A DNA stretch of 64,000 nt from Tahibacter aquaticus (GTDB lineage Bacteria; Pseudomonadota; Gammaproteobacteria; Xanthomonadales; Rhodanobacteraceae). Positions 1 through 64,000 of the stretch are shown piece by piece. The stretch covers positions 62,001-126,000 of the forward strand of contig NZ_SNZH01000013.1 in NCBI RefSeq assembly GCF_004363655.1, read 5' to 3'. A model generated the notes under the pieces. It did no database searches. It had not been told where the DNA came from and worked only from the letters and a program-made list of their open reading frames with translations. How positions within the stretch are numbered: the first letter of the stretch is position 1; each line of letters starts with the position of its first letter. The position numbers and the translations under genes are program-made.

Positions 1-1043
1 GGCACACCGAACAGCTCGATGCCATTGGGCGACCAGCTATTGGCGTACGGGTTGTAGCTGAGCACACCGTAGCGGCGTGCGTTGATCAGTACCCGCGGGG
101 CGCCATTGAGCGACCTTGCGTATTCGATCGTGCTGAAACCGGCCGAACCCCATTCCCACTGCGGCAGGCCATCGGCGCAGGAAGTGGGGGCCGTGGCGAA
201 GAAGTTGCTCGAGCGAAAACAGTTGCGACCGTCGGTCAGCAGAAGTTGTACCGTGCCGGCCTCGACACGGACGACCCTGCCGCCACTCAGCTGGAACAGC
301 AACTGCCAGTTCTGGCCCGCATCGGTGCTGCGGTAGACCGCGCCGTCGAGGGAAACGACGGTGGAGCCGTCCGACACGTATTCGATCTCGGTGACATTGC
401 CGGGCGGCAATCCGGCCAGCGGCGTCCAGCGGGTACCGCCATCGGTACTGCGATACAGGCTGGCGTCACCGGGTGTGAATGGCCCCAGGAATGCACCGGC
501 CAGGACCACCTGCGGCTGCTGCGGGTTGATCGCCATCACGCCCATCGGCTGGCCGGCAGGCAGGTCCGCGACCGGCGCGAAGGTGGCGCCGACGTCCGTA
601 CTGCGCAGCACACCGGAATAGTGCGAAATCAGCAGGCCGTCGGTGGTGACCGTCATGGCCACCGGTGTGTCGAAAGCCGGATGCACATAGCCGGTCGGCG
701 CCCACGACTCGCCGCCATCCTCGCTGCGCAGCAGGCGGCCGCCGCTGTCGAGCAGGAAAAACTGCAAGGGCAAAACCGGCGACGCCGCCAGCAGACGAAT
801 GCCAGTGCCGCCTGTAGCGAACAGACCGACGGCGGTGCTGCGCCAGCGCTGGCCCTCGCCGATGGAAAGGAACAGGCCGTTCTCGGTAGCAGCGAGGATG
901 CGGCTGCTGTTGCCGCTGGCAGCCACCAGGGCGCTGACGCGGGCGCCGCGGGGGCCTAGCGGCTGCCAGTCCTGCGCGGCGGCACAGGTACTGGCAACGG
1001 CAAGGAAAACACCTGCCAGGCGGCAGTAGGTCAAGCGCTTCAT
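1..1043 (-). CDS. Secreted Asp-box (BNR/sortilin-type) propeller protein, C-terminus cut by window edge
   Basis: The frame is open from an ATG at 1043 to the left edge, giving about 347 residues. It begins MKRLTYCRLAGVFLAVAST, a Sec signal peptide ending near CAAAQ. Five Asp-box motifs of the form S-x-D-x-G-x-x-W/F are visible, for example LRSEDGGESW, YRSTDGGTRW and YRSTDAGQNW. It aligns along its length with the next two minus-strand genes, including the shared 'RRYGVL...WSP' block, so it is the third full-size member of a tandem family. By analogy it is a secreted beta-propeller; the ligand or substrate is unknown. No strong Shine-Dalgarno sequence is seen. The missing part should hold about six more Asp boxes and the C-terminal tail seen in its sisters. 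Confidence 0.85.
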   Translation of the reverse strand, partial: MKRLTYCRLAGVFLAVASTCAAAQDWQPLGPRGARVSALVAASGNSSRILAATENGLFLSIGEGQRWRSTAVGLFATGGTGIRLLAASPVLPLQFFLLDSGGRLLRSEDGGESWAPTGYVHPAFDTPVAMTVTTDGLLISHYSGVLRSTDVGATFAPVADLPAGQPMGVMAINPQQPQVVLAGAFLGPFTPGDASLYRSTDGGTRWTPLAGLPPGNVTEIEYVSDGSTVVSLDGAVYRSTDAGQNWQLLFQLSGGRVVRVEAGTVQLLLTDGRNCFRSSNFFATAPTSCADGLPQWEWGSAGFSTIEYARSLNGAPRVLINARRYGVLSYNPYANSWSPNGIELFGV

Positions 1044-1260
1044 GAGGAGTCCGGGAGCTGGGACGCGGAACATAGTGGCCCGTTGCCATGCGCAGTTGCG
1101 CTGCACGCGGCGCCACTGCATCAATCGCAGAACGGCAACTCCACAGGATCATTCACCCGTACCTGCTACCGCAAGCCTGGAATTGCGCCAGACCCTGCCT
1201 GGCCCGCATCCACACGCCACCACCGGCACTGACGCCGGCCGCGGCCTGCCGCCAGACCCA

Positions 1261-3504
1261 TCAGCCTTCGTCAAGACCTGTGTTGAAGATGCGATCGCCC
1301 GGTGCGTCCGCCGTCCAGATGCCACGCTCGCTGCTGACGACCAGGCGGCGCGGGTTGCCCGGCTGCTGGCGCACATCGTTCACCGCGGCCACCGGCAGCT
1401 GCGCGTGCAAGGCAGTCCAGCTGTCGCCGCTGTCTTCGCTGCGCAGCAGACAGCCGCGCTGCTGCTGCAAGGCCGTACCTGCGGCATACAGCACCTGCGG
1501 CGCCGCCGCATCGACCTGCAGGTCATGCACGGCGCAACCCGGCGGCAGCGCGCCGGCCTGGGTCCAGCTCAGGCCACCGTCGCTGCTGCGGTAGATGCTG
1601 GAGGACAGGCCGGGTTCGCCCAGCGCGGCCCAGAGCACACCGCTGCGGCGCGGATGCACAGCCAGCGCAGGCACATCGCGTGTGGTAGTGCTGGAGCCAG
1701 TGAACAGAGGCAGGCCACTGTTGCGCGCCGTCCAGGTGCTGCCACCGTCGGTGCTGGCGAAAACGCCGCTGACGATGCCGGGCGCCTGCGGGGTGTCGCC
1801 GAATTGCAGGTAGTTGCCGACCAGGGCGAGGTAGAGGGTCTGCCCCGCGGCGTCGAACTCCAGATCGACCGGATGCACCGACTGGATGAACTCGTCGGCC
1901 TCGATGCGTGCCGGCAGGCCAGCGCCGACGGCGCTCCACTGTGCGCCGCCCTGGGTACTGCGGATGACGCGGAAATCGCCGTCCTGGCCCGAGCCCTTGC
2001 TCAGCGCGAACACGGTATCGAGCGGGCCTTGCGTACACGCGCCGCGGGCCGGTGGCAGGGCGCAGGAACGCGGGTCCAGCTTGAGCTGATCGACCACGTC
2101 CAGCAGCACGCCCGAAATGCCTCCCTGGCTGAAGGACGGCAGGTTGTCGTTGAGCGCCGTCCAGTTCGCGCCGCCGTCGGTGCTTTTGTAGATGCCGCTG
2201 TTGGTCTGGCCTGCCGGCAGACGCCGGCTGACGCCAGCGGCATACAGCACGGCCGTGGCCGCATCGGCGCTGCGGGTGGGATCGAAGGCGACCGTCCGGA
2301 TAAGCCGCGCCTTGTCGCCCAGGTCGCGCTGCCAGCTGGCACCGCCGTCGCGGCTGCTCAGCAACGGCAGGCCGAAGCTGTCCGTGCGCGACTGGCCGCT
2401 CAGGTACCACTGCGGATCGGTCGGCGCAATGGCCAGGCCGTGGCTGGTCTCGGCCTGCAGGAGGCGGTTGCGCGGACTCCAGACATAGCTCGTGTCGTCC
2501 AGGGCAATCACGCCGTAGCGGCGCGCCGTGGCCAATACGTGGTGCTTGCCGGCGGCATCGGTCGCGCCGATCAGCGATTCGAAATCGGTATTGCCGCCGC
2601 CCCACTGCGGCAGCCCGGCCGTGCATGCCTGCGCGGCGGTGACGAAGAAATCCGCCGAGCGATAGCAGTCGCGCCCGTCGGTCAGCAGCAGTTCGTTGCT
2701 GCCGGGCGAAACACGCGCGACATGGGCGTCGGCCAGCAGGAAGTTCGCTATGGAAGTCCAGCTGACGCCCGCATCGGTACTGCGATAGACCTCGCCGCCG
2801 AGCGAAGTGACGATATCGCTGGCCGTCAGGAACTCGACATTGGCAATATCCACCGGCAGTTCCGAGTGGAGTACCGGCACCCAGTTGACACCGCCGTCGA
2901 CGCTGCGGAAAAGACTGGGATAGCCGTCGAACACCGGGCCCAGAAAGACCCCCGCGAACACTTCCAGCGGCGCGGACGGATTGACGGCCAGCACCCCCAT
3001 CGGCTGCTCCTGCGAAAAATCCACGCCCTGGGTCGGCACGAAGGTGGCGCCAAGGTCGGTGCTGAGGAATACACCGCCGCTGCTGGGCGAGATCAGCAGG
3101 CCGGCGGCACTGATGCCCATACCGACGATGCTGTCGAACTGCGGATGCACGTAGCCGGTAGCGGTCCAGCTCTCGCCGCTGTCTTCGCTGCGCATCAGGC
3201 GGTTGTCGCCGTCGAACAGGAATAGCCGCGCCGGGGCCAGGGGCGAGGCCGCCAGCGCCGACTGGCTCTGGTAGGGCACCGTATTCAGCCCGATACCGAT
3301 GCCACGCCACTGCTGGCCGGCGTCGTCGGAAACGAACAGGCCGTTGTTGGCCAGGGCGAACACCTGGCCAGTGCCGGCATAGCCGCGTACCAGGGCGCGC
3401 ACCTGGCCACCATCAGGCCCCTGCGGCTGCCACTGCTGCGCCTGCGCCACGGTGCCGCAGGCCATTGCCAGTGCCACGGATATACATAGCTTCTTAATAC
3501 ACAT
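1261..3504 (-). CDS. Secreted Asp-box propeller protein, full length
   Basis: This is a 747-residue secreted protein starting MCIKKLCISVALAMACGTVA, a typical Sec signal peptide, with AAAGGA seven bases before the ATG. About eleven Asp-box repeats run through the whole length, for example MRSEDSGESW, YKSTDGGANW and YRSSDGGLSW. The pattern is that of BNR/sortilin-type or photosystem-assembly-like propellers, with no obvious catalytic residues. It ends DRIFNTGLDEG, a tail type shared with neighbours. The upstream sister ends 129 bp before this start, and a further sister lies downstream, so the array may be co-transcribed. The function is unknown; the fold suggests extracellular binding of protein or glycan. 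The long plus-strand ORF opposite it is a GC-driven shadow. Confidence 0.9.
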   Translation of the reverse strand: MCIKKLCISVALAMACGTVAQAQQWQPQGPDGGQVRALVRGYAGTGQVFALANNGLFVSDDAGQQWRGIGIGLNTVPYQSQSALAASPLAPARLFLFDGDNRLMRSEDSGESWTATGYVHPQFDSIVGMGISAAGLLISPSSGGVFLSTDLGATFVPTQGVDFSQEQPMGVLAVNPSAPLEVFAGVFLGPVFDGYPSLFRSVDGGVNWVPVLHSELPVDIANVEFLTASDIVTSLGGEVYRSTDAGVSWTSIANFLLADAHVARVSPGSNELLLTDGRDCYRSADFFVTAAQACTAGLPQWGGGNTDFESLIGATDAAGKHHVLATARRYGVIALDDTSYVWSPRNRLLQAETSHGLAIAPTDPQWYLSGQSRTDSFGLPLLSSRDGGASWQRDLGDKARLIRTVAFDPTRSADAATAVLYAAGVSRRLPAGQTNSGIYKSTDGGANWTALNDNLPSFSQGGISGVLLDVVDQLKLDPRSCALPPARGACTQGPLDTVFALSKGSGQDGDFRVIRSTQGGAQWSAVGAGLPARIEADEFIQSVHPVDLEFDAAGQTLYLALVGNYLQFGDTPQAPGIVSGVFASTDGGSTWTARNSGLPLFTGSSTTTRDVPALAVHPRRSGVLWAALGEPGLSSSIYRSSDGGLSWTQAGALPPGCAVHDLQVDAAAPQVLYAAGTALQQQRGCLLRSEDSGDSWTALHAQLPVAAVNDVRQQPGNPRRLVVSSERGIWTADAPGDRIFNTGLDEG

Positions 3505-3633
3505 TGCTCATTCCTTTGATCGAGTGGGCGAACGCTGCCGTCGCCGGGGCAAGAACCAGGCGCAGCCCGCCGTCCAGCCGGTTGCCGGCCGGCGGCTGCG
3601 CAAAGCGGGGATGATGCGGACTGCGGCTTCGGC

Positions 3634-5859
3634 TCAATCCACGCCGAAGTTGTCGTTGAAGATCCGGTCGGGAGCGACCTTGTTCAGCCATACACCGTGT
3701 TCGGTGGTGACCAGGATGGTGCGCTGGTCCTGCGGGTCCAGGCGCAAATCCGAGACCCGGGCCACCGGCAGGCCCGCATGCAGCGCGGTCCAGGTTTCGC
3801 CGCCGTCTTCGCTGAGAAAGACACAGCCGTGATTGCCGGTGAGGGCGAAGCCCGCGGCGTAGATCAGCTGCGGTGCCGCCGGATCGATGCGCAGGTCGCG
3901 CACATCGCACTGGGCCAGCTCCTCGCCGCCGGGCAACCAGTGGTCGCCGCCGTCCACGGTCTTGTAGATGCGCGAGCCCGCGCCAGGGACGAGGGCCGAT
4001 GCCCATGCGCGCCCGCCGCGGCGGGGATGCGTGACCAGTGCACGCACCGGCTGGTAGGTATCGGCTGCCCCGTCGACCTGCGGCAGACCCGTGCTGCTCT
4101 GGCGCCAGCTGGCTCCGCCATCGCTGCTGCGGAACACGCCGCTGGCAATGGTCGGCGTCAGCGGCGAGCCATCCGGGCTGCTGTAATACGCCGCCGTGGA
4201 CAGATACAGCGTGGCATCGCCGCTGTCGAAATCCAGGTCGGTCGGCAAGACCACCTGCTGGCTGTCCGGCTCGTTCAGCGGCAGCGGCAGTCCGCTGCTC
4301 GAGGCCTGCCAGTGGGCGCCCGCATCGTTGCTCTTGATCACGCGGTAGTGCGACAGCGAGCCTTGGGCATCGCTCAGGGCAAACACGGTCTGCAGCGGTC
4401 CCGACTGGCAGGCGCCGCTGGCCGGCGGCGCGGCGCAGGAACGCGGGTCCAGCGCCAGGCGATGCGTGATGCCGCCGATACCACCCGCGGGCAAGCCGCC
4501 CTGCAGGATCTGCCAGCTGGCACCGCCATCGATGCTTTTGACGATGGCACCGTTCACGCCGAAGCTATAGTTGTCGCCACCGGCCGCGTAGATGTGGGTG
4601 GTCGCCGCCGTCGCGGCCTGGGTCGGATCGATCTGCAGTTCGCGCACGAGTTTTATCGTGTCGCCCAGCGCGGTCTGCCACTCGCCGCCGCCATCCATGC
4701 TGCGGGCCAGCGGATCGCGGCCGGGCACCGAATAGACTCTACCGGCGAAAAGCTGCTGCGAGTCCTGCGGCAACAGCGCGAGCCCGCGTACCGATTCGGC
4801 ACGCAGCCCAGCGCTGCCAGTCTCCCAGCGCTCGCCGTCGCCATTCCAGGCCAGCGCGCCCAGGTTGTTGTTCGGCAGCAGCACGCGATAGGCATGCGCC
4901 GCATGCAGCGGCGCTGCCAGGCTGCGCGGGGCGATCACGCTCGCGGCGCTGCCGCCCAGGCCGTTGCTGCAGTCGTCCAGCGTGAGGAAATAGTCGGCAC
5001 TGCGGTAGCAGCGGCGCGAGTCCACCAGCATGGCCTGCTGGGGAATCGTCGGCAGCACGGCCATGACCATGCCTTGCACATCCGTGTCGCCGCGCGACTC
5101 CCAGTTCTGCCCGCTGTCGCTGCTCACATACAGCTTGCCGCTGGACAGCGCCGCCACCCAGCCGTTGCCGAAAAACTGCACCTGGGTGGTATAGCTGAAC
5201 GTGAATGCCGGGCCTGCTTCGCTCCAGCTAAGGCCGCCGTCGCGGGTCTGGTACATGGCCGGCAGCGGATCGTCGGTAGCGAAAGGTATGGCGCCACCAC
5301 CGGCAATGAGGTGCAGCGGGTCCAGTGGATCCTGCGCCAGGCTCGCCAACGCACGCCAGTCCGGCAGGCCGTTGCCGAGCATGGCGAAGCTGCGCCCGCC
5401 GTCCGTACTTTTGTATACAAACCGCTGGTCCAGGGTCAGGTACAGCTCTTCGCCCGCGCCCGCACCGTCTACCAGTGCCAGCGGCAGCTGTGGCATCGGG
5501 GTGCAATAGCCGGTCGGCTTCCAGTTTTCGCCGAAATCGTCGCTGCGCATCAGGCGGCCATCGGTTTCGAACAGGTACAACCGGCCCGGCCGTTCGCGGT
5601 CGGCCACCAGCAGGTGCGCGTAGAACAGGCTGTTGCTGTCGAGGCCCTTGCCGGCCTCGCGCCAGGTGTAGCCGCTGTCTTCGGAACGGAACAGGCCGGC
5701 GTGGCCCAGGGCGTAGACCCAGGACTCGACATTCGGATCGACCAGCATGGTGCTGACCGGACCGCCTTCGGGTCCCAGCGGTGTCCAGGTGGCGGCGAAT
5801 GCCGGAACGGTGCAAGCCAGCACTACAGCAGCAGCCAATCGGGCGAACATCCTGTCCAT
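3634..5859 (-). CDS. Secreted Asp-box propeller protein, full length
   Basis: This is a 741-residue paralogue of the gene at 1261-3504. The preferred start is the ATG at 5859 (MDRMFARLAAAVVLAC), because AAAGGA lies eight bases upstream and a clean signal peptide ending near PAFAA follows. A longer GTG start at 5892 is possible but would put extra polar residues before the signal peptide. Eleven Asp boxes are visible, including FRSEDSGYTW, YQTRDGGLSW, VKSIDGGASW and FLSEDGGETW. The C-terminus is DRIFNDNFGVD, matching the family tail. It is probably exported and acts outside the inner membrane; ligand and role are unknown. A GTACGT inverted repeat lies in the 5' intergenic region (5981-5998). 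Confidence 0.9.
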   Translation of the reverse strand: MDRMFARLAAAVVLACTVPAFAATWTPLGPEGGPVSTMLVDPNVESWVYALGHAGLFRSEDSGYTWREAGKGLDSNSLFYAHLLVADRERPGRLYLFETDGRLMRSDDFGENWKPTGYCTPMPQLPLALVDGAGAGEELYLTLDQRFVYKSTDGGRSFAMLGNGLPDWRALASLAQDPLDPLHLIAGGGAIPFATDDPLPAMYQTRDGGLSWSEAGPAFTFSYTTQVQFFGNGWVAALSSGKLYVSSDSGQNWESRGDTDVQGMVMAVLPTIPQQAMLVDSRRCYRSADYFLTLDDCSNGLGGSAASVIAPRSLAAPLHAAHAYRVLLPNNNLGALAWNGDGERWETGSAGLRAESVRGLALLPQDSQQLFAGRVYSVPGRDPLARSMDGGGEWQTALGDTIKLVRELQIDPTQAATAATTHIYAAGGDNYSFGVNGAIVKSIDGGASWQILQGGLPAGGIGGITHRLALDPRSCAAPPASGACQSGPLQTVFALSDAQGSLSHYRVIKSNDAGAHWQASSSGLPLPLNEPDSQQVVLPTDLDFDSGDATLYLSTAAYYSSPDGSPLTPTIASGVFRSSDGGASWRQSSTGLPQVDGAADTYQPVRALVTHPRRGGRAWASALVPGAGSRIYKTVDGGDHWLPGGEELAQCDVRDLRIDPAAPQLIYAAGFALTGNHGCVFLSEDGGETWTALHAGLPVARVSDLRLDPQDQRTILVTTEHGVWLNKVAPDRIFNDNFGVD

Positions 5860-5980
5860 TTTTATCATCCTTTGCATTGAGTGCGTCTGCACTGCATCTA
5901 TCGTGACGCCATGCTGGCCTATCGCACAGGCCGTGGCGCTAACCAGCGGTTAGCTGCGCTGACTTTCTACATACTTCTTC

Positions 5981-5998
5981 GTACGTCAAAAAACGTAC
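5981..5998. promoter_or_regulatory. Inverted repeat GTACGT-N6-ACGTAC upstream of the 3634-5859 gene
   Basis: A perfect 6-bp inverted repeat with a CAAAAA spacer lies about 120 bp upstream of the ATG at 5859. A run of T follows it on the plus strand. It could be an operator for the downstream propeller gene or a weak structure from the decayed gene next door. The sequence alone does not decide. Confidence 0.3.
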
Positions 5999-6062
5999 AT
6001 TTTTTTCTGCGCACCAAGGGCGCGGGCACGAGCGAACGCACCGGCGGCCCAGCGGCGATTGG

Positions 6063-6949
6063 TTACAGACCGCTGTCCTCGAAGATCCGGTCCGGCGGCG
6101 ACAGCGTGGTCCAGACGCCATGGCTGCCGGCGATATGCAGACGCCGCTGGTCGGCCGGCGCGATGCGCAGATCCCATACCGCGCCGACCGGCAATTGCGC
6201 ATGCAGCGCGGTCCAGCTGTCGCCGTCGATACTGCGCAAAAGTGGATCATGATTATTTTTTCCCACCCAGCGACCGGTATACAGCACCTGCGGATCGGGC
6301 GGATGCAGCGCCAGGCCGCGCAGGTGTTCCGCCGGCATGCCGGTGTTTTCCGCATACCCGTTGACCGCGTTCTGGTGCACGCGCCGCACGCCGTCCCTGC
6401 CGTGGGGCTGCATCACGCTGTAGCCGCCGAGTGAGTGCCGGGCAATCGCCAGCGTGGCAGGCGGCCTGCCCGCTGCGACCAGGCCGCCGCCGCAGTTCTG
6501 CACCGTGGAGAAAAAGTCGGTGCTGCGCCAGCAGCTTGTCGCGTTGGCGGCAATCTGCTGCGGCGGATCGGCCGGCACTGCGGCGAGGCTCATGTGCCGA
6601 AAAACGCCGCCGCCGCGCTGGGTCCAGGTCTGGCCACTGTCGGCACTGACGTACAGGCGCTCGTCGACGATCGCCACCACTTTGCAGCCGCCGAAGAAGC
6701 GGATATCGGTGACGCAGCAGGCGCCGTCGCCGATGGCAATACTGCTCCAGGTAACGCCTCCGTCGAGCGAACGGTACAAACATAGCCGCCCAGTGCGTAG
6801 ACCGTATTGGACGGGCCCGGATCAGCCATCAGCACGAAGATCTCACCCCCCTCGGGCCCCAGTGCCGTCCACTCCTGCGCGGTTGCCGTCGCGCTGGTGG
6901 CAGCGGCCAGGGCCAGCGCCGCAAGCCAGCCTTTCATCCTTGAATTCAT
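6063..6949 (-). pseudogene. Decayed Asp-box propeller paralogue (two in-frame deletions plus a frameshift)
   Basis: The start at 6949 (MNSRMKGWLAALALAAATS) has AGAGGA eight bases upstream and encodes a signal peptide like its sisters. After 'VYALGGY' the frame breaks near 6780-6784. One extra G there would give the expected G-Y-G-L-Y-R-S and join the second frame (6063-6779), which ends DRIFEDSGL. Repaired, the product is only about 295 residues against about 740 for its sisters. Two blocks are missing, and both junctions fall on Asp boxes: the first box (GLYRS-LDGGVTW) is fused to what is box four in the intact copies, and DPLLRSIDGD is fused to the last box (SWTALHAQLP). This points to recombination between repeats within the gene. 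The single-base shift could be an assembly error, but the deletions cannot. Confidence 0.8.
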
Positions 6950-7093
6950 CCGAAGTTTCCTCTCGTCCCATCGAGGGGCAAGCACCGCTGAGACGAGACA
7001 GCAGCGCCGTTCCCCCAAGCGCGCGAAACGGTTGGCATGGCCAAGGCAGCGCAGAATCGGCAAGACGCGGCCATACGCTGACGCCTGCCACAA

Positions 7094-10000
7094 TCAGTTG
7101 CAGGAACGCCCCAGTTGCGCCGTCAGGCGCTGCAGATCCAGCCGCCCCGGCGCAAAGCCGGCCAGGCTCGGCGTCCAGCTCACCTGGGCCGTATCGGCGC
7201 CGGTAAAGCGGAATGTCGCTGTACCCCAGGGCTGGCGCTGCAGGTCGGCGATGCGGTAGTCGGGCGGGAAATCCGGGCCGCGGGTAATGCCCAGGGTCAT
7301 CGTGGCGCTGTCGCCGTCGATGGGCCCGGCGCCAACCAGGAACAGCGGCTTGCCCCGGTCGAAGACGTACCAGACCGCCACCAGCTGGCGCTGCTCGCCG
7401 CTGCCGAATACGTGCAGGAAGAAACCGTGGCCGCTTTGCGCCGGCTGGAACCAGTTGCCGCTATGGCAAGTGCGCAAGGCAGCACCGGGCGGATCGTCGG
7501 CCGGTGCTGCCGTGGCGACCAGCGATTCCAGCGCCAGCTCGCCGCTGCCGAAGCCGGGTTGGCTGCTGTTCCAGCGCAAGGTGGCGCTGCGCGGCGAGGC
7601 AAAGCGCAGCTCCAGTTCGCCCCAGGGGATACGCTGCACGTCGGCGGCGCGGAAGTCCGGCGGGAAGTTGGCGCCGCGGCTGGCCGTGACCGGCACGCGC
7701 ACCGTGTCGCCGTCGGCGCGGCCTACGCCGATCAGCCAGTACGGCTCGCCGTCCTGGTAGACGAACCAGCTCGCTACCACGTGCACCACGCCGTCGATGA
7801 CGACGGGCTCGATCATCAGGCCGTGGCCGTCCTGCTGCGGGTTCCACCACATGCCGGCGATGCGCGTGTCGATGCGGTAATCGGCCTGGCCGTCGAACTC
7901 GCCCAGCGCCACGCGCCAGACGCCGCGGCCGTAGGTGAAGGCGAACAGCTGCACCGGTGCGCCGGCAGGCGCCACCAGCTTCAGGTCTTCGGTGATGACA
8001 TTGGCATAGCCGCTGTTTTCCACCGCCCAGTGCGCGCCGCCGTCCAGCGACACGAACAGGCCCAGGTCGGTGCCCAGGTACAGCTCTTGCGTATTGCGCG
8101 GATTGATCGCAATGGCGTGCACCGGCACGTCGGGCAGGCTGCCTTCGCCGCTGCCGTCCAGCGGCTGCCAGCTCGCCCCGGCATCGGTCGATTTCCACAC
8201 ATGGATTCCGCCAAACGTGGAATACGTTGCATAGGCGACCGCGCTGTCGTTCGGATCGAAGGCCAGGCGCGACACCCAGCCATCCCGCGGCGCCACCGAC
8301 GGCCAGACCGTCGTGCCGTTGCTCGCCAGCGCGGCATTGCTGCGATGGATGCCGCGGCGATTGCCGACCAGCATGCGGTTCGCATTGCCGCTGGCCACGG
8401 CAATGGCCGAGGTGCGGTTGTCGAACGCACTGCCGCCCATGCGCGTACTCGCCGCGCGCCAGCTGGCTGCGCCGTCGTCGCTGCGCCACAGCCGCGTGCC
8501 GCCCGCATACAGGCGCTGCGGTGCGTTCGGGTCGATCAGGTACGGCATGATGAACAAGGTCTGGTCGTTGAGGCCGCGATTGGCGTCGTCGAAGGTGATG
8601 CCGCCGTTGAGCGACTTGGCCAGCGCGGTGTACTGCGAACTGGCGTACAGCACCTGGGTATTGCCCGGATCGACCGCGGCAAAGCCGCCGTCGCCGCCGA
8701 GGATATGGCGCCAGGCATACGGCCCGGCGCCGTCGCGGCCCAGCCAGGTGCCGTTGTCCTGGGTGCCGCCGAAATAACCGCTGCCGTCGGGAAAGACCGC
8801 GCCGGCATAGAACTGCGTCGTGCCCATGCCACGGCTGGCATCGCGCCAGCGCACGCGCTCGCCGGGCAGCGCGCGGCACAGCGCGGCATCGCCGTAGCCC
8901 AGTGGCGCGCGCGCGTTGTCGCTGATCGACACACCGCCGTCGTGCGTGGCAAACAGGCGCTGGTTGCTGCTGCCGTCGTAGCGCGGATCGAAGCGGATGC
9001 GGTGCTGGTCGGGATGGACGTAGGAATCGTCATTGGCCAGGTAATAGCTGGCCAGGCCAAAGCGGCGCCCGCCGTCGACGGAACGGAACAAGGTCATGCC
9101 GCCGACCCACACGGTATCCGCATCGAGCGGATCGGCCGCGATCGCGTTGTTGTACCAGCCGGCGGCATAGAAATCCGCCGGCGAATTGTCGCCGCAGGCA
9201 CTGGGCTTCACCGCGAAATGGAACTGGAACAGGCTGGCCGACAGCAGGTCGGCCGAGTCGTTGCGCAACTGCGCTTGCCAGGTTTCGCCGCCGTCATCCG
9301 AGCGCCACAGCGCGTGCAGGCCGTTGTCGTAATCGCCAGCGCCGTCGCCATTGCGGTCGAAACCCGGCGCGATGCTGGCCGCCACCGCATACACCACGCG
9401 CGTATCGGCGCGATGGATATCGATCTGCGTGCGGCCCTGGCCGGCTTCCGACAGCACCGTGCGCCACTGGCCATCGTTGCCCGCATCGGTGTTCAGGAAG
9501 ATCGCCGCCGGACACGGCCCGCCGCAGGCGATTGGCGTCACCGTACCCGGCAGCCAGTAGCGGTCGGCCATGGAACGCGAGGCACAGGTGGCGAGCAGCC
9601 AGTCCTGTTCGCGGTCATGACGGATGGCCAGATCGGTACAGCCTTCGTAGCGTGCCAGATCCTGCGCGTCGGCCGGACCCAGCAGGCGCTCGAAACTGGC
9701 GCCGCCGTCGCGCGAACGCCAGATGCCGCTGTTGCTCGCGGCGTACAGGCGGCGCGAATCGCGCGGCGAAAAGACGATATCGCTGACATAGCGGAAATGT
9801 GCATTCTGCGTCGCCAGCAGCGGACTCCAGCTCACGCCGCCGTCGATGCTCTTGAGGATGCCCGAGCCGCTCATCGGCGACCACGGCATGCCGCTGTTGC
9901 GATACAGCTCGCCGGTGCCGGCATACAGCGTATCGGGGCGTTCCGGATCGATCGCCAGCGCGCCGATATTCAGGTTCACCGCATCGTCGGACAGGGGTAG

Positions 10001-10486
10001 CCAGCTCGCTCCTGCATCGGTGGATTTCCACACCCCGCCGGAGACGCCGCCGGCATACAGCACGTCGGCATTGCGCGGATCGAATTCCAGGGTGCGGGTG
10101 CGCCCGGTCGCATTCGCCGGCCCCAGCCACTGCCAGTGCGGCGCCGCCTTGAGCGACTCGCCGGCGGCGGCGAAACCACGCCGGCCCGGCACGTGATGCG
10201 GCATCTCGCGCATGCGTTTTTCCGCAGCGAACCAGCGCTCTGCTTGCAGTTCCTGCGCATCGCCGGGCAGGCGCCGCGCAGCGAACAATTGCGCGCGTTC
10301 CAGGGCACCGCTCATGCGCTCGCTCTGTTCGTTGCGTTCTTCGCGAACCTGCTCGGCGGCGCTGCCGCCGCGGCCTTCGCGTTCGCGCTCCTGCGCGTAT
10401 TCGTCCGCTTCGCGCTGCTGCGGGGCAGCGCAAGCCGCCAGCAAGAGCGCCAGCACGACAATTGCTCCGCCGCTATGCCTAGGCAT
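7094..10486 (-). CDS. Large Asp-box propeller lipoprotein with duplicated C-terminal domain
   Basis: This 1,130-residue protein starts at the ATG at 10486 (MPRHSGGAIVVLALLLAAC); GGGGGA precedes the start and LAAC is a lipobox, so it is probably a lipoprotein. Residues ~25-110 are charged and low in complexity (EYAQERERE). Residues ~115-870 carry nine or more Asp boxes (WKSTDAGASW, WRSDDGGETW, FVSLDGGAHW) and look like a two-propeller BNR/VPS10-type module. The last ~250 residues hold two copies of a ~115-residue domain beginning GMWWNPQQDGHG and GNWFQPAQSGHG, each ending with an FPPD(F/Y)R...QR.PWG block. I recall such domains from Xanthomonadales exoproteins, but their function is unknown. 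It is a distant relative of the tandem family next to it and lacks the IFxxGF tail. Confidence 0.88.
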   Translation of the reverse strand: MPRHSGGAIVVLALLLAACAAPQQREADEYAQEREREGRGGSAAEQVREERNEQSERMSGALERAQLFAARRLPGDAQELQAERWFAAEKRMREMPHHVPGRRGFAAAGESLKAAPHWQWLGPANATGRTRTLEFDPRNADVLYAGGVSGGVWKSTDAGASWLPLSDDAVNLNIGALAIDPERPDTLYAGTGELYRNSGMPWSPMSGSGILKSIDGGVSWSPLLATQNAHFRYVSDIVFSPRDSRRLYAASNSGIWRSRDGGASFERLLGPADAQDLARYEGCTDLAIRHDREQDWLLATCASRSMADRYWLPGTVTPIACGGPCPAAIFLNTDAGNDGQWRTVLSEAGQGRTQIDIHRADTRVVYAVAASIAPGFDRNGDGAGDYDNGLHALWRSDDGGETWQAQLRNDSADLLSASLFQFHFAVKPSACGDNSPADFYAAGWYNNAIAADPLDADTVWVGGMTLFRSVDGGRRFGLASYYLANDDSYVHPDQHRIRFDPRYDGSSNQRLFATHDGGVSISDNARAPLGYGDAALCRALPGERVRWRDASRGMGTTQFYAGAVFPDGSGYFGGTQDNGTWLGRDGAGPYAWRHILGGDGGFAAVDPGNTQVLYASSQYTALAKSLNGGITFDDANRGLNDQTLFIMPYLIDPNAPQRLYAGGTRLWRSDDGAASWRAASTRMGGSAFDNRTSAIAVASGNANRMLVGNRRGIHRSNAALASNGTTVWPSVAPRDGWVSRLAFDPNDSAVAYATYSTFGGIHVWKSTDAGASWQPLDGSGEGSLPDVPVHAIAINPRNTQELYLGTDLGLFVSLDGGAHWAVENSGYANVITEDLKLVAPAGAPVQLFAFTYGRGVWRVALGEFDGQADYRIDTRIAGMWWNPQQDGHGLMIEPVVIDGVVHVVASWFVYQDGEPYWLIGVGRADGDTVRVPVTASRGANFPPDFRAADVQRIPWGELELRFASPRSATLRWNSSQPGFGSGELALESLVATAAPADDPPGAALRTCHSGNWFQPAQSGHGFFLHVFGSGEQRQLVAVWYVFDRGKPLFLVGAGPIDGDSATMTLGITRGPDFPPDYRIADLQRQPWGTATFRFTGADTAQVSWTPSLAGFAPGRLDLQRLTAQLGRSCN

Positions 10487-10813
10487 CGCCAAGTCCCCCG
10501 ACTGACTATGCCTGCAGCCTAGCATCGGCAACCGGCAGCAACGCCGCGGCGGTGTTGCAGAAACGCGCGCACGCCGGCAGCGTCGCGCGGTGGCTGCGCC
10601 GGCAACCGCTGGCTACGCGTCACGCATGGCGGAAATTTGCGCAGGCCGCAGCGCGCGCTTCCCCAACGGCGCGGCCGATGCCGGCAGCGCCGTTCGCAGC
10701 GCCGGCCACCTGCCGCCGGATGCCACAATGTGGCACCCAGGCATGACGTTAGCCCTAGATCCGGCGGCGCGGCCGCATGGCAGGATAGACGCTTTGCCGC
10801 CGGAGTCCCGTCC
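10487..10813. other. Divergent intergenic region with a TGCCACA-A-TGTGGCA palindrome
   Basis: This stretch separates the minus-strand propeller lipoprotein from the plus-strand M28 peptidase and must hold both promoters. The one clear element is a perfect 7-bp inverted repeat at 10721-10735, about 80 bp before the peptidase start. It is a candidate operator. No convincing gene is present. Confidence 0.4.
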
Positions 10814-12235
10814 ATGCTGCGTGCCCTGCCCTGCGCCCTGATCGCCCTGCTGACCGGCAGCGTATCTGCGGCCGAGATCACCACCATTCCCGATGCCGCA
10901 GTGAAGCAGGCCATCGCCCTGCGCGACCAGGCATTGAAGGACGGCCAGGCCTATGCGCTGCTCGAATCGCTGACCACCGAAGTCGGGCCGCGCCTGGCCG
11001 GCGGCGTCAACGACGAGAAGGCGCGCAACTGGGCCATCGCGCAGTTCAAGCAGCTGGGCTTCGACAAGGTCTGGAGCGAGCCGGTCACTTTTCCCAAATG
11101 GGTGCGCCGCAGCGAAAGCGCCAGCCTGGTCGCGCCGTTCCCGCAGCCGCTGGCGGTGACCGCGCTGGGCTATTCGCCGGCTACGCCCAAGGGCGGCGTG
11201 ACCGCGCCCATCGTGATGTTCAACAGCCTCGATGCGCTGAAGGCGGCCAAGCGCGATGACGTCAAAGGCAAGATCGTCTTCGTCAGCGCACGCATGAAGC
11301 CGCACCGCGACGGCCATGATTACGGCATCGGCTCGCCCATCCGCAGCCGCGGCCCGGCAATAGCAGCGGAACTCGGCGCAGCCGCGTATGTATTGCGCTC
11401 GGCCGGCACCGACAGCCACCGCCTGCCGCATACCGGCGTCACCCAGTGGAAGGAAGGCGGCCCGCGCATTCCGGCAGCGGCCGTATCCAATCCCGATGCC
11501 GACCTGATCGAAGCCGCACTGCGCCGCGGCAGCGTGCAGCTGAAACTGCAGCTGGACTGCGGCATCGAAGGCGACTACACCGGCGCCAACGTGATCGGCG
11601 AAATCACCGGCAGCGAAAAACCCGACGAAGTCGTGATCATGGGCGGCCATCTGGATTCCTGGGACCTGGGCACCGGCGCCATCGACGACGGTGCCGGCGT
11701 TTCCATCGGCATGGCTGCCGGCGCGCTGATCGGCCATCTGCCGCAGGCACCCAGGCGCAGCATCCGCGTTGTCGCCTTTGCCAACGAGGAAGCCGGCCTG
11801 TACGGCGGCAAGGCCTATGCGGCCGCGCACAAGCAGGAAGTGAGCAAGCACGTACTCGGCTCCGAATCCGATTTCGGCAGCGACCGCATCTGGCGCCTCA
11901 GTGCCAGCGTCAAGCCCGAATCGCTGCCGGCCATCGACAAGATGATGCAGGTGCTCGCGCCGCTGGGCGTGGAACGCGGCATGGGCGCCGGCAACGGCGG
12001 TCCCGACCTCAGCCCCATCCATGCGGAAGGCATGGCCGCGCTGAGCCTGACCAACGACGGCACGCGCTACTTCGACTACCACCACACCGCCGACGACACG
12101 CTGGACAAGGTCGATCCGGAACAGCTGGCGCAGAACGTCGCGGTGTATGTGAGCTGGGCTTACATGGCAGCCCAGGCCGACGGCGATTTCGGCTCGGCGC
12201 CGGGGGCGTTCAAGCAGAACGGCGACGACGACTGA
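10814..12235 (+). CDS. M28 family metallopeptidase (carboxypeptidase Q-like), secreted
   Basis: This is a 473-residue zinc exopeptidase. The ATG at 10814 was chosen because GGAG lies eight bases upstream and a signal peptide follows (MLRALPCALIALLTGSVSAA); the longer upstream frame has no such features. Family motifs are in order: GGHLDSWDLGTGAIDDGAG (His279 and the Asp of IDDG as zinc ligands), NEEAGLYGGKAY (catalytic and ligand Glu), a distal Asp, and the terminal YFDYHHTADDTLDKV block with the last His ligand. A PA-type insert lies before the catalytic part. The nearest known relatives are plasma glutamate carboxypeptidase or carboxypeptidase Q-type dipeptidases, which release amino acids from small peptides in the periplasm or outside the cell. 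The long ORF on the opposite strand is a shadow. Confidence 0.93.
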   Translation: MLRALPCALIALLTGSVSAAEITTIPDAAVKQAIALRDQALKDGQAYALLESLTTEVGPRLAGGVNDEKARNWAIAQFKQLGFDKVWSEPVTFPKWVRRSESASLVAPFPQPLAVTALGYSPATPKGGVTAPIVMFNSLDALKAAKRDDVKGKIVFVSARMKPHRDGHDYGIGSPIRSRGPAIAAELGAAAYVLRSAGTDSHRLPHTGVTQWKEGGPRIPAAAVSNPDADLIEAALRRGSVQLKLQLDCGIEGDYTGANVIGEITGSEKPDEVVIMGGHLDSWDLGTGAIDDGAGVSIGMAAGALIGHLPQAPRRSIRVVAFANEEAGLYGGKAYAAAHKQEVSKHVLGSESDFGSDRIWRLSASVKPESLPAIDKMMQVLAPLGVERGMGAGNGGPDLSPIHAEGMAALSLTNDGTRYFDYHHTADDTLDKVDPEQLAQNVAVYVSWAYMAAQADGDFGSAPGAFKQNGDDD

Positions 12236-12322
12236 GCGACGCCGCTCCGTCGCGCGACGGACAATTCCTGTGGCAGCAGACTTGGCGGCTGCCGCAGGAA
12301 GCGCCTCGTTCATCACTCGCTG

Positions 12323-12745
12323 ATGGCGTATCGCGATTTCTATCTGATCGAGCTCAACGTCACAGCCAACGCATCGGACTCGCGCCGCGCGGCCAAGCTC
12401 GTCGACAAGGCGGCCGAAGACCTGTTCTCGCGCATCCACGCGCAGAACGTCGGCAACTGCAGACCGCCCGAGAGGCCAAGGCTGGTCATCGTCGACGAAA
12501 TCGATCGCGGCGCCGACCCAGTCCGTTCCGACGTCAGCTACATCGACGCCACCAGCAAACCGGGCGAGCGCAAACTCGCCAAGCGGATGGAAACCGCCGC
12601 CGAGCGCCGCCGCCAGACGTCCTGCGTCGTCAGCTTCAGCCTGGCCTCGCTGCTGCCCGACGAAAAGTTCGAGATGCTGCGTTTTCCGGCCGGGTCGTTG
12701 CAGAACTTACCCGCCTTGGCGCCCTCGCGCGACAAGGAAAAATAG
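12323..12745 (+). CDS. Hypothetical protein, unrecognised
   Basis: This is a 140-residue ORF starting MAYRDFYLIELNVTANASDS. There is no membrane segment or signal peptide. It is rich in charged residues, with a central LVIVDEIDRGADPVRSDVSYI segment (given only as a landmark) and a basic helix, KLAKRMETAAERRRQ. No family is recognised. An AGGAAG lies too far upstream (about 20 bases) to be a good ribosome site. Reasons to keep it are the balanced amino-acid composition, unlike the Arg/Ala-rich shadow ORFs around it, and its position in a gap with no gene on the other strand. It might be a remnant of a larger gene. Confidence 0.5.
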   Translation: MAYRDFYLIELNVTANASDSRRAAKLVDKAAEDLFSRIHAQNVGNCRPPERPRLVIVDEIDRGADPVRSDVSYIDATSKPGERKLAKRMETAAERRRQTSCVVSFSLASLLPDEKFEMLRFPAGSLQNLPALAPSRDKEK

Positions 12746-13190
12746 CGCGGGCCCGCCTCTGCATGAGTCTCCGCAGCGGCCTGAGCGCGCGCGAATTTGC
12801 TCCGTCAGGCATACCAATGTCCGTGCCGCCAGACGTGGCGCGCTGACCGATCGACGTGCCGGCGTCGACCGGGTCTTGCGTCGCCGCCAAGGCAGCCCAC
12901 GATGCCGGTAACGTGCTTGCCTTCCGCACTGGCGACCGCTCCCGACCACCACTTCGCCGCTGCCCTACCAAGCAACGCGGTCCCAACAAATTCCAAAAAG
13001 TTCCGCTACCAGACTGATACGAATGTCCGTTTTTGCACAGTTTCCACTCCACCGCGTGGATGAGCGTACTGCCCGCTGATCGTCACTTGCGGTATTTGAC
13101 AAGGACGGGGCGCCGCGGATCTTGCGCAAAAGGTCCGGCGGCCGTGCAGCGGCGTGACCCCGACGCCGCAATCTCCCAGGAGTGTCGTGT
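12746..13190. other. Non-coding gap of about 445 bp, nothing recognised
   Basis: Between the orphan ORF and the subtilase I see no RNA gene, terminator or mobile-element end. The minus-strand ORFs here are Arg/Ser-rich and look like shadows or decayed sequence. Confidence 0.5.
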
Positions 13191-16100
13191 ATGCGGAAGC
13201 TACTGTTCGTCTGTATCAGTGTTTCGCTGTCCCTCAGCGCCCAAGCGAACGACGAGCGTTGCGTCGTCTCCTTCGCGGGCGCGCAGCAGGATGTCTGCAG
13301 CGGCAAGGTGTCGGTGGCCGAGCCGTTTGCGCCGCTGGCGCAGCTGGAATCGTTCAAGGATTCGAACCTGCGCCTGATCAAGTTCGACGGACCCATCGAC
13401 GACGCCCGCCGTGCCGCGGTGGAGGCCATCGGTGCGCGCATCGTCGACTACGCGCCGAACTACGCCTATGTCGTGCGCATGTCTTCCGCGCAGGACGGCC
13501 GCGCGCGCGCGATTCCGGGCGTGGTGTGGAGCGGGCCTTTCCTGCCGGCGTTCAAGATCGATCCGAACATTGCCGCAGAACTGCGCGACGGCAAGCTGGT
13601 GCGCGATGCGGGCATTACCGAGCTGTCCATCAGCCTGCACCCGGGCGCCGACCGCGGCGCGATACAGCAGCTCGCCAGCCGCGCACCGGGACTGACCCTG
13701 GTCAACACGATTTCCGCCGGCAGCGACACGCGCCTGATCGCGCGCTTCGAACGCGCCGGACTGCGCGCCGCCGTGGAACAGCTGGCGGCCGACCCGGGCG
13801 TTTCCGCCATCGGCTTCCGCCTGCCCAAGCGGCTGCTCAATTCGCAGGCCGACTGGCTGCACCAGAGCAACGTGAACACGCCGTCGCCGCTGCGACCGGT
13901 GTTCGCCCACGGCCTGTACGGCTGCGGCCAGACCGTCGGCGTGCTGGACTCGGGCCTGTTCATCGGCAACTGCGCCTTCAACGACACGACGCAGACGCCG
14001 GCGATCAGCGACTGCGCCACCGGCTCGACCTGCCCGCCGGTGACCGCGCCCAACCTCGCCCATCGCAAGGTGCCGGCCTACTACAAATGGTCCGGCGATG
14101 CCGGCGGCGCACCGGCCGACGAACATGGCCACGGCACGCACGTGGTCGGCTCGGTCGCCGGCAACAACCCGGCCAATGCCGTGGACTGCACCAGTTTCAC
14201 CACTGAAGGCGGCAACACCGATCTGGACGGCACCGCACCCGGCGCCAAGATCGTCATGCAGGAAATGGGCGGCGATCTCGCCTATCTCGGCGCCAGCGGC
14301 AACCCCTATCACGCAGGCGACATGGCCTATACCAGCGGCGCGCGCCTGCACAGCAATTCCTGGGGCGGCGGCTGCGTCAACCTGTTTGGCTGCGTCGCCG
14401 GCTGCACCGTCACCTATGACGCCGAGGCGCGCGACGCGGACAACATCATGCGCGACCGGCCCGACCTGCTGGTGCTGTTCGCCGCCGGCAACGCCGGTAC
14501 TGCCTGCCCGGCCGGCAACAATGTCGGCAGCCCGGGCAATGCCAAGAGCGTGATGACCATCGGCGCCAGCCTGCGCGGCACGGCGGCCAACGGCATGGCG
14601 GGCTTTTCCTCGCGCGGTCCGACGCTGGATGCGCGCACCAAGCCCGATATCACCGCCCAGGGCGACAGCATCATGTCGGCCCAGCGCGACGCCTGCGGCA
14701 CGCGATCGGAAAGCGGCACCTCGATGGCTACGCCGACCGCGGCCGGCCTTGCGGCGCTGGTGCGCGACTACCTCGCCCGCGGCTTCTATCCCAGCGGCGC
14801 ACGCAATCCCGCCGATGCCATCGCCAATCCGTCCGGCGCACTGGTCAAGGCGATCATGATCTCCGGCGCCGCCAGCATGAGCGGCACCGGTGCCGGTACC
14901 GTACCGGGCCAGTCGCAGGGCTGGGGCCGGATACTTCTGGACAATTCCCTTTATTTCAACGGCGACACGAGCCGGCTGTATATCCACGACGCACCTACGG
15001 GCCTGGCCACCGGCGGCCTGGACGTGCACACCATCGTCATCACCGCCGGCCAGCCGTTCAATGCCACGCTGGCCTGGAGCGACGCCGCCGCTGCCATCGG
15101 CGCCAGCCCGGCCCTGGTCAACAGCCTGCGCCTGGAAGTGGTCGCCCCCAACGGCGATGTCTGGACGCAGAAACTGCCGGCCGGCGTCAGCCCCGCCAAC
15201 GCCAATCCGGTGCAGGACACCACCACCGCCAACTACGACAACCTCAACACGGTGCAGCGCATCAGCTTCACGGCACCGGCCACCGGTGCGTACCAGTTGC
15301 GCGTGCGCGGCATCAACGTACCGCAGGGTCCGCAGAAATACGCGCTGGCGGCAACCGGCGCGCTGGTGGTCGGCACCGATCCGGATTTCGCGCTGCAGAC
15401 CAGCCCGAGCGCGAACATCTGCGCCGGTTCGCCGGCCAGCTACAGCATCGGCGTGCAAAGCCTCAACGGCTTCACCAGCCCGGTCACGCTCAGCGTCACC
15501 GGACTGCCGGGCAGCTCCACCGGCACCTTCACGCCCAACCCGGTGACGCCGGCCCAGCCGCCCGCTGCCTCGCAACTGGCCGTGGGCAATACCACCAGCG
15601 TGGCCAGTGGCAACTACAACCTGGTGATCCAGGGCAACTCGGCCTCGCCACCCCTGCAGCACACGGCCAGTGCAACGCTGAACGTGGTTGCCGCCGCGCC
15701 GGTCGCGGGCAGCCTCACCGCACCCGCCAACAACGCAACGGGCCAGGCTACTTCGCCCGCCTTCAGCTGGGCAGCGATTGCGGATGCCGGTTCCTACCGC
15801 ATCCAGATCGCCACCGATGCGGGCTTTGCCACGCTGGTCGACAACCAGGTCGTCAACGCGACGACCTATACGCCGGCGACGGCGCTGAACCCGGATACGA
15901 CGTACTACTGGCGTGTCTACGGCCTCAATGCCTGCGGCCAGGGCACGGTTTCCGCCGTGTTCCAGTTCCGCACGGCGAATGAGATCTGCCGCGCACCGGG
16001 CGTCGCGATTCCGGACAACAACACCACCGGCGTGACGGACAGCCAGACCCTCGTCACCACCGGCACGCTCACCGGCCTGCGCCTGGGCATCCAGCTCACG

Positions 16101-16478
16101 CATACCTACGTCGGCGACCTGACCCTGACGCTGAGCAAGGGCGCCACCACGGTGGCCTTGATGCAGCGGCCCGGTGGCAACGGTGGATGCAGCGGCAACG
16201 ACATGAACCTGACGGTCGACGATGCGGCCACCCTGACCCTGGAGACCAATTGCACCAGCGGCACCAACCCGGCCCAGGCCTATACGGTCGGCGGCAACTA
16301 CAAACCCGATAGTCCGCTGAGCGCGTTCGCCGGCCAGGATCTCTCCGGCACCTGGAGCCTGAAAGCGGTCGATAGCGCCAACCAGGACACGGGCAACATC
16401 GTGCGCTGGTGCCTGCTGCCGAATACGGCACCGCCGCAGCCCGACGCGATCTTCGACGACGGCTTCGACGGTAACTGA
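13191..16478 (+). CDS. Secreted subtilisin-like serine peptidase (S8) with C-terminal P-domain
   Basis: This protein has 1,095 residues. The ATG at 13191 has AGGAG eight bases upstream and a signal peptide (MRKLLFVCISVSLSLSAQA). Residues ~30-220 form a propeptide-like region. The S8 triad is visible: Asp253 in VGVLDSG, His314 in HGHGTHV and Ser511 in SGTSMATP. After the catalytic domain come a beta-sandwich (~610-730), an immunoglobulin-like segment (~735-840), an FN3-like segment (~845-930, YYWRVYGLNACGQG), and a proprotein-convertase P-domain (~940-1080, LTHTYVGDLTLTL). The C-terminus DAIFDDGFDGN matches the tail of the propeller proteins at 1261-5859, although the rest is unrelated. It is likely an exported protease. 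A strong terminator follows 25 bp downstream. Confidence 0.95.
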   Translation: MRKLLFVCISVSLSLSAQANDERCVVSFAGAQQDVCSGKVSVAEPFAPLAQLESFKDSNLRLIKFDGPIDDARRAAVEAIGARIVDYAPNYAYVVRMSSAQDGRARAIPGVVWSGPFLPAFKIDPNIAAELRDGKLVRDAGITELSISLHPGADRGAIQQLASRAPGLTLVNTISAGSDTRLIARFERAGLRAAVEQLAADPGVSAIGFRLPKRLLNSQADWLHQSNVNTPSPLRPVFAHGLYGCGQTVGVLDSGLFIGNCAFNDTTQTPAISDCATGSTCPPVTAPNLAHRKVPAYYKWSGDAGGAPADEHGHGTHVVGSVAGNNPANAVDCTSFTTEGGNTDLDGTAPGAKIVMQEMGGDLAYLGASGNPYHAGDMAYTSGARLHSNSWGGGCVNLFGCVAGCTVTYDAEARDADNIMRDRPDLLVLFAAGNAGTACPAGNNVGSPGNAKSVMTIGASLRGTAANGMAGFSSRGPTLDARTKPDITAQGDSIMSAQRDACGTRSESGTSMATPTAAGLAALVRDYLARGFYPSGARNPADAIANPSGALVKAIMISGAASMSGTGAGTVPGQSQGWGRILLDNSLYFNGDTSRLYIHDAPTGLATGGLDVHTIVITAGQPFNATLAWSDAAAAIGASPALVNSLRLEVVAPNGDVWTQKLPAGVSPANANPVQDTTTANYDNLNTVQRISFTAPATGAYQLRVRGINVPQGPQKYALAATGALVVGTDPDFALQTSPSANICAGSPASYSIGVQSLNGFTSPVTLSVTGLPGSSTGTFTPNPVTPAQPPAASQLAVGNTTSVASGNYNLVIQGNSASPPLQHTASATLNVVAAAPVAGSLTAPANNATGQATSPAFSWAAIADAGSYRIQIATDAGFATLVDNQVVNATTYTPATALNPDTTYYWRVYGLNACGQGTVSAVFQFRTANEICRAPGVAIPDNNTTGVTDSQTLVTTGTLTGLRLGIQLTHTYVGDLTLTLSKGATTVALMQRPGGNGGCSGNDMNLTVDDAATLTLETNCTSGTNPAQAYTVGGNYKPDSPLSAFAGQDLSGTWSLKAVDSANQDTGNIVRWCLLPNTAPPQPDAIFDDGFDGN

Positions 16479-16503
16479 GCAACGCGGCAAGTGTTTCGCC
16501 ACA

Positions 16504-16533
16504 GCCGGAGGCAGCAATGCCTCCGGCTTTTTT
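16504..16533 (+). terminator. Rho-independent terminator of the subtilase gene
   Basis: A perfect 9-bp stem, GCCGGAGGC/GCCTCCGGC, with a 6-base loop AGCAAT is followed directly by six T. It lies 25 bp after the subtilase stop codon. Confidence 0.92.
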
Positions 16534-16560
16534 GTGCCGGGAACGGGTTCCGACTTGCGC

Positions 16561-17187
16561 GGTTCCAGTCCGGAACTGCTTCGCTTCAGCTGAGACCTGC
16601 GCCGCTGCAGTCCGGAACTGCATCGCTTCAGCTGAAACCTGCGCCGCTGCAGTACGGAACTGCGTCGCTTCAGATAAAACCTGCGCAGCCCCAGTCCGGA
16701 ACTGCATCGCTTCCGCTGAAACCTGCGCCGCTCCAGTTCGGAACTGCATCGCTTCAGCCGAAACCTGCGCCGCTGCAGTTCGGAACTGCATCGCTTGAGC
16801 CGAAACCTGCGCCGCTCCAGTTCGGAACTGCATCGCTTCAGCTGAAAAGCCTGCGCCGCTGCAGTCCGGAACTGCATCGCTTCCGCTGAAACCTGCGCCG
16901 CTCCAGTCCGGAACTGCTTCGCTTCAGCTGAAACCTGCGCCGCTGCAGTCCGGAACTGCATCGCTTCAGCTGAAACCTGCGCCGCTGCAGTCCGGAACTG
17001 CGTCGCTTCCGCTGAAACCTGCGCCGCTGCAGTCCCGAACTGCATCGCTTCAGCTGAAACCTGCGCCGCTCCAGTCCGGAACTGCTTCGCTTCAGCTGAA
17101 ACCTGCGCCGCTGCAGTCCGGAACTGCATCGCTTCAGCTGAAACCTGCACTGTTCCAGTTCGGAGCTACATCGCTTCCGATAAAACG
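16561..17187. repeat. Minisatellite of 15 tandem 42-bp units
   Basis: Fifteen copies of a 42-bp unit lie head to tail between the subtilase terminator and the VOC gene. The GGAACTG core recurs at 16572, 16614 and so on every 42 bp to 17162, with one 2-bp insertion near 16846. Copies vary at fixed positions (GCAGT/CCAGT, CTGCATCG/CTGCTTCG/CTGCGTCG, TTCAGCTGA/TTCCGCTGA/TTCAGCCGA). Each unit contains the 10-bp palindrome TTCAGCTGAA and a second dyad built on GCAGT..ACTGC. In the unit at about 16776 the dyad is perfect (GCAGTTC-G-GAACTGC). The unit length is a multiple of three, so long ORFs cross it on both strands, but the 2-bp insertion breaks them and no gene is supported. There are no unique spacers, so it is not CRISPR. 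Confidence 0.93.
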
Positions 17188-17235
17188 GGTTTGTAATTTG
17201 AACGGTGTGGCTGCCTGCGCCGCAGGCGGCCGGGT

Positions 17236-17625
17236 TCATTTGCGTTGCAGCAGATCCCAGCGGTTGCCGTACAGGTCGAGGAATACGACGACGGTGCCGT
17301 AGTCTTCCTCGCGCGGCAGTTCGGCGAACTGCACGCCGTGGGCACGCATATGCGCGTAGTCGCCCCAGAAATCGTAGGTATGCAGGAACAGGAACACGCG
17401 GCCGCCGCACTGGTTGCCGACCTGCGCCTGCTGTTCGGGCGTGGCCGCGCGGGCCAGCAGCAGGCCGGCGCCGTCAGCGTCGGGCGCCACAACGACCCAG
17501 CGCTTGCCGCCGCCGCGGTCGGCGTCTTCCCGCAGCTGCCAGCGCAGGGCTTGCGTAAAGAACGCGATCGCTTCGTCGTAGTCGCGGACCAGCAATGCGG
17601 CAAGGCTGAGCGCGCGCGCCGTCAT
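17236..17625 (-). CDS. VOC/glyoxalase superfamily protein
   Basis: This 129-residue single-domain protein of the vicinal-oxygen-chelate fold starts MTARALSLAALLVRDYDEAI, the usual first beta-alpha unit. It continues with a WVVVAP strand and ends in the DYGTVVVFLDLYGNRWDLLQ hairpin, where a metal or substrate Glu often sits; here the position reads D, so activity is uncertain. Relatives include glyoxalases, bleomycin/fosfomycin-resistance proteins and many uncharacterised members. Its ATG overlaps the TGA of the upstream methyltransferase gene (ATGA at 17625-17622), so the two are translationally coupled, though no functional link is obvious. The minisatellite begins just downstream. Confidence 0.85.
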   Translation of the reverse strand: MTARALSLAALLVRDYDEAIAFFTQALRWQLREDADRGGGKRWVVVAPDADGAGLLLARAATPEQQAQVGNQCGGRVFLFLHTYDFWGDYAHMRAHGVQFAELPREEDYGTVVVFLDLYGNRWDLLQRK

Positions 17626-18638
17626 GCGCCACCGTGGTGGCGGAAGTAGTCGGCGAACAGCACGGCGGCGCTGGCGGCAATATTCAAACTTTCCACTTTT
17701 CCGGTGCCGGGGATGGTCAGGCGCAGGTCGGCCGCATCGATCAGCGGCGCGCTCATGCCTTCGTTCTCGGCACCGAATACCAGGGCCAGTCGCGCCGGCA
17801 GCGGGTTCTGGTACAGGCTGACGCCGGCGCGCGGCACGGTGGCGGCAATGGCGAAGCCGGCGGCGCGCAGCTGCGCCAGCAGTTCCGCCTGTGCCGGCGC
17901 ACGCGCCAGCGGCACGATTTCGGCGCCGCCTTCGGCGACGCGGCAGGCCGCGCCGGACAGGGTGAGGCTGGAATCCTGCGGCAGCACGATGCCGGCAATG
18001 CCGAAATTCGCCGCGCTGCGCAGTACGGCGCCGAAGTTGTGCGGGTTGCCCACGCCGTCGAGCAGTACCAGCAGGGCCGGCTGCGGCGCGGGCGGCAGTT
18101 GCGCCAGCAGCTCGTCCAGGCTCAGCGGCGCGCGCCGGCGCATTTCCAGGCAAATGCCTTCGTGATGCTGGCTGGCCGTGAGCTTGGCCAGGTCAGCGGG
18201 TTCCACCACGCGATAACCCAGGCGCTGCTGTACCAGCCAGGCCAGCAAGGTCTTGAACTCGGGAATGCGTTCTTCGGTGAGATAGGCCTTGCGCAGATCC
18301 TGCGGCCGGCTGGCGAACGCGGCCTTGCAGGCATTGATGCCGAACAGGCGCAGCTCTTCCTGGCGTTGCTGGGTTTCCGGGCGCGGCGGCGGCGGCATTG
18401 CGGCCGAAGCCCCGGCGCGCGAGGAGCCTGCGCTCCAGCTGCGCGGTTCGTCGCGCGGGCCGCGATAGGCGGTATCGCGCCGCGGCGCATCGCTGCGCGG
18501 GGCGGCATCGCCGCCGGCGGCGGCGCGCAGGCGTTCGCGTTCGCGCTTGTCGGGGCGGGCCTGGCCGACGCGCGGACGCGCAGTGTTCCAGGGGCTGTCA
18601 CCGCCGCGGGGCGGTTTGCTGTCGTCGTGGGAAGTCAT
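17622..18638 (-). CDS. TrmH/SpoU-family RNA 2'-O-methyltransferase with long basic N-terminus (YfiF-like)
   Basis: This 338-residue protein has the SPOUT catalytic motifs in the C-terminal half: NPHNFGAVLRSAANFG (motif 1, with the catalytic-type Arg), FGAENEGM (motif 2) and IPGTGKVESLNIAASAAVL (motif 3). A substrate-binding domain (RLFGINACKAAF) precedes them. The first ~90 residues are Arg/Pro-rich and probably disordered, as in E. coli YfiF, whereas RlmB and TrmH are nearer 240 residues. The family transfers a methyl group from S-adenosylmethionine to a ribose 2'-OH in rRNA or tRNA; the exact target cannot be read from sequence. It overlaps the VOC gene start by four bases. Confidence 0.9.
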   Translation of the reverse strand: MTSHDDSKPPRGGDSPWNTARPRVGQARPDKRERERLRAAAGGDAAPRSDAPRRDTAYRGPRDEPRSWSAGSSRAGASAAMPPPPRPETQQRQEELRLFGINACKAAFASRPQDLRKAYLTEERIPEFKTLLAWLVQQRLGYRVVEPADLAKLTASQHHEGICLEMRRRAPLSLDELLAQLPPAPQPALLVLLDGVGNPHNFGAVLRSAANFGIAGIVLPQDSSLTLSGAACRVAEGGAEIVPLARAPAQAELLAQLRAAGFAIAATVPRAGVSLYQNPLPARLALVFGAENEGMSAPLIDAADLRLTIPGTGKVESLNIAASAAVLFADYFRHHGGA

Positions 18639-18698
18639 GGGCGGGCCGGAAAACGGTGCGGCGCGAAGAATACCGCTTCGCGCCGCGGGTCGCTTCGA

Positions 18699-21600
18699 TC
18701 AGGCGGTTTCCGCATCCGGATGGGCCGTTTCCTGCTCTTCGATCTCGCGCGCAACCGCCTCGGGCGAGCGGGTGAAGCGCGCCAGCAGCAGATAGAACAC
18801 CGGCACCACGAACAGCGACAGCAGGGTGGACAAGGTCACGCCGAAGACGACGACCACGCCAATGGTGACGCGGCTGGCCGCACCCGCGCCGGAGGCGAGC
18901 ACCAGCGGGACGGCGCCGGTGATCGTCGCGATGGAGGTCATCAGGATGGGGCGCAGGCGGATGGCCGAGGCATCGAGGATGGCATCGCGCACGCTGCGGC
19001 CCTGGTCGCGCAGTTGGTTGGCGAATTCGACGATGAGGATGCCGTTCTTCGCCGCCAGGCCGATCAGCATCACGATGCCGATCTGGCTGAACAGGTTCAG
19101 GCTCGATCCCCATAGCCACAGGCCGAGCAAGGCGCCGAGCACCGCCAGCGGCACGGTCAGCATGATCACCAGCGGATGCACGAAGCTTTCGAACTGCGCC
19201 GCCAGTACCAGGAACACGATCAGCAAGGCCATGGCGAAGGTGAACGCGACAGCGCCGCCGGCTTTCTGGAATTCGCGCGATTCGCCCTTGTAGTCGATCT
19301 GCGCCGTATCGGGCAGTTCTTCTGCCGCGGCCTGGCGCATCCAGTCCAGCGCCTCGCCCAGCGGATAGCCCGGCGCCAGGCCGGCCGACAGGGTGATCGC
19401 GCGCAGGCGGTTGAAGCGGTTCAGGGTGCCCGGCTCGGCCAGCTCGCTCAGGGTGACCAGGTTGGCCAGCGGAATCAGCTGGCCGCTGCGCGCCCGCACA
19501 TAGAGGTTGGTCAGGTCGGTCGGGCTGCGCCGGTCGCTGTCCTGCGCCTGCAGGATCACGTCGTACTCTTCGCCGCCATCGACAAACGTGGTGACGCGGC
19601 GCGAACCCATCATGGTTTCCAGGGTGCGGCCGATGTCGTCGACCGACACACCGATGTCCGCCGCGCGCGAGCGGTCGATGCTGACGCGCAGCTGCGGCCG
19701 GGTTTCCTTGTAGTCGGAATCGACCGCGAACATCTGCGGATTCGCTTCCATGCGCTTGAGCATGCGGTCACGCCATTCGACCAGTTCGTCGTAGCTGGGA
19801 CCGCCCAGCACCATCTGCATGGGCTGGCCGCCGGAGCGCACCAGGCCCTGGCGGATCTGCGGAATCGCCCGCACGCCGGGGATATCGATCAACAGCGCCC
19901 GCGCCTGCTCCACCACTTCCGCGGTGGTCTTGTCGCGTTCGTTCCAGGGCTTGAGCAGTACCGTCGCCTGGCCGGTATGCATTTCCTCGCTGCGGCCCCA
20001 ACTGCCGGGCACGCGCGAGTTGATGCGGAAGATCGGGCTGCTGTCGCCGGACAGCGTCATCAGCCGCTTTTCCACTTCTTTCATCTGTTGCACGGTGTAG
20101 TCGAAGCCGGCACCTTCCGGGCCCTGCACCATGGTGAAGAATGCGCCGCGGTCTTCCGGCGGCGCCAGCTCCTTGGGCACCTGCACGAACAGCACGCCGA
20201 TGGCGGCCACGGCCAGCAGCAGCGCCGCACCGACCAGCAGCGGATGGCCGACGCTGCGGTCCAGCGCATGCCGATAGCCCCGGCTCAACGCGCCCAGGCT
20301 GCGTTCGGTCCAGGCGACGAAGCCTTTTTCGTGCTTGTGCGCGCGCAGCAGGCGCGAGCACATCATCGGCGTCAGGGTCAGCGCGACGAAGGCGGAAATC
20401 GCCACGGCACCGGCCACGGCCACCGCCAGTTCGCGGAACAGGCGGCCGTTGTTGCCGTCCATGAAGGCGATGGGCAGGAATACGGCGATCAGCACCGCCG
20501 TGGTGGCGATCACGGCGAAAGCGACCTGGCGCGAACCGCGGTACGCCGCGATCAGCGGCGGCTCGCCCAGGTCGACGCGGCGCTGGCAGTTTTCCAGCAC
20601 GACGATGGCGTCGTCGACCACGAGTCCGATCGACAGCACCAGCGCCAGCAGCGTCAGCAGGTTGATGGAAAAGCCAAAGATATACAAACCGAGAAATGCA
20701 GCAATGACGCAGACCGGCACGGTGACGGCCGGAATCAGCGCGGCGCGTGCACTGCCCAGGAACAGGAAGATCACCACCAGCACCAGCAGCACCGCTTCGC
20801 CCAGGGTCTTGTAGACCTGGTGCACGGCCGCGTCGATGAAGATGGTCGAGTCGTAGCTCACGCCCATGGTGGTGTTTTCGGGCAGCGAGGTCTGGATGCG
20901 CGCCATTTCCGCTTTCACCCGGTCGGCCACGTCGAGGCTGTTGGCGGTGGACGTCTTGACGATGCCCAGGCCGACCATGGGTTTGCCGTTGCCGTGGAAA
21001 TAGGCGCGGCGGTCTTCCGAGGCGCGTTCGACCTTGGCGATTTCGCTCAGGCGCGTGACATGGCCGTCCTCGGATTTGTTGATCGCCAGCTGGGCGAAAT
21101 CTTCGGCCGAACGGTAGTCGCGGGAGACGCGCAGGGTGAAGTCGCGCGTATCCGATTCGATGCGGCCGGCCGGCAGTTCCACATTTTCCCGGCGCAGCGC
21201 TGCTTCCACGTCGTTGGCCGTGAGGTTGCGCGCGGCCATGGCCTTGCGGTCGATCCAGATGCGCATGGCATAGCGCTGGCCGCCGGCGATATTCACCTGG
21301 GCCACGCCGTCGATGGACGAGAGGCGGTCGACCACGTAGCGGTCGGCATAGTCGGTCAGCGCCAAGGTGTCGAGGTTGGTGGAGCTGAGGTTCAGCCAGA
21401 CGATGACGTCGGCATCGCCTTCGACCTTGGCCACCTGCGGCGGATCGATTTCCTCGGGCAGGCGGTCGGACGCGCGCGCCACCGCATCGCGCACGTCGTT
21501 GGCGGCGCCTTCGATGTCGCGGCTCAGGGTGAATTCCATGGTGATGCTGGAACGCCCGTTGCGGCTGGACGACTGCACCGTTTCCACGCCTTCGATGCCG

Positions 21601-21815
21601 GCGACAGCATCTTCCAGCACCTGGGTCACGCGGGTTTCCACTACGCCGGCAGAAGCGCCGGTATACGTGGTGTCGATGGATACGATGGGCGGATCGATAT
21701 TCGGCAGTTCGCGCAGCGGCAGGCGCGTGAACGCGATCAGGCCGAGCACCAGCAGGATCAGCGACAACACCGTCGCAAAGACCGGGCGCTTGACCGAAAC
21801 GTCGGAAAGCAGCAT
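18699..21815 (-). CDS. RND multidrug efflux permease (HAE1/AcrB type)
   Basis: This 1,038-residue inner-membrane proton antiporter starts MLLSDVSVKRPVFATVLSLI, typical of HAE1 pumps, with GAGGAG just upstream of the ATG at 21815. It shows the usual twelve-helix plan in two halves with large periplasmic loops, the paired Asp of helix 4 (GLVVDDAIVVLEN), and the terminal helix cluster (GIVMLIGLAAKNGILIVEFA). It starts 10 bp after the stop of its membrane-fusion partner, so the two are one operon. The pump exports drugs or other amphiphiles across both membranes through a TolC/OprM-type channel, which is not encoded in this window. The C-terminus ends REIEEQETAHPDAETA, a normal cytoplasmic tail. 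Confidence 0.96.
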   Translation of the reverse strand: MLLSDVSVKRPVFATVLSLILLVLGLIAFTRLPLRELPNIDPPIVSIDTTYTGASAGVVETRVTQVLEDAVAGIEGVETVQSSSRNGRSSITMEFTLSRDIEGAANDVRDAVARASDRLPEEIDPPQVAKVEGDADVIVWLNLSSTNLDTLALTDYADRYVVDRLSSIDGVAQVNIAGGQRYAMRIWIDRKAMAARNLTANDVEAALRRENVELPAGRIESDTRDFTLRVSRDYRSAEDFAQLAINKSEDGHVTRLSEIAKVERASEDRRAYFHGNGKPMVGLGIVKTSTANSLDVADRVKAEMARIQTSLPENTTMGVSYDSTIFIDAAVHQVYKTLGEAVLLVLVVIFLFLGSARAALIPAVTVPVCVIAAFLGLYIFGFSINLLTLLALVLSIGLVVDDAIVVLENCQRRVDLGEPPLIAAYRGSRQVAFAVIATTAVLIAVFLPIAFMDGNNGRLFRELAVAVAGAVAISAFVALTLTPMMCSRLLRAHKHEKGFVAWTERSLGALSRGYRHALDRSVGHPLLVGAALLLAVAAIGVLFVQVPKELAPPEDRGAFFTMVQGPEGAGFDYTVQQMKEVEKRLMTLSGDSSPIFRINSRVPGSWGRSEEMHTGQATVLLKPWNERDKTTAEVVEQARALLIDIPGVRAIPQIRQGLVRSGGQPMQMVLGGPSYDELVEWRDRMLKRMEANPQMFAVDSDYKETRPQLRVSIDRSRAADIGVSVDDIGRTLETMMGSRRVTTFVDGGEEYDVILQAQDSDRRSPTDLTNLYVRARSGQLIPLANLVTLSELAEPGTLNRFNRLRAITLSAGLAPGYPLGEALDWMRQAAAEELPDTAQIDYKGESREFQKAGGAVAFTFAMALLIVFLVLAAQFESFVHPLVIMLTVPLAVLGALLGLWLWGSSLNLFSQIGIVMLIGLAAKNGILIVEFANQLRDQGRSVRDAILDASAIRLRPILMTSIATITGAVPLVLASGAGAASRVTIGVVVVFGVTLSTLLSLFVVPVFYLLLARFTRSPEAVAREIEEQETAHPDAETA

Positions 21816-21825
21816 GGCGCTCTCC

Positions 21826-22893
21826 TCAGTTGCTGGCAGGAGCGGTGGTGGCCGCAACGCGCTGTTCCACGGCGACGCGCGCGCCGCTGCGCAGCTTGAC
21901 CGTGCCGTCGAGCACGATGCGGTCGCCCGCCTGCAGGCCTTCGCGCACTTCGATCTCGCCGCGGCGGCGTGCGCCGGGCACGATGCGTACCTGCTCCACG
22001 CTGTCGTCGGGCTTGATGCGGAACACGTAGGCATCGGTACCGACCTGGACCAGCGCAATCTCCGGCAGCACCAGCACGTCGCGCGGTGCGCGGAACACCT
22101 TTACGGACAGCAGCATGCCCGGGCGCAGCACGCGCTCGGGATTGAGGATTTCCGCGCGTACCAGCACCGAGCGCGAGGCGCTGTCCACACGCGAATCGAT
22201 CGAACTGATCTTGCCCTGCCATGTGCGCTCGGGCCAGGCCGCCGTGGTGGCCTGTACTTCCTGGCCGGTCTGCAGCGCGCCGAGCAGGGTTTCCGGCACG
22301 GAGAAATCGAGCTTGATCAGGTCGACATCGTCGAGCGTGGTGATTTCGGTGCCGGGCGTGACCAGGGTGCCCGGGCTGACCCGGCGCAGGCCGAGCACGC
22401 CGCTGAACGGTGCGGTGATGACGCGATCGGACAGTTGCGCGCGGATCGCATCGACCTTGGCGCTGTTGGAGTCGCGCGAGGCCTGTGCCGTGTCGAACAA
22501 GGCCTTGGACACGGTGCCCTGCTTCACCAGATCCTGCTGGCGCTGGTACTGGCGATCAGCATCTTTCGCCATGGCCTGGGCGTCCTTGAGCTGGGCGGCC
22601 TGCTGGCTGGACGTGAGTTCGACCAGCACGTCGCCGGCCTGTACCGCCTGGCCGTCGCTGAAGTTAACCCGGCGCACGGTCTCGGTGATCTTGGCGGTGA
22701 GAATGGTCGATTCGTTGGCCCGGGCCGTACCCAGGGCTTCGATCACATCCGACCAGGGCTGCAGTTGCACGACTTGCGCGGTCACCTTGGCCGGCGCCGC
22801 GACCGTGGCGGCCTTGGCCTGGTCCTGGCTTTTGCACGCAGCCAGGCTCAGACAGGCGAAAACGAGGACAACTGACGGGTAACGCTGGCGCAT
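21826..22893 (-). CDS. RND periplasmic adaptor lipoprotein (membrane fusion protein)
   Basis: This 355-residue protein begins MRQRYPSVVLVFACLSLAAC, a lipoprotein signal with LAAC lipobox; AAGGA lies upstream. It has the standard MFP order: lipoyl half (ITETVRRVNFSDGQAVQAGD), a coiled-coil hairpin (~95-150), second lipoyl half (VITAPFSGVLGLRRVSPGT), beta-barrel and membrane-proximal domain. It bridges the permease encoded next to an outer-membrane channel. The 139-bp gap before it suggests a separate promoter from emrB, although all five efflux genes point the same way. Confidence 0.95.
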   Translation of the reverse strand: MRQRYPSVVLVFACLSLAACKSQDQAKAATVAAPAKVTAQVVQLQPWSDVIEALGTARANESTILTAKITETVRRVNFSDGQAVQAGDVLVELTSSQQAAQLKDAQAMAKDADRQYQRQQDLVKQGTVSKALFDTAQASRDSNSAKVDAIRAQLSDRVITAPFSGVLGLRRVSPGTLVTPGTEITTLDDVDLIKLDFSVPETLLGALQTGQEVQATTAAWPERTWQGKISSIDSRVDSASRSVLVRAEILNPERVLRPGMLLSVKVFRAPRDVLVLPEIALVQVGTDAYVFRIKPDDSVEQVRIVPGARRRGEIEVREGLQAGDRIVLDGTVKLRSGARVAVEQRVAATTAPASN

Positions 22894-23032
22894 CTTTCGG
22901 GTTTCCTTGTCCGCCCCTGCAGAAGCGCGGGACGGGGTGATGGTCGCGGAGCGGCACTCCGCTACAACCGGCACCGAGCGCAATGGCTCAGTCCGCGACC
23001 ATCCTACGCACCGGGCGTTGCCGGCGAGTGAA

Positions 23033-24565
23033 TCAATGATCGATCGCTGCGGCGGCGGGGACCGGTGCAGCGTCGCGGCGCGGACGCCGGAACAACAGCA
23101 GCAACGGTATCGCAGCAACGGTCAGGATCATCATCAGCCAGAAGTCATTGAGGAAGGCAATTGCGGCAGCCTGACGGGAAACTTCGCCATTCAGTGCAGC
23201 CAGGCCGCCCACGGAGTGCAGATCGATGCCCGCCGGCAGCGGCGTATGACCGTAAGGCGTGATGCGCGAAGCAAGCTCCGCATGGTTGGTCTGGGTAGAG
23301 CGCGACAGCACTGTCATCACCAGCGAGATGCCGATGCTGGAGCCGAGGTTGCGGGTCAGGCTGAACATGCCGGCCGCTTCGGTGCGGCGCGGCCCGGGCA
23401 GCGTGGCATAGGCCATGGTCGATACCGGCACGAAGACCAGCCCCAGGCCCAGCCCCTGGATCACGCCGGCCCAGATCACCGGGCCGGACGGCATGTCGGC
23501 GCTGAAATGTGCCATTTGCCACAACGATACAACCGTCAGCATCAGGCCGGTGAAGATCAGTGCGCGCGCATCCACGCCGCGGGCAAGCAGACGCCCGACC
23601 AACAGCATCGCCACCAGCGTACCGACGCCGCGCGGCGCCATCAGCAGGCCGGTGGTCACCACCGGATAGCCCATCAGGCTCTGCAGATACGGCGGCAGCA
23701 AGGCCATGGTGGCGAACAGCACCACGCCGATCACGAAGATAAAGATATTGCCGGACAGGAAACTGCGGTCGCGCAGCAGGCCCAGATCGAGGAAGGGCCG
23801 CTCGGCCGTGCGCCAGTGCACCCAGTAGAGATAGAAGCCGAGGAAGGCAATGCCCGCTTCGAGCTGGATTTCCAGCGCGGAGAACCAGTCCTGCGATTCG
23901 CCACGATCCAGCATCAGCTGCAGGCCGCCGACGCCGGCGGCGAGCAGCAGAAAGCCGCGCCAGTCGAAGCGGTAGTCGTGCGCTTCGTCCGGCGGCACGC
24001 TGGCCAGCACGCCCATCAGCGCGGCGATGCCGATCGGCAGGTTGATCAGGAACACCCAGTGCCAGCTGTAGTGATCGGTCAGCCAGCCGCCCAGCGGCGG
24101 GCCGAGGATGGGGCCGATCATCACGCCCATGCCCCACATCGCCATGGCGGCGCCGTGCTTTTCCTTGGGGAATACGTCGAGCAGGGTGGACTGGGAAATC
24201 GGCACCAGCGCTGCACCGAACAGGCCCTGCAATACGCGGAACCCGACCATCTGGCCTATGTCGCCGGCCACGGCGCAGAGCATCGAGGCAATCGTGAAGC
24301 CGCCGATGGCAAACGCCAGCAGGCGGCGGCGGCCCAGCTTGGCAGCCAGCCAGCCGGTCGCCGGCGTGGCGATGGCCGCAGCGACGATGTAGGAGGTCAG
24401 CACCCAGGACACCTGGTCCTGGGTGGCCGACAGCGAGCCCTGCATGTCCGGCAGGGCGACGTTGGCGATGGTGGTGTCGATCACCTGCATCAGCGTCGCC
24501 AGCATGATGGAGGCCACCAGCAGCGGCAGATTGGAGACCTGGCGATGACTTGTTGCAGCACTCAT
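23033..24565 (-). CDS. emrB: DHA2-family MFS multidrug exporter (EmrB-like)
   Basis: This 510-residue membrane protein has the DHA2 (14-helix) signature. Helix 1 carries MLATLMQVIDTTIANVALPD (family motif D1), a Y-IVAAAIATPATGWLAAKLGRRR loop corresponds to motif A, and the middle segment GVMIGPILGPPLGGWLTDHY corresponds to motif C. It pairs with the adaptor gene 26 bp upstream to form an EmrAB-type tripartite pump that exports hydrophobic compounds by proton antiport. The MarR gene at the head of the operon is the likely regulator. The predicted ribosome site is weak, consistent with coupling to emrA. Confidence 0.95.
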   Translation of the reverse strand: MSAATSHRQVSNLPLLVASIMLATLMQVIDTTIANVALPDMQGSLSATQDQVSWVLTSYIVAAAIATPATGWLAAKLGRRRLLAFAIGGFTIASMLCAVAGDIGQMVGFRVLQGLFGAALVPISQSTLLDVFPKEKHGAAMAMWGMGVMIGPILGPPLGGWLTDHYSWHWVFLINLPIGIAALMGVLASVPPDEAHDYRFDWRGFLLLAAGVGGLQLMLDRGESQDWFSALEIQLEAGIAFLGFYLYWVHWRTAERPFLDLGLLRDRSFLSGNIFIFVIGVVLFATMALLPPYLQSLMGYPVVTTGLLMAPRGVGTLVAMLLVGRLLARGVDARALIFTGLMLTVVSLWQMAHFSADMPSGPVIWAGVIQGLGLGLVFVPVSTMAYATLPGPRRTEAAGMFSLTRNLGSSIGISLVMTVLSRSTQTNHAELASRITPYGHTPLPAGIDLHSVGGLAALNGEVSRQAAAIAFLNDFWLMMILTVAAIPLLLLFRRPRRDAAPVPAAAAIDH

Positions 24566-24591
24566 TGCACTTTATCCAATGTGGATTCGTA

Positions 24592-25698
24592 TCAGCGGCT
24601 GGCGACCGGTGCCTCGGCGTTGTGGCCGCCGAAGAAGTGCGAATAGCGTGCGCGTTCGGCACCGGTGTCGATCTCGACCTCGGCGCTCATGCCGGCGCGC
24701 AGGGTCGGCGCGCCCTCGGCAGGTTCCAGCGCCAGGCGCACCGGAATGCGCTGCACGATCTTGACCCAGTTGCCAGTGGCGTTCTGCGCCGGAAGCACGG
24801 CGAACTGCGCGCCCGAGGCCGGGCTGATCGAGGCCACCCTGGCCTTCCAGTGCTTGCCCGGATAGGTGTCGATCGCTATTTCGGCAGACTGGCCGACGCT
24901 GACATTGGTCAGGTCGGTTTCCTTGAAATTGGCTTCCACCCACAGTGTCGCAGTGGCTACCAGCGGCATCGCCGGCTGACCGACACTGAGGAATTCGCCG
25001 ACCTGCAGATCGGTCTTGCCGATCACGCCGTCGACCGGAGCGCGTACCTCAGCGTGGGACAGATCGAGCTTGGCCTGGGCCAGCTGCGCCATCGCCAGCT
25101 TGTAGCCCGGCAGCGATTCGTTGCTCGCGCTGGGCAGGCCGCCCAGGGTGCTCTGCGCCTTGGCCACGGCGGCGGAATTCGAATCGCGCTTGCCGCGCGT
25201 ACTGGCCACGGTATTGGCTGCATCGTCCAGCGCCTGCTGCGCGACCAGGCCGCGCTTGCGCAGATCCTGCACGCGCGTGTACTGCTGCTGGGCGTGTTCC
25301 ATGTCGGCCTGGGCCGAACGCAGATCGGCCTCGGCACCGCGGTAGCCGTTGCGCGCACCGTCGAGCAGGCTGCGCACGGAATCGGCCTGCGCTTCCAGGC
25401 GCGCCACGGCAATCTGCAGCGGCTCCTGGTCGATGCGGAACAGCAGTTCGCCGGCCTTGACCGGCTGGTTCTCGCGCACCAGCACTTCCACTACGCGGCC
25501 GCCGATCTGCGGCGAGATGGTGATCTGGTCGGCCTGTACATAGGCGTTGTCGGTGCCGACAAAGCGGCCACCGGTGAAATACAGCCAGCCGGCCACGCCC
25601 AGCACCAGGGCCGGACCGGCAATCCATAGCAAGGTGTTGGAGCGCTTGCGCGGCGCGGCGGGCGCGGCGTTCGCAGAAGTTTCGGTCTTGGCAGTCAT
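24592..25698 (-). CDS. emrA: EmrA-like HlyD-family adaptor of the MFS pump
   Basis: This 368-residue protein starts at 25698 (MTAKTETSANAAPAAPRKRS). There is one N-terminal membrane helix (NTLLWIAGPALVLGVAGWLY), then the first lipoyl half with GTDNAYVQADQITISPQIGG, a signature of EmrA/FarA-type adaptors. A long coiled-coil hairpin follows, then VRAPVDGVIGKTDLQVGEFL and a C-terminal barrel. It sits 8 bp after the marR stop and before emrB. The protein links the inner-membrane MFS pump to an outer-membrane channel. Confidence 0.95.
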   Translation of the reverse strand: MTAKTETSANAAPAAPRKRSNTLLWIAGPALVLGVAGWLYFTGGRFVGTDNAYVQADQITISPQIGGRVVEVLVRENQPVKAGELLFRIDQEPLQIAVARLEAQADSVRSLLDGARNGYRGAEADLRSAQADMEHAQQQYTRVQDLRKRGLVAQQALDDAANTVASTRGKRDSNSAAVAKAQSTLGGLPSASNESLPGYKLAMAQLAQAKLDLSHAEVRAPVDGVIGKTDLQVGEFLSVGQPAMPLVATATLWVEANFKETDLTNVSVGQSAEIAIDTYPGKHWKARVASISPASGAQFAVLPAQNATGNWVKIVQRIPVRLALEPAEGAPTLRAGMSAEVEIDTGAERARYSHFFGGHNAEAPVASR

Positions 25699-25706
25699 GG
25701 CGTGGC

Positions 25707-26174
25707 TCAGTCTGGGTTGCTGTTCTTGGGAGAGGTTTCTTCGAGCGCGAGCAGGTTCTGCTTCATGCGGTCGAGGGTGGCGATGCAGGCGATCAGCTCG
25801 GCGTCGGCAATGCCGGCCAGGGCGTCGTCGCGCAGGCCGCTGGCGATGATTTCCATGTCGTCGAGCACGCCGTGCGCCTTGTCCGTGGTGTGCAGGCGCC
25901 AGACGCGGCGGTCGGCGGGGTCGGCACGGCGCTCGACGAAGCCGGCCTGCTGCAGGCGATCGATCACGCGGCCGACCGGGATGGGTTCCATCTCCAGAAG
26001 CTCGGCCAGCGCCTTCTGGCTGATGCCTTCGTGGCGGTGAATGCTCTTGATGGCGCGCCACTGGGCTCGGGTCAGGCCCAGCGGCCCGGCGCGGCGGTCG
26101 AAATGCTTGCGCAGCAGCCGCGTCACATCCAGCAGCGGGTAGGCGAAGTTGGCACGGGGATCGGGGCTATTCAT
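25707..26174 (-). CDS. MarR-family transcriptional regulator of the efflux operon
   Basis: This 155-residue winged-helix regulator is taken from the ATG at 26174 (MNSPDPRANFAYPLL); a second ATG five codons upstream (26189) is also possible. The recognition region reads ISQKALAELLEMEPIPVGRVIDRL and the wing reads RRADPADRRVWRLHTT, with the conserved D-R-R of MarR proteins. It heads the emrA-emrB operon and the start lies against two inverted repeats, so autorepression and ligand-released repression of the pump are likely. The effector is unknown. Confidence 0.93.
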   Translation of the reverse strand: MNSPDPRANFAYPLLDVTRLLRKHFDRRAGPLGLTRAQWRAIKSIHRHEGISQKALAELLEMEPIPVGRVIDRLQQAGFVERRADPADRRVWRLHTTDKAHGVLDDMEIIASGLRDDALAGIADAELIACIATLDRMKQNLLALEETSPKNSNPD

Positions 26175-26192
26175 GACTGCCGCATACATTAT

Positions 26193-26218
26193 TGCCTAGG
26201 CAGGTATTTATCAATACC
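26193..26218. promoter_or_regulatory. Two adjacent palindromes, probable MarR operator
   Basis: TGCCTAGGCA (26193-26202) is a perfect 10-bp palindrome inside a looser dyad, TATTGCCT/AGGCAGGTA. It is followed at once by GGTATT-TATC-AATACC (26203-26218), a perfect 6-bp inverted repeat. Both lie immediately upstream of the marR start codons, where a MarR repressor would block its own promoter. Confidence 0.6.
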
Positions 26219-26326
26219 GGCCAGTTCAGTAATGCCCCCGACCAAGGTCTAGGCGCGGCGGCGCCGCCAGTGCACCATCGCCCCAGCGCCGCCAGGCGCA
26301 GGAACAGGGCAATACCGGAGTACCCG

Positions 26327-26850
<524 letters not shown>

Positions 26851-26854
<4 letters not shown>

Positions 26855-27705
26855 ACACCGGCACGCTGAGCCGCCGCCCCATCCTGCCCGTACGCTGGAA
26901 GCTGCAGGCCGCCGAACTGCTTGCCGATACGCCGACCAGCCGGGTATGGAAGGTGCTGCGCGAAGACGGCCGCCCGGCCGTGCTCAAGGCGCTCAAACCG
27001 CTGGGCGTGGAAGACGAGTTACGCGGCAAATACCTGCTGCGCTGGCGCCAGGGTTTCGGCCTGATACGCCTGTTGCGCGCCGCCGGGCCGAACTTGTTGC
27101 TGGAATATGCCGGCGAACGGCCGTTGAGTGCGGTGATCGCCAGCGACGGCGACAGCGCCGCAACCGAAATCGCGGCCGATGTGCTGGCGCGCCTCATGGC
27201 GCCCAGTACACGACCGCTGCCGGCCGAGCTGCAGCCGCTGCGCGAACGCTTCCAGCCGCTGTTCGACAAAGCGCAGATCGACCGCGATGCGGGCCGGAAC
27301 AGCCACTACCCCGCCGCCGCGGCGATTGCCCAGCGCCTGCTGGACAGCCCGGTGGCCCACTGCCCCCTGCATGGCGACCTGCATCACGACAACATCTACT
27401 ACGGCCGCCGCGGCTGGTTGGCGATCGACCCCAAGGGACTGGTCGGCGACCCGGGCTTCGATGCGGCCAACCTGTTCTTCAATCCGCTGGAGCGCACCGA
27501 TCTCTGCCTGGACCACGCGCGTATCGCCTTCATGGCCGTCACCTTCGGCGCCACGCTGAAGCAATCGCCGCGGCTGATGCTCGATCACGCCATCGCCTAC
27601 GGCGCGCTGTCGGCGGCCTGGCATGCGGGCGATGCCAACGCCATCGACGAAGCGCGCGAACTGTCCGTCGTCGCTGCCGTGAGCGAAGTGGCGGCGCATT
27701 TCTAG
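26851..27705 (+). CDS. Aminoglycoside/streptomycin 6-phosphotransferase-like kinase
   Basis: This 284-residue kinase is taken from a TTG at 26851 that overlaps the macrodomain TGA (TTGA), so it is read by translational coupling. The C-terminal lobe carries [15 protein letters not shown] (Brenner motif with catalytic Asp) and [20 protein letters not shown] (metal-binding Asp). The N-lobe has AVLKALKP as the ATP-binding Lys region. This is the APH(6)/hydroxyurea-kinase family, which includes streptomycin 6-kinases but also many chromosomal enzymes acting on other small metabolites. The substrate is not known. The link with a macrodomain might indicate an ADP-ribose-related metabolite, which is inference only. 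Confidence 0.85.
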
Positions 27706-27748
27706 CCAGGGCCTGCGCCTGCGGCCTGTGCAAAGCGGCAAAACATAC

Positions 27749-27772
27749 GCATGCGCACTTTTCTGCACATGC
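27749..27772. promoter_or_regulatory. Inverted repeat upstream of the PNGase A-like gene
   Basis: GCATGCGCA (27749-27757) and TGCACATGC (27764-27772) are inverted copies matching at 8 of 9 positions around a 6-bp spacer. They lie 45 bp before the downstream start codon. It is a candidate operator; no regulator is assigned. Confidence 0.35.
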
Positions 27773-27816
27773 TACTTTTACCGCTTCAGGGGAAGTCCAA
27801 CGATACGGAGACAACC

Positions 27817-29580
27817 ATGCCCTATGCCCTTGCCCTGCGCCGCGGCGCGATTTGCCTGCCTTGGCTGCTGCTGGCGGCGGCCGGCGCCGCCCAGGCAGAT
27901 CCGCCGGAAGTCGGATCGCGCGGCGCCGTCGTCGCCGACCCGGTGATTCCGCCCCCCGCCGGCACGCCGTGCGTGGTGCAGCTGTACAGCGACGAAGTGT
28001 TCAACGACTTTTCCCTGCACGACTTTACCTACGCGCCACCGCCGAACTGTCCCGGACCGTACGCGAAGATCGTGCTGCAGGCCGATTTTTCCGTCACGAC
28101 CGGGCGCCAGTTCGACCGCACGGCGAACATCTGGATCGGCAGCGTCAACCTGTACTTCGGCACCACCCAGGAACCTTCGGCCGCGGTGGCGCCGAGCTGG
28201 CGCATCGAACGTGACATCAGCGACTACGCCAGCCTGCTCGCCACGGCCAGCAGCGGCAAGATCGATCTGGGAAATGTGGTAAACGATACGTATACCGGCA
28301 TCATCCATGGCAGCGGGCAGATCCTGTTTTATCCCGCCGCAGCGAACTGGCCGGCACCGCCGCGGCGGCCCGACCTGGTCCTGCCGCTGAGCAGCGGCAC
28401 GCTCGGCGGTGCAACCGACATTCGCGGCGACGGCGAATTTTCCAAGACGCTGACCTTGCCGCGTAACAGCGAGCGCATCTTCCTCGACGTGATTGCCCAG
28501 AGCCAGGGCGACGACGAGTTCTGGATCACCTGCGTACCCGACGACCTGGGCGAACAGCTGCAATCCTGCGGCCATACCGCGTTTCGCGAAACCCAGGTGC
28601 GTATCGACGGCGAGCCGGCCGGCGTCGCGCCGGTCTATCCCTGGCTGTATACGGGGGCGATCGATCCCGGCGTATGGCGGCCCATTCCCGGCGTGCAGAC
28701 CCTGGCGTTCGAACCCTGGCGCGTCGATCTGACGCCGTTCGCCGCCAAGCTCAACGACGGCCAGTTGCATACCATTGCCCTCAGCGTATTCAATGCGGGC
28801 GAACGCTTCTCGATGGCGGCCAATCTGCTGGTCTACCGCGATGCGGGCAAAGCGATCGTCGGCGGTGCGTTGACCGAAAACACCCTGGCGCAGAACCCGA
28901 CGCCGCACGTCAGCAGCACGGTCAGCGGCCCCGACGACAATATCGTGGCCAGCGTGACCGTGACCTCGGACCGGCAGCACGTGCTCAGCGGCTATGTCGA
29001 CACGTCGCGCGGCCGCGTCACCACCACGATCACGCAGCGCGTCGAATTCGAGAACGCGCAGGCGTTTGTCGTTTCCGAACCGCTGTACAGCCAGAAAATC
29101 GACCAGTCCACGCGCGTAAGTACCGAAACGCGCATAGCAGCAGGTGGCCGCACTCAGGCCCTCAACGACGAGCGCGTGCTGTTGCTGGAGGTTGCCTATC
29201 GCTATGAAGCACTGAACGTCGGCGCCAAACAGGTGACATCCGCGAAACAGCGTTTCGGCCGCACCGTGCAAGCCGGCACTGTCGGTTTTCCGCTACGCCA
29301 GGCGGAGCTGGCCAACAGCATCGACAACGCCGGCGAGCTGCTGTTCGCCGCCGACGGTTCGCTCGCGGCGCGCACCAGCCAGCGCGGCATGCAGGACTAT
29401 GCCTACAAGGACCCGTTCGGCGCCTGCTATCACCGCGTACTGCGTGCCGAAGCCGGCGCGATCAGCGCGGTGGCAAACGGCGGCGGCTGCCCCGGCGAGG
29501 AAAACCGCCTGCCCTGGTTCGACGCGTTCGACAACTACGCGTCGAGCATCTTCGGCGCCACGATACAGCTGCTGCCGTGA
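27817..29580 (+). CDS. Secreted PNGase A-like protein (peptide N-glycosidase A family)
   Basis: This 587-residue exported protein starts at the ATG at 27817, six bases after CGGAG, with a signal peptide ending AAAGAAQA. Residues ~50-400 match the plan of plant and fungal peptide-N4-(N-acetyl-glucosaminyl)asparagine amidase A. An early VQLYSDEVFNDFSLHDFTY segment is followed by GRQFDRTANIWIGSVNLYFG with the nearby EPS, then a WRIERDISDYASLL block, all typical of that family. Such enzymes cleave N-glycans from glycopeptides, so a role in degrading eukaryotic glycoproteins is plausible. The catalytic residues are not well established to me, so activity is inferred. It is probably monocistronic. 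Confidence 0.78.
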   Translation: MPYALALRRGAICLPWLLLAAAGAAQADPPEVGSRGAVVADPVIPPPAGTPCVVQLYSDEVFNDFSLHDFTYAPPPNCPGPYAKIVLQADFSVTTGRQFDRTANIWIGSVNLYFGTTQEPSAAVAPSWRIERDISDYASLLATASSGKIDLGNVVNDTYTGIIHGSGQILFYPAAANWPAPPRRPDLVLPLSSGTLGGATDIRGDGEFSKTLTLPRNSERIFLDVIAQSQGDDEFWITCVPDDLGEQLQSCGHTAFRETQVRIDGEPAGVAPVYPWLYTGAIDPGVWRPIPGVQTLAFEPWRVDLTPFAAKLNDGQLHTIALSVFNAGERFSMAANLLVYRDAGKAIVGGALTENTLAQNPTPHVSSTVSGPDDNIVASVTVTSDRQHVLSGYVDTSRGRVTTTITQRVEFENAQAFVVSEPLYSQKIDQSTRVSTETRIAAGGRTQALNDERVLLLEVAYRYEALNVGAKQVTSAKQRFGRTVQAGTVGFPLRQAELANSIDNAGELLFAADGSLAARTSQRGMQDYAYKDPFGACYHRVLRAEAGAISAVANGGGCPGEENRLPWFDAFDNYASSIFGATIQLLP

Positions 29581-29585
29581 CCGCA

Positions 29586-29680
29586 GGGTGCGATGAGCGC
29601 CCGCGAATTGCGCCGCCGGGTCTTGCGGCGCGAACCGCCACGAATTCCCGGCGGTGCAATTCGCTACGCTCATCGCACCC
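29586..29680. repeat. REP/MITE-like palindromic element, copy 1
   Basis: A 95-bp element has inverted ends GGGTGCGATGAGCG and CGCTCATCGCACCC, with inner arms GAATTGCGCCG and CGGTGCAATTCG. The same architecture recurs at 43402-43500. It sits six bases after the PNGase A-like stop codon and can form a long hairpin. Confidence 0.8.
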
Positions 29681-29753
29681 TACACAGGCACGGTGCAGCT
29701 GACGCACGTCCAGCTCGCGCAGGACACGACTCGGGCAGGGCGCGCCCCGGGTC

Positions 29754-29782
29754 GGGCGCGATGAGCGCAAGCAAATTGCGCC
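29754..29782. repeat. Degenerate half copy of the REP-like element
   Basis: This stretch resembles the left arm only of the element at 29586-29680: GGGCGCGATGAGCG, then a spacer and AAATTGCGCC. No right arm follows. Confidence 0.5.
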
Positions 29783-29830
29783 CTGCGACCATGCATCATG
29801 CAAAAACTACATCGCCGCTTTCGCCACAAA

Positions 29831-29857
29831 TAAAAAACGCCGGCACGATGCCGGCGT
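29831..29857 (-). terminator. Rho-independent terminator of the aldolase gene
   Basis: On the minus strand a perfect 9-bp stem (ACGCCGGCA/TGCCGGCGT, loop of three) is followed by TTTTTTA. It lies about 120 bp after the aldolase stop codon and may also stop plus-strand transcripts weakly. Confidence 0.85.
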
Positions 29858-29974
29858 CTTGCTTTTCCTTTCTCGTCCTGGCGCAGCTGGCGCCTGGCGA
29901 TTTCCCCTGCCCCCGCCAACAGCCGGGGGCGCGGGTTCGGAACGTGCGCTGCGGTCAGGCCACAGCGGTTCCGA

Positions 29975-30985
29975 TCAGGCCGATTTCTTCCACTGGCCCA
30001 GCGCAGCCAGGCCGTTTTCCCGTGCACGCTGCGCCACAGTCTTCTGCGCATCGGCGAAGTTCTTGCCCATGTCCTGCGACCACAGCTTCAACGCCGCCGA
30101 CTGCATGGCACGGCCGTAGGAGAAGCTCAGCGGCCAGGGGTGCGGGCCCATCTGGTTCATTGCATTCAGATGCGCCGTCGCTGCTTCGTCGGACTGGCCG
30201 CCGGAGAGGAAGACGATGCCCGGCAGCGACGCCGGCACGCTGGCCTTGAGGCAGCGCACAGTCATCTCGGCGACTTCCTCGACGCTGGCCTGTTCCGGGC
30301 AGTCCTTGCCGGAGACAACCATGCTGGCTTTGAGGATGGCGCCTTCCAGCATGACATTCTGCTCGTACAGCGAAGCGAACAGCGAACGCAGGGTGACTTC
30401 GGTCACGTCATAGCAGACGTCGATATCGTGCGAGCCGTCCATCAGCACTTCCGGCTCCACCATCGGTACGATGCCGGCTTCCTGGCACAGCGCGGCATAG
30501 CGCGCCAGCGCGTGGCAATTGGCTTCGATGCAGGTCGAGCTGGGCATGTCGTCGCCGATGGTGATCACGGCGCGCCACTTGGCGAACTTGGCACCGAGAC
30601 TGGCGTATTCCTTGAGTCGGTCGCGCAGACCGTCGAGACCTTCGGTGACCACTTCGCCCGGGAAGCCGGCCAGCGCGTGCGGCCCCTTGTCCACCTTGAT
30701 GCCGGGCAGGATGCCGCGGTCGAGCATGATCTTGGTGAACGGCACGCCGGCCTGGCTGGACTGGCGCAGGGTTTCGTCGTACAGGATGGCGCCTGAAATG
30801 TGATCGGACAGATTCGGTGCGGTCAGCAGCAGCTCGCGGTAGGCGCGGCGGGTATCTTCCGTGCACTCGATGCCGACACCGTCGAAACGCTTCTTGATCG
30901 TGGTGTTGGATTCGTCGATCGCGATGATGCCCTTGCCCGGGGCGACCATCGCCTGGGCAATGCTTTCCAGCTGTTCGATGCTCAT
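29975..30985 (-). CDS. fba: Class I fructose-bisphosphate aldolase
   Basis: This 336-residue enzyme is of the animal/plant-like class I type, not the DhnA type. The start is at 30985 (MSIEQLESIAQAMVAPGKGI), with GGAG upstream. The N-terminal GKGIIAIDESNTTIKKRF, the substrate segment KWRAVI, and LEGAILKASMVV with the Schiff-base Lys are all present. It cleaves fructose 1,6-bisphosphate to dihydroxyacetone phosphate and glyceraldehyde 3-phosphate in the cytosol, independent of metal. It is transcribed alone, with a terminator downstream. Confidence 0.96.
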   Translation of the reverse strand: MSIEQLESIAQAMVAPGKGIIAIDESNTTIKKRFDGVGIECTEDTRRAYRELLLTAPNLSDHISGAILYDETLRQSSQAGVPFTKIMLDRGILPGIKVDKGPHALAGFPGEVVTEGLDGLRDRLKEYASLGAKFAKWRAVITIGDDMPSSTCIEANCHALARYAALCQEAGIVPMVEPEVLMDGSHDIDVCYDVTEVTLRSLFASLYEQNVMLEGAILKASMVVSGKDCPEQASVEEVAEMTVRCLKASVPASLPGIVFLSGGQSDEAATAHLNAMNQMGPHPWPLSFSYGRAMQSAALKLWSQDMGKNFADAQKTVAQRARENGLAALGQWKKSA

Positions 30986-31712
30986 GGATGACTCCGTGGG
31001 ATTGAATCCGGGACGCAAGGCTAGCCTGCGTGGCGACCGACCGGCGGTCGCGGGCCGCGGATTATAGGCCAGAAGCCCGCCCGCTGCCCGTCCCCGGCCT
31101 GGAGCGTACTTGGCTGTATGTCCAGCGCTCGACACCAGACCAGCGGCAACGTCGGCCCAGCCTCGGCCCATGCCGCTGCGGCGGCCTGCCAGGCCCAGCA
31201 GCGACAGGGCCAGGCGACCCACGACGGTCGCCTCGTCGCGGCATGGTTCCGGCGCGAGCCTGTCCGGGAGCCATCGCAGCCACGAACGACGCGGCAGCCG
31301 AAAGGTCGTGACCCCACACGGCGCCGCCGTCACGGTGGGACAACCCGGCCCGGCGGCTGCACTGCCAGGGCTGGAAGGAGCGCGCAAAAGCGCAGCCATC
31401 GGCTTTCTTCGCCAACCAGATTACCGGCGACCGCGAAAAATCCGATCCACGGCCGCCAGGGAATAGCTATTTCTCTTTATAAACAAAGATACTTAGTTGC
31501 AGTACCAAGCTGATCCTTGTCCGCACGGCACAGCAACCACCGCCGCCCGCCATGGAAGCGCGCCGGCCTGTCTTACCCACTGGCCACTCGATCCTTGGCG
31601 ATAAGAACACGAGAAATTTATCTCGCTTCGGCAGATGACCAAATTCCGCCACCCGCCCAGAAATCCACCCAACAATCTGTTTACAAAAGAAAAAACAGGA
31701 AGCCAGTCGCCT
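30986..31712. other. Long non-coding region between fba and rsr
   Basis: More than 700 bp lie between the divergent fba and rsr start sites with no supported gene; ORFs here are Arg-rich shadows. An AT-rich tract occurs at 31455-31500. A dyad CGAGA-AATTTA-TCTCG (31610-31625) lies about 90 bp upstream of the sigma-54 promoter, where an enhancer-binding protein would sit. Confidence 0.5.
31610..31625. promoter_or_regulatory. Dyad CGAGA-N6-TCTCG, candidate enhancer site upstream of the sigma-54 promoter
   Basis: This is a perfect 5-bp inverted repeat, flanked by GATAA/TTATC in a larger imperfect dyad, centred about 95 bp upstream of the -24 element. Sigma-54 promoters need an upstream activator site at about this distance. 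That the activator is RtcR-like is inference. Confidence 0.4.
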
Positions 31713-31727
31713 TGGCACAACCATTGC
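31713..31727 (+). promoter_or_regulatory. Sigma-54 (-24/-12) promoter of rsr
   Basis: TGGCAC-A-ACCA-TTGC matches the consensus TGGCAC-R-N4-TTGC exactly, with the invariant GG and GC ten bases apart; only the next base (C instead of A/T) differs. Transcription would begin near 31739, giving a leader of about 20 bases that contains the CGGAGA ribosome site before the ATG at 31758. Confidence 0.75.
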
Positions 31728-31757
31728 CCTGTCCCTCCCGCCAACACGGAGAACGAC

Positions 31758-33305
31758 ATGGCCAATTTCCAGCTGTTCCAAAGCCAGCGCGGCAAGCAAG
31801 TCCCCGCCGCCAATGCCCGCAACGAGGCCGGCGGCCTCGCCTACCAGCGCACGCCGCAGGGCGCACTGGCGCTGTACGCGGCGACGGGTTGCCTCAACGG
31901 CACCATCTACGCCGATGCGCAGACGCAACTGGAAAAGGTGCTGGAGCTCTGCGGCAAGGTACCGGCCGAGTTCATCGCCAAGACCGCGGTCTATGCGCGC
32001 CAGCGCGGCCATATGAAAGACATGCCGGCATTGTTGCTGGCCTGGCTGGCGCAGCATGACGGCGCGCTGTGCGTCCAGGTGTTCGAGCGCGTGGTCGACA
32101 ACGGCCGCATGCTGCGCAACTTCGTCCAGATCGTCCGCAGCGGCACGATCGGGCGCAAGTCGCTGGGTTCGCGGCCCAAGCGGCTGGTGAAGCAATGGCT
32201 GGAGCGGGCCGACGTCAACCAGATCCTGCATGCGGCCATAGGTCAGCAGCCGTCCCTGGCCGACATCGTGCGCATGGTCCACCCCAAGCCCGCCGATGCG
32301 CAGCGCGAGGCCTTGTACGCCTGGTTGATCGGCAAGCCGCATGACGCCGCCAACCTGCCGGAACTGGTACAGCGTTTCGAGGCGTTCAAGCGCGGCGAGG
32401 GGCAAGGTGAAGTACCGGAGCTGAATTTCCAGTACCTGACCGCGCTGCCGCTGGATACGCAGCAGTGGAAGGCCATCGCCCGGCGCGCCTCGTGGCAGAC
32501 CAAGCGCATGAACCTCAATACCTTCCTGCGCCACGGCGTGTTCGGCGACGCGGCATTGACCAAGGAGATTGCAGCCGGCCTGAGCGATGCGGCACAGGTG
32601 CGCAAGGCGCGTGTATTCCCGTACCAGTTGCTCGGCGCGTGGAATGCGGCCAGCGCGGACATGCCGCAGGCAATCCGCGACGCGTTGCAGGATGCGATGG
32701 AAATCGCGACCGAGAATACGCCGGCCTTGCCGGGCAATGTGGTGGTCGCGATCGACGTATCGGGTTCCATGCACTCGCCCGTGACCGGGCATCGCAAAGG
32801 CGCCACCTCGGCCTTGCGTTGCGTCGACGTAGCCGCCCTCGTGGCAGCCTGCATCAAGCGGCGCAATCCGGCCGCCCGCATCCTGCCGTTCGACACGGAA
32901 GTGCGCAGCACGGTGATCAATGCGCGCGACAGCGTGATCACCCAGGCCAGGCAATTGGCCGCGCTGTGTGGCGGTGGAACGCGGGTCAGCGCACCGGTGC
33001 AGAAGTTGAACCAGGAAGGTGCGCGCGTCGACACGCTGGTGATCGTCTCGGACAACGAGTCCTGGGCCGATACCCGGCGCGGCAACGGCACCGCGACAAT
33101 GCGCGAGTGGCACGCGCTGAAGGTGCGCTGCCCGAACGCCAAGCTGGTCTGCATCGACTTGCAGCCGTATGCGACCAGCCAGACCGGGACCAGCGCCGAT
33201 GTACTGCACATCGCTGGCTTCAGCGACGCCGTATTCGACCTGCTGGCCGATGCGGCGAATGGCGAGCGCGACTGGCTGCAGCGCATCGCAGCCGTGAAGT
33301 TGTAG
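31758..33305 (+). CDS. rsr: Ro60 orthologue Rsr (TROVE plus vWA domains)
   Basis: This 515-residue RNA-binding protein starts at the ATG at 31758, with CGGAGA upstream. Residues ~5-320 are the TROVE domain, a ring of helical repeats with conserved blocks such as EAGGLAYQRTPQGALALYAA, IAKTAVYARQRGHMKDMPAL and NLNTFLRHGVF. Residues ~325-515 form a von Willebrand A domain with the MIDAS motif DVSGSMHS beginning at Asp333 and LVIVSDNESW. Ro proteins bind Y RNAs on the outside of the ring and single-stranded ends of damaged RNAs in the central hole; bacterial Rsr works with exoribonucleases in rRNA maturation and RNA decay. A structured, tRNA-like RNA follows directly, and a sigma-54 promoter precedes, matching known Rsr-Y RNA modules. 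No rtcA, rtcB or rtcR is present here. Confidence 0.95.
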   Translation: MANFQLFQSQRGKQVPAANARNEAGGLAYQRTPQGALALYAATGCLNGTIYADAQTQLEKVLELCGKVPAEFIAKTAVYARQRGHMKDMPALLLAWLAQHDGALCVQVFERVVDNGRMLRNFVQIVRSGTIGRKSLGSRPKRLVKQWLERADVNQILHAAIGQQPSLADIVRMVHPKPADAQREALYAWLIGKPHDAANLPELVQRFEAFKRGEGQGEVPELNFQYLTALPLDTQQWKAIARRASWQTKRMNLNTFLRHGVFGDAALTKEIAAGLSDAAQVRKARVFPYQLLGAWNAASADMPQAIRDALQDAMEIATENTPALPGNVVVAIDVSGSMHSPVTGHRKGATSALRCVDVAALVAACIKRRNPAARILPFDTEVRSTVINARDSVITQARQLAALCGGGTRVSAPVQKLNQEGARVDTLVIVSDNESWADTRRGNGTATMREWHALKVRCPNAKLVCIDLQPYATSQTGTSADVLHIAGFSDAVFDLLADAANGERDWLQRIAAVKL

Positions 33306-33316
33306 ACCGCAAAAGC

Positions 33317-33342
33317 GCCGCGGCGGGATTTCCCGTCGCGGC
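33317..33342 (+). promoter_or_regulatory. 12-bp stem-loop after the rsr stop codon
   Basis: GCCGCGGCGGGA pairs with TCCCGTCGCGGC (one G-U pair, 2-base gap at the tip). No T run follows, so it is a poor intrinsic terminator. It may protect the rsr mRNA end or act as a processing boundary before the Y RNA. Confidence 0.55.
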
Positions 33343-33394
33343 ATGACTACCCACTACATGGCGATCGATGGATATCGCCGCACGATTTCGTTTC

Positions 33395-33534
33395 GCAGCG
33401 AATGCCCGGTGGAACTACACCCTCTGAAGGTCCAGGTCGCGGGTTCGATTCCCGCCGTCCCCGCCATTATGGGGACGTAGCTCAGCGGTAGAGCAGGAAA
33501 ATACGTTTCACCACCTCTTGTCGCTGCACTTTTT
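33395..33534 (+). ncRNA. YrlA-type bacterial Y RNA with a circularly permuted tRNA-like module
   Basis: Reading 5' to 3': an outer strand GCAGCGA (33395-33401) pairs with TCGCTGC (33521-33527). GGTGGAAC (33408-33415) pairs with GTTTCACC (33505-33512) with one G-U. TCC (33431-33433) pairs with GGA (33496-33498) as the anticodon-stem equivalent. Inside is a tRNA body in reversed order: T stem GCGGG/CCCGC around TTCGATT (33439-33455), acceptor strand CGTCCCC then GCCA (33456-33466), a TTAT linker, acceptor strand GGGGACG (33471-33477), TA, and D arm GCTC-AGCGGTA-GAGC (33480-33494). All seven acceptor pairs match. A CTTTTT run (33529-33534) follows. This order is that of YrlA RNAs, which bind Rsr through the outer stem and mimic tRNA with the inner part. 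The 5' and 3' ends are estimated from pairing. Confidence 0.85.
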
Positions 33535-33535
33535 C

Positions 33536-33571
33536 GCAGGGCAGCACGGCCGGCATGGGCGGCTGCCCTGC
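33536..33571. terminator. 10-bp inverted repeat after the Y RNA, possible transcription stop
   Basis: GCAGGGCAGC (33536-33545) and GCTGCCCTGC (33562-33571) form a perfect 10-bp stem with a 16-base loop between the Y RNA and the convergent DUF2959 gene. It lacks a T run on either exit side, so it may act as a boundary or Rho-linked structure rather than a classic terminator. Confidence 0.4.
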
Positions 33572-33608
33572 ACTATTTCAAGCGCTTACAGCGAATTTTT
33601 CCGCCGAT

Positions 33609-34343
33609 TCAATTCCCCTCGACCCGAAACTCCTTCAGGAACCGGTCTGCCTCGGCCGTCGCCTTCTGCACATCGCGCTGCAGATTGGCCGCGTCGGCCT
33701 GCAGCCGCGGCAGTTCGTCCTTGATCGCGCCTATCGCGGCGGCATTGAGGTTGTGCTTGAGGTAGAGCACCTGGTCGCCCAGCACCTTCAGCGCGGGCTG
33801 GAAGCTGGCCTGGGCGCGGCGCATGGCCTGGTCCAGCGTGCGGTAGCGGCTGCGCGTGCGTTCCAGCTGCGCCTTGGACTTGGCGCGCAGGCTGGCATCG
33901 CTGTACTGGGCCAGCTCGCCTTCCCATTCCTTGAACAGCGCGTCGGCGACCGACTCCACCGCCGCCACACGTTCGCCAAAGGCCTGCGCGCGTGCGCTGG
34001 CTTCGTCGTGGCTGGCCTTGAGCTTGAGATAGACCGATTCCAGCTCGCCGGCCTCCACGCTGACCACGGCACGGAACGCCGTCAGTGCATCGACATAGGC
34101 CTGCTCTGCCTCGCCCTGGGAATCGCGTGCTGCATCGACCCGATCCAGCAGCAGTTCGCGCTTGGCGATGCCAATCTTTTCCAGTGCGCCGAAATAAGCG
34201 CTCTGGCAGCCGGTCAGCAGTGCGACGGCAACCACGAACAGCAGCACCGCTACCGTGCCGGCCCTGACGCCACGCCAGCGCTTGCGCGAACCGACAAAAA
34301 GGCAATTTCCATTTTTCTGCACATATGCGTCGCTAGATTCCAC
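33609..34343 (-). CDS. DUF2959-family coiled-coil lipoprotein
   Basis: This 244-residue protein is taken from a GTG at 34343, which has GGGAGG seven bases upstream and overlaps the end of the Sel1 gene by 11 bp, a sign of translational coupling. After a basic stretch comes a hydrophobic segment ending LLTGC, a lipobox. The rest (SAYFGALEKIGIAKRELLLD onward) is almost entirely helical, rich in Ala, Glu, Arg and Leu, and predicted to form coiled coils; it matches the DUF2959 pattern. The function is unknown; it is probably anchored in the envelope. It is the last of three overlapping genes. Confidence 0.82.
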   Translation of the reverse strand: MESSDAYVQKNGNCLFVGSRKRWRGVRAGTVAVLLFVVAVALLTGCQSAYFGALEKIGIAKRELLLDRVDAARDSQGEAEQAYVDALTAFRAVVSVEAGELESVYLKLKASHDEASARAQAFGERVAAVESVADALFKEWEGELAQYSDASLRAKSKAQLERTRSRYRTLDQAMRRAQASFQPALKVLGDQVLYLKHNLNAAAIGAIKDELPRLQADAANLQRDVQKATAEADRFLKEFRVEGN

Positions 34344-36606
34344 TGCCCGCCTCCCGCTTGCCATTGCGATACTGCTCCAGCCGTCGCTGCAGTTGCTTGA
34401 CCAGTTCCGCCGAAACGGACTTGCGTGCCTCGAACAGACGATTGGCACGTTCCTGGGTTGCCACCGCCGCCTTGAAATCGCCGGCCGCCGCTTCGCAGGC
34501 GGCCAGGGTGTCGACATAGTGCGCCGGCGCAGATTCATCCGCCGTGAGGGGACGGATCGCGGCCAGGCCAGCCGACGCATCGAGCAAGGCCTCATCGGCA
34601 GGAGTACATACCGCCCAGGCGAAGTTGTTGGCCGTCTCGGCATGAGGGCCGGTCGCAAGCAAGGTTGCCCACAACTTGCGCGCGGCCTTGGGCTGCGGCG
34701 CCGTCGCCAGTCCGTACCACTGCGCCGTCGCCAGGGCATTGCCCGCTTCCTTGCTGCCTGCCGCATAGGCCTTGCGCAGCAACTCCATCGCCTCGGGCGA
34801 CTGCTGTTGCGTACCGGCCGATCCAATCAGCATCTTGGCCAGGGACAGCTGCGATTCGACCACGCCCTTTTGCGCGTCACCACGCAGCAGTGACTCGGCC
34901 TTGGGCTTGTCCTGCGGTACGTCCCTGGCGCCGGCATACAGCAGTTCCGCCCAGGCGCGGCGTGCGACGGCACTGTCGTGGTCCTGCACGATGGCGGCGT
35001 ACAGGATGGCCGCCTGTGCCGGTCCACCGTTCAGGCCCTCGACGTCGCGCTCGTACAGCCCGGCCAGCGCCGTGCCGCCCTGCTCATCGCCGGCCACTAC
35101 CGCGCTGAGCAGCCAGCCCTGGGCATGCAGCAGCGTGGCCAGGTCGTCGCCCTGCTCAAGATAGTCCTGACCGACAACCGTGCTGGACATGGCCTCCCCG
35201 CCATGGGCGGCAAGCTTGAGCCATTTCAGGCCGAGCACCTTGTCCTGCTTGACGCCGGCCAGGCCGAAGTAATGCACGGACCCGACCGAGCGCTGGGCTG
35301 CCGCCATTCCGCTTTCCGCGGCGCGGCCGAACCACAGCGATGCCTGGGCGCCGTCGGTGCGCGCGAAGAAGTGCCTGGCGTAGAGGTTCTGCGCGATCGG
35401 CATGCCGGCCTCCGCCGCGCTGATCGTACGTCGCAGATGCACGCCTTGCAGAACGCCGCCGTTGCGGTCCGCCGCCCGTGCGGCAAGCATCACGGCAACC
35501 TTGGCATTGCCTTCCGCAGCGGCTTTTTCCAGGTCTTTTTCGACCAGGGCCCACGCCGACTTGCGCCCGGACAGTTCGCCCAGCACGCCGAACAGCAGAC
35601 TGCCCTGGGCCTGTCCCAGGCGCTGGTCGGCCTGCTCGACCAGCGCTTTCGCCGCCTTGGCATGGCTGCCGCGCTTGCCTTCGTCGCCCAGGTACAGGAA
35701 GGCCAGCGTGACCAGCGCCATGGCGTACCGTTTTTCCGCCAGCGGCAACAGTGCATCGATCGCCTGGCCGCGGCATGTCGAGGCAAGCTTCTCGCAGATC
35801 ATCGCCAGCGTCATGGCAGGCATCAGATGGCCTGCCGCGGCGTTGCGCTGCAAATTGCCCATCATCGCCTTGAGCGTGGCTTCATCTTCCGAACCCAGCA
35901 GATGCAGCTGAGCCAGCGGCGCGTCGGGCGAATTAGTGACTGCCGCATCGCGCCAGGCCTTCACTACTTCGCGGCGAAAGTAGGGAAACTCGGCCTGTGG
36001 ATTTTCGCGCTGCAATTGCACGTACGCGTCGAGGTAGTCGAATTGCAGCAGCGTCTCGCGGGCATCTTTCGCGTCCCACAGCCCCAGCGTGTAGACCAGA
36101 TAGCGCCCGCCGTCGTAAGGCTCGTAAATCTCATAGAGGACTTCACGGCCGGTGGCGAAGACGACTGCCTCGGCATCGGACAGGCTGAGGATCCGCACCG
36201 GAACGATGCCCTGTTTCAGCGCACGGCCCGCCAGTGCATGTGCCAGCAGTGCCTCGAAACGTTCGCCGCGGCTTTGCGCCAGCGCCTCGTCGCCATCAGA
36301 CCGCGCGCATTCCTGCGCCGCATACCACAGGCCCAGTCCGACCGGATTGACCTGCAGCGCCGTGGCGATTGCCGCGGCCTTGGCGCGACAGCCATCGGCG
36401 ATGGCAGCACCGTCGGCGGTCTGGATTTCGCCGATCAGCGCATAGGTCGCGTAGATCGCATCCGCATCGCCCTTGGCGAACAGCTCGCGCCAGTCGGCGT
36501 CGATGTCGTTGCCGGCCTGCGCTGCCGGCACGGCCAGCGCCAGCACGGCGCCGGCAAGCGCCCGGCACAGGCGAGAAGCGAGCCAGCCTGTACGCTCAGT
36601 TTTCAT
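34333..36606 (-). CDS. Periplasmic Sel1-like/TPR repeat protein
   Basis: This 757-residue protein starts MKTERTGWLASRLCRALAGAVLALAVPAAQAG, a Sec signal peptide (shown only to the cleavage site), with AAAGGA upstream. From about residue 230 it is a solenoid of Sel1-type repeats recognisable as A-x-x-G-x-x-x-A-x-x-x-L-A-x-x-Y-x-x-G; clear examples are SLWFGRAAESGMAAAQRSVG and AMELLRKAYAAGSKEAGNAL. The last ~90 residues look like a TPR pair. Sel1 proteins act as scaffolds for protein complexes. Its ATG lies inside the end of the DUF3857 gene and its stop inside the start of the DUF2959 gene, so the three are coupled. Confidence 0.85.
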   Translation of the reverse strand: MKTERTGWLASRLCRALAGAVLALAVPAAQAGNDIDADWRELFAKGDADAIYATYALIGEIQTADGAAIADGCRAKAAAIATALQVNPVGLGLWYAAQECARSDGDEALAQSRGERFEALLAHALAGRALKQGIVPVRILSLSDAEAVVFATGREVLYEIYEPYDGGRYLVYTLGLWDAKDARETLLQFDYLDAYVQLQRENPQAEFPYFRREVVKAWRDAAVTNSPDAPLAQLHLLGSEDEATLKAMMGNLQRNAAAGHLMPAMTLAMICEKLASTCRGQAIDALLPLAEKRYAMALVTLAFLYLGDEGKRGSHAKAAKALVEQADQRLGQAQGSLLFGVLGELSGRKSAWALVEKDLEKAAAEGNAKVAVMLAARAADRNGGVLQGVHLRRTISAAEAGMPIAQNLYARHFFARTDGAQASLWFGRAAESGMAAAQRSVGSVHYFGLAGVKQDKVLGLKWLKLAAHGGEAMSSTVVGQDYLEQGDDLATLLHAQGWLLSAVVAGDEQGGTALAGLYERDVEGLNGGPAQAAILYAAIVQDHDSAVARRAWAELLYAGARDVPQDKPKAESLLRGDAQKGVVESQLSLAKMLIGSAGTQQQSPEAMELLRKAYAAGSKEAGNALATAQWYGLATAPQPKAARKLWATLLATGPHAETANNFAWAVCTPADEALLDASAGLAAIRPLTADESAPAHYVDTLAACEAAAGDFKAAVATQERANRLFEARKSVSAELVKQLQRRLEQYRNGKREAGSGI

Positions 36607-38695
36607 TTTTTTCCTTTGTTGCTTTCTTGTTGTCGTTCATCACATCGCGCAACAGATCGTTCATGCGCGCCTTGCGCGCCTTGTCGGCCTCGGCCGGGGG
36701 CAGGCTGAACACCCAGCGCTGCAGGTTCTGTTCGCGCGCCTGCCGGCGCCAGTCCAGATGCGCGTTCATGCGCTCGACGCCGACGCTGGCTTCCCGCGCC
36801 ACGAAGCTCTCTTCGGAAAACACGCTGCCTTTTTCCTCGCCGGAACGGTAGCGATACGTCGCCGCTGCATCGTCCAGTTTGCGCTGCGCCGTCGCGCCGC
36901 TCCAGCGCCAGCCTGCAGGCAGCTCCAGTTCGATGCGGTGGCTGATCTCGCTGGGAAAGCTCAGCGCCAGCGGCGTCTGCCGCCGCAGGCTCTCGGGCAG
37001 GGACAGCGCGCCGCCGATGCTGTCGGCGCTCAGGTCCAGCGCGCGCCGGCCGGAAGTGCTTTGCGTCCAGGGCTTGACGATGCGATAGCTTTCGCTGACG
37101 ACCAGGCTGTTGCTGCCCTCGTCGTCGTCCACTTTCAGCGCTTGCGCCACTTCCAGCCCGGCGAAGCGGCGGCGATAGAAATCCGCATAGCGCCGCCCCA
37201 GCTGTTCGCTGCCGGCAGCGCGCAGATCGCGCCGCAGGCTATTGGCGGCGATGCCGGAATACTCCGAACGCACGCTCATCGCCAGCGCCTCGCCGCCTGC
37301 CTCGGCGACATAGCGTTCCAGCACGCGCGAGCGGCTGGCGTTGTCCGGATTGCGCGCCAGCGGCACCAGCGCGCGGGTATCCGCAGCGATCGGCAGGGCA
37401 AAGCCGAAATCGCCGATTTCCTGCGCCGCCGCAGGGCCGCGCTGGCCGACCTGGGTCGGGTCCAGCCACAGCAGCTGCCTGCCGTTGCGCACCTGCACGA
37501 TGACATGGTCGAACGCACTCGCCGCCGCAGGTGTGTCGGCAACCCGCTTGCCGCTGCCGGCGCTGACCAGGGCCGGATAGGCCTCGATCTCCATCGCCGC
37601 CAGCAGGGTGACCAGCAAGCGCGACTTGTCCTTGCAGTCGCCGCGGCGGCGATTCCAGACGTCCGCCGGCTCGGCCGGCTTGTGCGTGTTATCGCCGATC
37701 TCCACGCCGAAATAACGCACTTCTTCCTGCACCGCCAGCAAGGCAGCGGCGATGCGCGCCGGCACATCGGGCAGCGCGCGCCACTGTGCAATGCGCTGTT
37801 GCAAGTCCTGCGACAGCGGCTGTGCCGGCGGATACAGGCCACGCGCCCAGGCCGCCACATCGGCCCAGCTGCGCTGCTCGCTCACCATCACGTAGGGATA
37901 CGGAAAAAACCAGGCCGGGTTGCGATCTTCCGGCACCACGGCGGCGACTGCATCGGCGCGGTAGCGCCAGGCCAGATAGCGCGCCGTGCGCTCCACCTGG
38001 GCCGGCGCGACACGCGCGTCGCGGTATTCCTGCGGCTGCGCATCCGCATCGAACAGCACGCGCAGCTGGCGCGCGAGCAGCGGCGTGGTCAGCGCAAACG
38101 TGCCGCCGACATGATCCAGCCCGGCCATGATCGGGTTGTGCCCTGCGACGGTGTAGCGCACGCGCACCAGGTCGCCCAGGCGCAGATCGTCCAGCACGAT
38201 CAGGGCCGACACCGAGCCCATGGCCATGTCGCGCTCGAATTCGGTCTCGCGCCGCCCCAGCGTGATCGCATCGGGCTTGAGCCGCGGCAGCCATTCGCCG
38301 GCGCGACGCAGGCTGATTTCGTGAATAGTCAGGGTTTCGAATTCCGGGTTGTAGTCGATTTCCACCTTGCCTGCTTCGGTCAGCAGCGACGGCGACGTCG
38401 CTTCATAGACATGGTCGAAATAGCGCCGCCGTTCGCCGCCAAAGCGCGCGTACTGGCTGTCGAGCAGCCAGGTGCGCCAGCGCATGCCCTCACTGGCTAG
38501 GCGCTTTTCGTCCCAGGCCGGCGCGACACTGTGCAGCTCCACCCAGTCGGCCGCCGGCCCGGTGAAGAAGTGGAATTCGCCGCGCTGGTGCTTCTGTACC
38601 GGTTCGGCGGCCAAGCCGTCCGCCGCCACGAGCAGCAGCAAGAGCGCAAGCACGCGCCAGACCCCTCGGACAATCCCGGTATTCACCATGTCCAT
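36596..38695 (-). CDS. DUF3857 and transglutaminase-like domain protein, secreted
   Basis: This 699-residue protein starts MDMVNTGIVRGVWRVLALLL, with a signal peptide ending DGLAAE. Residues ~50-240 form a DUF3857 beta-domain (EISLRRAGEWLPRLKPDAIT, LRLGDLVRVRYTV). Residues ~290-450 form a transglutaminase-like papain fold with the triad visible: Cys in RRGDCKDKSRLL, His in AFDHVIVQV and Asp in LWLDPTQ. The C-terminal ~230 residues are a DUF2569/3858-like beta region ending in a basic helix. The family is often found with TPR/Sel1 proteins and may cross-link or cleave envelope proteins. It overlaps the Sel1 gene by 11 bp and is first in the three-gene set. Confidence 0.88.
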   Translation of the reverse strand: MDMVNTGIVRGVWRVLALLLLLVAADGLAAEPVQKHQRGEFHFFTGPAADWVELHSVAPAWDEKRLASEGMRWRTWLLDSQYARFGGERRRYFDHVYEATSPSLLTEAGKVEIDYNPEFETLTIHEISLRRAGEWLPRLKPDAITLGRRETEFERDMAMGSVSALIVLDDLRLGDLVRVRYTVAGHNPIMAGLDHVGGTFALTTPLLARQLRVLFDADAQPQEYRDARVAPAQVERTARYLAWRYRADAVAAVVPEDRNPAWFFPYPYVMVSEQRSWADVAAWARGLYPPAQPLSQDLQQRIAQWRALPDVPARIAAALLAVQEEVRYFGVEIGDNTHKPAEPADVWNRRRGDCKDKSRLLVTLLAAMEIEAYPALVSAGSGKRVADTPAAASAFDHVIVQVRNGRQLLWLDPTQVGQRGPAAAQEIGDFGFALPIAADTRALVPLARNPDNASRSRVLERYVAEAGGEALAMSVRSEYSGIAANSLRRDLRAAGSEQLGRRYADFYRRRFAGLEVAQALKVDDDEGSNSLVVSESYRIVKPWTQSTSGRRALDLSADSIGGALSLPESLRRQTPLALSFPSEISHRIELELPAGWRWSGATAQRKLDDAAATYRYRSGEEKGSVFSEESFVAREASVGVERMNAHLDWRRQAREQNLQRWVFSLPPAEADKARKARMNDLLRDVMNDNKKATKEKNEN

Positions 38696-38794
38696 CGAAC
38701 ATCCTCGCTAGCCTGGTAGTCACGAGCAGCCGCGCTCGTGTTGTTTCTTTATTGCTTTTGATGCATATGCTGCAAGTCCGCACACCTGCCGGCA

Positions 38795-41350
38795 CTAAGG
38801 CGCGGCGGCCGCCGGCCTGGCCGCCAGGCATTCGCGCAGGAAACCGTCGCTGGCGGCATACATGGCCAGCAGATCGTTGCGCCGCGACAGGGAATGATCG
38901 GCACCCGGCAGCGGCAGGAAAGCCGGTGCGTTGCCGCTGGCCGCCAGCAGGTTGCGCAGACGCCAGGCGTGTTCGAAGGACACACGCATGTCCTCGGTGC
39001 CGTGGATCAGCAGCAGCGGACGCTTCAGGCGCTGATACTGATATACCGGCGAAAACTCGCGCAGCTGCGCCATCTGCGTATCCGGATCGCCGACGATCTT
39101 CTTCATCGTGGCGGCTACTTTCTCGCTGCGCGACCAGTCGCTGGAACTGAATTTCAGCGGCAGGTCGGTCACTGCCGCCACCGCCACGCCGCAGCGGTAT
39201 TTGTCCGGCTGGCTGATCAGGCCCATCAGGGTCGAATAGCCGCCATAGCTGGCACCCCACAGCGCGACCCGCTCGCGATCCAGCGCAAAGTGGCTCAAGG
39301 CATGCTCTACCGCCAGGTCGACATCCGCTTCGATCTCGCGCCCCCACTTGCCATGACCGGCCTCTTCGAAGGCGCGTCCTGCGCCGCCGGAACCACGATA
39401 GTTCACCCGCAGCACCGCAAAACCGCTGCTGGCCAGCAGTTGCACGCTGGGATCGAAATCCAGCGTATCGCTGACTCCGATCGGACCGCCGTGTGGCATC
39501 ACCACCAGCGGCGCCTTGGCAACACCAGCCGGCAAGGTCAGGAAGCCCTGCACATTGAGGCCGTCGGCGGTCTTTACGCTGAACGCGCTGGACGCCACCG
39601 GCTTGGCCTGCTTGTACGGGTCCATCGTGTCGAGCAGCTTTTCCAGCGTGCGCTTGTCGCGGTCGAACAGGTAGAACGAACCGACACTGGTCTCCGACCT
39701 GACCAGCAGCAAAAGGCGGCGGCCGTCACGGCTGTCGTCGGCCACCACCACATTGCTGCCGGGAAACTGCTTGGCCACGCCGGCCAGCTGGGCATCGTCC
39801 TCGGCCGCGAAGTAGCGCGTCTGCAAGGTACCGTTGCGGTAATAGCGTGCACCGATCACCGCGCCGTCGCGCGTACGCCGATATGCGCCGACCATGTCGG
39901 CGCCGGGTTCGGCGGCAATGGTTTCGCCCAGCGTGCCGCTGTCGAGATTCAACTTGACCATTTCCACTTGTTCGCGCTCGGCATCGGTCAGCACGATCAG
40001 ATGCGTGCCGTCGGGGCTCAGGGCAATCGGCGTGAGCTGGATGTTTTCCGGTAGCGACGGCCGCTGCTGCCATTTGCCGTCCGCCTCGCGCACGGCCAGT
40101 GCCAGGCTGCCGCCTTCGCCACCGACAAGGGCCGCGCGCAGCTGGCCCTGGGCATCGCTGAAGATGTCGCTGATCTTGTCCAGTCCCTTGTCCAGGCGCC
40201 GCTCGCTGCGGAAGTCTTTTACTTCGTAGTTCCTGCTGTTTTCGTCGAAGGCGAATACATGCACCTCGCCCGCACTGTCGGCACGCACCAGCAAGCCGCG
40301 CGAATCGTTGTTCAGGCCGTTCATGACGCCGACGAAACCCGGAATACGCACGCGGCTGAATTTCTTCGCATCCAGCGGCCCCGTGCCCAGGCGCACCAGT
40401 TCCACGCCGTCCTGCATGGCCAGCGGCACGCCCATGGACTTGCCCTTGATGTCGGCCAGTATCCGCGTCATGTCGACCGCCATGCCGACGTACAGTGCGC
40501 GGTCGCTGGCCCAGACCAGTTGATCCACCGTGCCGGCAACGCCGAGCACATCGACGCTTTCGCCGCTGGCCAGATCGACCACCACAGCCACTTCACCATC
40601 CTTGCGCCGCTCCTTGAACGCGAGCAGGTCGCCGGCGGGATTCAGCGCCGGCCACAGCGCCCGAGCCGGTGCGTACAGCTCTTCGAACAGCGCGCTGAAT
40701 TTCTCGTCGACCTGGCCGGCACGGGTTTTCTTCGCATCCGCTTCGGCCGATGCAAGCAGCGCTGCGGTCTTGTCCGGCGTGAACTTGTCGCCGGCAAATT
40801 GCGCGAACGGGTCTGGCGCGCCCACATCGCTGCGCCAGGGATGCGCACCGCGCACGCCGGGGAAATTCGTATCCAGCGCCATCATTGCCTGCAGCGCGCG
40901 ATTGGAGCGGAAGAACGTGCCGCTGTACCGCCCGCTGGCCTTGAGGATGAAATTGCCCGGATAGTTGATCGCGCCGGCTTCGATGGCGAATTCGCGATCG
41001 GCGCCGCGTTTCAGGTTCCAGCGCACGTTGCCGGCGCTGACACCAGACCAGCGATAGCGGCCGGCCTTGGCGCGCAGCAGGCGCACATTGCGTCCGGCAC
41101 CCAGCCCGCGCACCAGGTCGTCGCCGAGCAGGCCGGGACCGTCCAGCAGCAGCGAATGAGCCTGCGCGGCGTTGTCGGCGATCAGCAGCAGCCAGCCTTC
41201 GTCGGCCGCCAGCGCCTTGTCCGTATCCGCCGCGTGCAGCGGCGCCATGGCCAGCAGCAGTACCAGCATCGGCAGCCACGGCCACGAGAATTTCGCCGCA
41301 CTGGCCCACAGCGCGTTTGCAGCCCTGGCTGCGCCCTGTTTGGTAAACAT
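38795..41350 (-). CDS. S9-family prolyl oligopeptidase-like peptidase, secreted
   Basis: This protein has 851 residues. The ATG at 41350 (MFTKQGAARAANALW) has AGGGGA close upstream and leads into a membrane or signal segment ending LHAAD. Residues ~50-560 form the beta-propeller half. Residues ~590-850 are the alpha/beta-hydrolase half with the oxyanion HGGP, nucleophile Ser in GASYGGYS, Asp in IHGTEDMRVSF and His in GADHSL. This is the S9C/acylaminoacyl-peptidase type, cleaving short peptides in the periplasm. It lies 100 bp upstream of the DUF3857 gene and may be in the same transcription unit. Confidence 0.93.
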   Translation of the reverse strand: MFTKQGAARAANALWASAAKFSWPWLPMLVLLLAMAPLHAADTDKALAADEGWLLLIADNAAQAHSLLLDGPGLLGDDLVRGLGAGRNVRLLRAKAGRYRWSGVSAGNVRWNLKRGADREFAIEAGAINYPGNFILKASGRYSGTFFRSNRALQAMMALDTNFPGVRGAHPWRSDVGAPDPFAQFAGDKFTPDKTAALLASAEADAKKTRAGQVDEKFSALFEELYAPARALWPALNPAGDLLAFKERRKDGEVAVVVDLASGESVDVLGVAGTVDQLVWASDRALYVGMAVDMTRILADIKGKSMGVPLAMQDGVELVRLGTGPLDAKKFSRVRIPGFVGVMNGLNNDSRGLLVRADSAGEVHVFAFDENSRNYEVKDFRSERRLDKGLDKISDIFSDAQGQLRAALVGGEGGSLALAVREADGKWQQRPSLPENIQLTPIALSPDGTHLIVLTDAEREQVEMVKLNLDSGTLGETIAAEPGADMVGAYRRTRDGAVIGARYYRNGTLQTRYFAAEDDAQLAGVAKQFPGSNVVVADDSRDGRRLLLLVRSETSVGSFYLFDRDKRTLEKLLDTMDPYKQAKPVASSAFSVKTADGLNVQGFLTLPAGVAKAPLVVMPHGGPIGVSDTLDFDPSVQLLASSGFAVLRVNYRGSGGAGRAFEEAGHGKWGREIEADVDLAVEHALSHFALDRERVALWGASYGGYSTLMGLISQPDKYRCGVAVAAVTDLPLKFSSSDWSRSEKVAATMKKIVGDPDTQMAQLREFSPVYQYQRLKRPLLLIHGTEDMRVSFEHAWRLRNLLAASGNAPAFLPLPGADHSLSRRNDLLAMYAASDGFLRECLAARPAAAAP

Positions 41351-41465
41351 CGATTTCCCCTGTCGATGCGCGCCGGTCACGGCACGCCGCGAGAACCTTA
41401 TCGTAACTGCGCGGCAACGGTGATCAGTTGGCCATACGCTGCCGAACTACGCCACGCGGTGTCGC

Positions 41466-42545
41466 TCAGGCCGTCGCGACGACCTGGTTGCGGCCCTTGC
41501 CCTTGGCCTTGTACAGGCACTGGTCGGCCGCCTTGAGCACTTCGCTGGCAGCACGGCGCTGCGGATTGCGCGGCGCGACGCCGATGCTGGCGGTCACCTG
41601 TACCGTGGTTTCGCTTTTCCTGGCCGGCTTCGCTGCGGCCTTGTCGGCCTTTGCCGCCGGTTTGCGCGGCAGCGCGACGCGCAGGTTTTCTATCGCCAGG
41701 CGTGCGTCTTCGCAGGCCTGCCTGGCCAGCTCAGGCCGGCGGAACAGCAGGCAGAACTCTTCGCCGCCAAAGCGGAAGGCATGCGCTGCCGACGTCTGCG
41801 CCAGGCTGCGCGCCACCGCAACCAGTACGCGGTCGCCGGCATCGTGGCCGTACTTGTCGTTGAACTGCTTGAAGTGATCCACGTCGACCATGGCCAGGGC
41901 GTAGTCGCCGGAAAGGCGCGCCAGGGTTTCGTCCAGGGCGCGGCGATTGGGCAGGCCGGTCAGTGCATCGAGAAACGCCAGGCGCCAGGACGAATACACC
42001 ACGCCCAGGCCGGTCGCTGCCGCACTGACCAGCAGCCAATGGCGCAGTTCCAGTCCAGCCAGCTGGATCCAGCCGAACGACGCAGCGAGCAAGGCCAGGG
42101 CCAGTGCCGCATCCAGCGGCCTGCGCTGCCAGGCCCACTGGGCAGCGGCAATCGCACAGGCGAGCAGGCTCAGAACCAGGGCAATCCGGCCCGGCCGCGC
42201 CGCCAGCCGTCCCAGCGGCAGCACATGCTCGAAGCCGCGCCAGACATGCTCCGGCGCCATCACGCACAACCAGGCGGCCAGGCCCAGCAGCACGGCAAAT
42301 GCCAGCATGCGGCGCGAACGCAGCGGCGGCTCCGGCAACAGCAGCGCCAGCAGCCAGAACCAGGGCAGGAACATCACGCTGGCAGACGCGGCGCGGCTGC
42401 CGGCAATCTGTTCCGGTGGCAGCGTCAGCGCCGCCACGGCCAGCGTCGTCGACGCCAGCAGCAACGCGGCGCGATGGCGCCGGAACGCCAAGGCCAGGGC
42501 CAGCGCGAGCAGGCACAGAAGAGGAGCGAAATCGAACGAAGTCAT
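41466..42545 (-). CDS. Membrane GGDEF-domain protein (diguanylate cyclase)
   Basis: This 359-residue protein has six or more membrane helices in the first ~190 residues (FAPLLCLLALALALAF and others), then a GGDEF domain beginning LDALTGLPNRRALDE. The active-site motif reads GGEEF, which supports catalysis, with VDVDHFKQFNDKYGHDAGD as the substrate loop. No RxxD inhibition site precedes the motif. It should make cyclic di-GMP from two GTP at the inner membrane. An odd Lys/Ala/Pro stretch (~residues 285-308, RKPAAKADKAAAKPARKS) is inserted before the SIGVA strand. Confidence 0.92.
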   Translation of the reverse strand: MTSFDFAPLLCLLALALALAFRRHRAALLLASTTLAVAALTLPPEQIAGSRAASASVMFLPWFWLLALLLPEPPLRSRRMLAFAVLLGLAAWLCVMAPEHVWRGFEHVLPLGRLAARPGRIALVLSLLACAIAAAQWAWQRRPLDAALALALLAASFGWIQLAGLELRHWLLVSAAATGLGVVYSSWRLAFLDALTGLPNRRALDETLARLSGDYALAMVDVDHFKQFNDKYGHDAGDRVLVAVARSLAQTSAAHAFRFGGEEFCLLFRRPELARQACEDARLAIENLRVALPRKPAAKADKAAAKPARKSETTVQVTASIGVAPRNPQRRAASEVLKAADQCLYKAKGKGRNQVVATA

Positions 42546-42611
42546 AGGCGGCGATAGCGGCGAAGGCGGAGCTTGGCAGATCGTCGCAGCGACGGGAATG
42601 TCCGCTTCGCT

Positions 42612-43309
42612 TCAGCGCGCAACGGTGTTGGCGAGGAACGCGGCAATCGCGGCAAGAGCCGCCTCTGGCGCAACCTGCAAGAGGAAATGCGGAGCCGCGA
42701 TGCGCACCAAGTGCAGGTCCGGACGCAGCGCCGCGATGCGTCGCGCCGAGCGCGCCGGCACGATGCAATCCGCGCTGGCCTGCAGGTACAGCAGCGGACA
42801 GCGCACGCCGGACAACGCCTCGCGCCAGGCCACGCGCAAGGCGGCACGCAGACGTTCGCGCAGCACCGGCTGCGGCACCTGGTGCAATGTCGCGTGCAGG
42901 CGCGCCGACCACGCCGGCGTAGCCCAGCGCCCGAACGTGGCGGCAGCGCACAGCCACGGCGGCAGGCCATGCAAGGGCAAGCCGCGCAGCAGCGGCGCCA
43001 GCGGGCGCAACCAGAGCAGCGGCGAATCGGCAAAGGTTGCGCACAGCACCAGTGCGCGCGGCGCCACGGCGGCTTGTGCGACCAGGGCGACGCCCAGTGG
43101 ACCGGCGAACGATTCGGCCAGCAAGACCGTGTCCGCGTCGACAGTCACGCGCGCCGCGAGCTGCTCCAGCAAAGTCGTATAGCCGGCGACCGGCTCGCTC
43201 GGATAGGCAATGACCTCGACCGGCACCAGTTGCTGCAACAGCGCGGCAAACACGGCTGCAGCAAGTCGCCGGTGCCGTCCAGGCCCGGCAGCAGCACAAA
43301 TCGGGGCAT
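42612..43309 (-). pseudogene. Alpha/beta hydrolase interrupted by a single-base frameshift
   Basis: The typical family N-terminus, MPRFVLLPGLDGTGDLL, starts at 43309. The rest of the enzyme, from VFAALLQQLVPVEVIAYPSE to the end, lies in a different frame ending at 42612. One missing G (CCG-TGT instead of CCG-GTG-T) near 43257 accounts for the break. The second frame contains the nucleophile elbow AESFAGPLG, the acid region LQASADCIVP and a terminal His (RIAAPHFLLQ), so everything needed is present if the frame is restored. It is either a recent pseudogene or an assembly error. The substrate is unknown. A REP-like element lies upstream. Confidence 0.75.
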
Positions 43310-43401
43310 GGCGGGCTGCGTGGACACGGCAGCCGATTCTGCCACCAGCCCCGCACGCCTACGCGCGCCGCGACCGAATACCGCGGCCACTGTCTGCCGC
43401 A

Positions 43402-43500
43402 GGGTGCGATGAGCGCAGCGAATTGCACCGTCGCGGCCTGCAGGCAAGCCGCCGTTGCCAGGCGAGCTCGCGGTGCAATTCGCATTCGCTCATCGCACCC
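43402..43500. repeat. REP/MITE-like palindromic element, copy 2
   Basis: This 99-bp element has the same ends as copy 1 (GGGTGCGATGAGCG ... CGCTCATCGCACCC) and inner arms GAATTGCACCG and CGGTGCAATTCG. It sits between the frameshifted hydrolase and the TetR gene. Confidence 0.8.
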
Positions 43501-43527
43501 TACGAAGGTCTCGAGGCCGCGCGATTG

Positions 43528-43554
43528 AAATTAAATTGATCATCAATTAAATTT
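43528..43554. promoter_or_regulatory. 27-bp AT-rich palindrome, probable TetR operator
   Basis: AAATTAAATTGA and TCAATTAAATTT are inverted copies (11 of 12 match) around a TCA centre, ending seven bases before the TetR start codon. The AT-rich dyad stands out against GC-rich surroundings and is the expected site for autoregulation. Confidence 0.75.
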
Positions 43555-43561
43555 CGCTCCC

Positions 43562-44251
43562 ATGAGCCGCCCTCCCGCTTCCCCGCCGCGCCGCCGTGGC
43601 CGCCCCGCCGCCCATTCCGGCCCTGGCAGCGCCGCCGACGTGCGCGCACAGCTGCTGCAGTCGGCGCTGCAACTGTTTGCCGAACAGGGCATCGCCGCCA
43701 CACCGCTGTCGCAGATCGCCCGCAAGGCGCAGGTGACGCCGGCCCTGCTGCATTACTACTTCGGCTCCAAGGAAAAACTGGTCGAGGCGCTGGTCGAGGA
43801 ACACCTGCTGCCGCTGTCGGCGCAGCTGGGGCTGGGCCTGGCCAGCGGCCCGCGCACTCTGCGCGAGGCGATAGAAGCCCTGGTCGGCAACATCATGGAC
43901 CTGCTCGGCGCCAACCCCTGGTTCCCGCAACTGTGGGTGCGCGAGGTACTGCACGAAGGCGGCCAGCTGCGCCATTACCTGGTGCAGCGCATGGCGCCTG
44001 CGCTAGCGCTGAAGGTGCGCGACCTGGTCGCCGCCGCCCAGGCCCGCGGCGAAATCAATGCCGACATCGAGCCGCGCCTGTTCATGGTCTCGCTGATCGG
44101 GCTCACCGTATTCCCGTTCGCCGCGCAGCCGGTCTGGCGCGCGATCTACCCCGCCGACGACATCACCCCGCAAACCCTGCGCAAGCACGTGCTGGCGCTG
44201 CTGCTGCACGGGCTGGAACCGCGCAGCCCAAGCACTGCCCCCATCGCCTGA
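43562..44251 (+). CDS. TetR-family regulator
   Basis: This 229-residue protein has an N-terminal DNA-binding domain (AALQLFAEQGIAATPLSQIA then VTPALLHYYFGSKEKL, the typical helix-turn-helix) and a C-terminal ligand domain. The first ~25 residues are Pro/Arg-rich. It heads a probable operon with the adaptor, ATPase and permease genes that follow within 25 bp, so it likely represses this exporter and itself. The domain order fits the CecR (YbiH)-type regulators that accompany YbhGFSR exporters. Confidence 0.92.
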   Translation: MSRPPASPPRRRGRPAAHSGPGSAADVRAQLLQSALQLFAEQGIAATPLSQIARKAQVTPALLHYYFGSKEKLVEALVEEHLLPLSAQLGLGLASGPRTLREAIEALVGNIMDLLGANPWFPQLWVREVLHEGGQLRHYLVQRMAPALALKVRDLVAAAQARGEINADIEPRLFMVSLIGLTVFPFAAQPVWRAIYPADDITPQTLRKHVLALLLHGLEPRSPSTAPIA

Positions 44252-44273
44252 ACCCCCTGCCCGGACTGCCGCC

Positions 44274-45269
44274 ATGTCCACTCTGAGATTATTTTTCATT
44301 CTCTCTTTTGCCGCACTGCTAGGCGCCTGCAACCGCAGCAACGCGCCACCGCCGCTGCTGGGCACGCTGGAATGGGACCGCATCGCAGTACAGGCCGAAG
44401 CGGCCGAACCGGTGATCGCGATCGCCGTCAAGGAAGGCGACCGGGTCGAAGCCGGCGCGCTGCTGCTGCAGCTGGACCCGCGCCGCAGCGACGCCCAGCT
44501 GGCCCAGGCCCAGGCCGAACTGGTGCGCAGCCAGGCCGCCCAGGCCGAACTGCAGCACGGCGCGCGCAGCGAAACCCTGGCGGCCAGCCGCGCCGATCTG
44601 GCCCGCGCCGAAGTCAGTCGCAGCGACGCCCAGCGCGAACGCGAACGCGCCGCGGAAATCCGCCGCCAGGGCCTGATCGCCCAGGCCGAACTGGACCGGC
44701 GCGACACCGCATTGAAATCCGCCCGCGCCGAAGTCGCCGCCGCCCAGGCACATGTGCTGGAACTGACCAACGGCACCCGCCCGGAACAGCTCGACCAGGC
44801 CGACGCCAGCGTCGCCGCCGCCCAGGCCAAGGTCGACGAACTGCGCCTCACGCGCGAACGCCTGGACGTACGCGCACCGCAGGCCGGCCGCGCCGACGCC
44901 CTGCCGTACAAGCTCGGCGACCAGCCGGCGCGCGGCGCCAGCGTGGTCTCGCTGCTCTGCGGTACAGCGCCGTATGCACGCCTGTTCGTACCGGCGCCGC
45001 GGCGCAGCGCGCTGCAGCCTGGGCAGGTGCTGACCGTGCAGATCGCCGGCATCGCCCAGCCGTATTCGGCGCATGTACGCGCCGTGCGCAGCGAGGCCTC
45101 GTTCACGCCCTACTACGCCCTCAGCGGCGACGATGCCAACCGGCTGTCGTACCGCGCCGAACTGCTGCTCGACGGCTGCGCCGGCAGCGATTGCAGCCAG
45201 GCGATCGCGCTGCAGGATCTGCCCGCTGGCCTGCCGCTCAGCGCCGAGGTGCAGGGCCATGGCCAGTGA
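44274..45269 (+). CDS. HlyD-family adaptor lipoprotein (YbhG-like)
   Basis: This 331-residue protein starts MSTLRLFFILSFAALLGAC, a lipoprotein signal. A short lipoyl half (VIAIAVKEGDRVEAGALLLQ), a long Ala/Glu/Arg-rich coiled coil (~75-190) and RLDVRAPQAGRADALPYKLG follow. This is the periplasmic partner of an ABC-2 exporter. It overlaps the ATPase gene by 11 bp. E. coli YbhG with YbhFSR, which exports drugs such as cefoperazone, is the closest arrangement I know. Confidence 0.9.
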   Translation: MSTLRLFFILSFAALLGACNRSNAPPPLLGTLEWDRIAVQAEAAEPVIAIAVKEGDRVEAGALLLQLDPRRSDAQLAQAQAELVRSQAAQAELQHGARSETLAASRADLARAEVSRSDAQRERERAAEIRRQGLIAQAELDRRDTALKSARAEVAAAQAHVLELTNGTRPEQLDQADASVAAAQAKVDELRLTRERLDVRAPQAGRADALPYKLGDQPARGASVVSLLCGTAPYARLFVPAPRRSALQPGQVLTVQIAGIAQPYSAHVRAVRSEASFTPYYALSGDDANRLSYRAELLLDGCAGSDCSQAIALQDLPAGLPLSAEVQGHGQ

Positions 45270-46218
45270 CAACGCGATCGAGGCGCGCGGCCTGAGCAAG
45301 CAGTTCGGCCAGCTGGTCGCCGTCGACAAGGTCGACCTGACCGTTTCCCGCGCACAGATCTACGGTTTTCTCGGCCCCAACGGCTCGGGCAAGTCGACCA
45401 CGATACGCATGCTCTGCGGCCTGCTCATGCCCAGTGCCGGCGACATTCAGGTGCTGGGCCTGGCGATACCGCAGCAGGCCGAACAGCTGAAACGCCGCAT
45501 TGGCTACATGACGCAAAAGTTTTCTTTGTACGAAGACCTCAGCGTGCAGGAGAACCTGGAATTCCTCGCCGCCGTGCACGACCTGCCCCGCGCCGCAGCA
45601 CGCCAGCGCATCGATCATCTGCTGCAGCGCTACTGGCTGGCCGAACGGCGCAAGCAGCTGGCCGGCACCCTGTCCGGCGGGCAGAAACAGCGCCTGGCCC
45701 TGGCCGGTGCCGTGCTGCACGAGCCAGAGCTTCTGTTCCTGGACGAACCCACCAGCGCCGTCGATCCGCAATCGCGGCGCGAGTTCTGGGATTCGCTGTT
45801 CGAACTCACCGACGCGGGCACGACCATCCTGGTCTCCACCCACTACATGGACGAAGCCGAGCGCTGCCATCGCCTGGCCATTCTCGACCAGGGCCGCCTG
45901 GTCGCCGACGGCGCGCCGCGCGAACTGTGCGCGCAGTTGCCTTACGCCGTCTGGCTGGTCGACTGCGCCGCGCCACGGCGCGCACAGCAGGCCTTGCAGG
46001 GCGAGGCCGGCGTGGTCGGCCTCGCCCAGATCGGCGCCGAGCTGCGCGTGCTGGCGGCGCGCGAGGCGTGGCATGCCGACAGCCTGGCCCGGCATCTGGC
46101 CCAGCGCGGCGTGCCGGCCGAGGTACGCCGCGGCGAGGCCAACCTCGAAGACGTGTTCGTCGCCGCCACGCGCAAGCCACTGCGCAGCGCGCCCGCTGCA
46201 ACCGGAGCCGCCGCATGA
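45259..46218 (+). CDS. ABC transporter ATPase (YbhF-like, single domain)
   Basis: This 319-residue nucleotide-binding subunit has Walker A GPNGSGKST, signature LSGGQKQR, Walker B LLFLDEPTSAVDP and the switch His in STHYMDEAE. E. coli YbhF has two such domains; here there is one, plus a ~80-residue C-terminal extension. The ATG at 45259 lies within the adaptor's end, and the stop overlaps the permease ATG (ATGA at 46215), so the three genes are coupled. Confidence 0.94.
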   Translation: MASDNAIEARGLSKQFGQLVAVDKVDLTVSRAQIYGFLGPNGSGKSTTIRMLCGLLMPSAGDIQVLGLAIPQQAEQLKRRIGYMTQKFSLYEDLSVQENLEFLAAVHDLPRAAARQRIDHLLQRYWLAERRKQLAGTLSGGQKQRLALAGAVLHEPELLFLDEPTSAVDPQSRREFWDSLFELTDAGTTILVSTHYMDEAERCHRLAILDQGRLVADGAPRELCAQLPYAVWLVDCAAPRRAQQALQGEAGVVGLAQIGAELRVLAAREAWHADSLARHLAQRGVPAEVRRGEANLEDVFVAATRKPLRSAPAATGAAA

Positions 46219-47309
46219 ACCTGCGCCGCCTGTTCTCCATTGTGCTGAAGGAACTGCGCCAGCTGCGCCGCGACCGCCTGACCTTCGGCATGATCGTCGG
46301 CATACCGACCATGCAGCTGCTGCTGTTCGGCTTCGCCATCAACCTGGATGTGCGCCATCTCGACGCGGCCGTGCTCGACCAGGCCAATACGGCCCGCTCG
46401 CGCGAATTCGTCGCCGAGATCGCCGCCTCGCAGGTCGTCACCCTGCGCGAACAGCTTTCCTCGCCGCAGCAGCTGGACGAGTCCATGCGCCAGGGCAAGA
46501 TCAGCGTCGGCATCGTCATACCCGCCGATTTCGACAACCGCCTGGAACGCGGCGACCGCGCGCCGCTGCAGCTGGTGGTGGACGGCTCTGACCAGGTCGT
46601 GCAGCAGGCGGCGCGCCAGCTTGCCGCGTATCCGCTCGCGCGCCTGCGCAGCGCCGATGCCGTGCCGCCCGCCGCCATGGAAATTGTCAATTTCTACAAT
46701 CCGGAACGGCGCGCGCCGGTGAACACCGTGCCCGGCCTGGTCGGCGTGATCCTGACCATGACCATGGTGATGTTCACCGCCATGGCCCTGGTGCGCGAAC
46801 GCGAGCGCGGCAATCTGGAAATGCTGATCGCCACGCCGGTATCGCCCTGGGAACTGACCCTGGGCAAAGTGCTGCCCTTCATCGGCATCGGCCTGGTCCA
46901 GGTCAGCCTGGTACTGGCCCTGGGCAAGCTGATTTTCGCCGTGCCCCTGCGCGGGAGCCTGCTGCAGATCTACCTGGCCGCGCTGCTGTTCATCCTGGCC
47001 AGCGCAGCGCTCGGTGTGTTTCTTTCCACATTGGCACGCAGCCAGTTCCAGGCGATGCAGATGGCGTTCTTCACCTTCCTGCCGCAGATATTGCTGTCGG
47101 GCTTCATGTTCCCTTACGCCGGCATGCCCAGGGCGGCGCAGTGGCTGTCGGAGATCCTGCCGATGACGCACTTCCTGCGCCTGATCCGCGGCATCGCCCT
47201 GCGTGGCGCGAGCCTGGCCGATCTCTGGCCCGAGATGGCCGCGCTGGCGGCATTCAGTGCCGTGGTGCTGAGCATTGCGGTGATGCGGGTGAGCAAACGG
47301 CTGGATTGA
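46215..47309 (+). CDS. ABC-2 type permease (YbhS/YbhR-like)
   Basis: This 364-residue membrane protein has one N-terminal helix (LTFGMIVGIPTMQLLLFGFA), a large periplasmic loop (~45-175) and five C-terminal helices, including VPGLVGVILTMTMVMFTAMA and QILLSGFMFPYAGMPRAAQW. This is the ABC-2 export fold. Only one permease gene is present, so the transporter would be a homodimer, unlike the YbhS/YbhR pair. The convergent beta-lactamase gene ends 21 bp away. Confidence 0.93.
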   Translation: MNLRRLFSIVLKELRQLRRDRLTFGMIVGIPTMQLLLFGFAINLDVRHLDAAVLDQANTARSREFVAEIAASQVVTLREQLSSPQQLDESMRQGKISVGIVIPADFDNRLERGDRAPLQLVVDGSDQVVQQAARQLAAYPLARLRSADAVPPAAMEIVNFYNPERRAPVNTVPGLVGVILTMTMVMFTAMALVRERERGNLEMLIATPVSPWELTLGKVLPFIGIGLVQVSLVLALGKLIFAVPLRGSLLQIYLAALLFILASAALGVFLSTLARSQFQAMQMAFFTFLPQILLSGFMFPYAGMPRAAQWLSEILPMTHFLRLIRGIALRGASLADLWPEMAALAAFSAVVLSIAVMRVSKRLD

Positions 47310-47330
47310 CGCCGCTGTTGCCGCGCCGGA

Positions 47331-48146
47331 TCACGGCTTCGGCAAGGCCCCGACCTGCACCAGGATTTCTCGCGCCAGCGGCACGCGCTTGGCCGCGTCG
47401 TCGTCCTTGTGTAAATCGACATTCAGAGCAAAGAACCAGCGCCGCTTGTCGCGCTCTACCCAGCCCACGTACCAGCCCAGGTCGGTTTCGCCAGCCACTT
47501 TTTTCCAGCCGGTCTTGGCATGCATCGCATACGCATCCGTCGCATCGACGATGGTGACGCGACGCACGATATCCTGGCTGCGCGCAGAAAACGGCAGGCG
47601 GCCGTCGGCCAGGCGGCGCAGGAAATCGATCTGCTGCACGGCGCTGATCTTCAGCCCGCCCTGGCCCAGCCAGAATGTGTCGATCTCGCCGGAAATATCC
47701 CGGTTGCCGTAGCCGGCGCGGCTCACCCATTCCTGCATGCGCTCGCGGCCTATACGCCGCGCGAGCTCCTGGTAGAACCAGACCACCGAATACTGCATGC
47801 CGCTGGCCAGGTCGTGGTCGCGGTTCCACACGTCCAGCCAGCGCTTCTTGCCGTCCCAGCGGAAGGTCTCGTGCTCGTCCTTGACCACGCCGGTTTCCAG
47901 CGCCACCAGCGCATTGCAGATCTTGAAGGTCGAGGCCGGCGCGAACGCGGTCTCGGCGCGCTTGCGATCCAGCACCTGGTAGCGCCCGGCCTGCTCGTCG
48001 TAGACCAGCATGGTGCCCGCGCCCAGCCCCTGCGCCGCAAACAGCGGCGCCCATTCCGGATGCACTTCCCAGGTGTCGGCCGCGTTCGCCAGCGGCAATG
48101 CCGCCAGCAGAATCAGGGCCAGGGTCCAGCTGCGCCAGCCTGCCAT
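47331..48146 (-). CDS. Class D (OXA-type) beta-lactamase
   Basis: This 271-residue protein starts at 48146 (MAGWRSWTLALILLAALPLANA), with GGGAG upstream and a signal peptide. Class D motifs are all present: Ser72-T-F-Lys75 (nucleophile and the Lys that is carboxylated), S120-V-V, Y146-G-N, W159 in TFWLG, and K211-T-G-W. The chromosomal setting, with no insertion sequence or integron nearby, suggests a resident enzyme rather than an acquired cassette. It would hydrolyse beta-lactams in the periplasm; the spectrum cannot be read. It is divergent from the molybdoenzyme operon. Confidence 0.95.
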   Translation of the reverse strand: MAGWRSWTLALILLAALPLANAADTWEVHPEWAPLFAAQGLGAGTMLVYDEQAGRYQVLDRKRAETAFAPASTFKICNALVALETGVVKDEHETFRWDGKKRWLDVWNRDHDLASGMQYSVVWFYQELARRIGRERMQEWVSRAGYGNRDISGEIDTFWLGQGGLKISAVQQIDFLRRLADGRLPFSARSQDIVRRVTIVDATDAYAMHAKTGWKKVAGETDLGWYVGWVERDKRRWFFALNVDLHKDDDAAKRVPLAREILVQVGALPKP

Positions 48147-48376
48147 CGGTGTCTCCCATACGGTCGTTGGCGCGCAGGCTAGTGCCGCCTTGTGGCGAAA
48201 TGCGGGCAAACTCGGGCAAGTTCCCGGCGCGTGGCACGATAGGCAGCGCACGCGTTCTGCCCATTCCACCGGCCGGTCCGCTACCATTCGCGCCCTGCAC
48301 CGGGCGTCGGTCCATCGACACGCGGCCGCTGAAAATTTTTCGCGCGGCGACGCGCCGACCTGAGCATCGCCATCGC

Positions 48377-51157
48377 ATGACTCATGCCTCTCTGAAACTG
48401 CACGAACCGGTCGGCGACGACGTCAAGACCACGACGTGCTACATGTGCGCCTGCCGCTGCGGCATCAAAGTGCACCTCAAGGACGGCAAGGTCCGCTATA
48501 TCCAGGGCAATCCCGAGCATCCCGTCAATCGCGGCGTGATCTGCGCCAAGGGCTCGGCCGGCATCATGCAGCACTATTCGCCGGCGCGGCTGAGCAAGCC
48601 GCTGCTGCGCGTGGGCGAGCGCGGCAAGGGCGAGTTCCGCGAAATCGAGTGGGACGAAGCGCTGGCACTGGCGGCGCAATGGCTGGGCGATATCCGCCGG
48701 CGCAATCCGGACGAGCTGGCCTTCTTCACCGGGCGCGATCAGTCCCAGGCACTCACCGGCTGGTGGGCGCAGCAGTTCGGCACCATCAACTACGCGGCGC
48801 ACGGCGGTTTCTGCTCGGTCAACATGGCGGCGGCGGGCATGTATACGCTGGGCGGCTCGTTCTGGGAATTCGGCGAGCCGGACTGGGAACACACGCGCTA
48901 CCTGATGATGTTCGGCGTGGCCGAAGACCACGATTCCAACCCGATCAAGCTCGGCCTGGGCAAGCTCAAGCAGCGCGGCGCCAAACTGCTGGCCATCAAT
49001 CCGGTACGCACCGGCTATGCCGCCATCGCCGACGAATGGCTGGGCATACGCCCCGGCACCGACGGCCTGTTCGTCGGTGCGCTGATCCAGCAGCTGCTGC
49101 TGCACGACTGGGTCGATTTCGACTACCTGGTGCGGTATACGAATGCGCACTATCTGGTTGTGCGTAATCCGGGCCAGGCCGACGACGGCCTGATCGCCCG
49201 CGACGGCGAGCAGCATCCCCTGTGCTGGACGCGCGCCGGCAAGGCCGAGCGCGCCGATGCGGTCGACATTGCACCGCTGGTCGTCGGCGAGTACACGCTG
49301 GCCGACGGACGCAAGGCCGTGCCGGCGTTCCAGCTGTTTGCCGAACGCTTCCTCGCCGCCGACTATGCTGCCGACACCGCCGCCAGCCAGTGCGGTATCG
49401 ACGCGGCGACGATCCGCCGCATTGCCGCAGAAATCGCTGACGTGGCGTTCAAGCAGGAGATCCGCCTGCCCATTGCCTGGACCGACGTCTGGGGCCGCCA
49501 GCACGCGGAAATGATAGGCCGGCCGATCTCGCTGCACGCCATGCGCGGCATCTCCGCCCACAGCAACGGTTTCCACACCTGCCGCATGCTGCATACGCTG
49601 CAGATGCTGCTCGGCGCCATCGATACGCCGGGCAGCTTCCGCTACCAGCCGCCGTACCCCAAGGGCGTGCCGCCGGCCAACCGGCCGGGCAAATCGCGCA
49701 AGGCCGACGGCACGCTCGACGCGGGCCCGCTGGGCTATGTGCATTCGCCGGAAGACCTGCTGGTGGATGCGCAGGGCAATCCGCGACGCATCGACAAGGC
49801 GTTTTCCTGGCAGCACCCGCTGGCCGTGCATGGCATGCTGCAGTCGGTGATCGCCAATGCGGTCGCTGGCGATCCGATGCGGATCGATACGCTGTTCCTG
49901 TTCATGGCCAACATGGGCTGGAACTCGGCCATGAACACCACCGGCACCCGGCGCATGCTGGTGGAGAAAGACGCCGACGGCGAATACAAGATCCCGCGCA
50001 TCATCTACGTCGATGCGTATGCCTCCGAGACGGTGGAATTCGCCGACCTGGTGCTGCCAGACACCACCTATCTCGAACGCTACGACTGCATTTCGCTGCT
50101 CGACCGGCCGATCTCCGACGCCGACAGCGCCAGCGATGCGATCCGCCACCCCATCGCCGCACCCGACCGCGACGTGCGCGCCTTCCAGGATGTACTGCTC
50201 GACCTGGGCACGCGCCTGAAACTGCCCGGCTGCCTGCGCGAAGACGGTTCACCGCGCTATCCCGGCGGCTTTGCCCAGTACATGGTGGAACACGAACGCG
50301 CGCCCGGCGTCGGCCTGCTCGCCGGCTGGCGCGGCCGCGACGGCCAGCGCGAAGGCACTGGCGAGCCGAACCCGCAGCAGCTGGAGCGCTACAAGGAGCA
50401 CGGCGCGTTCTGGCATGCGCCAGTGCCGCTGGCAGGCCGCTACTACAAGATGGCCAATCGCGACTATCTCGAATGGGCGCGCAGCCTCGGCTTCGTCGGC
50501 TCGGTCCACGCACAGGTGATCGAGCTGTATTCCGAACGGCTGCAGCGCTTCCGCCTGGCCGCGCAAGGCCATGGCGCGGTACAGCCGCCGGCGCAGGAGC
50601 GCGAGCGCGTCGCGCGCTATTTCGATCCGCTGCCGTTCTGGTATGCGCCGTTCGAGTGGGCACAGATCGATCTGGACCGCTATCCCATCGCGGCGATCAC
50701 GCAGCGGCCGATGTTCATGTATCACGCCTGGGGTTCGCAGAACGCGTGGCTGCGCCAGATCACCGCGCGCAATTTCCTCTACATCCATCCGCAGACGGCG
50801 CAGTCGCTGCAGCTGCGCGACGACGACTGGGTCTGGGTGGAATCGCCGCAGGGACGTATACGCGTGCCGGTGCGCTGTCATAACGGCACCGAGCCCGGCA
50901 CGGTGTGGAGCTGGAATGCGATCGGCAAGAAACGCGGCTCGTGGAAACTGTCGGCCGATGCGCCGGAATCGCAGCAGGGCTTTCTGCTCAATCACGTCAT
51001 CAGCGAACTGCTGCCGCCGCGCGCCGACGGCTACCGCTATGCGAATGCCGATCCGGTCACCGGCCAGGCGGCCTGGTTCGATCTGCGCGTGCGCATAGAG
51101 AAAGCCGAAGACACGCTGCAATTCCAGCCGCACCGCATCGAGGTTGCCCGCCCATGA
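48377..51157 (+). CDS. soeA: Molybdopterin oxidoreductase catalytic subunit, SoeA-like
   Basis: This 926-residue subunit of the DMSO-reductase superfamily has an N-terminal [4Fe-4S] site (Cys21, Cys24, Cys28 and Cys56 in VICAKG). There is no twin-arginine signal, so it acts in the cytoplasm. GGFCSVNMAAAGMYTLGGSF contains a likely Mo-ligand Cys, and NPVRTGYAAIADEWLGIRPG binds the guanylate. The order catalytic / four-cluster protein / DmsC-type anchor and the lack of export signal match SoeABC, the cytoplasmic sulfite:quinone oxidoreductase of purple sulfur bacteria; a related reductase cannot be excluded. The start at 48377 was chosen as the first Met before the conserved cluster. Confidence 0.85.
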   Translation: MTHASLKLHEPVGDDVKTTTCYMCACRCGIKVHLKDGKVRYIQGNPEHPVNRGVICAKGSAGIMQHYSPARLSKPLLRVGERGKGEFREIEWDEALALAAQWLGDIRRRNPDELAFFTGRDQSQALTGWWAQQFGTINYAAHGGFCSVNMAAAGMYTLGGSFWEFGEPDWEHTRYLMMFGVAEDHDSNPIKLGLGKLKQRGAKLLAINPVRTGYAAIADEWLGIRPGTDGLFVGALIQQLLLHDWVDFDYLVRYTNAHYLVVRNPGQADDGLIARDGEQHPLCWTRAGKAERADAVDIAPLVVGEYTLADGRKAVPAFQLFAERFLAADYAADTAASQCGIDAATIRRIAAEIADVAFKQEIRLPIAWTDVWGRQHAEMIGRPISLHAMRGISAHSNGFHTCRMLHTLQMLLGAIDTPGSFRYQPPYPKGVPPANRPGKSRKADGTLDAGPLGYVHSPEDLLVDAQGNPRRIDKAFSWQHPLAVHGMLQSVIANAVAGDPMRIDTLFLFMANMGWNSAMNTTGTRRMLVEKDADGEYKIPRIIYVDAYASETVEFADLVLPDTTYLERYDCISLLDRPISDADSASDAIRHPIAAPDRDVRAFQDVLLDLGTRLKLPGCLREDGSPRYPGGFAQYMVEHERAPGVGLLAGWRGRDGQREGTGEPNPQQLERYKEHGAFWHAPVPLAGRYYKMANRDYLEWARSLGFVGSVHAQVIELYSERLQRFRLAAQGHGAVQPPAQERERVARYFDPLPFWYAPFEWAQIDLDRYPIAAITQRPMFMYHAWGSQNAWLRQITARNFLYIHPQTAQSLQLRDDDWVWVESPQGRIRVPVRCHNGTEPGTVWSWNAIGKKRGSWKLSADAPESQQGFLLNHVISELLPPRADGYRYANADPVTGQAAWFDLRVRIEKAEDTLQFQPHRIEVARP

Positions 51158-51966
51158 CCCTGCTGCCGACGACAACGACCAAGAAACTCGGCCTGGTCAT
51201 CGACCTCGACACCTGTGTCGGCTGCCATGCCTGCGCCGTGGCCTGCAAGGAATGGAACGAAGGCGGCCAGTTCGGCCCGCTGCCGGACGAAGACGCCTAC
51301 GGCGCCGAGCCGCTGGGGGTCTGGTTCAATCGCATCCACAGCTTCGAAGTGCAACCGCCCGGCGTGCCGGCGGACAGCCGCGGCAACGGTCCGCTGCAGC
51401 AGCTGCTCAAGACCGGCTTTGCCGAACAGGCGCCGGCCATGACGGTGCATTTTCCGCGCTCGTGCCTGCACTGCGAGAAACCTGACTGCGTCACCGTCTG
51501 CCCCACCGGCGCCAGCTACAAGCGCGCCGAAGACGGCATCGTGCTGGTGGACGAGGACAAGTGCATAGGCTGCAAGCTGTGCTCCTGGGCCTGCCCCTAC
51601 GGCGCGCGCGAGTACAGCGAACAACGCGGCGTCATGCAGAAATGCACCTTGTGCGTCGACCGCATCTACAACGAATCCTTCGCCGAGTCCGATCGCCAGC
51701 CCGCCTGCGTGATGGCCTGCCCTACGCGTGCCCGCCACTTCGGCGACCTGGGCGACGCTGACTCGGCCGTCTCCAGACTGGTGGCCGAACGCGAAGGCTA
51801 TGCGCTGATGCCGGAACTGGGCTATGCGCCGGTCAACCGCTACCTGCCGCCGCGGCCGCGCCGCAACGGCTGCGGCGAGACTGCCCGTGCCAACAGCGAG
51901 GAAAGCCTCGATCCCGCCCAGCTGCCGCCGCTGCTGCGCTGGATGGACAAGCTGCTGTCGCGCTGA
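51154..51966 (+). CDS. soeB: Four-cluster ferredoxin subunit, SoeB-like
   Basis: This 270-residue electron-transfer subunit has four cysteine clusters: CVGCHACAVAC, CLHCEKPDCVTVC, CIGCKLCSWAC and CTLCVDR...CVMAC. It binds four [4Fe-4S] centres and links the catalytic subunit to the membrane anchor. Its ATG overlaps the soeA TGA (ATGA). A ~35-residue insert (HSFEVQPPGVPADSRGNGPL) lies between the first and second clusters. Confidence 0.9.
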   Translation: MTLLPTTTTKKLGLVIDLDTCVGCHACAVACKEWNEGGQFGPLPDEDAYGAEPLGVWFNRIHSFEVQPPGVPADSRGNGPLQQLLKTGFAEQAPAMTVHFPRSCLHCEKPDCVTVCPTGASYKRAEDGIVLVDEDKCIGCKLCSWACPYGAREYSEQRGVMQKCTLCVDRIYNESFAESDRQPACVMACPTRARHFGDLGDADSAVSRLVAEREGYALMPELGYAPVNRYLPPRPRRNGCGETARANSEESLDPAQLPPLLRWMDKLLSR

Positions 51967-51996
51967 AATTTTTACCCCATCTTCAAAGGAACCGCC

Positions 51997-52323
51997 ATGC
52001 TGCTGAGCACTACTTCTAACCTCGAAGGCCATCCGGTACAGCGCTATCTCGGGCTGGTCAGCGGCGAGGCCATCCTCGGCGCGAATGTTTTCCGCGATTT
52101 CTTCGCCGGCATCCGCGACATTCTCGGCGGCCGTTCGGGCAGCTACGAGAAGGTGCTGCGCAAGGCCAAGGAAGCGGCCATCGAAGACATGGTCGAAGCA
52201 GCCAAGGATCTCGGCGCGAATGCCGTCATCGGCATCGACTTCGACTACGAGACGGTGCAGATCAAGGAAGGCGGCGACATGCTCATGGTCACCGTGACCG
52301 GCACCGCCGTCGTCACCGGCTGA
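51997..52323 (+). CDS. YbjQ/UPF0145-family protein
   Basis: This 108-residue protein of the DUF74/UPF0145 family begins [20 protein letters not shown] and has the conserved [20 protein letters not shown] and [14 protein letters not shown] segments. AAAGGA lies seven bases before the ATG. It forms pentamers in solved relatives; the role is not established. It sits between soeB and soeC in the same direction with gaps of 30 and 10 bp, which is unusual and may mean a function with the molybdoenzyme. Confidence 0.9.
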
Positions 52324-52333
52324 TCGCGCCCGC

Positions 52334-53317
52334 ATGCATCCGGCGCTGTCGGTCATCTTCTTCACCACGCTGTCGGGCGCGGGCTACGGCCTGCTCGCCC
52401 TGCTCGGCGCGGGCATTGCCCTGGGCTGGTGGCCGAAAACCTTCGCCAGCGTCGCCGCGCCGGCCCTGCTCGGCATGAGCCTGGCCGGCATCGGCCTGCT
52501 GGCGTCGATGGCCCACCTGGGTCAGCCACGGCGTGCCTGGCGCGCCTTCAGCCAATGGCGCAGCTCCTGGCTGTCGCGGGAAGGCGTCTGCGCCGTGCTG
52601 AGCTACCTGCCCGCGCTGACCGTTCTGTATTGCAGCTGGCGCCTGGACCCCAAGGACGACTGGCCGCTGGCTGCGCGCATCGCCGCAGCGCTGCTGCTGC
52701 TCGCGGCGATCGCCACGGTCTATTGCACCGCGCGCATCTACTCCAGCCTGCGCACGATTCCGGCCTGGAACAATGCATGGGTCGCTCCGGTATACCTCGT
52801 GCTGGCAGGGTTTTCCGGCGGCCTCTGGCTATGGCTGCTGGCCAGCTGGCAGCACCGCCACGACGCGCTCTACTGGAACCTGATCGGCCTGCCGCCCTGG
52901 CTGCTGATGGGCGTGGTGCTGAGCGCCATGCTGGCAGCCGCATTGAAGCTGATGTACTGGCGCCGGCTCGATCAGGCAGCACCGCTGGCGACCTCCGCCA
53001 GCGCTACCGGGCTGGGCCGCTTCGGCAGCGTCAGCAGCTTCGAAAAACCGCATACCGAACAGAATTACATCAACCGCGAAATGGGATTTGTCGTCGCACG
53101 CAAGCATGCACAGAAGCTGCGCGCCGTCGCCATGCTAGCCGGCCTCGCCCTGCCGCTGGCGGCGATCGGCGCCAGCGTGCTGTGGACCGGGCTTTCCCTC
53201 ACCTTCGCCCTGCTCGCCCTGCTCGGCGGCAGCGCCGGCATCTTCGTCGAGCGCTGGCTGTTCTTCGCCGAAGCACGCCACGTTGTAAACCTTTATTACG
53301 GCAGCACGCAGGTATAG
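52334..53317 (+). CDS. soeC: DmsC-type membrane anchor, SoeC-like
   Basis: This 327-residue integral membrane protein has eight or nine helices, starting MHPALSVIFFTTLSGAGYGL. It has the DmsC/YnfH pattern, with an early HLGQPRRAWRAF loop and a NYINREMGFVVARKHAQKLR loop. It anchors the complex and exchanges electrons with quinone. The last codons overlap the first of three TGTAAA(T/C)CTTTAT repeats. Confidence 0.88.
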   Translation: MHPALSVIFFTTLSGAGYGLLALLGAGIALGWWPKTFASVAAPALLGMSLAGIGLLASMAHLGQPRRAWRAFSQWRSSWLSREGVCAVLSYLPALTVLYCSWRLDPKDDWPLAARIAAALLLLAAIATVYCTARIYSSLRTIPAWNNAWVAPVYLVLAGFSGGLWLWLLASWQHRHDALYWNLIGLPPWLLMGVVLSAMLAAALKLMYWRRLDQAAPLATSASATGLGRFGSVSSFEKPHTEQNYINREMGFVVARKHAQKLRAVAMLAGLALPLAAIGASVLWTGLSLTFALLALLGGSAGIFVERWLFFAEARHVVNLYYGSTQV

Positions 53318-53429
53318 GCCGCGGCGGTTCGTGGCGAAATGTCTCATGGTGTAAATCTTTATTACAGCGAGTGAGTGCAAGCCCGGATATTCCGCGCCAG
53401 AAATCCCTCACGCTGTAAATCTTTATCAC
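53284..53429. repeat. Three direct repeats of TGTAAATCTTTATTAC
   Basis: Near-identical 16-mers start at 53284 (TGTAAACCTTTATTAC), 53350 (TGTAAATCTTTATTAC) and 53414 (TGTAAATCTTTATCAC), spaced 66 and 64 bp, about six helical turns. Flanks are also similar (CAC/CAT-G before, GC after). They lie upstream of the DUF481 gene and the first is inside soeC. Candidate binding sites on one helix face. Confidence 0.6.
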
Positions 53430-53614
53430 CGCAGCCGCTACATACGCGCCAGACAGCGCAAAAAACCGCGCTAGACTGGCCGCGCACTGGTTGCTGCGTC
53501 GATGCGATTCAGACCAGATTCAATCCGTCGCCGTAGTATCCGGCGCTCCGTTTGCCCGCGGTTCACGCGCACTGGGCAGCGGTCCCGATTATTTCTCGAA
53601 GAAGGGTTGAACCC

Positions 53615-54367
53615 ATGAAAAAACTCCTGATCGCCACGACCTTACTTGCCGCACTGCCGTTCGCCGCGTTCGCCGACGGTGGCTGGAACGGTTCCGGTGA
53701 ACTCGGCTTCGCCGCCTCGCGCGGCAATGCCAAGTCGGAAAACCTCAATGCCAAGTTGAACTTCAGCAAGGAAGACGACACCTGGAAGGACAACTTCTAT
53801 CTCACCGCCCTGCGTTCCAAGGGCAATAGCACCAGCATCCAGAGCATCGACGGCGTACCCACCGCCGTCACCAGCTACGACTACACCGCTAACCGCTACG
53901 AGGCAGGCGCCTCGGCCGGCTACAAGTTCGACGAGCGCAGCTATCTGGTCGGTGCGCTGCGCTACGAAAACGACGATTTCTCGCCGTTCAACTACCAGGC
54001 CGTGGTTTCGCTGGGTTACGGCTATACCGCCATCAAGAACGAACGTACCGAGCTTTCGTTCGAAGTCGGCCCGGGCTACAAGCGCGTCGAGCCGGTGCTG
54101 ACCGGCGAGACCGAATCGGACGTCGTCGGCCGCGGCCTGATCGGCTTCAAGTACCGCTTCAACGAGAACACCGGCTTCGAAAACACCTTCCTGGTCGAAG
54201 CGGGTTCCGACAACACCTTCTACCAGAACGATGCCGGCCTCGTGGTCAACATGAACAAGACCCTGGCGCTGAAGCTCGGCTACCAGGTTCGCCACAACAG
54301 CGACGTTGCGCCGGGCCTGAAGAAGACCGACCAGCTGATGACGACGAACCTGGTCTACAACTTCTGA
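53615..54367 (+). CDS. DUF481-family outer-membrane beta-barrel protein
   Basis: This 250-residue protein starts MKKLLIATTLLAALPFAAFA, a Sec signal peptide. The rest is alternating beta-strands with Gly and aromatic residues (WNGSGELGFAASRGNAKSEN, the family's N-terminal mark) and ends in LVYNF, the terminal Phe typical of outer-membrane barrels. The function is unknown; some homologues are salt-stress induced. A strong terminator follows. Confidence 0.92.
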   Translation: MKKLLIATTLLAALPFAAFADGGWNGSGELGFAASRGNAKSENLNAKLNFSKEDDTWKDNFYLTALRSKGNSTSIQSIDGVPTAVTSYDYTANRYEAGASAGYKFDERSYLVGALRYENDDFSPFNYQAVVSLGYGYTAIKNERTELSFEVGPGYKRVEPVLTGETESDVVGRGLIGFKYRFNENTGFENTFLVEAGSDNTFYQNDAGLVVNMNKTLALKLGYQVRHNSDVAPGLKKTDQLMTTNLVYNF

Positions 54368-54390
54368 TATTTGTTGCAGAAGGTAAAAAG

Positions 54391-54416
54391 AAAACGGGCC
54401 CTGCGGGGCCCGTTTT
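54391..54416. terminator. Bidirectional Rho-independent terminator between DUF481 gene and hemC
   Basis: A perfect 11-bp stem, AAAACGGGCCC/GGGCCCGTTTT, with a TGCG loop has T runs on both strands. It serves the convergent DUF481 and hemC genes. Confidence 0.93.
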
Positions 54417-54443
54417 CGTTGGCGACGGCGACGGCGACAGAAC

Positions 54444-55355
54444 TCAGCGCAGCATGGCATCCGCGCCCTGGTCGAGCAGCCGTTGCGCCACCTGCTCGCC
54501 CAGCGCTTCGGGTGCATCGACCGCACCGAGCGCCTCGGCACGCAGCAGCCGGCCGCTGCGCGCATCGCCGACCAGGCCGATCAGTTGCAGCAGCCCCTGC
54601 TCGATTTCCAGGCAATACGCGCCAATAGGCACACTACAGCTGCCATGCAGGCGCCGGTTCATCGCGCGCTCGGCTGCCGTGCAGCGCCAGCTGTCGGCGT
54701 CATTGAGCGGCTGCAGGCGTTCCAGCGTAGCGCGGTCGCCGCTACGGTATTCGACGGCAATGGCGCCCTGGGCCACGGCAGGAATCCAGTCCGGCGGCTG
54801 CAGGCGGCTCGCGATGCGCCCGGCCAGGCCCAGGCGGTCCAGTCCGGCGCAGGCCAGCACGATGGCGTCGTACTGCTCGGCATCGAGCTTGCCCAGGCGC
54901 GTACCGACGTTGCCGCGCAGGTCGATCAGCTGCAGGTCCGGCCGCAGTGCGCGCAGTTGTGCCTGGCGGCGCAGCGACGAAGTGCCGACGCGGGCGCCGG
55001 CCGGCAGCTCGACAAGGCTGCGGTAGCGGTTGCTGACGAACGCGTCGGCCGCGTCGGCTCGCTCCAGCACCGCCCCCAGGGCAAAGCCCGCTTCCAGCTG
55101 CATCGGCACATCTTTCAGCGAGTGCACGGCGATGTCGGCGCGGCCTTCCTGCATGGCGACTTCCAGTTCCTTGAGGAACAGTCCCTTGCCGCCGATCGCC
55201 GACAGCGGCTGGTCGAGAATCTGGTCGCCCCGGGTCGTCATTGGCACCAGTTCCACTACCAGGCCGGCATGCAGCTGGCGCAGGCGTGCGGCCACATGCT
55301 CGGCCTGCCACAGGGCCAGCGCGCTCTGGCGCGTGGCGATTCGAAGCTGTTTCAT
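54444..55355 (-). CDS. hemC: Porphobilinogen deaminase (hydroxymethylbilane synthase)
   Basis: This 303-residue enzyme joins four porphobilinogens into hydroxymethylbilane in tetrapyrrole synthesis. Hallmarks are [20 protein letters not shown] at the start, [14 protein letters not shown] with the catalytic Asp, [22 protein letters not shown], and [11 protein letters not shown] with the Cys that carries the dipyrromethane cofactor. Its length is as expected. Usually it is followed by hemD; here it is followed by a terminator, so it stands alone. Confidence 0.97.
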
Positions 55356-55688
55356 CGGTCGTTCGGCGGATTGAGGGACGGCGCATCCTAGCCTGACTCG
55401 GCCCGCGCACCCAATCGCCGCGGCTGCGGCATGGCGCCGCGGGCGAGCGGCCCGCGCCGGCGGCCTGCTTGCGCAGCAGCCCCGGCCATGACCCGCGCCG
55501 CCAATGCAGGCGTATCTGCGGATTCGACAACCACCTCACGCATGCCTGAGGGATTCCCCCCTTGCGCCGCCGACTTCGTGACAAGTTATTTACTTTTTCG
55601 ACATTCAACTATTCTTTTTGTGTACTTGTGGTTATAGACTAGCAACGCCGAAGGATCGCAACATCTGCGCAAGACCTGGAGAACGCGA
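55356..55688. other. Divergent intergenic region before the NRPS cluster
   Basis: The right half (55575-55640) is strikingly AT-rich, with TTATTTACTTTTTCGACA and a TATAGA hexamer near 55633, and is the likely promoter for the MbtH-NRPS genes. No clean -35 at correct spacing is seen. The left half carries the hemC leader. No gene is supported. Confidence 0.45.
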
Positions 55689-55898
55689 ATGACTCACCCT
55701 CTGGACGATGCAACGGCGTCCTGTCTGGTGCTGCTCAATCAGGAAGGACGCTACTCCCTGTGGCCGGCGTTCCTGGCCGTACCTGCGGGCTGGGCTGTCG
55801 CCCTGGCCGCCAGCGACCGCGAAACCTGCCGCGTCTACCTGGAAACGCACTGGCGCGATTGCGGCAGGGTACAAGCCGCCGACACGACACCGGCCTGA
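55689..55898 (+). CDS. MbtH-like NRPS partner protein
   Basis: This 69-residue protein starts at 55689, after GGAG. It has the MbtH pattern: LLNQEGRYSLWPAFLAVPAGW with the two conserved Trp, then CRVYLETHWRD. MbtH proteins bind adenylation domains and are needed for folding or activity of many. The C-terminus lacks the usual W-T-D-M-R-P-x-S-L ending and reads HWRDCGRVQ, a divergence. It lies 145 bp before the NRPS gene. Confidence 0.9.
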   Translation: MTHPLDDATASCLVLLNQEGRYSLWPAFLAVPAGWAVALAASDRETCRVYLETHWRDCGRVQAADTTPA

Positions 55899-56043
55899 CC
55901 GGTCGGCGCCGCGCGCCAAAACGTCACGCCATCGCCGTTCCGGCGCTGCTTCCCGCTGCCTCCAGGGTGCAGCGCGGTGTCGTATCGCCCGGGACACACC
56001 TGCGCCGATTGCCGCGCCGGCTGCTGCCGGCTGGAGACTACTC

Positions 56044-59000
56044 ATGTTCAGCGCCGCGCCCGCTTCCGCTTCGCTGCCGTTGACCGGCGGCCAGATGGGC
56101 ATCTGGCTGGGTCACGAATTTGCCGGCAGCGACACCAATTTCAATCTGGCCGAAGCGGTGGAAATCCGCGGCGGCATCGACGTCGCGCAGTTTCTCGCCG
56201 CCATGGCCGACCTGGTGAGCGAAGCCGACACCACGCGCGTGCGCATCGCCGCCGGCAGCGACGGGCCGCACCAGCTGATCGACCCGTACTTTCGCGGCGA
56301 TTTGCCTTATGTGGATTTTTCCCGCGAGGCCGACGGCCGCGCCGCGGCGGAAGCCTGGATGCGCCAGGACTACCTGCAGCGCGGCGACCTGGCGCGCGAA
56401 GCATTGTTCCGCTTTGCCTTGCTGCGCGTCGGCGACGACAGCTACATCTGGTATCACCGCTGCCACCATATCGTCATGGACGGCTTCGGCGGCGGCCTGG
56501 TGGCGCGGCGCCTGGCCGAGCTGTACAGCGCCCGCGTACAGCAGCGCGCGCCCGACCCGGCCAGCGCTTTCGGCTCGCTCGCCAGCCTGGTCGAGGAAGA
56601 GGCCGCCTATCGCGAATCCGGCCGCTTCCCCCGCGACCGCCACTACTGGATGAGCCGCTTCGCCGACACGCCGGCACCGGCCAGCCTGGCCCAGCGCCGC
56701 CTGCCCAACCGCGGCGGCCTGCTGCGCCGGACTGCCTTCCTCGCGCACACACGCGTCGGCGAGTTGCGCCGCATCGCACAGGAACTCGGCGCCACGCTGC
56801 CGCAGCTGCTGATCGCGGCAACCTGCGCCTATCTGTATCGCATGACCGGCGCGGACGATCTCGTCGTCGGCGTGCCGGTGACCGCACGGCATAACGAGCG
56901 CATGCGCCGCGTTCCGGCCATGGTCGCCAACGCCGTGCCGCTGCGCCTGGCCGTGCGGGCCGAGCTGCCGCTGGCCGAACTGGTGCGCGAAACTGGCCGG
57001 CAGATGCGCCAGCTGCTGCGCCACCAGGCGTATCGCTATGAAGAACTGCGCCGCGACCTCGGCCTGCTGAACAGCAACCAGCCGCTGTTCACCACCGTCG
57101 TCAATGTCGAACCCTTCGACTACGACTTTCGCTACGGCGACTGCCCCGGCACACCGCGCAACTTGTCCAACGGCACGGCCGAAGACCTGGGCATCTTCTT
57201 CTACGATCGCGGCAACGGCCAGGACATACAGATCGACTTCGACGCGAATCCCGCTTTGTATACCGAGGAAGCGCTGGCCGGGCACCAGCAGCGCCTGCAG
57301 CAGCTGCTCGACGCCCTGATCGAAGACCCGCACCGCTGCCTGGGCAGCATCGAGCTGCTCGATGCCGCCTGCCGCCACCAGGTAGTACACGACTGGAATG
57401 CCACCGCACAGCCACTGGCGCGCACTACGCTGGCTGCCCTGCTGCAGGTCGCACTGCGGCAGCATGCAGCGCGCACGGCGCTGCAGTTCGGCGACGCCAG
57501 CCTGGACTATGCGCACCTCGACCAGCACGCCGAAGCGCTGGCGCAGCAGCTGCGCCGGCGTGGCGTGCGCCGCGGCAGCATCGTCGCCGTGGCGATACCG
57601 CGTTCGTTCGAGCTGGTCATCGCCCTGCTCGCCAGCCTGCGCTGCGGCGCAGCCTATCTGCCGCTGGACAGCGACTATCCGCGCGAACGCCTCGCCTTCA
57701 TGCTCGACGACGCCCGGCCCGGCCTGGTGCTGACCACGACCGTCGCCGCCGCCGCCCTGCCCGACACCGCGCCCCTGCTGCTGATCGACCAGCCCTGGCA
57801 AACCGACGCTACCGATACGGCGGCGGCAACGCAGCAGGAAGCAACGCCGGCCGACCCGGCCTATGTCATCTACACCTCCGGCACTACTGGCCGCCCCAAG
57901 GGCGTAGTCACCGCGCATGCGGCCATCGTCAACCGCCTGCTCTGGATGCAGGACGCGCTGCAGCTCACTCCGCAGGACCGCATTCTGCAGAAGACGCCGG
58001 CGAGCTTCGATGTCTCGGTATGGGAATTCTTCCTGCCGCTGCTCGGCGGCGCCACCCTGGTGCTGGCCCAGCCGGGCGCACACAAGGATCCTGCCCAGAT
58101 AGCCGACGTCCTGGCCCGGCAGCAGATCAGCATTGTGCATTTTGTCCCATCTATGCTGGATGCATTCCTGTCCCAGGCCGCCCTGCCGCAACTGCCGGCG
58201 CTGCGGCATGTGGTCTGCAGCGGCGAAGCGCTGCCGCCGGAACTGCTGCGCCGCTTCCGCCGGCGCTATTCCTGCGCGCTGCACAACCTGTACGGCCCTA
58301 CCGAGGCCGCCGTCGACGTGAGCAGCTGGACCGCGCCGCAATCCGACTCCTTGCCCATCAAGGGGCAGGCCAGCATTGGGATGGCGCCTGCCTCGGCCCC
58401 ATCGGTTGCGAACACCGCAAGCACCGCACAGCCGTCCTCGCATACCGCGTACGACGCGCGGCGAGTGGAAACCGGCCAGAACCTGCAGCTGTCGGCGACA
58501 GAGCTTCACCCGCTTGAGCGGAACGCATCGGCACCCGCCAGCGTGCCGATCGGCAAGCCAATCTGGAATATAAAACTTTATATACTCGATGCCGCCTTGC
58601 AGCCGCTGCCACCGCTCGCCCGCGGCGATCTGTATCTCGCCGGCCTGGGCCTGGGCGAAGGCTATCTGGACCGGCCCGACCTTACGGCCGAACGCTTCAT
58701 CGCCAATCCGTTCGGCCCGCCGGGCAGCCGCATGTACCGCAGCGGCGATATCGCCAGCTGGAATGCCCAGGGCGAGATCGAATACCACGGCCGCAGCGAT
58801 GCCCAGATCAAGCTGCGCGGCCTGCGCATCGAACTGGCCGAAATCGAGGCCGTGCTGCTGCGCCAGGCCGGAGTGGCCCAGGCCGCGGTCGACGTGCGCG
58901 ACCAACGCCTGGTCGCCTACCTCGTAGCCAGTCCCGGCAGCGATCCGGTGCCTGCGTCATTGCGCGAACAGTTGGCGCGCACCCTGCCCGACTACATGCT

Positions 59001-62000
59001 GCCTGCCAGTTTCGTGCTGCTGCCGCGGCTGCCGCTGAGCCTCAGCGGCAAGCTGGACCGCGCCGCCCTGCCGGCGGCCGAGGCCCGTCCGGCCGCGCCG
59101 TATGCGCCGCCGCGCACGCCGACGGAAAGCGCGCTGGCCGAACTGTGGGCAGCCACCTTCAAACTCGACCGCCTGGGCATACACGACAACTTCTTCGAAC
59201 TGGGCGGCCACTCGCTGCTGATCGTGCAGCTGCTGTCGAAGATCCGCGAGCGCTTTCTGGTGGAGCTGCCGCTGGACACGCTTTTCCAGGTTTCCACGAT
59301 TGCAGAACTGGCCGAACGCCTGGACCAGGCCGCGCCGCCGCGCCCGCCGCTGCGGCCACAGCCGCGCGGCGAACGCGCGCCGCTGTCGTTCGCCCAGGCG
59401 CGCTGGTGGTTCCTCAGCCACCTGGCCGGCGCGGCGCCGGCCTGCAACATGCCGCTAGCCCTGCGCCTGTCCGGCAACCTGGACAAGGCCGCGCTGAGTG
59501 CGGCGCTGCACGACCTGGTACAGCGTCATGAAAGCCTGCGCACGGTCTACCGGCTGCACGAGGGCCGGCCCTGGCAACAGGTGCTGCCGCTCGCCGCGGC
59601 GCCGCCACGGCCGATCGAGGCCATCGCGAGCGAGGACGACATCGAGTCGCGCCTGCAGGCCGCTGCCGAAGTCGGTTTCGACCTCGCCCAGGAAGCGCCG
59701 CTGCGCGTACACCTGTTCGCGCTGGACAGCGACGAGCACGTGCTGTTGCTGCTGCTGCACCATATTGCCGGCGACGGTGCCTCGCTGCTGCCGCTGGGAC
59801 GTGATCTTGGCCTGGCCTATGCGGCACGCCTGCGCGGCACCGCGCCGGACTGGCAGCCGCTGCCGCTGCAGTACGCCGACTTCGCCGTGTGGCAGGAGCG
59901 CCTGCTGCGCGAGGACGACGAACAGCACAGCATGGCGCGCCAGCGCGCCTACTGGCAGCAGGCGCTGCACGGCCTGCCGGAGCAGATCCGCCTGCCCTGG
60001 GACCGGCCGCGGCCAGCCCAGGCCAGTCATCGCGGCGGCGTTGCACCGCTGCAGATTTCTGCCGAAGTGCATGCCCGTCTGCTGCAACTGGCGCGCGATA
60101 CCCAGGCCAGCATCTTCATGCTGGTACAGGCCGCGCTGGCAGCACTGCTGACGCGCCTGGGCGCCGGCAGCGATATTCCGCTGGGCTGCGCTGTCGCCGG
60201 CCGCCACGATCACCAGCTCGACGACCTGATCGGCTGCTTCGTCAACACCCTGGTGCTGCGCACCGACACCGCGGCCGTGCCGGGCCAGTGCGAACCGAGC
60301 CTGCGCGAACTGGCGGCGCGCGTGCGCGAGCGCAACCTGGGCGCCTATGCCCACCAGGATCTGCCCTTCGACCATCTGGTCGAACTGCTGCAGCCGCAGC
60401 GTTCCCGCGCCAGCCATCCCCTGTTCCAGGTGATGCTGGGCTTCCAGAACAGCCAGGCGCTGGAATTCGACCTGCCCGGCCTGGCGTTGACGCCGCAGCC
60501 GGTGCCGCGGCATTCGGCCAAGTTCGACCTCGCCTTCATCCTGAGCGAGACGCGCAGCGGCGACGGCCTGCCCGGCGGTATACAAGGCGGCATCGAATAC
60601 AGTGCCGACTTGTTCGACGCGGCCACGGCGACGGCGCTGGCACGGCGCTTCGAACGCTGGCTGGAACTGCTCAGCGCCTCGCCGGACGAATCCTTCGCCG
60701 CCCTGCCCCTGCTCAGCGCAGACGAACACGAGTGGCTGGCCGCGCATGCGCAGCGGCCGCGCGCGCTGGCCTGGCGCAGCCTGGCCGATTTCGTGCAGCA
60801 GCAGGCCGCGCAGCAGCCCTCGCTGCCGGCCTTGCTGTGGGGTTCGCAGCAGTGGAGCTACGCGGAACTGAATGCACGGGCCAATCGGCTGGCGCATCTG
60901 CTGATCGGCCGCGGGCATGGGCCCGGCGACGTGCTGGCCGGCGTGTTCGACGACGCGCGCACGCGCATCGTGGCACAGCTGGCGATCGCCAAATGCGGCG
61001 CGGCCAGCCTGCTGCTGCCGCCGGCCCAGGCCCTGCTGCGCCTGCCGCAGGCACTGGCACAACTGCCCATCGCCGCGGTGCTGGCCGATACCGATCTGCC
61101 CGCCGCAGCAATGCCACTGCCGTTCATCCAGCTGCACGCGGCAGATACCGCAGCCACACTGGCCGGCCAGGCCGCACACGATCCCCGCGACGGCGAACGC
61201 CGCCGGCCGCTGCAGCCGCAGGATCTGGCCTATGTGATCTTCACCTCCGGCTCCAGCGGCACGCCCAAGGCCGTCGCCGTCGCCCATGCCGGCCTGGCCA
61301 GCCTCGCCACCGACCTGGTGGAACAGTTGCACCTGGATACAAGTGCACGTGTATTGCAGTACTCCTCCTGCGCCTTCGACGCCTCGGTAATGGACCTGCT
61401 GATGGCCTTCGCCGCCGGCGCCGCACTGGTGCTGCCGGTGCAGGAACGGCCACTGGGCGATGAGCTGGCCGAGCTGCTGCAGCAGCAGCGCATCAGCCAT
61501 GCGCTGATTCCGCCTGCGGCGCTGGGCACCTTGCCGATGCGGGAACTACCGGCGCTGCGCTGCCTGGTGGTCGGCGGCGAAGCCTGCGCACCAGAACTGG
61601 TGGCGCAATGGTCGCGCGGACGCCGCCTGATCAATGCCTACGGCCCCACCGAGGCAACCATCTGCAGCAGCCTGAGCGCGCCGCTGTCCGGCAACGGCCG
61701 CATCGACGCGGGCAGGCCGGTGAGCAATACCGGCCTGCTGATCCTCGACGAGCAATTGCGCCTGCTGCCGCCGGGGCTGTGCGGCGAGCTCTATATCGCT
61801 GGTGCCGGCCTGGCCAGCGGCTATCTCGGCCAGCCGTTCCTGACCGCCCAGCGTTTCATCGCCAATCCACACGGCCCGGCTGGCAGCCGCCTGTACCGCA
61901 GCGGCGACCTGGCGCGCTGGAACGCCCAGGGCCAGCTGGAGCTGCTGGGGCGCTGCGATGCACAGCTGAAGGTGCGCGGCTACCGCATAGAACCGGCGGA

Positions 62001-63678
62001 AATCGAGGCGGCACTGCTGCTACATGCCCAGGTGCAGCAGGCCGCCGTCGTGGCCCGAGCCGATGCAGCCGGCAGCCAGCGCCTGATCGCCTATGTGCTG
62101 GCGCGGCCGGCAGTGGCCCCGGCGGTGCTGCGCCAGCATCTGGCCGCGCTGCTGCCGGACTACATGTTGCCTTCTGTCTTTATGGTTTTATCCAGCTGGC
62201 CGCTGGGCGTGGGCGGAAAGCTCGACCGCGAGCAGCTGCCGCCGCCGCAGTTCGACGCCGACACGGCATTTGCCGCCGCGCAGACGCCGCTGCAGCAGAC
62301 CCTGGCGGCGCTGCTGGCCAGCACGCTGGACCTGGCCCGCGTCGGCCTTCACGACAACTTCTTCGACATCGGCGGGCATTCGCTGCTGGCGCTGCAGCTG
62401 GGCCAGCGCATCCGCGCCGAGATCGATGCGGCCTTTCCTCTCAGCGGCATCTATACCCATCCCAGCGTGGCCGAGCTGGCACGCCTGATCGAAGTCGGCA
62501 GCGCCGAGGAAGTGCCGCAGCTGGACCGCGACGCGCAACTGCCGGCGGATATCCGCTGGAACGGCGCGCGTCCGGCGCCGCAGCCCACGTGTGTGCTGCT
62601 GACCGGCGCTACCGGCTTTGTCGGCAGTCATCTGCTGGCCGCCCTGCTGCGCGACACCTCGGCGCAGGTGATCTGTACCGTGCGCGCCGCCGATGCGGCA
62701 CAGGCGCGCACGCGGCTGCTGCAGTCGCTGGCGCTGCGCCGGCTCGATGTGGATGCGGCGCAGGCCCGCATCGATGTGATCGCCGCCGATCTGGACCTGC
62801 CGCAACTGGGCCTGGCGCCGGCGCAGCTGGCACGCATCGAACACGACTGCGACCTGCTGCTGCACTGCGCCGCGCGGGTCGATTTCCTCAAGCCCTATGC
62901 CGCCCTGCGCGCGGCCAATGTGGATAGCACGCTGGCGCTGATCCGCTGCAGCCAGCGCGGCCGGCCCAAGCACCTGCACCTGGTTTCCACGCTGGCCGTG
63001 ATCGGCCCGGACAACGGCGCGGAAGTCGACGAAGCCGCGGCACTGGCGTCCTGGCACGGCCTGGTCGACGGCTATAGCCAGAGCAAATGGGTGGCCGACA
63101 GCCTGGCGCGCCAGGCGCAGCGGCGCGGTCTGCCGCTGAGCATCTATCGCCTGGGCGCGGTGACCGGCGACCGCCGCCACGCGATCTGCAATCCGGCCGA
63201 CCTGATCTGGCGCGTGACGCGGCTGTATGCAGACCTGGGCGCGATTCCGGCGCTGGAACTGCCGCTCAACCTCACCCCGGCCGACGACGTGGCCAGCGCC
63301 ATCGTCGCGCTGGCGACACGGGCGGAAAGCTGGGGCCAGGTCTATCACCTGGGCAGTCCGCAGCCACTGCAGGCCAGCGATATACCCGCCGTGTTCGAGC
63401 AACTGGGCCGCACGCTGCAGACATTGCCGCTGGCGCACTGGCTGGAACGCGCCCGTGCCCGCCTCGCCCGCACGCAGGACCTGGAGCTGGCCGCCGTGCT
63501 GGGCATTCTCGACCGCTACGATAGTGTGCAGCGCTATCCCCAGGTACATGCCGCGGCGACCCAGCTCGCCCTGCAGCGCGCCGGTGCGGCGATTGCGCCG
63601 GTCGATCGCGCGCTGCTGCGGCGCTATTGCGAAAACCTCGGCCTGGGCAAGGGCACCAGCCCGGCATTGCCCGCGTGA
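56044..63678 (+). CDS. Two-module NRPS with reductive release, C-A-T-C-A-T-R
   Basis: This is a 2,544-residue synthetase starting at the ATG at 56044, after GGAG. Domains: C1 (~10-430, HHIVMDG at 141); A1 (~475-975, SGTTGRPKG near 612, FDVSVWEFF at 655, YGPTEAAVD at 750); T1 (Ser1057 in GGHSL); C2 (~1110-1540, HHIAGDG at 1239); A2 (~1580-2025, SGSSGTPKA near 1735); T2 (Ser2113); R (~2180-2520, GATGFVGSHL at 2188 and catalytic Tyr2344 in YSQSKW). C1-A1 resemble EntF; pocket residues read D-V-W-H-V-S-L-V-D, predicting serine. The A2 pocket, D-A-M-L-V-G-A-I-C, suggests a hydrophobic or aromatic residue, with low certainty. The R domain replaces a thioesterase and should release an aldehyde or alcohol by NAD(P)H reduction. 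A ~50-residue low-complexity insert lies in A1 (about 763-832). Confidence 0.95.
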   Translation: MFSAAPASASLPLTGGQMGIWLGHEFAGSDTNFNLAEAVEIRGGIDVAQFLAAMADLVSEADTTRVRIAAGSDGPHQLIDPYFRGDLPYVDFSREADGRAAAEAWMRQDYLQRGDLAREALFRFALLRVGDDSYIWYHRCHHIVMDGFGGGLVARRLAELYSARVQQRAPDPASAFGSLASLVEEEAAYRESGRFPRDRHYWMSRFADTPAPASLAQRRLPNRGGLLRRTAFLAHTRVGELRRIAQELGATLPQLLIAATCAYLYRMTGADDLVVGVPVTARHNERMRRVPAMVANAVPLRLAVRAELPLAELVRETGRQMRQLLRHQAYRYEELRRDLGLLNSNQPLFTTVVNVEPFDYDFRYGDCPGTPRNLSNGTAEDLGIFFYDRGNGQDIQIDFDANPALYTEEALAGHQQRLQQLLDALIEDPHRCLGSIELLDAACRHQVVHDWNATAQPLARTTLAALLQVALRQHAARTALQFGDASLDYAHLDQHAEALAQQLRRRGVRRGSIVAVAIPRSFELVIALLASLRCGAAYLPLDSDYPRERLAFMLDDARPGLVLTTTVAAAALPDTAPLLLIDQPWQTDATDTAAATQQEATPADPAYVIYTSGTTGRPKGVVTAHAAIVNRLLWMQDALQLTPQDRILQKTPASFDVSVWEFFLPLLGGATLVLAQPGAHKDPAQIADVLARQQISIVHFVPSMLDAFLSQAALPQLPALRHVVCSGEALPPELLRRFRRRYSCALHNLYGPTEAAVDVSSWTAPQSDSLPIKGQASIGMAPASAPSVANTASTAQPSSHTAYDARRVETGQNLQLSATELHPLERNASAPASVPIGKPIWNIKLYILDAALQPLPPLARGDLYLAGLGLGEGYLDRPDLTAERFIANPFGPPGSRMYRSGDIASWNAQGEIEYHGRSDAQIKLRGLRIELAEIEAVLLRQAGVAQAAVDVRDQRLVAYLVASPGSDPVPASLREQLARTLPDYMLPASFVLLPRLPLSLSGKLDRAALPAAEARPAAPYAPPRTPTESALAELWAATFKLDRLGIHDNFFELGGHSLLIVQLLSKIRERFLVELPLDTLFQVSTIAELAERLDQAAPPRPPLRPQPRGERAPLSFAQARWWFLSHLAGAAPACNMPLALRLSGNLDKAALSAALHDLVQRHESLRTVYRLHEGRPWQQVLPLAAAPPRPIEAIASEDDIESRLQAAAEVGFDLAQEAPLRVHLFALDSDEHVLLLLLHHIAGDGASLLPLGRDLGLAYAARLRGTAPDWQPLPLQYADFAVWQERLLREDDEQHSMARQRAYWQQALHGLPEQIRLPWDRPRPAQASHRGGVAPLQISAEVHARLLQLARDTQASIFMLVQAALAALLTRLGAGSDIPLGCAVAGRHDHQLDDLIGCFVNTLVLRTDTAAVPGQCEPSLRELAARVRERNLGAYAHQDLPFDHLVELLQPQRSRASHPLFQVMLGFQNSQALEFDLPGLALTPQPVPRHSAKFDLAFILSETRSGDGLPGGIQGGIEYSADLFDAATATALARRFERWLELLSASPDESFAALPLLSADEHEWLAAHAQRPRALAWRSLADFVQQQAAQQPSLPALLWGSQQWSYAELNARANRLAHLLIGRGHGPGDVLAGVFDDARTRIVAQLAIAKCGAASLLLPPAQALLRLPQALAQLPIAAVLADTDLPAAAMPLPFIQLHAADTAATLAGQAAHDPRDGERRRPLQPQDLAYVIFTSGSSGTPKAVAVAHAGLASLATDLVEQLHLDTSARVLQYSSCAFDASVMDLLMAFAAGAALVLPVQERPLGDELAELLQQQRISHALIPPAALGTLPMRELPALRCLVVGGEACAPELVAQWSRGRRLINAYGPTEATICSSLSAPLSGNGRIDAGRPVSNTGLLILDEQLRLLPPGLCGELYIAGAGLASGYLGQPFLTAQRFIANPHGPAGSRLYRSGDLARWNAQGQLELLGRCDAQLKVRGYRIEPAEIEAALLLHAQVQQAAVVARADAAGSQRLIAYVLARPAVAPAVLRQHLAALLPDYMLPSVFMVLSSWPLGVGGKLDREQLPPPQFDADTAFAAAQTPLQQTLAALLASTLDLARVGLHDNFFDIGGHSLLALQLGQRIRAEIDAAFPLSGIYTHPSVAELARLIEVGSAEEVPQLDRDAQLPADIRWNGARPAPQPTCVLLTGATGFVGSHLLAALLRDTSAQVICTVRAADAAQARTRLLQSLALRRLDVDAAQARIDVIAADLDLPQLGLAPAQLARIEHDCDLLLHCAARVDFLKPYAALRAANVDSTLALIRCSQRGRPKHLHLVSTLAVIGPDNGAEVDEAAALASWHGLVDGYSQSKWVADSLARQAQRRGLPLSIYRLGAVTGDRRHAICNPADLIWRVTRLYADLGAIPALELPLNLTPADDVASAIVALATRAESWGQVYHLGSPQPLQASDIPAVFEQLGRTLQTLPLAHWLERARARLARTQDLELAAVLGILDRYDSVQRYPQVHAAATQLALQRAGAAIAPVDRALLRRYCENLGLGKGTSPALPA

Positions 63679-63721
63679 AACCACCGCATAGTTTTCTTGT
63701 ATACGAAAGGAGATTGCTGCC

Positions 63722-64000
63722 ATGGCCCGCTACCTGATCGCCGCCACCGCCCTGCCCGGCCATGTCGCGCCGCTGCTGGCCATCGCCGCCCATCTGCGGC
63801 AGCGTGGCCATCAGGTGCTGCTGCATACAGGCAGCAGCTTCGCCGCCGCGGCGCGTGCCCGCGGCATCGACTTCGTGCCGTTCGCGGCCGAGATCGACTA
63901 CGACTACCGCAGCGTACACGAGCGCTTTCCCGACTGGAAAACCCTGCCATCGGCGCATGCACAGCTGTGCTACGGCCTGCGTCATGCGTTTGCCGATGCG
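63722..64000 (+). CDS. MGT/UGT-type glycosyltransferase, N-terminus only
   Basis: The open frame from 63722 runs off the right edge (93 residues seen). MARYLIAATALPGHVAPLLA and AAHLRQRGHQVLLHTGSSFA are the start of a GT-B fold of family GT1, as in macrolide glycosyltransferases and rhamnosyltransferase-like enzymes. AAAGGAG lies nine bases upstream. It begins 43 bp after the NRPS stop, so glycosylation of the NRPS product is likely. The sugar donor and the rest of the gene are outside the window. Confidence 0.85.
   Translation, partial: MARYLIAATALPGHVAPLLAIAAHLRQRGHQVLLHTGSSFAAAARARGIDFVPFAAEIDYDYRSVHERFPDWKTLPSAHAQLCYGLRHAFADA

Follow-up and report, generated by a model that had tools for sequence, protein, structure and literature searches.

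The region directly 3' of rsr in Tahibacter aquaticus carries what looks like the 3' half of a tRNA placed before a 5' half, the whole enclosed by two outer helices. This raises the question of which RNA the locus encodes and how complete a tRNA it imitates. The locus was analysed in a 64,000-nt stretch of one contig (hereinafter designated the window) of the 7.27-Mb genome, which is assembled in 82 contigs, and was compared with related loci. Features are listed in Table 1.

Table 1. Features of the rsr and Y RNA locus of T. aquaticus, in window coordinates; small numbers such as 29–31 are tRNA positions.
Feature	Position	Strand	Basis
sigma-54 type promoter core TGGCAC-N5-TTGC (TGGCACAACCATTGC)	31713–31727	+	exact match
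rsr, Ro60-like protein, 515 aa	31758–33305	+	Pfam, NCBIfam and 2nvo matches
YrlA-type Y RNA	33395–33530	+	RF02553 match, fold z
P1 5' strand GCAGCGA, outer Y stem, 7 bp with TCGCTGC (33521–33527)	33395–33401	+	covariation
P2 5' strand GGTGGAAC, inner Y stem, pairs with GTTTCACC (33505–33512)	33408–33415	+	covariation
Anticodon-arm equivalent: 29–31 ACC (33419–33421), loop 32–38 CTCTGAA (33422–33428), 39–43 GGTCC (33429–33433)	33419–33433	+	comparative parse, shuffles
Variable loop 44–48 AGGTC (C48)	33434–33438	+	conservation in copies
T arm, TTCGATT loop	33439–33455	+	paired in alignment
Acceptor 3' strand 66–72 CGTCCCC, pairs with 33471–33477	33456–33462	+	covariation
Encoded N73-CCA (GCCA)	33463–33466	+	comparison of copies
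Linker TTAT, joins CCA to position 1	33467–33470	+	sequence
Acceptor 5' strand GGGGACG (33471–33477), T8 A9, D arm (33480–33494)	33471–33494	+	sequence, alignment A2
27–28 GG, pair with 42–43 CC (33432–33433)	33496–33497	+	covariation

A YrlA-type Y RNA downstream of rsr

The Y RNA begins 89 nt past the end of rsr and matches the Rfam model RF02553 (YrlA) over its full length (model positions 1–114 of 114), with a score of 64.5 bits and an E-value of 1e-14 in the 321-nt stretch searched. Because this score falls under the RF02553 gathering score of 69 bits, the default Rfam scan of the whole window gives no match at the locus. The threshold is tight for copies of this kind, since other RF02553 copies that adjoin an rsr reading frame score 56–69 bits. 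Despite the sub-threshold score, the RNA is assigned to YrlA by its other features. Specifically, it shares with YrlA (including Salmonella YrlA, structure 6CU1) a Y stem with the motifs CGAATGC, CTAC and CTTGTCG, which are conserved in alignment A2 (described below), permuted D, T and acceptor arms, an rsr neighbour and a sigma-54/RtcR setting. Unlike the YrlA consensus of Rfam, which has no anticodon arm and, in the part printed, no CCA, the T. aquaticus copy has both. In the RF02553 alignment, 13 nt of the RNA (acccucugaaggu) stand as an unaligned insert.

The sequence 33395–33534 folds more stably than its dinucleotide shuffles (z = −3.1; among 200 shuffles, one was equally good), and ARAGORN finds no normal tRNA in the 64-kb window. 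The models of tmRNA and permuted tmRNA (RF01850 and RF04321) also match the T arm and acceptor, with 19.7 and 28.9 bits, below their cut-offs; these matches cover 33439–33479 only, whereas RF02553 covers the whole Y RNA.

The sequence-only reading of this DNA had proposed a YrlA RNA, made of an Rsr-type stem and a circularly permuted tRNA mimic, right 3' of rsr. Both the full-length match from the covariance-model search it had called for, below the gathering score as it is, and the covariation agree with this proposal. Covariation of the outer helices among relatives, on which the reading had staked its claim, is present for P1 and for P2. All the elements it described are found on the plus strand, except that the gap from GCCA to GGGGACG is four bases (TTAT) and not five.

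Covariation of the Y stem and the tRNA-like body

RF02553 was searched in overlapping genome samples of the family (233), order (398), class (369) and phylum (398), and the rsr loci used for comparison are the best 80 of at least 568 rsr-encoding stretches from named genomes. Weak RF02553 matches (about 27–38 bits) are a mixture of tRNA pairs and true Y RNAs. Specifically, locus L020 (37.9 bits) consists of two neighbouring tRNA genes, and several other weak matches are alike by eye; at loose thresholds the model scores the 3' half of one tRNA of such a tandem pair together with the 5' half of the next. L024 and the extra copies in L005 and L007, which are also weak matches, represent Y RNAs in which no D arm is recognisable.

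The covariation set comprises 113 YrlA copies, window included, picked by sequence motifs only. No pairing was demanded of the outer four P1 pairs or of the acceptor, while the motifs fix the inner three P1 pairs. In this set, a mean of 3.80 of the outer four P1 pairs form, compared with 2.37 in shuffles, the largest of 1000 shuffles reaching 2.58. The acceptor, evaluable in the 83 copies with an acceptor loop of at least 3 nt, has a mean of 6.57 of 7 pairs, compared with 4.00 in shuffles (largest 4.39); it is paired at just one of seven positions in two of these copies.

A MAFFT alignment of 30 sequences, which we chose from 110 references (alignment A2), gives a similar account of the whole structure: 91.3% of cells are paired, compared with 76.7% after shuffling, and double changes occur at 24 of the 36 pairs. 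Sliding the alignment by 1–3 columns lowers the paired cells to 35–47%. For the individual helices of the alignment, P2 (8 bp, one of them a G-U pair in the T. aquaticus copy) is paired in 81.7% of cells with double changes in five of eight pairs, the T stem in 100% with double changes in four of five pairs, and the pairs between 27–28 and 42–43 in 98.3%. The identity of the RNA, its helices and its promoter class are established by this kind of sequence comparison.

A resident tRNA gene was considered as a recent donor of the tRNA-like body by gene conversion, and this was rejected: the T arm and acceptor 3' end are matched elsewhere in the genome only twice, at three mismatches, and GGGGACGTAGCTCAG, searched with up to one mismatch, is unique to this RNA in its own genome.

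A candidate anticodon arm interrupted by the Y stem

The 3-bp anticodon-stem equivalent (GGA/TCC) noted in the sequence-only reading is present and appears to be just part of a 5-bp stem with a U33-type, 7-nt loop. Specifically, GGTCC is exactly complementary to GG and ACC taken together, and the loop reads C32-U33-CUG-A37-A38 in the T. aquaticus copy. The 5' strand of this stem is split between positions 28 and 29 by the whole Y stem.

For the test, the arm was placed at set distances from both the T arm and the D arm, with no selection on arm pairing, in the 108 of 113 copies that could be parsed (five were dropped because the D stem was not recognised). Room for the arm, taken as at least 17 nt from CTACA to the T stem, exists in 71 of the 108 copies, that of the window included; the other 37 are shorter. 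Over the 71 copies, positions 29–31 and 39–41 form a mean of 2.70 of 3 pairs, compared with 1.48 in shuffles (largest of 2000 shuffles, 1.79), and positions 27–28 and 42–43 form 1.96 of 2, compared with 1.30 (largest 1.49). Moving the frame by 1–4 nt lowers the former value to 0.54–1.58 and the frequency of U33 from 0.87 to 0–0.59. All five pairs are present in 57 of the 71 copies with the split at 28|29, and in 66 if a split at 29|30 is also allowed. Base 41 has a pairing partner in every one of the 71: hairpin base 29 or, on the D side, the base that follows 28.

In the loop of the 71 copies, position 32 is a pyrimidine in 68, position 33 is U in 62, position 37 is a purine in 67 and position 38 is A or C in 66. 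Positions 34–36 have an entropy of 1.4–2.0 bits, compared with 0.3 at 33 and 0.8 at 37, over 48 distinct arms. The adjoining variable loop has C48 in 65 of the 71 copies and GGTC in 53. Among the 35 copies left by thinning at 80% identity, pairing of 29–31 with 39–41 is 2.49, compared with 1.71 for the largest of 5000 shuffles, with U33 in 27 copies and a purine at 37 in 33; thinning at 70% identity leaves five copies and no statistical power. Fresh loci from the phylum sample and viral contigs supplied 17 new copies, of which 14 were parsed and eight were long enough; five pairs form in seven of these eight and U33 occurs in five, a small set in which shuffles have low power.

The triplet at 34–36 differs between relatives: it is CUG in the T. 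aquaticus copy, UCC in T. harae and, read by eye, AAA in T. soli. A34 occurs in 11 of the 35 thinned copies, and to our knowledge it is hardly used by bacterial tRNAs. Because A34 is common and the triplets of T. aquaticus and T. harae differ, it is unlikely that the triplets are decoded as genuine anticodons. An excess of U35 (47 of 74 arm-complete copies) was dropped as an argument, given its presence in 24 of 50 distinct loops and 17 of 35 thinned copies.

Thermodynamic folding gives a different picture. ViennaRNA does not predict the anticodon hairpin in the intact RNA: its mean pair probability is 0.11 over the 71 copies, exceeding 0.5 in four of them, and about 0.07 in the T. aquaticus copy, for which the arm fold is 2.8 kcal/mol worse than the best fold, which among other differences has a CUG/CAG hairpin there. 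With the Y stem omitted, the arm strands pair at a mean probability of 0.79, exceeding 0.5 in 57 of 71 copies. ViennaRNA models neither the D/T-loop core nor stacking across the junction. The hairpin is also poorly supported in the MAFFT alignment (52% of cells paired), which we attribute to gap placement there. The support for the anticodon arm is thus covariation, a comparative and not a physical result, and on this evidence the tRNA mimic appears to include an anticodon arm here and in many relatives.

ARAGORN was also applied to the 71 copies with room for the arm. It calls none of them a tRNA in native order and accepts 70 when they are rotated. It was rejected as proof of tRNA likeness because the controls pass too, specifically 21 of 37 rotated copies without the arm and 40 of 71 copies with swapped halves.

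The available text of PMC8394870 names D, T and acceptor arms of YrlA, and a figure of that paper colours YrlA by a tRNA code that includes the anticodon arm and could show one. In the parts available of PMC7790460, PMC8394870, PMC11472068, PMC9569102, PMC4726728 and PMC8058203, there is no mention of a YrlA anticodon arm. The novelty of the anticodon-arm subtype, as of the recurrent CCA described below, is therefore provisional: neither was met in the literature covered in part.

Acceptor pairing and the encoded CCA

The perfect acceptor pairing had been taken as a mark of an unusually complete mimic. Such pairing is normal for the family: a perfect 7-bp acceptor occurs in 62 of 112 parsed YrlA copies, a set selected with at least six of seven P1 pairs and not on the acceptor (4 of 116 copies were dropped as unparsable), so the T. 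aquaticus copy is ordinary in that respect.

The encoded CCA had likewise been taken as a mark of completeness, which stands in so far as it is uncommon and enriched at the tRNA position. N73-CCA lies at tRNA positions 74–76 in 15 of 86 copies (13 loci), compared with 6 of 431 at other loop offsets; the 86 are the evaluable ones among 123 parsed copies, with an acceptor of at least 6 bp and a loop of at least 4 nt. Measured against column composition the excess is modest (15 compared with 7.5 expected, P = 0.007), and the copies are related by descent. The T. harae copy has ACCA and a T. soli copy has GCCA, while L008, of the same genus, lacks CCA. CCA as a conserved functional element was rejected, being absent in 71 of the 86 copies; in these sequences it is a recurrent tRNA signature and not a conserved one. 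Its co-occurrence with the anticodon arm (12 of 59 copies, compared with 3 of 27 without the arm) is not significant (P = 0.37).

Rsr, the sigma-54 promoter and the RNA-repair genes

From its matches, the gene upstream of the Y RNA encodes a diverged but clear Rsr. The protein matches the Pfam families vWA_Ro60 (61 bits) and TROVE (25.7 bits) and Deinococcus Rsr 2nvo (E = 9e-22), and scores 75 bits with the NCBIfam Rsr model, well below its cut-off of 900. It is the single rsr match in the whole genome, and the nearest rsr among the best 80 of at least 568 loci is that of Tahibacter harae (83% identity).

The sigma-54 core sits 45 nt 5' of the rsr ATG and is the sole exact match in the window, where 0.34 are expected by chance. 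Among relatives (the best 80 of at least 568 loci, two omitted for short flanks), 56 of 78 carry such an element, with at most one mismatch, in the 400 nt upstream of rsr, and in 33 of them it is exact. A control stretch gives 0 of 76, and the opposite strand 2 of 78. No sigma-70 promoter was found in 31600–33700.

The sigma-54 promoter points to RtcR control of rsr. Tblastn finds no rtcR match in the window at E 1e-10. Instead, rtcR, rtcB and rtcA lie together on another contig (C2, locus L057), so the control would be in trans. Of the same best 80 of at least 568 loci, 69 have at least 3 kb downstream of rsr, and rtcB is found in that direction in 51 of these. RtcR-like matches were obtained in 66 of the 80, some of which may be other activators because the query includes the AAA+ domain. 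Because the rtc genes sit elsewhere here and near rsr in relatives, the rsr-yrlA pair looks split off the usual rsr-yrl-rtc unit; it is probably still under RtcR in trans. The available text of PMC7790460 describes regulation of Salmonella rsr-yrlBA-rtcBA by RtcR and damaged tRNAs.

Several further features of these loci were observed. The genome has a second RtcB paralogue (G000:C3:106202–107395, 312 bits). ACTTTTT lies directly 3' of the Y RNA stem, and an inverted repeat, GCAGGGCAGC...GCTGCCCTGC, occupies window positions 33536–33571, between the Y RNA and a convergent DUF2959 reading frame (33609–34826, minus strand). In T. caeni (L061), rsr has a sigma-54 promoter and, by eye, is followed by a DUF2959-like gene as in the window; no YrlA was found in the 900 nt 3' of that rsr, and L061 contributes none to the motif-picked set.

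Proposed function and alternative explanations

We consider it likely that the locus encodes a YrlA-type Y RNA with a permuted four-arm tRNA mimic, which would serve as an Rsr-tethered adaptor or decoy within an RtcR/sigma-54 unit. With the Y stem interrupting the 5' side of the anticodon stem at 28|29, the mimic would have all four tRNA arms; its body would run from anticodon loop through variable loop, T arm, acceptor 3' strand, CCA, 4-nt linker and acceptor 5' strand to the D arm. Most likely, the rsr-yrlA transcript would be made under RtcR/sigma-54 control when tRNAs are damaged, and its base-paired ends, P1 and P2, would hold Rsr. While tethered, the RNA would show generic tRNA surfaces to tRNA-acting enzymes, and the anticodon arm would allow it to be taken for an entire tRNA when the cell repairs damaged tRNAs. 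The favoured mechanism is most likely that of an Rsr-bound, stress-induced tRNA-like adaptor, a role that we infer, and in the arm-bearing subtype the RNA would probably double as a decoy for tRNA-binding or tRNA-cutting enzymes. A near-constant U33 and purine 37, a variable 34–36 and a kept stem are what a generic reader of anticodon arms, for example an anticodon nuclease, would select. Permutation would leave a copy that is cut in the loop as a single piece.

Modification by TruB and dihydrouridine synthase had been put forward in the sequence-only reading as a prediction, and is already known for YrlA: in their available text, PMC8394870 and PMC11472068 report permuted tRNA mimicry and modification by DusA and TruB, and the former reports pseudouridine and dihydrouridine in the T and D loops. 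The reading had also suggested that the mimic may be cleaved near CCA; for Salmonella, the available text of PMC7790460 reports no detected YrlA fragments under conditions in which tRNAs are cut. The same text offers tRNA decay or inhibition of an anticodon nuclease by YrlA as possibilities.

A more specific version, in which a large YrlA subtype is a complete permuted tRNA, with an anticodon arm and in some copies CCA, that Rsr holds within the RNA-repair regulon as a decoy or sacrificial substrate for anticodon nucleases and that RtcB could reseal, seems to us unlikely. Such an RNA would present a U33-type loop with variable triplets, and a cut in the loop would leave the halves joined because the Y stem holds the ends and the acceptor end is closed. 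Somewhat better placed, if still doubtful, is the explanation that this is an ordinary YrlA in which the 13-nt insert is a spacer or tRNA relic, and the D, T and acceptor domain and the Rsr stem tether PNPase as in RYPER. In its favour are the 37 of 108 copies that lack room for the arm, the Rfam consensus without an arm, the failure of the arm to form in thermodynamic folding, and the role of Rsr tethering to PNPase described in the available text of PMC4726728 and PMC8394870. A relic should not, however, keep compensatory changes in its stem together with a near-constant U33, a purine at 37 and a variable 34–36. The T. aquaticus RNA resembles the Deinococcus radiodurans Y RNA of RYPER in being encoded with Rsr, and by this analogy would be expected to tether Rsr to an effector (PMC4726728, available text). 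It differs from that RNA in its source, Tahibacter.

Permuted tRNA genes of algae and archaea also have the 3' half before the 5' half, joined at the acceptor end, and the Y RNA resembles them in both respects. It is very improbable that the locus is such a gene, matured to a working tRNA by removal of the Y stem and opening of the acceptor end beside the CCA. CCA is encoded at the right place, and ARAGORN calls a tRNA-Gln(CUG) when the sequence is rotated without the Y stem and given typed flanks and an added CCA. Unlike the algal and archaeal genes, the ends of the Y RNA run into the Y stem, there is no sign of maturation and the triplets vary between close relatives; moreover A34 is common, 71 of 86 copies have no CCA and the gene is part of a sigma-54 rsr unit. 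We know of no bacterial splicing system for such a permuted precursor. That chance or tandem tRNA genes were mistaken for a Y RNA is scarcely credible: RF02553 does weakly score a real tandem pair such as L020, but the score here of 64.5 bits, the P1 and P2 stems, the pairing acceptor strands and the lack of any ARAGORN tRNA in the window argue against it, and rsr adjacency and covariation refute it as well.

If many YrlA RNAs carry an anticodon arm, inhibition of anticodon nucleases would be directly testable through changes in the loop. The 15 N-CCA copies and the pairing acceptor strands hint that YrlA may have arisen from tandem tRNA genes, by linkage of the 3' half of one copy to the 5' half of the copy after it; the tandem tRNA pair scored by RF02553 hints at the same origin. 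The anticodon-arm subtype would be worth considering for the Rfam model, which leaves the T. aquaticus RNA below threshold.

Other Y-like RNAs

A second YrlA (51.9 bits) lies before rtcB on contig C2 (L057). Upstream of both, at L057:7720–8228 (G000:C2), are three more tandem Y-like RNAs; RF02553 reports just the fourth, YrlA copy of this array. Two of the three have a D arm TGGCGGAA...GACGCAC, which we take to be tRNA-Leu-like, and a loop TGAAAGT where a T loop would stand; the third is almost a stem alone. By their motifs, read by eye, the first two resemble a class II tRNA imitated in permuted order.

Similar class-II-like Y RNAs with a TGGCSGAA D arm are found at L004, L012, L120 and L123, and those observed span two genomes of the same genus and two Verrucomicrobia-type MAGs, which suggests arrays of Y RNAs in which different tRNA types are mimicked. 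At L003, L005, L007, L010, L014, L015 and others there are short Y RNAs, adjoining YrlA in Dyella and relatives, in which a GCCTTCGGGC-like hairpin precedes the T arm and no D arm is recognisable; they are possibly a mimic of a long variable arm.

Two Y RNAs lie 3' of rsr in T. soli (L062). The first has a different D arm, TCGTCCAATGGCAGGAC, which presumably resembles that of tRNA-Glu. The second is the copy with GCCA, after which its acceptor loop holds an insertion longer than 100 nt.
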